Shown here: positions 1 through 23,979 of the stretch, in pieces
How positions within the stretch are numbered: position 1 is the first letter of the stretch
Layout of the letters: each line of letters starts with the position of its first letter
From: a virus
Length of the DNA: 23,979 bases
Reading direction: 5' to 3' (one strand)
IMG/VR virus record: IMGVR_UViG_3300023174_000625
Location: 1-23,979 of that record
Program-made: the position numbers and the translations under genes
Notes under the pieces: generated by a model
Seen by the model: only the letters and a program-made list of their open reading frames with translations
Database searches by the model: none
Told to the model about the DNA's origin: nothing

Positions 1-333
1 GCAGACAACGCAACACGTCGTGGACCACTTCGCTTTGAAGAAGGAATCGCAACTGACACTGATGTGCCAAACGATTTCCAAAAAGGCATTGCATCAGGTT
101 CTGCAGTAGCGCCTGGTCGTCCAAACCGTAATGCACCAGTGTGGCAGAAGTCTGCTGCTGAAACCCTCTCAGAGCGTGCACACGTAGGCTCTGCATCATG
201 GGCTGAAGCGCCAACTTTCCTTGGAGAGTTTGCACACGGAACAATGAACGACTACTCAGCAGCACAGATTGAGACCAAAGTCGTTTCAGGTGGACGTACA
301 CAGCGTATGTCTCCAACAGTCGTAAACGACTAA
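1..333 (+). CDS. Unknown phage protein, 3' part only (5'-truncated by window edge)
   Basis: The reading frame is open from base 1 and stops at 331-333, giving at least 110 residues; the true start lies upstream of the window. A GTG at 64 is in frame, but coding continues smoothly before it (ADNATRRGPLRFEEG...), so it is probably not the start. The sequence is rich in Ala, Thr, Ser and Gly, with no visible signal peptide, membrane segment or catalytic motif. Position upstream of the portal gene suggests a packaging or head gene, but nothing resembles a terminase nuclease domain. I do not recognise the family. It is followed by a GC-rich hairpin (349-378). Confidence 0.7.
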   Translation, partial: ADNATRRGPLRFEEGIATDTDVPNDFQKGIASGSAVAPGRPNRNAPVWQKSAAETLSERAHVGSASWAEAPTFLGEFAHGTMNDYSAAQIETKVVSGGRTQRMSPTVVND

Positions 334-348
334 GTTATTACACCTGAA

Positions 349-378
349 CTCCTCCCATGCTATAGGGTATGGGAGGAG
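349..378 (+). terminator. Perfect 10-bp hairpin after the first gene
   Basis: CTCCTCCCAT (349-358) pairs perfectly with ATGGGAGGAG (369-378) around a 10-base loop. It starts 15 bases after the stop at 333. The T-run is not immediate: only a loose TTATCTTTT follows from 384. It may be a weak terminator or an mRNA-processing hairpin. The right arm contains GGGAGGAG, a Shine-Dalgarno-like sequence that would be hidden in the stem; the free GGAGGAG at 393-399 serves the next gene. Confidence 0.5.
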
Positions 379-401
379 ATCAGTTATCTTTTGGAGGAGA
401 T

Positions 402-650
402 ATGAAAAAACCCGCTAACCCAAAACTGTATGCGATGATCGTTGCTCAGGCACGGGCCAAGTACTCCTCCTATCCAAATCCAGGTGCAAGTGCTTGGGTA
501 CATAAGAAATACGTACAGAGTGGCGGACAGTTCATCGAAACAACTGAAGCAACACGTCGTGCAGGTATGGCAAAAAAGAAACACGAAAAAGAAAAAGCAA
601 AGCATTTAGAAGAGAAAAAAGACGTTAAGAAAGATAAGAAGAATAAGTAA
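402..650 (+). CDS. Small basic protein, DUF5872-like
   Basis: This is an 82-residue protein. I chose ATG 402 because GGAGGAG (393-399) sits just upstream; an in-frame ATG at 369 lies inside the hairpin and lacks its own site. The N-terminal half (NPKLYAMIVAQARAKY, then YPNPGASAWVHKKYVQSGG) has the pattern of the short phage family I know as DUF5872: N-P-x-L, then Y-P-x-x-x-x-x-W-x-x-K-x-Y, then a GG. The family's role is unknown. The C-terminal third is almost all Lys, Glu and Asp and is probably disordered or nucleic-acid binding. Its TAA overlaps the portal ATG (TAATG), so the two are translationally coupled. The family call is from memory of the motif. Confidence 0.75.
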   Translation: MKKPANPKLYAMIVAQARAKYSSYPNPGASAWVHKKYVQSGGQFIETTEATRRAGMAKKKHEKEKAKHLEEKKDVKKDKKNK

Positions 651-2386
651 TGTCATTTCTTGACTTTAGTCCTCCGTCGTATAGAGCAGCGTCTAGCGAT
701 TTAACTATCTCTATTTCACCACTTGGTTTGGTGGAACTTGCTGACGAAGAATTTGAAGTCCACGGTCCTCGCCTCAACCGTTACTCACTAAACTGGGCAA
801 TGTACCTCGGTCATCACTGGGGTTACCGCCGTGAACAAGGCGAAATGCAGATTGCAGTTAACTACTATCGTGCATTCAATGATTATCTTTCACGCTTTAC
901 TTTTGGTAACGGCGTTCACTTCCGTTCTCCAAAAGCAACAGAAGCAATTATTCCAGATCGTCTAGAACGAATCTGGGAAGTAGACAATGACAAGATGCGT
1001 GTCCTACTTGAAATTGGACAGCAAGGCGGAATTACTGGTGACGTATTTGTAAAGGTCGCCTACGAAGAGCCATGGCAAGATTCTGCAGGTCACTTCCATC
1101 CTGGTCGTGTACGCATTCTTCCTATGAACTCTTCATTCTGTTTCCCTGAATTCCACCCACACGATCGCACACGTCTATTACGTTTTAAGCAGAAGTATCG
1201 TTTCTGGGGAACATCTCTTGAAGGTACACGCCAAGTATTTACTTATACAGAAATCCTTACCGATGACGTTATTGAAGAATACGTTAACGATGAGTTGATT
1301 GATTCACGCCCAAATCCACTTGGACTTATTCCAGTGGTACATATACCTAATGTTCCTGTTTCAGGATCGCCGTGGGGTCTCTCGGACGCACACGACATCA
1401 TCACTATCAACCGTGCATATAACGAAATTAGCACTGATGTTGCAGACATCATTAACTACCACGCATCACCAGTAACGGTGATCGTGGGTGCTAAAGCCTC
1501 TAACCTAGAAAAAGGCGCTAAGAAGGTTTGGGGCGGTCTTCCAAAAGATGCTCAGGTCTTCAACCTAGAAGGCGGTGCTCAAGGAATCGACGGAGCCTTG
1601 AAGTACCTAGAACTATTAAAGCGCTCAATGCATGAAATTATGAACATCCCAGAAACCGCACTGGGTCAAGTTCAAGCAATCTCTAACACTTCAGGTGTTG
1701 CTCTTTCTATTCAGTACCAGCCATTGATGAACCGCTATTCACAGAAGGTTGCTCAATACGGTAAGGGACTAGAACGCATCAATGAACTTGCTCTTAGAAC
1801 ATTGTTCTTAAAAGAGCCACAGACATTTACATACAATCCAGATGAAGACGGTCCAATCAAAGAAGGTCAGTTACCACAACTAGATCCTAATGATCCGATC
1901 TCTTACATGAACTACGTACAATTCCCACCTCCACTTCCACTTGATAAGTTGATTGCACTCAACGAAATCCAGACTAAGTTGGGAATGGGTCTAGAGTCCA
2001 AGGAAGGTGCGCTACGCACACTTGGCGAAGAATTCCCAGAAGAGAAGTTGCAAGAGATTCGTCAAGAACTTATCTCAGATGCTGAAGCCGATGGCGCTCT
2101 ACAACTGGTCAAGATTCAAATTCAGAAGCAGATCATGGACATGACTGGCATGATGCCAGGGCCTGACGGCAACTCTGCAATCCCTATGCAGCCTACAGAA
2201 CTAGGTGATGGGGATGTTATGGGCGATGGAATGATGGGGCCTGAGACTAAAAACAATCCTGAAAATGCCGCAAGTCAAGAGACTAAGGGCTTAGAGGTTC
2301 AGGCAGAAGCCGAGATCCGCAACAAACTTGTTACTGATGCCTACGGAACTAAACTTCCACAACGGAGATCAGTCGACAAAGAATAA
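650..2386 (+). CDS. Portal protein
   Basis: This 578-residue protein is typical in size for a phage portal, the dodecameric ring at one capsid vertex through which DNA is packaged and ejected. Portal features are visible in order: NDYLSRFTFGNGVHF (77-91), GDVFVKVAYEE near 130-140, the beta segment IPVVHIPN (227-234), and WGLSDAHDIITINRAYNE (242-259), the start of the long stem/clip helix region. An alpha-helical segment with ALKYLELLKRSMHEIM and NTSGVALSIQYQPLM (316-360) follows. The acidic, Met-rich C-terminal tail (about 460-578) looks disordered. It starts by TAATG overlap with the preceding small gene. The scaffold and major capsid protein downstream fit a classic head operon. The order rather than any single motif makes this secure. 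Confidence 0.93.
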   Translation: MSFLDFSPPSYRAASSDLTISISPLGLVELADEEFEVHGPRLNRYSLNWAMYLGHHWGYRREQGEMQIAVNYYRAFNDYLSRFTFGNGVHFRSPKATEAIIPDRLERIWEVDNDKMRVLLEIGQQGGITGDVFVKVAYEEPWQDSAGHFHPGRVRILPMNSSFCFPEFHPHDRTRLLRFKQKYRFWGTSLEGTRQVFTYTEILTDDVIEEYVNDELIDSRPNPLGLIPVVHIPNVPVSGSPWGLSDAHDIITINRAYNEISTDVADIINYHASPVTVIVGAKASNLEKGAKKVWGGLPKDAQVFNLEGGAQGIDGALKYLELLKRSMHEIMNIPETALGQVQAISNTSGVALSIQYQPLMNRYSQKVAQYGKGLERINELALRTLFLKEPQTFTYNPDEDGPIKEGQLPQLDPNDPISYMNYVQFPPPLPLDKLIALNEIQTKLGMGLESKEGALRTLGEEFPEEKLQEIRQELISDAEADGALQLVKIQIQKQIMDMTGMMPGPDGNSAIPMQPTELGDGDVMGDGMMGPETKNNPENAASQETKGLEVQAEAEIRNKLVTDAYGTKLPQRRSVDKE

Positions 2387-2391
2387 AAGAT

Positions 2392-2410
2392 TTCTGATTA
2401 ATTATCAGAA
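2392..2410. other. AT-rich inverted repeat after the portal gene
   Basis: TTCTGAT (2392-2398) and ATCAGAA (2404-2410) form a perfect 7-bp stem with a 5-base loop, six bases after the portal stop. The stem is AT-rich and no T-run follows, so it is unlikely to terminate transcription well. It could be an mRNA stability element or an operator-like site. Confidence 0.3.
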
Positions 2411-2433
2411 TATAGCAAGACAAAAGCAGTCAA

Positions 2434-2511
2434 ATGTACTGCAATTATCTTGTTAATAACCCAGTGGCACGCCGCAAGGCATTCGGACAACGACCTAAGA
2501 AAGACAAGTGA
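2434..2511 (+). CDS. Possible 25-residue basic mini-protein or leader peptide
   Basis: An ATG-initiated frame of 25 codons fills most of the 121-base gap between portal and scaffold. Its second half (ARRKAFGQRPKKDK) is strongly basic. An in-frame GTG at 2464 would give 15 residues. Its TGA (2509-2511) overlaps the GTG start (2508) of the scaffold gene, an arrangement typical of translational coupling. There is no clear Shine-Dalgarno upstream of either start, which weakens the case. It could be a real small virion or DNA-binding peptide, a coupling leader, or the remnant of a longer gene. Confidence 0.4.
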   Translation: MYCNYLVNNPVARRKAFGQRPKKDK

Positions 2512-3290
2512 TTACTATGGATAACCAAGTAGAAAATGCTGACCTATTGTCTCCAGCAATTTTGGAAGCAGCAGGAACCGCAAATGAAGTTTTTCAGAAT
2601 GAGGTAAATTCTGTGTATAGCGCAGACGACATTGCTAAGGCTCGTGAACAAGAGAAAGCAAAGTTGTACCCTCAGATGGAAAAGATGAAAGAAGAACTTG
2701 CAACTTTGAAGAAGGCTCGTGAAGAGCAGGCTGCCAAAGAAGCAGAGCGTGAAGCACGTATTGCTGAAGAAGCATCACGTCAAGAAGCGCTACGAAAAGA
2801 ACAAGAAGAGTCTGAACTTTCTGCTAAAGAACTCCTCGCAAAGAAGGAGCAAGAATTTAATTCTCTCCTAGAGAATGAACGTCTTGAAAGAGAACGTGCT
2901 TTTGCTCTCCTAGAACAAGAGCGCAGGTTCCAAGAACTTCAGAACTATCGTCAGACAAGACTTGAGCAGGAACGTGACAATATTATTCCTGAACTCATTG
3001 ACTTAATTGACGGTGATAGTCAAGAGGCTGTCGAACAGAGCATCTTGAACTTAAAAGAAAAGTCTGCTCGAATCTTGAACTCTGCACAAGCAGCAATGCA
3101 AAGTGCTAGACAACAAATGGCAGGAACTCGCATAACTGCACCTGCCGCAGGACCCCTCGATAATGATTCGGAACAAAAATCGTATACCCCTGATGGAATT
3201 CGGGGAATGGATATGGCGGAATATGCGAAGCAAAGAGCCAAACTACTTGGCAACGCAGCATCAAATAGAGGCCAGGGTCTTTTCGGTTAA
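2508..3290 (+). CDS. Capsid scaffolding protein
   Basis: This 260-residue protein lies between portal and major capsid protein, the usual place for the scaffold that directs shell assembly and is then removed. Residues about 40-160 are an unbroken Glu/Lys/Gln/Arg/Leu-rich helix with coiled-coil character (for example EQEKAKLYPQMEKMKEEL and LERERAFALLEQERR). A hydrophobic patch (IIPELIDLIDG) follows and the C-terminal tail is polar. I chose GTG 2508 because AAGAAAG precedes it at a good distance and it overlaps the mini-ORF stop; ATG 2517 is the alternative, three codons shorter. No protease motif is visible. The role is inferred from position and composition, since scaffolds share little sequence. 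Confidence 0.82.
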   Translation: MITMDNQVENADLLSPAILEAAGTANEVFQNEVNSVYSADDIAKAREQEKAKLYPQMEKMKEELATLKKAREEQAAKEAEREARIAEEASRQEALRKEQEESELSAKELLAKKEQEFNSLLENERLERERAFALLEQERRFQELQNYRQTRLEQERDNIIPELIDLIDGDSQEAVEQSILNLKEKSARILNSAQAAMQSARQQMAGTRITAPAAGPLDNDSEQKSYTPDGIRGMDMAEYAKQRAKLLGNAASNRGQGLFG

Positions 3291-3324
3291 TACCCTCAAC
3301 CAACTACAGAAAGGACTGCCCTAA

Positions 3325-4452
3325 ATGGCGTCTGCAATTACAGGCACTGGCCAACTCGCTGGTGCACCAACCGCTTACTCAGGTTCAAACTCAAGCCTGA
3401 ACCAAGCAATTCAAACAATCTGGTCAAAAGAAATTTTGTTCCAGGCAATGCCAATCCTCCGTTTCGAACAGTTTGCAGTAAAGAAGACTGAACTTGGTGT
3501 AGCACCAGGTCTTCGTGTTAACTTCCTTCGTTACAAGAACTTCGGTATCGATCCAACTCCGTTGACTGAAGGCGTTCGTATGACAACAAACGCACTCACA
3601 GCAGAGCAGATCGCTATCACAGTTGCTGAACACGGCTACGCAGTAGCAGTTTCAGAACTCCTACTTAACGCATCATTCGATGACGTTATGGCTTCTGCTT
3701 CACGTCTTCTTGGTCGCCACATGGCACAGTACCTCGACGTACAGGCACGCAACACACTTTCAGCAGCAACTTCTGCTGTATTCGGTTATGACCGCACTGG
3801 CCTCCAGGGTGTAAATGACTGGTACAACGAAGGAACTCCAGCATCTGGAATTTCAGCACTAGATGGTGACCACAAGTTGTCAACAGGCGCTGTAAAGGAT
3901 GCTGCTCTTACACTTGCTGGTAAGAACATCCCTCGCTTAGGTGAAACATATGTAATGTTCATCCACCCAAAGCAGTCACGTGACATTCGTTCGAACCCAG
4001 AGTTCATCGAAGTTACAAAGTACGCTGCTCCAGGTAACTTCATGCTCGGTGAAATCGGTCGTCTATACGACGTAGTATTCATCGAAACAACACAGGTTAA
4101 GTTGCTTGCGGCTTCTGGCTCATACACAACTTCAACTCTTGTTGGTGCTCCAGCATCTGCTGGCTCAATTCCTGTTAAGGCTAACACAGCCCCAGGTAAC
4201 GGTGGAAACCCAGAATCTGCAGATTACACAGCAGAAAAGGGTTACCTAACATCAGCAACAGGTAACACTGCAGATGCATACGAAGCAATCATGATTGGTG
4301 ACAACGCATTTGGTCACGCAATCTCTCTTCCAGTTGAACTCCGTGACGGTGGCGTTCTTGACTTCGGTCGTGAACACGCTCTTGCATGGTACGCAATCTG
4401 GGGCCTTGGTGTAATCACTGATCAAGCAATTGTGAAAGTTTATACCAATTAA
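3325..4452 (+). CDS. Major capsid protein, N4-gp56-like family
   Basis: This 375-residue protein forms the capsid shell. It matches the N4-gp56 family in layout: an N-terminal arm, an early helix (IQTIWSKEILFQAM, 29-42), a basic strand region (GLRVNFLRYKNF), the TEGV element at 81-84, then AEHGYAVAVSEL (101-112), which is the E-loop/spine region. A long helix with an amphipathic face (SRLLGRHMAQYLDVQARNTL) follows, and a late domain includes FIHPKQSRDIRSNPEF. The start has AGAAAGGA (3308-3315) upstream at good spacing. Codon use is very regular (many GTA, GCA, ACA), consistent with high expression. The scaffold lies immediately upstream and a strong hairpin follows. Confidence 0.92.
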   Translation: MASAITGTGQLAGAPTAYSGSNSSLNQAIQTIWSKEILFQAMPILRFEQFAVKKTELGVAPGLRVNFLRYKNFGIDPTPLTEGVRMTTNALTAEQIAITVAEHGYAVAVSELLLNASFDDVMASASRLLGRHMAQYLDVQARNTLSAATSAVFGYDRTGLQGVNDWYNEGTPASGISALDGDHKLSTGAVKDAALTLAGKNIPRLGETYVMFIHPKQSRDIRSNPEFIEVTKYAAPGNFMLGEIGRLYDVVFIETTQVKLLAASGSYTTSTLVGAPASAGSIPVKANTAPGNGGNPESADYTAEKGYLTSATGNTADAYEAIMIGDNAFGHAISLPVELRDGGVLDFGREHALAWYAIWGLGVITDQAIVKVYTN

Positions 4453-4466
4453 TAACTAAATGTCGT

Positions 4467-4497
4467 CTGGGGGTCCTACTCCTTCCTGGGCCCCCAG
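4467..4497 (+). terminator. Strong GC hairpin after the major capsid gene, no T-run
   Basis: CTGGGGGTCC (4467-4476) pairs with GGGCCCCCAG (4488-4497) as a 10-bp stem with one G-T wobble and an 11-base loop. It starts 14 bases after the capsid stop. No T-run follows, so complete termination is unlikely. A partial pause or a 3' stabiliser that keeps capsid mRNA abundant is more plausible. Confidence 0.55.
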
Positions 4498-4537
4498 GCA
4501 CATCACAATAAAAAACTAACTTAGGAGAATAAACACC

Positions 4538-4909
4538 GTGGCAAATACACCAACAAGTCCGCTTGACGCAACAGGTCGTGCAGCGGAAGCAGCAGCAAAG
4601 AAGAACGCAGCAGAACTAAAGAAGCGCAAGGATGAAATCTCCATTGCGGCTCAGATTGAGGCAGAGAGTCTGGAAAAGGATGTATTCGATCCTAAACAAC
4701 CAGATGCTCCACTTGTCCTAGATGAAATTGAAGACGTTGGAGTCTCTACAGCAGGTGACATGGTAGTAATTCGTACCATCACTGATGTTGAAGAAATGAC
4801 TTACGGAGTCGGAAACAACTACACCTTTAAGGCTGGAGTTAAGTACCGAGTTCCTGCACAACTTGCAGCATATCTAGAACAACTTGGTTACATTTGGCGT
4901 CCTAACTAA
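4538..4909 (+). CDS. Small capsid-associated protein, unknown family
   Basis: This 123-residue protein starts at GTG 4538 with TTAGGAG (4521-4527) upstream. Residues about 1-60 are Ala/Lys/Glu-rich and helical or disordered. Residues about 70-123 look like a small beta domain (MVVIRTITDVEEMTYG, then FKAGVKYRVPAQLAAYLEQLGYIW). The ending, with a hydrophobic 'Y-x-V-P' strand followed by a helix and 'LGY', is common in short proteins directly after major capsid genes. It lies between the capsid hairpin and the strong terminator, so it closes the head transcript. A decoration, head-completion or connector role is possible; none can be shown. Confidence 0.7.
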   Translation: MANTPTSPLDATGRAAEAAAKKNAAELKKRKDEISIAAQIEAESLEKDVFDPKQPDAPLVLDEIEDVGVSTAGDMVVIRTITDVEEMTYGVGNNYTFKAGVKYRVPAQLAAYLEQLGYIWRPN

Positions 4910-4930
4910 ACAGTTAGCACGTCTACAGTA

Positions 4931-4985
4931 GTCCGACCCTCAACTGGTTCCCGCCCTCCTCCCAGTTGGGGGTTGGACCTTTTTT
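4931..4985 (+). terminator. Strong intrinsic terminator ending the head operon
   Basis: GTCCGACCCTCAACTGG (4931-4947) pairs with CCAGTTGGGGGTTGGAC (4962-4978) over 17 positions with two G-T wobbles and a 14-base loop. It is followed by C and six T (4980-4985). This is a textbook rho-independent terminator, 21 bases after the preceding stop. It separates the head genes from the connector and fibre genes, so these should have their own promoter or depend on read-through. Confidence 0.9.
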
Positions 4986-5033
4986 GTGCGCCGATATACG
5001 AGATGATTGCACCAATAACTTTTCGGAGGTTCC

Positions 5034-6092
5034 GTGGCAACGATAAACAGCCTTGCAGACCGTTTACGGTATGAACTTGGCGACATTGGTAAGTCTTTTG
5101 TATACCAGTTTATTGCAGACGGAACTACAAATAGATTTTTAATTCCCTATTCTCCTCTTGATGGCGCTAACCTTGTGATTAATCAAGAGGGCGAGGATGT
5201 ATCTTCTACTGTAGAGGTAGAAGAAGCCACGGGCTACATAGTCTTTGATACAACCCCAACTGCTGGTGACTCTATCATCGTTGCTGGAAACTACTACAAA
5301 TACTTTACAACAATTGAGATCTGTCAATACGTTAATGACGCATTTGAGCAACACACAACTTTTCATACAGACTCTTATGGTCGCACAATGAGCGTTGCAA
5401 CTTTGCCTACAGTTGAAGAATATCCAGTTATTGTTTACGCATCTACACTAGCAATGTACACACTGGCTACAGATGCATCTTTTGATATTGACATTACGGC
5501 GCCAGATGGAGTGATGATTCCTCGTTCTGAACGTTATCGCCAGTTGATGCAGATGATCGATGTTCGCAAGAACCAATACAAAGAACTCTGTTCTCAACTA
5601 AGTATTGGCCTATACAAAATAGATGTATTCTCTTTGCGCCGTATTTCAAAGACAACAAACGAATATGTACCAATATTTCAACCACAAGAAATTGATGATA
5701 AGTCAACTAAGACTAGAGTTCGTTTACCTATTCCAACTTATGGAAATGTTAAATCAATCCCAACAACAGTTGTTCAAGACCTCAATATTTATGAAGGCGA
5801 TGCATACGAGTTCTCTATTCGTTTAGATTTTGAAGTAAACAATTTAACCCCATTGGCGCAAATTAGAGCATTGCCAGGTGCTGCAGTTGTACTTACTGAG
5901 TTTACTGTGACAAAACCAGATATCACTGAAGATGGAGATAACCAACGAACATTAGTACTTTCTCTTACTGGTGATCAGACTCGTTTACTTCCTGGAAAAT
6001 CTTATTACGATGTACAATTGACAGACGAAGAAAACGTAACACATACATATGTTTCTGGACAGATCTTTAAAACACCAGAGGTGAGTCAATGA
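5034..6092 (+). CDS. Head-tail connector-like protein with C-terminal Ig-like domain
   Basis: This 352-residue protein starts at GTG 5034 with CGGAGG (5024-5029) upstream. The N-terminal part (MATINSLADRLRYELGD..., then ICQYVNDAFEQHTTFHTD) resembles phage connector or adaptor proteins that sit below the portal, here with an inserted beta-rich stretch (FLIPYSPLDGANLVI). Residues about 245-350 (IYEGDAYEFSIRL ... LPGKSYYDVQLTDE ... [12 protein letters not shown]) have the pattern of the small beta-sandwich seen in baseplate and upper-fibre proteins such as BppU N-terminal-like domains. Its last bases overlap the next gene (ATGA). A plausible role is to anchor fibres to the portal/tail vertex. 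Both domain calls are by pattern only. Confidence 0.7.
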   Translation: MATINSLADRLRYELGDIGKSFVYQFIADGTTNRFLIPYSPLDGANLVINQEGEDVSSTVEVEEATGYIVFDTTPTAGDSIIVAGNYYKYFTTIEICQYVNDAFEQHTTFHTDSYGRTMSVATLPTVEEYPVIVYASTLAMYTLATDASFDIDITAPDGVMIPRSERYRQLMQMIDVRKNQYKELCSQLSIGLYKIDVFSLRRISKTTNEYVPIFQPQEIDDKSTKTRVRLPIPTYGNVKSIPTTVVQDLNIYEGDAYEFSIRLDFEVNNLTPLAQIRALPGAAVVLTEFTVTKPDITEDGDNQRTLVLSLTGDQTRLLPGKSYYDVQLTDEENVTHTYVSGQIFKTPEVSQ

Positions 6093-6649
6093 GTCCAAAC
6101 CAATACACACGCCCAGGTGCCAACAATGTTCCAATTGCCGTTAACGATGTCGTATTAATCACAACTCCAGAAGGCACTACTCATCCATCAGGTTGTGGAT
6201 GTGGTAGTTGTTCTGGTGGTGGAGCAGTTACTGGTGCTCAAGGTACTCAAGGCGTCAGAGGCGCCCAAGGAGTACAGGGTGTACAGGGTACCCAAGGCAT
6301 CGGTATACAGGGAACTCAAGGTAGAACTGGTGCTGGAACCCAAGGAACACAAGGAACTATCGGTGTTCAGGGAGCAACAGGTATTGGTGGGGCAGCAGTT
6401 GATAATACGGATGATGTTCCAGAAGGTACTACAAATAAATACTTTACAGTTGGTCGTGTATCATACGAGCACATCCAGGGAGTGGCTAGTGCTACCTGGA
6501 GTATTGTTCACAATTTAAAGTTTTATCCTAACGTTACAGTTCAAGATTCGGCTGGTAATATAGTCGAAGGTGAAATCGCCTATACTAATTCGGACTCCTT
6601 AGTAATAACCTTTTCAGCAGCGTTCTCAGGAATAGCCTACTTATCTTAA
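6089..6649 (+). CDS. Short collagen-like fibre protein with Cys cluster
   Basis: This 186-residue protein is coupled to the previous gene by ATGA. It has an N-terminal head (1-35), then C-x-C-x-x-C (C36, C38, C41) directly before a collagen-like rod of about 18 G-x-y triplets (48-100, for example [16 protein letters not shown]). [17 protein letters not shown] linker, frequent in phage fibres, follows. The C-terminal beta domain (126-186: [20 protein letters not shown] ... [15 protein letters not shown]) is one I recognise from many tail fibres. The Cys cluster next to a triple helix could act as a covalent trimer lock. A role as a short tail fibre or linker fibre is inferred. Confidence 0.85.
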
Positions 6650-6662
6650 AGGAGATAACCGA

Positions 6663-9600
6663 ATGGCAAGAAAATTTTTAACCCCAATTGATTTAGGCAA
6701 ACTTGAACTTCAAAATGCCCGAATTCAAAACCTTTCAACAGCACAGAGGCCAACCAACCCAGTCCAAGGTCAGATCTATTATGACACTGACGATAAGGTT
6801 GTAAAGACCTGGAATGGTACTGCGTGGATCAACGCAAGCCAAGGTACACAAGGTGTGCAAGGCACTGTCGGTTCACAAGGTACTGTTGGTGCTCAAGGTG
6901 CACAGGGAACGCTAGGTACTCAAGGTGCACAAGGAACTGTAGGTTCTCAAGGTACGCAAGGAACTGACGGCACACAGGGAACTCAAGGTACTGACGGAAC
7001 ACAAGGAACTCAAGGTACCGACGGAACTCAAGGTACTCAGGGAACTGACGGTACACAGGGTACCGAAGGACAGCAAGGTACCCAAGGTACCGACGGTACA
7101 CAAGGTACCCAAGGCACTGATGGTACACAGGGCACACAAGGTACTGACGGCACACAAGGTGTGCAAGGAACCGAAGGTCAACAAGGCGTTCAAGGCACTG
7201 AAGGACAGCAAGGTACACAAGGAACAGAAGGCGCCCAAGGAACACAGGGTACTGACGGTACTCAAGGTACCGAAGGATCACAGGGTGCACAAGGTGCTGA
7301 AGGTAACTTCGGTGGTATCACAGTTGTTTACAACTTTGACAACACTGTCACAATGTCAGACCCAGGCGACAACAATGCTCGTCTAAACAATGCTAACCCA
7401 ACTCTAGTTACACACCTGGCATTGGATGATAATCCTGCTGATGGTAACTATGACGTCTCTAACTTTTTACAGACAATCGATGACTCAACATCACCAATTA
7501 AGGGTCACGTAAAGGTATCTAGAAAATTTGATACTGCTACTTTTTACCTCTACACAATCTCTGGTGTTACAGACTCAGCACCAAACTGGTTTGATGTAGA
7601 AGTTGCTTATGTTTCTGGTCAGGGAGCATTTACTGACGGAGAAGAACTTCTCTTTACATTTGCTCGTACTGGTGACGTTGGTGCTCAAGGTACCCAAGGT
7701 ACTGTCGGTGCTCAAGGCGTTCAAGGCACTGTCGGTGCACAAGGAACTCAAGGCACACTAGGTTCACAAGGAACTCAAGGTGTACAAGGAGTTCAAGGTA
7801 CTGAAGGCCAGCAAGGAACTCAGGGCACCCAAGGTACTGTTGGATCACAAGGTACTCTTGGTACTCAAGGTGCAGTAGGTACTCAGGGTACAGTTGGTGC
7901 TCAGGGCGCTCAAGGAACTACTGGTACTCAGGGTGTACAAGGAACTCAAGGTACTCAAGGAGTTCAAGGTACTGAAGGCCAGCAAGGAGTCCAGGGAACT
8001 GAAGGACAACAAGGAACTCAAGGTTCTGAAGGTGCACAGGGTACTCAAGGAGTACAAGGCGCTGAAGGAACTCAAGGTACCGATGGAACCCAAGGTGCTA
8101 CTGGTACATTCGGTGGAGAAACTTTTGAGTACAACTACTTAACTAATACCGCAGACACAGACCCAAATGCAGGTAACTTTAAGTTTGACTCTACAACATT
8201 CTCATCTGTTACTGAACTCTACATCGACCCAATCGATGCAAACGCAACTAACATTACTTCTTTCCTACAGACTATTGATGATTCAACATCAGGTATCAAG
8301 GGAACTATTAAAGTAACGGATATTACTAATCCGCTTAACTATGCGTTCTTCCAAATTATTGGTACTCACAATGAAAATGGCGGAAACTATTTCACAGTTC
8401 CAGTCGCATTTGTTTCTGGATCACTATCACTTCTCAACAACGATAATGCATACCTAACATTTGCAAGAGTTGGTGACAAGGGTGACACTGGTGCTCAAGG
8501 TACTACTGGTGCACAGGGCGTACAAGGAACTGTTGGTTCTCAAGGTACACAAGGAACACTTGGAGCCCAAGGTACACAAGGAACCCAAGGCGTACAGGGA
8601 ACCCATGGTACACAGGGAGTCCAAGGCTCTGAAGGTACTCAGGGAGTTCAAGGAACTGAAGGTCAGCAAGGTACACAGGGTACCGATGGCACTCAAGGAA
8701 CCCAAGGTACAGATGGTACCCAGGGAACTCAAGGTACAGCAGCCCTCTGGAATTTTGCTGGCCCTTATAACGGCGGAGTTATCTATACCGAAGGTGATGT
8801 TGTTACCTACAACGGTCAAACTTGGTATCGCAAGATTTACGGTGCAGCAGGACACACACCAACAGAAGACACTTGGTGGACACTACTTGCCGCACAAGGC
8901 GTACAGGGAACTGAAGGCCAACAAGGTACACAAGGTACCGATGGCACTCAGGGTACTCAAGGTACAGACGGAACCCAGGGCGTACAGGGAACTGAAGGCC
9001 AGCAGGGTACCCAAGGTACAAACGGTACTCAAGGTGTTCAAGGTACAACTGGTACACAAGGTGTACAAGGACACTCAGACCGTTACAAGACAACCTCTAC
9101 AACTTCACGAGCAATTGCGGTAGCAAACAACGTAAGTTTTGTACTGGCTGATCCAGACCTGTCATACTCAGTTGGTCAGGATGTAGTAGTTGCTTACGAT
9201 GTAAACAACCACATGTCCGCAACTGTAGTCAGTTACACATCAGGCACTAATACTCTCGTTGTAAATGTTAACGACATCAAGGGCTCAGGAACATACGCTG
9301 TATGGTCAATCAACCTCGATGGTGCTACTGGTGTCCAAGGTACAACTGGTACTCAAGGTACACAGGGTACAGACGGTATACAAGGTCTTAACGGTGTTCA
9401 AGGTACACAGGGTACATCTGGTCAACTTGGAACCTACGCAGTAACTATCACTGGTGATTCAACCGATGGTGGAGCAACAGGAACTACCTCGTTCCCAGTT
9501 ACTCACAACCTCGGAACTACAGACATCATGGTCACAGTCTGGGATGCGGCTTCTAAGATGGAAGTTGTAACAGATGTAGCCTACGTAACTACTACCTCAG

Positions 9601-9665
9601 TAACGATTGGATTTGCAGTAGCACCAATCACAACTAAGTCTTACAGAGTGGTAGTCAAGGCTTAA
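6663..9665 (+). CDS. Large collagen-like tail fibre with globular modules
   Basis: This 1000-residue protein starts at ATG 6663 behind AAAGGAGA. Residues 1-58 are a fibre head domain ([35 protein letters not shown]) that usually attaches to the particle. Gly-X-Gln rods (about 59-214, 337-481, 612-694, 746-802, 892-919) alternate with globular modules. Two modules are copies of one repeated type (216-337 and 483-611). One is a CBM5/12-like module (696-745: [20 protein letters not shown] ... TEDTWWTLL). Another (803-892) has the form [12 protein letters not shown] ... [12 protein letters not shown]. The C-terminal beta domain (920-1000) contains [16 protein letters not shown], typical of fibre tips. 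The likely role is a trimeric receptor-binding fibre. The rods contain no proline. Confidence 0.9.
6838..9420 (+). repeat. Tandem 9-base Gly-X-Gln coding repeats, five blocks
   Basis: Blocks lie at about 6838-7302, 7677-8106, 8488-8736, 8895-9068 and 9325-9420. The unit is GGN-NNN-CAR, usually paired as Gly-Thr-Gln/Gly-Val-Gln, with Gly-Thr-Asp/Gly-Thr-Glu variants. Synonymous codons are varied from unit to unit (GGT/GGA/GGC, ACT/ACA/ACC, CAA/CAG), so exact DNA repeats stay short. The repeats generate long false reading frames on both strands. Confidence 0.9.
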
Positions 9666-9668
9666 TAC

Positions 9669-9884
9669 ATGAGCAAAAGAGCACTCGTCCCAGTTAACGT
9701 ATTGGCTAAGGCGTCAGCGCCCTCTGGCCAGTACGCTGGTGACGTGTACTACGATTCAACAGATACATCACTGTTTGTCTACACAGGCTCTGTGTGGAGT
9801 GCAGTAGGTAGCGGCTCTATCGATGGCGGAACGCCAACAAGTAATTACACAAGCAATCCTGTGGTAAATGGAGGAACTCCGTAA
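9669..9884 (+). CDS. Small fibre-associated protein
   Basis: This 71-residue protein starts four bases after the stop of the large fibre with no strong Shine-Dalgarno of its own, so it is likely translated by re-initiation. The core (SAPSGQYAGDVYYDSTDTSL, then FVYTGSVWSAVG) is the same small motif seen in the head domain of the upstream fibre ([10 protein letters not shown] ... WNGTAW), so it looks like a stand-alone fibre-head or adaptor. The tail is Gly/Ser/Thr/Asn-rich. Its TAA overlaps the next ATG (TAATG). It could be an adaptor joining the two giant fibres or a chaperone; neither is shown. Confidence 0.75.
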   Translation: MSKRALVPVNVLAKASAPSGQYAGDVYYDSTDTSLFVYTGSVWSAVGSGSIDGGTPTSNYTSNPVVNGGTP

Positions 9885-12800
9885 TGGCATCAAAGATTCA
9901 AGTTCGTCGTGGATCGTCTTCACAGTGGGACGCTGTCTCATCAGTAGTTCTATCTGAAGGTGAAATCGGTTTTGAAATCAATACTGGAAAATTCAAAATT
10001 GGTGATGGAACTTCTACTTGGGCCGCTCTTCCTTACTTCATTAATGGGAATGCAGTTGCTACACTCATTAGTGGAGCCGCATTAGACAACACAGATGATC
10101 TTCCACAAGGACTTACAAATCTTTACCACACAGTTCAACACACTTACGAAGCCATAACAAGTGGAACTCGTGACAACATCACCTTCGCTCTTCAAGGCGG
10201 AGCAATAAACGTATCAGTACCAACTGTTCAAGGAACTCAAGGTACACAGGGACCAAGCATCCAAGGCGTACAAGGAACTACAGGTACACAAGGAACCCTT
10301 GGTACCCAAGGTTCTCAAGGAACTGCAGGTTTTGTAGGTTCTAACGGAGCGCAAGGCACCCAAGGAACTCAAGGAGTTCAAGGTGTGCAGGGAGTTCAAG
10401 GAGTCCAAGGCGTACAAGGAACTACTGGTAGCCAAGGCGTACAAGGAATACAGGGCGTTCAAGGAGTTCAAGGCGTACAAGGACTGCAGGGTGTTCAAGG
10501 AACATTAGGCGCCCAAGGTGCGGCTGGTAACTTTGGTGGAGCGACCTTTGACTACACATTCAGCACAAGCACAACAGCGGCTGATCCAGGAACTGGAAAC
10601 ATCCGCTTTAATGCAACTCCTACTTCAGCAACTGCTATGTACATCGACAGTAGCAATGATGCTGCAACTGACATTTCAACTTTTCTAAACACAATCGGCG
10701 GATCAACATCTACTATCAAGGGACACTTCCGTGTATCCAAGAAGTTTGATGACAGCGTCTTTAAACTTTACACAATCTCATCTGTTACAGATAACACTGG
10801 TTGGTTTACAGTTAACTGTTCTTATGTATCAGGAAACGGAACACTATCTAACTCAGATGACATCGTAGTCACCTTTGCTCGCACTGGTGATAAGGGCGAT
10901 ACAGGTATCCAAGGTGTACAAGGACCTACTGGTACTCAAGGAACTCAAGGCACACAGGGCGTACAGGGTGTGCAAGGAGTCCAGGGAACTGAAGGACAAC
11001 AAGGAACTCAGGGAACACAAGGTACTCAAGGAACCCAGGGAACACTAGGAGCGCAAGGCGCCGTAGGTGCACAGGGCACTGTTGGTGCTCAGGGAACCCA
11101 AGGCACACAGGGTGTGCAGGGTGTGCAGGGAACAACTGGCACCCAAGGTACCCAGGGTACTCAAGGTACACAGGGAGTACAGGGAACTCTTGGAGCCACT
11201 GGTACTCAGGGAACTCTTGGTACTCAAGGTACTCAAGGTGTTATGGGTACATCTGGTGGTTCTACATCTAACTTTAACTACGTATTTGATGCAAATACTT
11301 CAGATGCAAAACCAGGTAGTGGTCAATTAAGACTTAATAATGCAACACAACCTTCTGCAACTTTTATCTATGTAGATCATCTCAACGACTCTGGTGTTGA
11401 TATTGATGTCTATTTGGGCCTCGTAAAACAATACGACAACATTATTATTCAGAAAAAAATTGATTCAAATGTTTACATTACATTCGAAGTTACTGGTTCA
11501 CCTACAGTTGTCTCTAACAGTTACGTAAAGATTCCAGTAACTAGAGTTGGCGATGGTGGTTCTGGCAACAACTCGTTTACTGGCGGAATGAACCTTGAAC
11601 TTGTTCTCTTTACAACTGGATTACAAGGAGCAGTTGGTGCACAGGGTGCAGTGGGTCCTCAAGGTACACAGGGTGTACAGGGCACCACTGGTACACAAGG
11701 TGTACAAGGAACTCAAGGTACTCAAGGCACCCAAGGCACCACAGGAGCACAGGGCACCACTGGTGCACAAGGAGCAACTGGTGCTCAAGGAACCCAGGGC
11801 ACACAGGGCACCACTGGTACACAAGGTGCTACAGGCTCACAGGGCGTGCAGGGTACACAAGGCGTACAGGGCACACAGGGAACTGTTGGCGCTCAAGGTG
11901 TACAGGGAGTTCAAGGCTTACAGGGTGTACAGGGTACTCTCGGTGTGCAGGGTGCTGCTGGTAACTTCGGCGGTGCATCATTTGACTACACCTACAGCAC
12001 AACTACAACTGCCTCAGATCCAGGTACTGGAAATGTTCGCTTTAACTCTTTGACTTTATCTTCTGCAACTTCTGTCTATCTTGATGCAAGCAATGACGCA
12101 GCCACAGATATCTCATCCTTCCTTAACACTATTGGAACATCGACCTCTACAATCAAGGGTCACTTCCGTATGTCAAAGAAGTATGACGATAATTCATTTG
12201 CGCTCTTTACAATCTCATCAGTAACAAACAACACTGGCTGGTTTACTGTAAGTGCATCTTACGTATCTGGCAATGGAACATTTGCAAACTCAGATGACAT
12301 TGTTATCACATTCGCCCGTACAGGTGACAAGGGTGACACTGGTACTCAGGGTGTACAAGGACCTACAGGAACTCAAGGCACACAGGGAACTCAAGGAACT
12401 CAGGGTACTCAAGGAACTACTGGAGCCCAGGGAACTACTGGAGCGCAGGGCACTCAAGGAACGCAGGGTACACAAGGCACCCAGGGTATCCAAGGTGGAT
12501 TTGCATTTGGACTAGGTACAGGTGTTCAGACCTTCTTAACCACACCTACATCTGCAAACCTTGCAACAGCACTCACAGATGAGACTGGTACTGGTGCTGC
12601 TGTGTTTGGTACTGACCCAACAATCTCTCTTCCAGTAATCAACAACATCAAACTCGGTTACTCAACTGTTGCAACAGCGGCAGGAACTACGACTCTTACC
12701 GCATCCAGCAATCGCCAACAACTATTTACTGGATCAACAACTCAAACAATCGTGTTACCAGTAACAAGCACTCTAGTAACTGGTGTTGGTTATGATATCG

Positions 12801-13144
12801 AGAATAACTCAACTGGCAACCTGACCATTAACTCCTCAGGTGGTAACTTAGTCGCAACAGTAATTCCTGGAGTAACAGCGCACATCATGTGTATTGGTAC
12901 TACTCTAACAACTGCGGCTGACTGGGATGCTGACTTTGAAGCATTTGGTACTTTGACAGGTACTGGAGCAAACGTACTTGGTACTGCACCAACTATCTCT
13001 AACCTAACCATCACAGGATCATTAACTGCAGGTGGCGGAACAGGTACTAACGGCTTCGTACTTACATCTACAGGATCTGGAACTCAGTGGGCTGCGGCTG
13101 CATCTGATGCAACTCCTACAGTGTTGATGCTAGGTGGAATGTAA
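9884..13144 (+). CDS. Giant collagen-like fibre with Mtd-type N-terminal domain
   Basis: This is a 1086-residue protein. Residues 1-55 (IQVRRGSSSQWDAV ... LSEGEIGFEINTGKFKIGDG) match the N-terminal domain of major tropism determinant/hyaluronidase-type fibre proteins. An LDNTDDLPQGLTNLYHT linker follows. Four Gly-X-Gln rods (about 113-214, 341-456, 578-692, 818-870) alternate with three globular modules (217-341, 457-578, 695-818). The first and third of these are near-identical copies, also related to those in the upstream fibre. The C-terminal part (871-1086) is a beta-rich tip with VFGTDPTISLPVINN and DADFEAFGTLTGTGAN. No diversity-generating cassette is near. Its stop abuts the stop of the convergent GT25 gene with no gap. 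Confidence 0.9.
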   Translation: MASKIQVRRGSSSQWDAVSSVVLSEGEIGFEINTGKFKIGDGTSTWAALPYFINGNAVATLISGAALDNTDDLPQGLTNLYHTVQHTYEAITSGTRDNITFALQGGAINVSVPTVQGTQGTQGPSIQGVQGTTGTQGTLGTQGSQGTAGFVGSNGAQGTQGTQGVQGVQGVQGVQGVQGTTGSQGVQGIQGVQGVQGVQGLQGVQGTLGAQGAAGNFGGATFDYTFSTSTTAADPGTGNIRFNATPTSATAMYIDSSNDAATDISTFLNTIGGSTSTIKGHFRVSKKFDDSVFKLYTISSVTDNTGWFTVNCSYVSGNGTLSNSDDIVVTFARTGDKGDTGIQGVQGPTGTQGTQGTQGVQGVQGVQGTEGQQGTQGTQGTQGTQGTLGAQGAVGAQGTVGAQGTQGTQGVQGVQGTTGTQGTQGTQGTQGVQGTLGATGTQGTLGTQGTQGVMGTSGGSTSNFNYVFDANTSDAKPGSGQLRLNNATQPSATFIYVDHLNDSGVDIDVYLGLVKQYDNIIIQKKIDSNVYITFEVTGSPTVVSNSYVKIPVTRVGDGGSGNNSFTGGMNLELVLFTTGLQGAVGAQGAVGPQGTQGVQGTTGTQGVQGTQGTQGTQGTTGAQGTTGAQGATGAQGTQGTQGTTGTQGATGSQGVQGTQGVQGTQGTVGAQGVQGVQGLQGVQGTLGVQGAAGNFGGASFDYTYSTTTTASDPGTGNVRFNSLTLSSATSVYLDASNDAATDISSFLNTIGTSTSTIKGHFRMSKKYDDNSFALFTISSVTNNTGWFTVSASYVSGNGTFANSDDIVITFARTGDKGDTGTQGVQGPTGTQGTQGTQGTQGTQGTTGAQGTTGAQGTQGTQGTQGTQGIQGGFAFGLGTGVQTFLTTPTSANLATALTDETGTGAAVFGTDPTISLPVINNIKLGYSTVATAAGTTTLTASSNRQQLFTGSTTQTIVLPVTSTLVTGVGYDIENNSTGNLTINSSGGNLVATVIPGVTAHIMCIGTTLTTAADWDADFEAFGTLTGTGANVLGTAPTISNLTITGSLTAGGGTGTNGFVLTSTGSGTQWAAAASDATPTVLMLGGM
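10222..12497 (+). repeat. Tandem Gly-X-Gln coding repeats, four blocks
   Basis: Blocks lie at about 10222-10530, 10905-11250, 11620-11962 and 12336-12497. They have the same 9-base unit as the upstream fibre, but with more Val at X (GVQGVQG runs in the first block). Proline is nearly absent, seen only in isolated GPS, GPT and GPQ triplets. The globular modules between them include two close copies (about 10532-10905 and 11966-12345). Confidence 0.88.
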
Positions 13145-13879
13145 TTAATTAAGTAGTTCAGTACTGCCACGATGTATCTGGCTGTACTGGGCTGCTTCTT
13201 GTAAAAATTTAATTGGGCGATATTTGCCTGGCTTTAGTGTGTAGGTAAAGAAAGTCTGCTTGTTATCTTCTTTCTTCATTCTAAAGTTAAAGATGTACCA
13301 ATCTACTGGGCAGTTAATTCCTCGTGACTCAATATCTGCAACCGCTTTGCGTGCTCCTGATTTACTGACCATGTAACCAGCACACGACCACTGCTGATAA
13401 GAAATGCAGACATTTTCTGCGCCTATAGTGTGCTGCTCTTCGTTGTACGCAAAGAGCGAATCATCAGGGACAAAGAACGAGAAGAAGTCCCAGTCAGCAG
13501 GTAACTCCCACATGTACTTCTCAACAACCATCTTGAAGTTCTTACTCATGACAATGTCATCTTCAAACAAGATCATGGTGTCGTAATCCGACTCTAAGAA
13601 CTTCTTGTATGCCAAGTAGTTACTGGCCCACACACCCACCACACCAGCACTAGGTGGAAATGTCTCACCTGGCTGGCAGTAATCTTCAACGGTATTGACC
13701 TTGAACTCTGGTCGTGTGTTTACAAAGTTCTCAACCTTATCAACGGTATTGAGATACATCGTAGGGGATCCTAGTCGTGGCAGAAAAGAAACGCCCTTGA
13801 GAATTCCTTCATAAGATTTATTACGAAGTTCATTTCCAGTATCAGTATGAAAGACTTCAAAGCAGGCATTACCTAGCAT
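13145..13879 (-). CDS. Glycosyltransferase family 25-like protein
   Basis: This 244-residue protein has the hallmarks of GT25 (LPS and procollagen sugar transferases). MYLNTVDKVENF lies near 41-52, SAGVVGVWASNYLAYKKFL at 77-95 is the equivalent of the family's G-x-x-G-c-x-x-S-H region, and the nucleotide-sugar/metal motif FEDDI is at 105-109. A later acidic motif, NCPVDWYIF, is at 189-197 (D193). ASN replaces the usual S-H, which is a departure from the family norm. It is the last gene of a minus-strand four-gene operon and overlaps the methyltransferase by 7 bases (ATGCTAG). It is cytoplasmic, with no signal peptide. The substrate is unknown; phage fibres and host surface glycan are both possible. 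Confidence 0.82.
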   Translation of the reverse strand: MLGNACFEVFHTDTGNELRNKSYEGILKGVSFLPRLGSPTMYLNTVDKVENFVNTRPEFKVNTVEDYCQPGETFPPSAGVVGVWASNYLAYKKFLESDYDTMILFEDDIVMSKNFKMVVEKYMWELPADWDFFSFFVPDDSLFAYNEEQHTIGAENVCISYQQWSCAGYMVSKSGARKAVADIESRGINCPVDWYIFNFRMKKEDNKQTFFTYTLKPGKYRPIKFLQEAAQYSQIHRGSTELLN

Positions 13880-14409
13880 TTAACAAACCACATCTGATAG
13901 CCATCCTCTAGGCAGATAACCTCTCCTTCACAGATAGAGAAGAAGGCATCAATGCCCCTCTTAGGCTCTAGGAATTCCTTACCGCCCTCTGTCCAGCCGT
14001 AATCATCAAAGGCGATAACTCCGCCCTTCTCAAGGACTTTGAAGGCATTAAGGCCATCTAGGGCAGTCTGTAGTGCTGTGTGATCTCCATCGATGTAGAT
14101 GAAGTTATAGGTTTTGGTATTGGTGTTGAAGAACTCATCGCTAGTCATCTTGTGCTTGATGACTCTAGGGTCATCGCTAAATCGTGAGTCGTAGTACTGC
14201 TCGACAGATGAGAAGTCTAATGAGAAGTGCTGATCTTCTTGGCTACCTTCCCAGGTGTCCACATCATCGATCGTAATAATCTCTCGATTATTTAGTAGCC
14301 ACTGTGTGGCATCACCTGTGTAGGTGCCGATCTGTAGAGCACGGATAGGCTCACGAGGACATTTGCGATCAAAGTATGGGGATACATTTCTAAACCAATT
14401 AGGAAACAT
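13873..14409 (-). CDS. SAM-dependent methyltransferase (Methyltransf_24 type)
   Basis: This 178-residue protein has a Rossmann methyltransferase pattern. Motif I is LQIGTYTGD (25-33), an acidic motif II is ITIDDVDTW (45-53), the diagnostic IDGDH is at 106-110, and GGVIAFDDYGW (129-139) carries the post-IV Asp pair. The IDGDH and FDDYGW pair is typical of class I O-methyltransferases linked to sugar or glycan modification (Methyltransf_24, related to TylF/CmcI types). It starts one base after the TPR gene's stop (TAATATG) without a clear Shine-Dalgarno, so it depends on coupling. Its probable target is the hydroxyl of a sugar made or added by its neighbours. The target is inferred. Confidence 0.85.
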   Translation of the reverse strand: MFPNWFRNVSPYFDRKCPREPIRALQIGTYTGDATQWLLNNREIITIDDVDTWEGSQEDQHFSLDFSSVEQYYDSRFSDDPRVIKHKMTSDEFFNTNTKTYNFIYIDGDHTALQTALDGLNAFKVLEKGGVIAFDDYGWTEGGKEFLEPKRGIDAFFSICEGEVICLEDGYQMWFVKC

Positions 14410-14410
14410 A

Positions 14411-14971
14411 TTAGAACAACTTCAAGTTGTTGATGCAGCCATTGACATACTCTTGCGACATCTCAACATTATCTAGTAGATGATCAAACAATTCTCTACT
14501 CTCCTCTTTACGGCCTAGCCACCAGCCCGCTACAGCCTTCTCAAATAGTAGGACATATGGTCCGTTGTACTCCACGTACACAGGCAGCGGATTGTTATAG
14601 CCAGCGATAGTGTGAACCAGACCAATCTCTGCAAAGGTGTATGCCTTCTGCCACTCCTTATTGCGCTCATGGATTCTGGAAATTAAGAAGTACGCCTCTG
14701 GTCTTCCAGGAAGCAGAGTGATAGCGTGCAGGATCGTCTGATAGACAGTCGCATTTCTATCCCCCTGCTTTGAGAAACATAGAGCCATTCGTAGCAGCGA
14801 TGTGTAGGCAATGATCGGATGGGTCTTGTATCCACGGTCTGCCGCTCTTAGATAGAAGCCAGCAGCAGATGCAAACTGCCCCTGATCAAAGTAAGCATTA
14901 GCAAGGGCAAAGTTCTTCTCTGGATTGTAGGAATCAAAAGACACATCTACTGCAAGATCTTTAATTGACAT
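14411..14971 (-). CDS. TPR-repeat protein of the sugar cassette
   Basis: This is a 186-residue protein. I chose ATG 14971 because GAGGAGG lies 9 bases upstream on the minus strand; the longer TTG start at 14989 would sit on that site itself. It is all-helical with several TPR-like units: NFALANAYFDQGQFASAAGF near 21-40, then SLLRMALCFSKQGDRNATVY, a LLPGRPEAYFLISRIHERNK unit, and AVAGWWLGRKEESRELFDHL. This type of helical domain is often fused to or next to GT2 glycosyltransferases in phages and bacteria, where it probably binds a partner or acceptor protein. Here it stands alone between the propeller and the methyltransferase. It overlaps the upstream gene by 11 bases. Confidence 0.75.
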   Translation of the reverse strand: MSIKDLAVDVSFDSYNPEKNFALANAYFDQGQFASAAGFYLRAADRGYKTHPIIAYTSLLRMALCFSKQGDRNATVYQTILHAITLLPGRPEAYFLISRIHERNKEWQKAYTFAEIGLVHTIAGYNNPLPVYVEYNGPYVLLFEKAVAGWWLGRKEESRELFDHLLDNVEMSQEYVNGCINNLKLF

Positions 14972-15965
14972 ATGTCTTTGCCTCCTCAATCAATTCATTA
15001 ACAACACTGTTAGGGACTTCAAGCACAAACGCTGAGTTATCTTGAACACCAAAACTCACCAGCATATTGTCATTTATAATCGCTGCTCCTACGCAGAACT
15101 CAATAGGAGTATCCATAAAAGCAAACTCCTTGCTGAGTCCAACAAAATTAAATTCTTTATCCCAGACAATCAAACGATGGCGATATGTAGAGTCTTTTTG
15201 ATTTAAATAGTTTCTCCACAGTTTTACTTCATGCGTAATGCAGAGATAGTAATCGCCCCACGCAATAACGTGAGAACCACCACGCTGGTCAATAGGTGGA
15301 CGAGGAACGTTGTCATTAACAACGACTTGTTTTGTTTCTGGTTCATTAGGATTTGACCACACCACCTCTGTAGGCATAGCCCACTTCACAAAGTGATACG
15401 GCTTATCAAGCACGGGCATCCAGTTCTTCTCACAATACGAAGTGGCCTCATGCAGCGGTGCTGGAACTCTGACTCGCTGAACCTCCTTGACAGTCCAGTT
15501 CTCCTTGTCAATCTCTACCTTGCTGTACTCCATACGTCCAATGCCATTGGTCGTGGTATCACGACGAACACCGATCATGTAGTAGTCGCCATCCCACTGA
15601 ACGACACGAGCATCTTCTAGTCCAACAAACTCCCAGATAGGTTTGTGCAACTCCATCATCTCCACCTTGGTGTAGTTGATGACGTTGTAATCTTTATCTA
15701 GGCGACAGAGGAAGTTGTTGGTGACAAGGCGCTGATCTTTCTCTGGGTGCAGATAAGTGAGAGGCCCCCAAGGGCTAAAGAAGCGCTTGTCATTCTCGCT
15801 GATATATAGCGTGTAGTTAACTTGACGAAGGTTAACTAAGATGTCTCCATCATCATCAATATAGACCGAGGGATTCATTAATCCTAGGCCGTTACTGAGA
15901 GAGTTGGGTATGATTATGGGCGCTAATTTTCCGCCCTGAGAAACCGATTTTTGCACCAAATTCAT
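14961..15965 (-). CDS. GH130-like five-bladed beta-propeller protein
   Basis: This 334-residue protein is built of strand repeats. Motifs in order are MNPSVYIDDDGDILVNLRQ (30-48), GLEDARVVQWDGDYYMIGVR (115-134), EKNWMPVLDKPYHFVKW (179-195), RGGSHVIAWGDYYLCITHEV (228-247), and FCVGAAII with LVSFGVQDNSAF (290-313). The GLEDARV element followed by W-D-G-x-Y-Y resembles the 'G-x-E-D-x-R' motif of GH130 mannoside phosphorylases and related GH43/32 propellers. No signal peptide is visible, so it acts in the cytoplasm or as a particle component. It is the first gene of the minus-strand operon. Its start lacks a clear Shine-Dalgarno. It may be an enzyme or a non-catalytic sugar-binding propeller. Confidence 0.7.
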   Translation of the reverse strand: MNLVQKSVSQGGKLAPIIIPNSLSNGLGLMNPSVYIDDDGDILVNLRQVNYTLYISENDKRFFSPWGPLTYLHPEKDQRLVTNNFLCRLDKDYNVINYTKVEMMELHKPIWEFVGLEDARVVQWDGDYYMIGVRRDTTTNGIGRMEYSKVEIDKENWTVKEVQRVRVPAPLHEATSYCEKNWMPVLDKPYHFVKWAMPTEVVWSNPNEPETKQVVVNDNVPRPPIDQRGGSHVIAWGDYYLCITHEVKLWRNYLNQKDSTYRHRLIVWDKEFNFVGLSKEFAFMDTPIEFCVGAAIINDNMLVSFGVQDNSAFVLEVPNSVVNELIEEAKTYVN

Positions 15966-15984
15966 GGCTACACTTTAGCCCACA

Positions 15985-16015
15985 TAGACTTTATGTACCA
16001 GTTAACCTATGTTCA
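15985..16015. promoter_or_regulatory. Candidate divergent promoters between sugar cassette and fibre block
   Basis: This is the only divergent gap in the window. On the plus strand TAGACT (15985-15990) and TATGTT (16008-16013) are spaced by 17 bases. On the minus strand TGAACA (16015-16010) and TAAAGT (15993-15988) are spaced by 16 bases. Each hexamer matches the bacterial sigma-70 consensus at four of six positions only. Position makes a promoter likely; the exact hexamers are uncertain. Confidence 0.3.
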
Positions 16016-16034
16016 TCCCCTTCGAAGGAGTCTC

Positions 16035-16364
16035 ATGCCTACAGTTTATAAGACGCTGGCGCAGTCAGCACCCGCTGCCACAACTCTTACAACGCTTTAT
16101 ACAGTCCCTGCATCAACCTCGACTGTAATTTCAACAATTATGATTTGTAATCAAGCCGCTACTGCAGCGACATATCGCATCGCAGTTAGCCCCGCAGGTG
16201 CAGCAATTGCAAACCAGCACTATATTGTCTATGGAGCAACAGTTGCGGGATCAGATGCAACTGCCCTAACTCTTGGCCTAACTTTGGCTACCACAGATGT
16301 AGTGCGAGTCTTTGCATCAACTGCAACACTATCGTTTTCTGCATTTGGAAGTGAAATCTCCTAA
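16035..16364 (+). CDS. Small beta-rich fibre/tail protein, copy 1
   Basis: This 109-residue protein starts at ATG 16035 with GAAGGAG (16024-16030) upstream; a longer in-frame start at 15951 would overlap the divergent gene. The pattern TTLYTVPASTSTVISTI, then ICNQAATAATYRIAVSPAG and a final LSFSAFGSEIS, is that of a short all-beta protein I recognise from the fibre regions of aquatic phages. It shares this pattern with the protein at 16856 (VLYTVPASTTTVVTGIAVTN ... INFNINGVEIA). The TAA overlaps the next ATG. A fibre or tail adaptor role is likely from context; there is no direct evidence. Confidence 0.8.
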   Translation: MPTVYKTLAQSAPAATTLTTLYTVPASTSTVISTIMICNQAATAATYRIAVSPAGAAIANQHYIVYGATVAGSDATALTLGLTLATTDVVRVFASTATLSFSAFGSEIS

Positions 16365-16837
16365 TGAGTATCTCAACAGCATCGTCCACCGTAGCAACAC
16401 TCACACGCTATCGTTTTGTTGCTGTTGGTTCTGAGACCTCAGTATCTGGCGTAGATGCCAACGGCTCCGTTCTCGGCTACACCGTTGGTATGGAGCAGGT
16501 ATACCTCAACGGCGTGATGTTGGTCCGTGGCGGTGACTACACAGCGTCATCGGGAACTAGCATCACAGGCCTTACTGCATTAGCAGCAAATGACGTAGTA
16601 GAAATACTAACCTTCTCACCATTTACCATTACTAATGCTGTAGATCAGACATTGGTTGATGCAAAGGGCGATATTTTAGCGGCCACTGGTGATAACGTAG
16701 TGACTCGTGTAGCAGTAGGTACATCATCATCTGCTTCTGGCGCTCTACCACAAACAATCATCGCAGACTCAACTGCAACAGCAGGAATTGCTTGGACAGA
16801 TGATTATCTTGAACTTAATATAATGCAAGCAATCTAA
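16364..16837 (+). CDS. Phage fibre protein (YLNGV-type domain)
   Basis: This 157-residue protein is coupled by TAATG to the previous gene. Residues about 10-92 form a beta domain with RYRFVAVGSETSVSG, then GMEQVYLNGVMLVRGGDYTA and LAANDVVEILTFSPF, a repeating unit found in many phage tail fibres. The C-terminal half (TLVDAKGDILAATGDNVVTR, VGTSSSASGALPQTIIADS) is a second fibre motif usually placed near a tip or trimerisation region. It probably assembles with its small neighbours into a fibre or an adaptor. Confidence 0.82.
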   Translation: MSISTASSTVATLTRYRFVAVGSETSVSGVDANGSVLGYTVGMEQVYLNGVMLVRGGDYTASSGTSITGLTALAANDVVEILTFSPFTITNAVDQTLVDAKGDILAATGDNVVTRVAVGTSSSASGALPQTIIADSTATAGIAWTDDYLELNIMQAI

Positions 16838-16855
16838 AGAAAAGGACAGTAACTA

Positions 16856-17173
16856 ATGGCTGTAACAACTAAGAACCTCGCTAGAGCAGCGGCATCGTTA
16901 ACCACGACCACAGTTCTCTATACTGTACCTGCTTCTACCACAACAGTAGTTACTGGTATTGCCGTAACTAATACTGCAGGATCTGCAGGCACATTCACTT
17001 TGGCTATGGGTCCATCTGGTTCACAGGTCGCTCTTCATACCACAACAGCAATCGCCGCAAATACTACGGTCTACATTGACTGCAAGTTAGTACTATCAGC
17101 AACTAACACCATTACTGGTGGCGCATCAGCAACAACAATTAACTTTAATATTAACGGAGTGGAGATAGCGTAA
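16856..17173 (+). CDS. Small beta-rich fibre/tail protein, copy 2
   Basis: This 105-residue protein starts at ATG 16856 behind AAAAGGAC. It is a divergent paralogue of the protein at 16035: the same T-x-L-Y-T-V-P-A-S-T-x-T-V-V start of the first strands, a TFTLAMGPSG strand pair, and an ending of INFNINGVEIA against LSFSAFGSEIS. Its TAA overlaps the start of the glycine-rich gene at 17173 (TAATG), so the pair is co-translated. It could be an adaptor or cap for the glycine-rich protein; this is inferred from the coupling. Confidence 0.8.
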   Translation: MAVTTKNLARAAASLTTTTVLYTVPASTTTVVTGIAVTNTAGSAGTFTLAMGPSGSQVALHTTTAIAANTTVYIDCKLVLSATNTITGGASATTINFNINGVEIA

Positions 17174-17919
17174 TGGCATTAACAGTCTTCCCTACACCTA
17201 GTGCAGGGCGCACGACTGCGCCTTCATTACAAAACACTATTACTTCATCACAACTTGTTACAATTCCCTCAACAGTAGATACAGTTTATTTTATTGCGGT
17301 AGGTGGTGGCGGTGCTGGGTCAAACGGTGCGGAATATGGCGGCAGTGGTGCAGGTGGCGGTGGTGGCGGTGGTGGTTTTGTAAATATTGGTAGCATTACA
17401 GGAGCGCAACTTTATAGAAATTTACCAATAGTAATTGGTGCTGGTGGCGTTGCAAATGGTGGTCTCGGAGGAACAACTTATGTAGGTCCATCAACAATTG
17501 GTTTTGCTGCTAATGGTGGTGCTGGCGGTATTGGTGCAGATGGATTTCCAGGTCCATTTTTTGGCGCAGGTGGTGGAGGAGTAAGTGGTGGTGGTCGAGG
17601 TGGTGGTGGTGCTGGTGGCGCAAATGGAGCAGACGGCGCTGGCAGTTTTTCACAAGGTCGCATTTCTTACGGTCAAGGAATGGGTAACCCTTATATAACT
17701 TTCAAAGTTCCTGGTGGTGGTGGCGGCGGCGGAAGTAATAATGGCGGTGGCGGTGGAACAACAAACGGCACTACTTCATCAGGCGGTACAGGTGGCGGTG
17801 CAAATTCTGGCGGAAACGCTGGTGCTTTAGGTCAAGGCGGTGGTGGCGGACACGGAAATTCTGCTGGCGGTCAAAGTGGCGGCAATGGTGGCGCTGGTGT
17901 TGTTTATCTTTACTACTAA
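17173..17919 (+). CDS. Glycine-rich fibre tip/adhesin-like protein
   Basis: This 248-residue protein has a short polar N-terminus (1-35), a strand (VDTVYFIAVGGGG), then about 190 residues in which Gly dominates, with runs of up to eight Gly broken by short strands such as VIGAGGV and ITFKVPGGG. It ends in a strand (GGAGVVYLYY). This strand / polyglycine / strand layout is the phage 'glycine-rich domain' family. T-even-type gp38 adhesins fold glycine-rich motifs into polyglycine-II helix sandwiches, so a receptor-binding tip is a reasonable reading. It is coupled to the small protein upstream. The exact role is inferred. Confidence 0.82.
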   Translation: MALTVFPTPSAGRTTAPSLQNTITSSQLVTIPSTVDTVYFIAVGGGGAGSNGAEYGGSGAGGGGGGGGFVNIGSITGAQLYRNLPIVIGAGGVANGGLGGTTYVGPSTIGFAANGGAGGIGADGFPGPFFGAGGGGVSGGGRGGGGAGGANGADGAGSFSQGRISYGQGMGNPYITFKVPGGGGGGGSNNGGGGGTTNGTTSSGGTGGGANSGGNAGALGQGGGGGHGNSAGGQSGGNGGAGVVYLYY

Positions 17920-17931
17920 AAAGGATTAAAA

Positions 17932-18783
17932 ATGGCAATTTCACAAGTACCTGCAGCAAGTTCAAGCGTTGCTCCAATTTTGCGTACCGCAGTCACTACA
18001 ACTGACGCTAACTACGCAATTGGTCAAATTGCTTGTTGGATTGCGGTAGTTGGTGGCGGAGGTGGTGGCGGTGCTGGCGCTAATGGCTCAACCGTTGCAG
18101 GAGGTGGAGGCGGTGGTGGCGCTGGCGGTAGAGTTTCTTTTGGCGTATATGTAAATTATGTAACTCCTATAAGTATAACTATTGGTAATGCTGGAACTGC
18201 TGGTGCAACAACTGGTGCTGCTGGCGGAACTGGTGGTACTACCTCTGTTGTCTTCACTAACGGTACAATTACTTCCGCAGGTGGTGCTGGCGGTGCTGGC
18301 GCTTCTACTACAAACGGCGGTAATGGTGCTGCTGGAGGTGTTGGCGCTTCGGGCGGCGGCGGTGGTGGCGGTGGTGGTGGAACTTCCAATGGTTTTGGTG
18401 GTGTTGGTGGAAACGGTGGAACAGGAGCAGGGGGAGGCTCAACTGCTACGGCTTCAACTGGTTCTTCTTCAGGAACTGCTGGGTCAGGTGGAGGCGCAGG
18501 AACTGCAATTATGTTTGGAAATACAGGCGGCGGCGCAGGTGGTGGCGGCGGCGCAGGTCAAACAGCAGGTTCTTTAGGTGCTGGTGGAACAGGTGGAACA
18601 AATGCAACTGGGTCTGGCGGTAATGGTGGCTCAGGTGGCGCAGTAAATACCGCTGGTGTTGTTGGTACCGCAGGAAGCGGTTATGGTAATGGCGGTGGCG
18701 GTGGTGGTGGCGGTGGTGCTACAACTGGAACATTTGGAGCAGGAGGTGCAGGTGCAACAGGAGCAGTCCTTATCTACTGGTAA
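17932..18783 (+). CDS. Glycine-rich fibre tip/adhesin-like protein, second copy
   Basis: This 283-residue protein starts at ATG 17932 behind AAAGGA. It has the same layout as the gene before it: a polar start (MAISQVPAASSSVAPILRTA), a strand (IACWIAVVGGGG), a long Gly-rich body with polyglycine runs of up to nine, a short beta segment (VNYVTPISITIGNAGT), and a terminal strand (TGAVLIYW). It differs in being richer in Ala and Thr. It lies directly before a short protein of the MAHF-like family. A polyglycine-II adhesin fold is the likely structure by analogy. Confidence 0.82.
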   Translation: MAISQVPAASSSVAPILRTAVTTTDANYAIGQIACWIAVVGGGGGGGAGANGSTVAGGGGGGGAGGRVSFGVYVNYVTPISITIGNAGTAGATTGAAGGTGGTTSVVFTNGTITSAGGAGGAGASTTNGGNGAAGGVGASGGGGGGGGGGTSNGFGGVGGNGGTGAGGGSTATASTGSSSGTAGSGGGAGTAIMFGNTGGGAGGGGGAGQTAGSLGAGGTGGTNATGSGGNGGSGGAVNTAGVVGTAGSGYGNGGGGGGGGGATTGTFGAGGAGATGAVLIYW

Positions 18784-18814
18784 TTTACCTGACATAAACG
18801 ACCTACCATACAAA

Positions 18815-18970
18815 ATGTATGCAGTAGTAGAGAAAGGGATTGTACAAGGGTATGTTTGGGAAACCGAGACTTATCCAAAAACAAAAGATACTGAATTTGT
18901 CCTTATGACTTTTGAAAATTCACCTGCCTATACTCAGGGCACTTATAAAGATGGTAAATTTTATCCATAA
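18815..18970 (+). CDS. Small protein of the fibre-accessory family, variant A
   Basis: This is a 51-residue protein. ATG 18815 is the only sensible start, since the frame upstream is the shadow of the glycine-rich gene. No Shine-Dalgarno is visible and the gap to that gene is 31 bases. It opens MYAVVEKGIVQGYV, like the family's M-x-x-F-A-x-x-x-x-x-I-V-x-x-V start, and ends SPAYTQGTYKDGKFYP, closely matching the next gene's NPAYIDGTYDGSVF. It is probably a shortened member of the family. The function is unknown; constant pairing with glycine-rich genes suggests an accessory or chaperone. Confidence 0.7.
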   Translation: MYAVVEKGIVQGYVWETETYPKTKDTEFVLMTFENSPAYTQGTYKDGKFYP

Positions 18971-18984
18971 AGAAAGGGTTCTAA

Positions 18985-19173
18985 ATGCCTAATTTTGCAG
19001 TACTTAAAGAAGGAATAGTTACAAATATAATTGTTGCTGAATCAAAATCAGTAGCAGAAGAAGTAACAGGCTTGATCTGTGTTGAATATACAGATACCAA
19101 CCCTGCTTATATTGATGGAACATATGATGGGTCAGTGTTTACTGCACCTATTGTAGAAAAATTATCAGAGTAA
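18985..19173 (+). CDS. Small protein of the fibre-accessory family, variant B
   Basis: This 62-residue protein starts at ATG 18985 with AGAAAGGG (18971-18978) upstream. It opens MPNFAVLKEGIVTNIIVAES, then has CVEYTDTNPAYIDGTYDGSVF. It belongs with the gene before it and more distantly with those at 20527 and 22493. Variants A and B lie in tandem and could be an old duplication. No membrane segment or catalytic motif is present. Confidence 0.75.
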   Translation: MPNFAVLKEGIVTNIIVAESKSVAEEVTGLICVEYTDTNPAYIDGTYDGSVFTAPIVEKLSE

Positions 19174-19241
19174 GTTGTATATTTGAGCATTTGGTTAAAA
19201 TTAAGTGCACTACAATGAGAGCCGACAGAATAGGTAGATAG

Positions 19242-19787
19242 ATGACAAAAGCAAGAGATCTAGCGACAGCAGGTTCGGCCTTTGCAGCCGTAGACGCCAC
19301 AGAGTTAGGCTATCTAGATGGCGTTACTTCTGCTATCCAGACACAGATTAACACTAAGGCTAACTCTTCTTTGCCTACCCTTACAGGGCCAGTTTTAATT
19401 GCTCCTGAAGAGCGTATGACTGTCTCTGCTACTGCTGCTACTGGAACAGTAAACTTTGATGCATCTACTCAGGGCATTTTATATTACACAACCAACGCTT
19501 CAGGTAACTGGACACTAAACGTCCGTGGCACATCAGGTGCAACACTAAATAGCATCTTGGCAACAAATGATTCAATTACAATATCATTCTTTGTTACACA
19601 GGGCTCTACCGCTTACTACATGACTGCCTTCACCATTGATGGTAACGCAGTAACACCTAAATACTCTGGCGGTACAGCACCTTCTGCTGGTAACGCTTCA
19701 TCAATCGATATCTACTCATTTACAATTATTAAGACAGCATCAGCAACCTTCACCGTCCTTGGTGCAGGCCCAGTAAAGTATGCGTAA
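19242..19787 (+). CDS. Phage tail fibre protein (ELGYLDGVTSAIQTQ type)
   Basis: This 181-residue protein begins MTKARDLATAGSAFAAVDAT, then ELGYLDGVTSAIQTQINTKA, a stalk motif I know from many cyanophage and other fibre proteins. Residues about 48-181 form a beta-rich domain (TVSATAATGTVNFDASTQGI ... ASSIDIYSFTIIKTASATFT) typical of fibre tips in which a shared ligand or trimer interface is built from strands. The Shine-Dalgarno is weak (TAGGTAG). A 68-base gap upstream is the second largest in the right half and could hold a promoter, although no good pair of hexamers is seen. Confidence 0.83.
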   Translation: MTKARDLATAGSAFAAVDATELGYLDGVTSAIQTQINTKANSSLPTLTGPVLIAPEERMTVSATAATGTVNFDASTQGILYYTTNASGNWTLNVRGTSGATLNSILATNDSITISFFVTQGSTAYYMTAFTIDGNAVTPKYSGGTAPSAGNASSIDIYSFTIIKTASATFTVLGAGPVKYA

Positions 19788-19801
19788 AGGCGGCCCAATA
19801 A

Positions 19802-20527
19802 ATGAGTCCTCTATTTTCTCCAGTATCAGCAGGTGGTATAGGTAAAGCAACAGTTACTGCTACCACTGGCTCCCCTACTGTAGACACATCATCACGTGCT
19901 GGTAAGACTATCTACAAGTTTACTGGCTCTGGTTCTATAACTGTCGGTACTGCTGGTACTGCAGAAATTCTTGTAATTGCAGGTGGGGGTGGAACTGCTG
20001 GTAACAATGCTGGTGGCGGAGGTGCTGGTGGATTACTCTCAATTGTTTCGGCTTATTTACCATCTGGTTCAAACACGGTTGTGGTTGGGGCGGGTGGTGC
20101 GGGATTTAATGATGGCACAAGAAGTGGCGCAAGAAACGGGTTTGCTTCACGGCTAGGTAATTATTATGCAGTCGGCGGTGGTGGTAGTGGTCAAAGTTCT
20201 CCATCAAATACTGGACAAGATGGTGGCTCTGGTGGCGGCGGGCCTTTCGGCGGTGGAAGTGGTACATCAGGACAAGGTAACGCTGGAACTAACAACGGCG
20301 CATCAGGTTGGGGTGGCGGTGGCTCTGGAGCAGCAGCCACCAGTGCTACTGGTGGCGCTGGTACAGCAAACTCAATTACAGGCACATCTGTTACATACGC
20401 TGCTGGTGGTAATGCAACTGGCGCAACAGATGGTTCTGCAAATACTGGCAATGGCGCATCGGGAAGCACCGCCAGCCTTGTTAATAATACTGGTGGTTCA
20501 GGTTATGTAGTGGTGGTGATTGGATAA
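19802..20527 (+). CDS. Glycine-rich fibre tip/adhesin-like protein, third copy
   Basis: This 241-residue protein has an N-terminal beta region (TVTATTGSPTVDTSSRAG, then TIYKFTGSGSITVGTAGTAE). The family strand EILVIAGGGG follows, then about 150 Gly-rich residues including VVVGAGGAGFNDG and YYAVGGGGSGQ, the signature ITGTSVTYAAGGNA, and a C-terminal strand GGSGYVVVVIG. The ending matches those at 20781 and the start strand is shared with the copies at 20781 and 22795. The TAA overlaps the ATG of the small protein at 20527. The adhesin reading rests on analogy with known glycine-rich phage adhesins. Confidence 0.82.
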   Translation: MSPLFSPVSAGGIGKATVTATTGSPTVDTSSRAGKTIYKFTGSGSITVGTAGTAEILVIAGGGGTAGNNAGGGGAGGLLSIVSAYLPSGSNTVVVGAGGAGFNDGTRSGARNGFASRLGNYYAVGGGGSGQSSPSNTGQDGGSGGGGPFGGGSGTSGQGNAGTNNGASGWGGGGSGAAATSATGGAGTANSITGTSVTYAAGGNATGATDGSANTGNGASGSTASLVNNTGGSGYVVVVIG

Positions 20528-20778
20528 TGGCACACTTTGCAAGAATAGAAGACAACATCGTACGTGAAGTCATTGTTGTAAACAATGCAGTCATTACTGA
20601 TGAAAAAGGAAAAGAACAAGAATCTTTGGGCGTTGCATTTTGCAAGTCATTGTTCGGTGAAGACACCAACTGGGTTCAGACATCTTATAATGGATCATTC
20701 CGTGGCAAGTACGCAGGATCAGGCGATAAATACGACGCCGAATTAGATGAATTTGTAAGCCCAATTTCAGAGGAGTAA
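20527..20778 (+). CDS. Small protein of the fibre-accessory family, variant C
   Basis: This 83-residue protein is coupled to the glycine-rich gene by TAATG. It opens MAHFARIEDNIVREVIVVNN and ends WVQTSYNGSFRGKYAGSGD, then KYDAELDEFVSPI. This is a widespread small phage protein that I know from fibre regions of aquatic phages and have no function for. It shares QTSYN-type and Y-A-G-x-G-x-x-Y-x-x-E-L-D-x-F motifs with the protein at 22493. It is acidic and soluble. Strict pairing with glycine-rich genes suggests it caps, folds or attaches them. Confidence 0.85.
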   Translation: MAHFARIEDNIVREVIVVNNAVITDEKGKEQESLGVAFCKSLFGEDTNWVQTSYNGSFRGKYAGSGDKYDAELDEFVSPISEE

Positions 20779-20780
20779 AC

Positions 20781-22493
20781 ATGCCAGACAGCAAGTCCCG
20801 TGGTGTGAGCAACCTCCCTGTTGCTATACCAGACATTCCTGACGCCCCAACAGTGAGCGCTACAAATGTTGGGACTTCTCGTGCCTATAATGATGGCGCA
20901 GCAACTGTCACGTTCTCATCTCCTACTGGTGGACGTCCTTCTTCTTACTCGATCACTACATCTCCTAGTACTACAACAACGACTGCGACTACAAGTCCCG
21001 TAACTCTTACAGGTCTATCTAGCGCTACCTCGTATACCGCAACAGTAACGCCCTCAAATATTAGCGCCACAGGAGCGGCTACAACTTCTTCTTCTTTCAC
21101 AGCAACCACAGTCCCACAGAACCCAACAGTAGGTACACCTACAGTTGCAACTGGCCAGTCTTACACAGGCAGCGCCACAGTCTCTGTGCCATTTACTGCT
21201 GGGGCTACTGGCGGCTCAAGCATCACTGGCTATACAGTTACATCATCTTCTGGTAGCACTAACACTGGCGCATCAAGCCCTATATCTATAGCCAGTGAGA
21301 CTGTGGGTGTGGCTCGTACCTATACAGTTACCGCAACAAACGCCAATGGCACATCTACCGCATCTTCTGCCTCTGCATCTACAACACCATCTTCTGTTCC
21401 ACAGGCACCAACTATCGGTACTGTTAGTGTTACAAACTCAACAACGGTGTCTATCCCGTTCACTGCTGGTGCTACTGGTGGCTCATCTATAACTTCTTAC
21501 ACGGCTACATCTAGCCCGTCTATTGCTTTATCTGTTTCTGGTACAACAACTCCACTAACAGTTACTGGAACATTTGCACTTAATACTGCTTACACGTTCA
21601 CCATTGCTGCAGTTAACGCAAACGGTACTTCATCTGCTTCATCTTCATCAAACTCAATAACTCCAAACTTTGCAACTATTGCTGAAGTTCTTGTTATTGC
21701 TGGTGGTGGAGGTGGTTCAGGTGGTGCTGGTACTGGTGGTGGCGGTGCTGGTGGATATAGGACTAACGCATCGTTTCAATTACCTTCTTCATTTACAGTT
21801 ACAGTTGGCGGCGGCGGAACTTCTGCATCTGGCGGTGCTGCGGGTGGAGTTGGAAGTACTAGCACTCTTAGCACAATTTCATCAAGTGGAGGTGGTGGAG
21901 GCGGTGCTTCAAATACAGTAGGAAATAACGGCGGTTCAGGCGGTGGCGGTTCTGGTGATGGTGGCGCTGGCGGCTATGCAGTAGCGGGAGGTTCTGGAAA
22001 CTCTGGAAGTTATTCTCCAGTTGAAGGTTATGCAGGAGGTAGCGGATGGTCAAGTTCTAACTCTGGTGGTGGCGGTGGAGGTGGGTCTACTGGTGTTGGA
22101 GCAAATGCCTCAAACGGTGTAGGCGGTAATGGTGGAAGTGGTACATCGAGTTCTATTACTGGAAGTGCGGTAACTCGTGCTGGCGGTGGTGGCGGTGGTG
22201 TTAAACTAAATGGTTCTACTGCTGGTACTGCGACTGGTGGCGGTGGTGCAGGTGGAGTTAACAACGTAGGAAGTGCTGCAACCGTAAACACTGGAGGCGG
22301 TGGAGGCGGTTCTGGAAACAACACCGTTGCTGGTGGTACAGGTGGTTCAGGTGTCGTAATTATTGCTTACCCAACTTCTTACGCAGCACTTACTACCATT
22401 GCAGCAGGACTAACCTACTCAGTATCAACTGTATCTAGATCAGGTTATAGAGTTTATACATTCACAGCAGGAACAGGAACGGTGACAGTTTGA
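20781..22493 (+). CDS. Fibronectin type III and glycine-rich fibre protein
   Basis: This 570-residue protein starts at ATG 20781 with GAGGAG in the end of the previous gene. Residues about 20-297 hold three fibronectin type III domains, each ending in a strand such as SYTATVTPSNISATGAATTS or TYTVTATNANGTSTASSASA. Residues about 300-523 are a glycine-rich body opened by EVLVIAGGGGGSGG and closed by GGTGGSGVVIIAYPTSY. The C-terminal part (524-570) is a small strand pair (YRVYTFTAGTGTVTV). FN3 arrays in phages commonly bind carbohydrate or extend a tip. It is the largest glycine-rich copy in the window, followed by its small partner with a TGATG overlap. Confidence 0.86.
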   Translation: MPDSKSRGVSNLPVAIPDIPDAPTVSATNVGTSRAYNDGAATVTFSSPTGGRPSSYSITTSPSTTTTTATTSPVTLTGLSSATSYTATVTPSNISATGAATTSSSFTATTVPQNPTVGTPTVATGQSYTGSATVSVPFTAGATGGSSITGYTVTSSSGSTNTGASSPISIASETVGVARTYTVTATNANGTSTASSASASTTPSSVPQAPTIGTVSVTNSTTVSIPFTAGATGGSSITSYTATSSPSIALSVSGTTTPLTVTGTFALNTAYTFTIAAVNANGTSSASSSSNSITPNFATIAEVLVIAGGGGGSGGAGTGGGGAGGYRTNASFQLPSSFTVTVGGGGTSASGGAAGGVGSTSTLSTISSSGGGGGGASNTVGNNGGSGGGGSGDGGAGGYAVAGGSGNSGSYSPVEGYAGGSGWSSSNSGGGGGGGSTGVGANASNGVGGNGGSGTSSSITGSAVTRAGGGGGGVKLNGSTAGTATGGGGAGGVNNVGSAATVNTGGGGGGSGNNTVAGGTGGSGVVIIAYPTSYAALTTIAAGLTYSVSTVSRSGYRVYTFTAGTGTVTV

Positions 22494-22792
22494 TGGCTCA
22501 CTATGCGTTTCTTGATGAAAACAATGTCGTTACAGAAGTAATTCCAGGTAAAGATGAGAATGAACTTCTTGATGGGTTGACTCCAGAAGAGTGGTATGGA
22601 AATTTCCGTGGTCAGCGCTGCGTTCGTACAAGTTACAACAACAGAATTAGAGTCCGTTATGCAGGTATAGGAATGTCCTACAACGAGGAACTCGATGCCT
22701 TTATCTACCCCAAGTGCCATGACGAAGCGACACTTGACGAAGTAACTTGCGACTGGGTTTGCGATAATGCAGACCACACAGTGGAGGTATAA
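22493..22792 (+). CDS. Small protein of the fibre-accessory family, variant D (long)
   Basis: This is a 99-residue protein. I chose ATG 22493, which overlaps the previous stop (TGATG); a TTG one codon earlier is less likely. The first part (MAHYAFLDENNVVTEVIPGK) and middle (VRTSYNNRIRVRYAGIG, then YNEELDAFIYPK) match variant C. It has an extra tail with two Cys in a short segment (LDEVTCDWVCDNADHTVEV), resembling the L-x-E-x-T-C-x-W ending of long members of this family. It sits directly before another FN3/glycine-rich gene. Confidence 0.85.
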   Translation: MAHYAFLDENNVVTEVIPGKDENELLDGLTPEEWYGNFRGQRCVRTSYNNRIRVRYAGIGMSYNEELDAFIYPKCHDEATLDEVTCDWVCDNADHTVEV

Positions 22793-22794
22793 GA

Positions 22795-23979
22795 GTGAGC
22801 GTACGTAATGCCAATGGCCAATCTGTAGATGGACCTACAGGCAAGGTTGCAGACGTACCTATCGCTCCATCTTCTGTTGCGGGTACCGATGTAGGCACTA
22901 GCCGTGCCTTTAATAATGGCGCTGTAAGCGTGGCCTTCACGCCAGATGCCACATACTGGCCTGCCACATCCTTCACCGCTACATCTAGTCCTGGCGGCTT
23001 TACCGCTACAGGTGCCTCTTCTCCTCTTGTAGTTACTGGTCTTGCTAGTCAGACTGCTTATACCTTTTCCGTTACTGGAACAAATAGTGCCACAACTTCG
23101 GCGGCATCTTCTGCCTCCGCTTCCGTTACTGCTACTACAGTTCCTGGCACTCCGACCATCACTGCAACACCTACTGTTGTAAGTACTACCTCTGTATCTA
23201 TTCCGTTTTCAGTAAGTACTGGCGGCAAAAATTTAACTGCACTTACAGTAGTAAGTTCGCCCTCAGTAGCGCTCTCTTATACAGGTACAACTTCTCCAGT
23301 AACAGTAAGTGCAACATTTGCATCTAATACTGCTTATACATTTACAGTAGCAGCAACAAATGCCAATGGAACAGGTACCACATCTTCTGCTAGTGCTTCT
23401 GTAACCCCAGTTGTTGTACTTCCTGTTGATTATCTTGTAGTTGCAGGAGGCGGTGGTGGCGGTGCAGGTGGTCCATCAACAAGCGGAACACCTGGCGGTG
23501 GCGGTGGTGCTGGTGGCTATAGAAGTGGAACATCGTTCTCTGTAAATGGAGGTAGTTCATTTACAGTTACAGTTGGCGGTGGTGGAGCAGGTGGTACGGG
23601 TGACGCATCCAACGGAACAAAAGGAACAGATTCTGTCTTTTCAACAATAACTTCAACAGGTGGTGGCTTTGGTGCTGCCTACAACGCCGCAGGTGGTGCT
23701 GGTGGTTCTGGCGGTGGTGGTCAATTCAGACAAGGTGGTGGCGCAGGAAATACTCCTACAACGTCACCTTCTCAAGGCAATAACGGTGGCGCTGGAAATG
23801 ACCAAGCCGCTAACGCATATAAAAGCGGCGGTGGCGGTGGCGCAAGCGCTGTGGGGCAAGATGGTGCTTCTGGTGGCAATGGTGGAAATGGCACTGCTAG
23901 TTCTATAACTGGTTCATCTGTAACTTATGCAGGTGGCGGTGGTGGTGGAACAGTGTTTAGTGGTGGTTCACAATCCTCT
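22795..23979 (+). CDS. Fibronectin type III and glycine-rich fibre protein, 3' end beyond window
   Basis: The frame is open for all 395 codons from GTG 22795 to the last base, with no stop, so the protein continues past the window. GGAGG (22783-22787) lies at good distance upstream. It is a second copy of the gene at 20781. The start (VRNANGQSVDGPTGKVADVP, then VGTSRAFNNGAVSVAF) parallels that gene's NVGTSRAYNDGAATVTF. Two FN3 domains (about 20-205) precede a glycine-rich body from 210 (VDYLVVAGGGGGG, later FTVTVGGGGAGG and SITGSSVTYAGGGGGG). The copy at 20781 has three FN3 domains, so domain number varies between copies. Confidence 0.85.
   Translation, partial: MSVRNANGQSVDGPTGKVADVPIAPSSVAGTDVGTSRAFNNGAVSVAFTPDATYWPATSFTATSSPGGFTATGASSPLVVTGLASQTAYTFSVTGTNSATTSAASSASASVTATTVPGTPTITATPTVVSTTSVSIPFSVSTGGKNLTALTVVSSPSVALSYTGTTSPVTVSATFASNTAYTFTVAATNANGTGTTSSASASVTPVVVLPVDYLVVAGGGGGGAGGPSTSGTPGGGGGAGGYRSGTSFSVNGGSSFTVTVGGGGAGGTGDASNGTKGTDSVFSTITSTGGGFGAAYNAAGGAGGSGGGGQFRQGGGAGNTPTTSPSQGNNGGAGNDQAANAYKSGGGGGASAVGQDGASGGNGGNGTASSITGSSVTYAGGGGGGTVFSGGSQSS

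Follow-up and report, generated by a model that had tools for sequence, protein, structure and literature searches.

A phage propeller–TPR cassette associated with proline-free collagen-like fibres and its proposed role in fibre glycosylation

A minus-strand cassette inside a collagen-like fibre block

The window, by which we mean the whole 23,979-base stretch analysed, is a viral fragment from a lake virus of bacteria. Portal and capsid genes are followed by a block of collagen-like fibre genes, within which a cassette of four genes lies on the opposite strand (Table 1). By capsid, the nearest named relatives are the Streptomyces phages BRock, LuckySocke, Alone3, GiJojo and pSt2308 (61–63% identity), and comparison of the cassette with the phage collection at nucleotide level returned one short match only. 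The 1,000-residue fibre contains a CBM5/12-like insert (a weak match, residues 702–740), and more fibre-like and glycine-rich proteins are encoded downstream of the cassette, which spans 13145–15965.

Table 1. Genes and features of the window
Feature	Position	Strand	Basis or remark
Portal	650–2386		Gene order, start of window
Capsid	3325–4452		After portal
Short collagen-like protein, 186 aa	6089–6649	+	ORF list, domain search
Collagen-like fibre, 1000 aa, proline-free Gly-X-Gln rods	6663–9665	+	ORF list, domain search
Small ORF, 71 aa, separating the two large fibres	9669–9884	+	ORF list
Collagen-like fibre, 1086 aa, proline-free Gly-X-Gln rods	9884–13144	+	Stop abuts GT25 stop
Convergent stop codons with 0 nt between them: TAA of the fibre gene, next to it that of GT25, read as TTA on the + strand	13142–13147
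GT25 glycosyltransferase, 244 aa, swappable module, FEDD metal/nucleotide-sugar motif	13145–13879	-	Pfam, profile, fold
SAM methyltransferase, Methyltransf_24 type, 178 aa, swappable module	13873–14409	-	Pfam, alignment
TPR protein, 186 aa from ATG, constant propeller partner, proposed acceptor scaffold	14411–14971	-	Pfam, pairing, fusions
Five-bladed GH130/GT108-like propeller, 334 aa, predicted glycosyltransferase or phosphorylase, cassette core	14961–15965	-	Fold, motif

The initial annotation saw no other minus-strand genes, and the ORF list of the window shows no further convincing one. The four cassette genes are transcribed in the order propeller, TPR, methyltransferase, GT25, with operon-like spacing: propeller and TPR overlap by 11 nt and methyltransferase and GT25 by 7 nt, but a 1-nt gap separates TPR from methyltransferase, so that the earlier term ‘overlapping operon’ does not fit this pair. 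An alternative TPR start, a TTG at 14989, would give a protein of 192 aa. The last cassette gene does end exactly where the 1,086-residue fibre gene ends (13144/13145), with 0 nt between the fibre stop (13142–13144) and the GT25 stop (13145–13147). The motifs FEDDI, IDGDH and GLEDARV, already noticed in the first reading, are all present, and FEDD, IDG.H and G.ED are kept in relatives.

The placement of the last protein in GT25 stood up to Pfam, PDB-profile and fold tests. It matched PF01755 with E=2e-9 (38 bits against a cut-off of 24; profile positions 65–196 of 199), and its F105-E106-D107-D108 motif was invariant in 12 relatives. Its sequence profile matched solved GT25 enzymes, mimivirus R655 and procollagen galactosyltransferase 1, and Foldseek returned COLGALT1, a bacterial GT25 beta-1,4-galactosyltransferase and R655 (E 2e-6 to 5e-5), for a model of pLDDT 62.8 with low confidence over 93/244 residues. 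The methyltransferase matched Methyltransf_24 (PF13578) with 49.8 bits (cut-off 26.3; E=7e-13) and the TPR protein matched TPR_2 with 32.4 bits (cut-off 27; E=7e-8). Among viral contigs, scans found 139 relatives of GT25 and 73 of the methyltransferase.

The propeller, its TPR partner and their variable neighbours

The propeller scored 18.2 bits against Pfam GH130 (PF04041), below the cut-off of 26, and we therefore do not file it as a GH130 member. Neither its sequence profile nor that of the methyltransferase found a PDB sequence at E<=0.01, and the propeller fold was identified by fold search rather than by sequence profile. The top PDB matches of its AF2 model (pLDDT 82.1) in Foldseek were GH130 beta-mannoside phosphorylases and Leishmania GDP-mannose-dependent MPT proteins of family GT108 (E ~1e-9, TM about 0.5–0.6). 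Within the GLEDxR motif, D118 was invariant in 15 relatives and aligned to the catalytic Asp of GLEDPR in 9fj8, an alignment with E=0.2 on its own. The predicted fold and this catalytic Asp place the propeller in the GH130/GT108 fold group, whose two families have a common fold and mechanism (PMC8950772). The first reading, ‘beta-propeller’, was correct about the fold and missed the GH130/GT108-like enzyme nature that Foldseek and the GLEDxR motif bring out. The same fold is also found in hydrolases and phosphorylases, and transferase activity is not readable from it.

Relatives of the propeller occur in at least 597 viral stretches. A scan of ~85,000 cellular genomes gave just 6 matches, all on assembled bin or MAG contigs, which leaves a cellular origin unsupported; the propeller is almost absent from cellular genomes and nearly confined to viruses.

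Propeller and TPR were together in nearly every locus examined, and they also occur as a single polypeptide in either order, as propeller–TPR and TPR–propeller fusions. Around this pair the other genes and domains vary. Among 59 diverse propeller-partner TPR proteins there were further matches to FkbM (16), GT2 (12), DUF6445 (12), Methyltransf_24 (8), GT25 (7), GT17 (6) and radical SAM (3), and in the window’s own lineage an ATP-grasp ligase sometimes sits between methyltransferase and GT25, or propeller and TPR are separated by an HNH endonuclease. Judged from this variation, the conserved core is the propeller–TPR pair, with GT25 and the methyltransferase as swappable modules, GT25 being a finishing one. 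The initial annotation had centred the cassette on GT25; we rejected GT25 as the gene that links cassette to fibres, since across the wider family other partners can take its place and the linking core is propeller plus TPR. That the TPR protein may present the acceptor is helped by the propeller–TPR fusions and by TPR fused to glycosyltransferase or methyltransferase domains.

Association with proline-free Gly-X-Gln rods

Co-occurrence of GT25 with collagen-like fibres, which the initial annotation had singled out for a survey of related phages, was found in 64 of the 66 distinct viral loci with enough sequence: collagen rods lie at most 2.5 kb beyond the GT25 stop, at a median distance of 65 bp, on a gene that converges with GT25 in 60 loci and on one that runs the same way in 4. 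The rods of the two exceptions, L053 and L116, lie farther away, still in the locus. As a GT25 lineage could just inherit its gene order, independent tests of the association were made, in which habitat or lineage confounding is lessened rather than eliminated and the records are fragments.

Among the viral records listed, the propeller was found in 31/50 with GTQ-pattern rods, in 0/45 with Gly-Pro-X-pattern rods and in 2/50 of a sample of Gly-X-Y rods not selected by type, both of them proline-poor Gly-X-Gln. Pooling the 141 rod records listed, and calling a record Gly-X-Gln when P was below 0.1 and Gln in Y at least 0.3, we found the propeller in 32/51 Gly-X-Gln records against 0/90 others (Fisher ~1e-18), in a table dominated by the GTQ-selected set and built from samples that are not random. 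The remaining 19/51 Gly-X-Gln records were without propeller.

The reverse test gave the same pairing: loci fetched with a cyanophage propeller had rods within 10 kb in 39/80 cases, against 2/119 for control loci fetched with one arbitrary 15-mer, both proline-rich and without propeller. When propellers were clustered at 70% identity, 36/51 clusters had proline-poor rods in the locus. The pairing recurs in two unrelated cyanophages with other backbones than that of the window: DSL-LC02 (Kyanoviridae) has a collagen-like protein, the propeller and a TPR–FkbM protein side by side, and the Synechococcus phage S-SCSM2R, whose recorded host is WH7803, has the propeller–TPR pair with Gly-X-Gln rods 9 kb off, the rod protein lying at 173718–176633 of its record. 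The WhiB-bearing DSL-LC01 likewise has collagen and a distant propeller. Streptomyces phage BRock, the nearest cultured relative tested (capsid 62%), has neither. The propeller is thus strongly associated with proline-free Gly-X-Gln rods, and the link between cassette and fibres put forward at the outset is well supported by comparative genomics, running through propeller and TPR rather than through GT25.

Of 20 re-tested propeller contigs without rods in the fetched stretch, 9 had collagen elsewhere and 11 gave no collagen match. Collagen-lacking fragments may be incomplete, or the acceptor may differ in those phages. Some rod-less propellers adjoin other Thr/Gly-rich fibre-like proteins (L546, L507 and L514); at least one, L515, does not.

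In the window’s rods (307 triplets), 53% of X positions are Thr and 65% of Y positions are Gln. They were described at first as Thr-rich and free of Lys; the former is right and the latter wrong, as 3 Lys occur in these triplets. Hydroxylysine, the acceptor of the procollagen-galactosyltransferase subset of GT25, has little counterpart in rods with so few Lys, and none of the ten window proteins that were domain-scanned matched a lysyl hydroxylase. In the rods of loci selected by propeller and not by rods, GTQ was the commonest triplet (19.5%), and among the Gly-X-Gln rods listed the propeller accompanied 29/37 with Thr at or above 15% and 3/14 below (p=0.0003), which makes the Thr of Gly-Thr-Gln the likeliest acceptor candidate. 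The early suggestion of O-linkage on Thr gains from this bias within Gly-X-Gln rods, but Thr-richness as sole determinant was rejected, as the propeller was found in 0/31 listed records with Thr-rich rods of other types (a subset of the 90). At L525, GNQGFQ rods without Thr lie 830 bp from the propeller, which means that an adjacent rod need not contain Thr; the acceptor there may be Asn, Ser or Gln, or may lie in the fibre outside its collagen part.

Proposed fibre glycosylation, rival readings and known systems

Gene content, conserved folds and motifs, adjacency and the specific Gly-X-Gln association were observed directly, and they make it fairly probable, in our judgement, that the cassette is a phage glycan-building module that decorates the phage’s own proline-free Gly-X-Gln collagen-like fibres. 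We infer the fibres to be the acceptor, and likewise which residue and which sugars are involved, how the steps follow one another and what the phage gains, as follows. The TPR protein would bind newly made fibre chains in the cytoplasm of the infected cell. Propeller and GT25 would transfer sugars, the first most likely onto the Thr of Gly-Thr-Gln, with the propeller’s sugar probably of beta-mannosyl type and that of GT25 probably of galactosyl or glucosyl type; the methyltransferase would then O-methylate the glycan as a cap. With a shared propeller–TPR core and finishing enzymes swapped among phages (GT25, GT17, GT2, FkbM and Methyltransf_24 methyltransferases, radical SAM, DUF6445 and ATP-grasp), the fibre glycan would be specific to each phage. 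It might stabilise a triple helix that has neither proline nor hydroxyproline, or shield or tune receptor binding.

The cassette could instead alter a host surface glycan, blocking superinfection or keeping new virions from adhering to debris, with its proximity to fibres reflecting a common host-recognition island; we regard this as rather unlikely. This is how glycosyltransferases from the hypervariable, fibre-rich parts of pelagimyophage genomes are read by their authors (PMC7029224), and host-wall modification has been proposed for Nanopelagicales phages (PMC10202952). Moreover, LPS transferases belong to GT25, and some propeller cassettes, such as that of L515, are not beside fibres. Actinobacteria are without LPS. 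WhiB genes were found in 11/20 window-type or related IMG/VR contigs tested, in 10/13 of those above 40 kb and in 9/10 above 50 kb. Since WhiB is restricted to Actinobacteriota and serves as a marker of actinophages (PMC10202952), the hosts of window-type phages are probably Actinobacteriota. LPS modification, the initial annotation’s own alternative as a barrier to superinfection, is weakened by this result and was down-weighted; wall glycans other than LPS are possible targets. Of the membrane partners of GtrABC seroconversion (GtrA/GtrB flippase and undecaprenyl-phosphate transferase), none was matched by any of the four cassette proteins (0/4), and host-glycan modification predicts no link to one rod chemistry that excludes Pro-containing or other Thr-rich rods.

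That link might arise without biochemistry, if the propeller–TPR module and Gly-X-Gln fibres were merely exchanged together within a variable island of aquatic phages. Lakes and sea are the source of the named relatives, most phages that combine the two features live in water, recombination is concentrated in fibre islands (PMC10202952) and the samples of rod records are not random. We nonetheless think such hitch-hiking improbable, as the association extends over 51 clusters of propellers and more than one backbone, in either orientation, and the propeller is in 0/90 listed records with other rod types. A different target for glycosylation and methylation by the cassette, either phage DNA or a virion protein other than the fibres, is very improbable. 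Phage glycosyltransferases do modify DNA, and in mycobacteriophages they act on capsids and tail tubes (Freeman et al. 2023; Pyle et al. 2024, as related in PMC12619734), but a DNA base-modification gene was found in 0/10 window proteins scanned, and an association with one rod type is not what such targets predict.

Glycosyltransferases in phage genomes are usually ascribed to modification of DNA or of the host envelope. With at least 597 viral propeller relatives that track one viral collagen class, fibre self-glycosylation becomes directly testable. It bears on collagen triple-helix stability without proline or hydroxyproline, and on receptor-binding fibre variation in phages of abundant freshwater actinobacteria and cyanobacteria. 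A broader form of fibre decoration is possible, though on balance doubtful: a widespread, modular and phage-specific system in which propeller and TPR scaffold would prime the Thr of Gly-Thr-Gln, exchangeable modules would finish the glycan, and sugars would replace hydroxyproline. If true, viruses of bacteria would gain their first collagen-modifying pathway and the GH130/GT108 propeller fold its first use in protein glycosylation. A search of an open-access library found no report that ties a propeller cassette of GH130/GT108-like type to collagen-like fibres of phages, and the Dishui Lake paper does not discuss the pairing of propeller cassette and fibre.

Virus-encoded collagen glycosylation is known in mimivirus, where virus enzymes (L230, R699 and putatively R655) likewise act, or are proposed to act, on viral collagen-like proteins (PMC9546862), and R655 is among the top sequence and fold matches of the window’s GT25. 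Mimivirus uses hydroxylysine, whereas the window’s rods are almost without Lys or Pro and its scanned proteins include no lysyl hydroxylase; unlike the mimivirus system, the cassette is built round a GH130/GT108-like propeller and its TPR partner. In the passages of PMC12619734 on Freeman et al. 2023, mycobacteriophage glycosyltransferases likewise modify the phage’s own virion proteins, but the targets described there are capsid and tail tube, with C-terminal sites and without collagen rods. The mannosyltransferase-phosphorylases of GT108/GH130 (Leishmania MPT, Teth514_1788) resemble the phage propeller in their fold and in the catalytic Asp of GLED(P/A)R; the phage protein, of predicted function, has ~12–17% identity to them over the structural alignment, lies below the Pfam GH130 cut-off, is nearly virus-confined and is paired with TPR. 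Human COLGALT1 has the GT25 domain in common with the window’s enzyme, with profile and fold matches; there the acceptor is hydroxylysine, only the GT25 half corresponds, and sequence likeness is weak (profile E about 1e-3). The repeats of BclA, a collagen-like spore glycoprotein, are Pro-containing GPT, with Thr in Y. BclA belongs to the bacterial exosporium, whereas the window encodes a phage fibre with Thr in X and Gln in Y; the glycans of BclA are thought to aid triple-helix stability through hydration (PMC8968730).

Additional genes in related cassettes

Some of the related cassettes contain an additional ATP-grasp ligase (~281 amino acids), from which the glycan could receive an amino acid or acyl group. 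In cyanophage-type cassettes, the TPR protein often occurs with a DUF6445/2OG-oxygenase-like protein, either fused to it or encoded next after it, which is possibly a hydroxylase acting on the fibre or the glycan. The HNH gene found within the conserved core pair probably encodes a homing endonuclease.

Additional genes at loci carrying relatives of the cassette genes (locus-internal coordinates)
Gene product	Coordinates	Position
ATP-grasp ligase	L015:3314-4159; L016:7169-8011; L110:10081-10926; also similar loci	methyltransferase/GT25 interval
DUF6445/2OG-oxygenase-like protein	L188:15962-17827; L189:18109-18702; L546:15378-15974	
HNH endonuclease	L006:4052-4663; L041:1978-2589; L166:6838-7452	inserted, propeller/TPR interval

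At locus L514, a larger island (0.6-9.6 kb and 10.9-17.6 kb), annotated by eye from sequence, places a propeller amid sulfotransferase-like, GT25-like and further apparent sugar genes, and adjoins a 1146-residue protein with 202 Thr.

Methyltransferase relatives and collagen

Close relatives of the window methyltransferase (55-60%) were found on three large contigs (L176, L177 and L178). Searches of the whole L177 and L178 contigs revealed no collagen in either and, for the propeller, a weak fragment in L178 only; the methyltransferase by itself is therefore not linked to collagen.

Fibres in the window

Within the collagen-like fibre at 6663-9665, residues 702-740 form a CBM5/12 chitin-binding-like insert, a weak match under the Pfam cut-off. 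The stretch downstream of the cassette (17173-22493) encodes several likely adhesins or fibre tips: these proteins are rich in glycine (Gly_rich_2), and one of them has fn3 domains.
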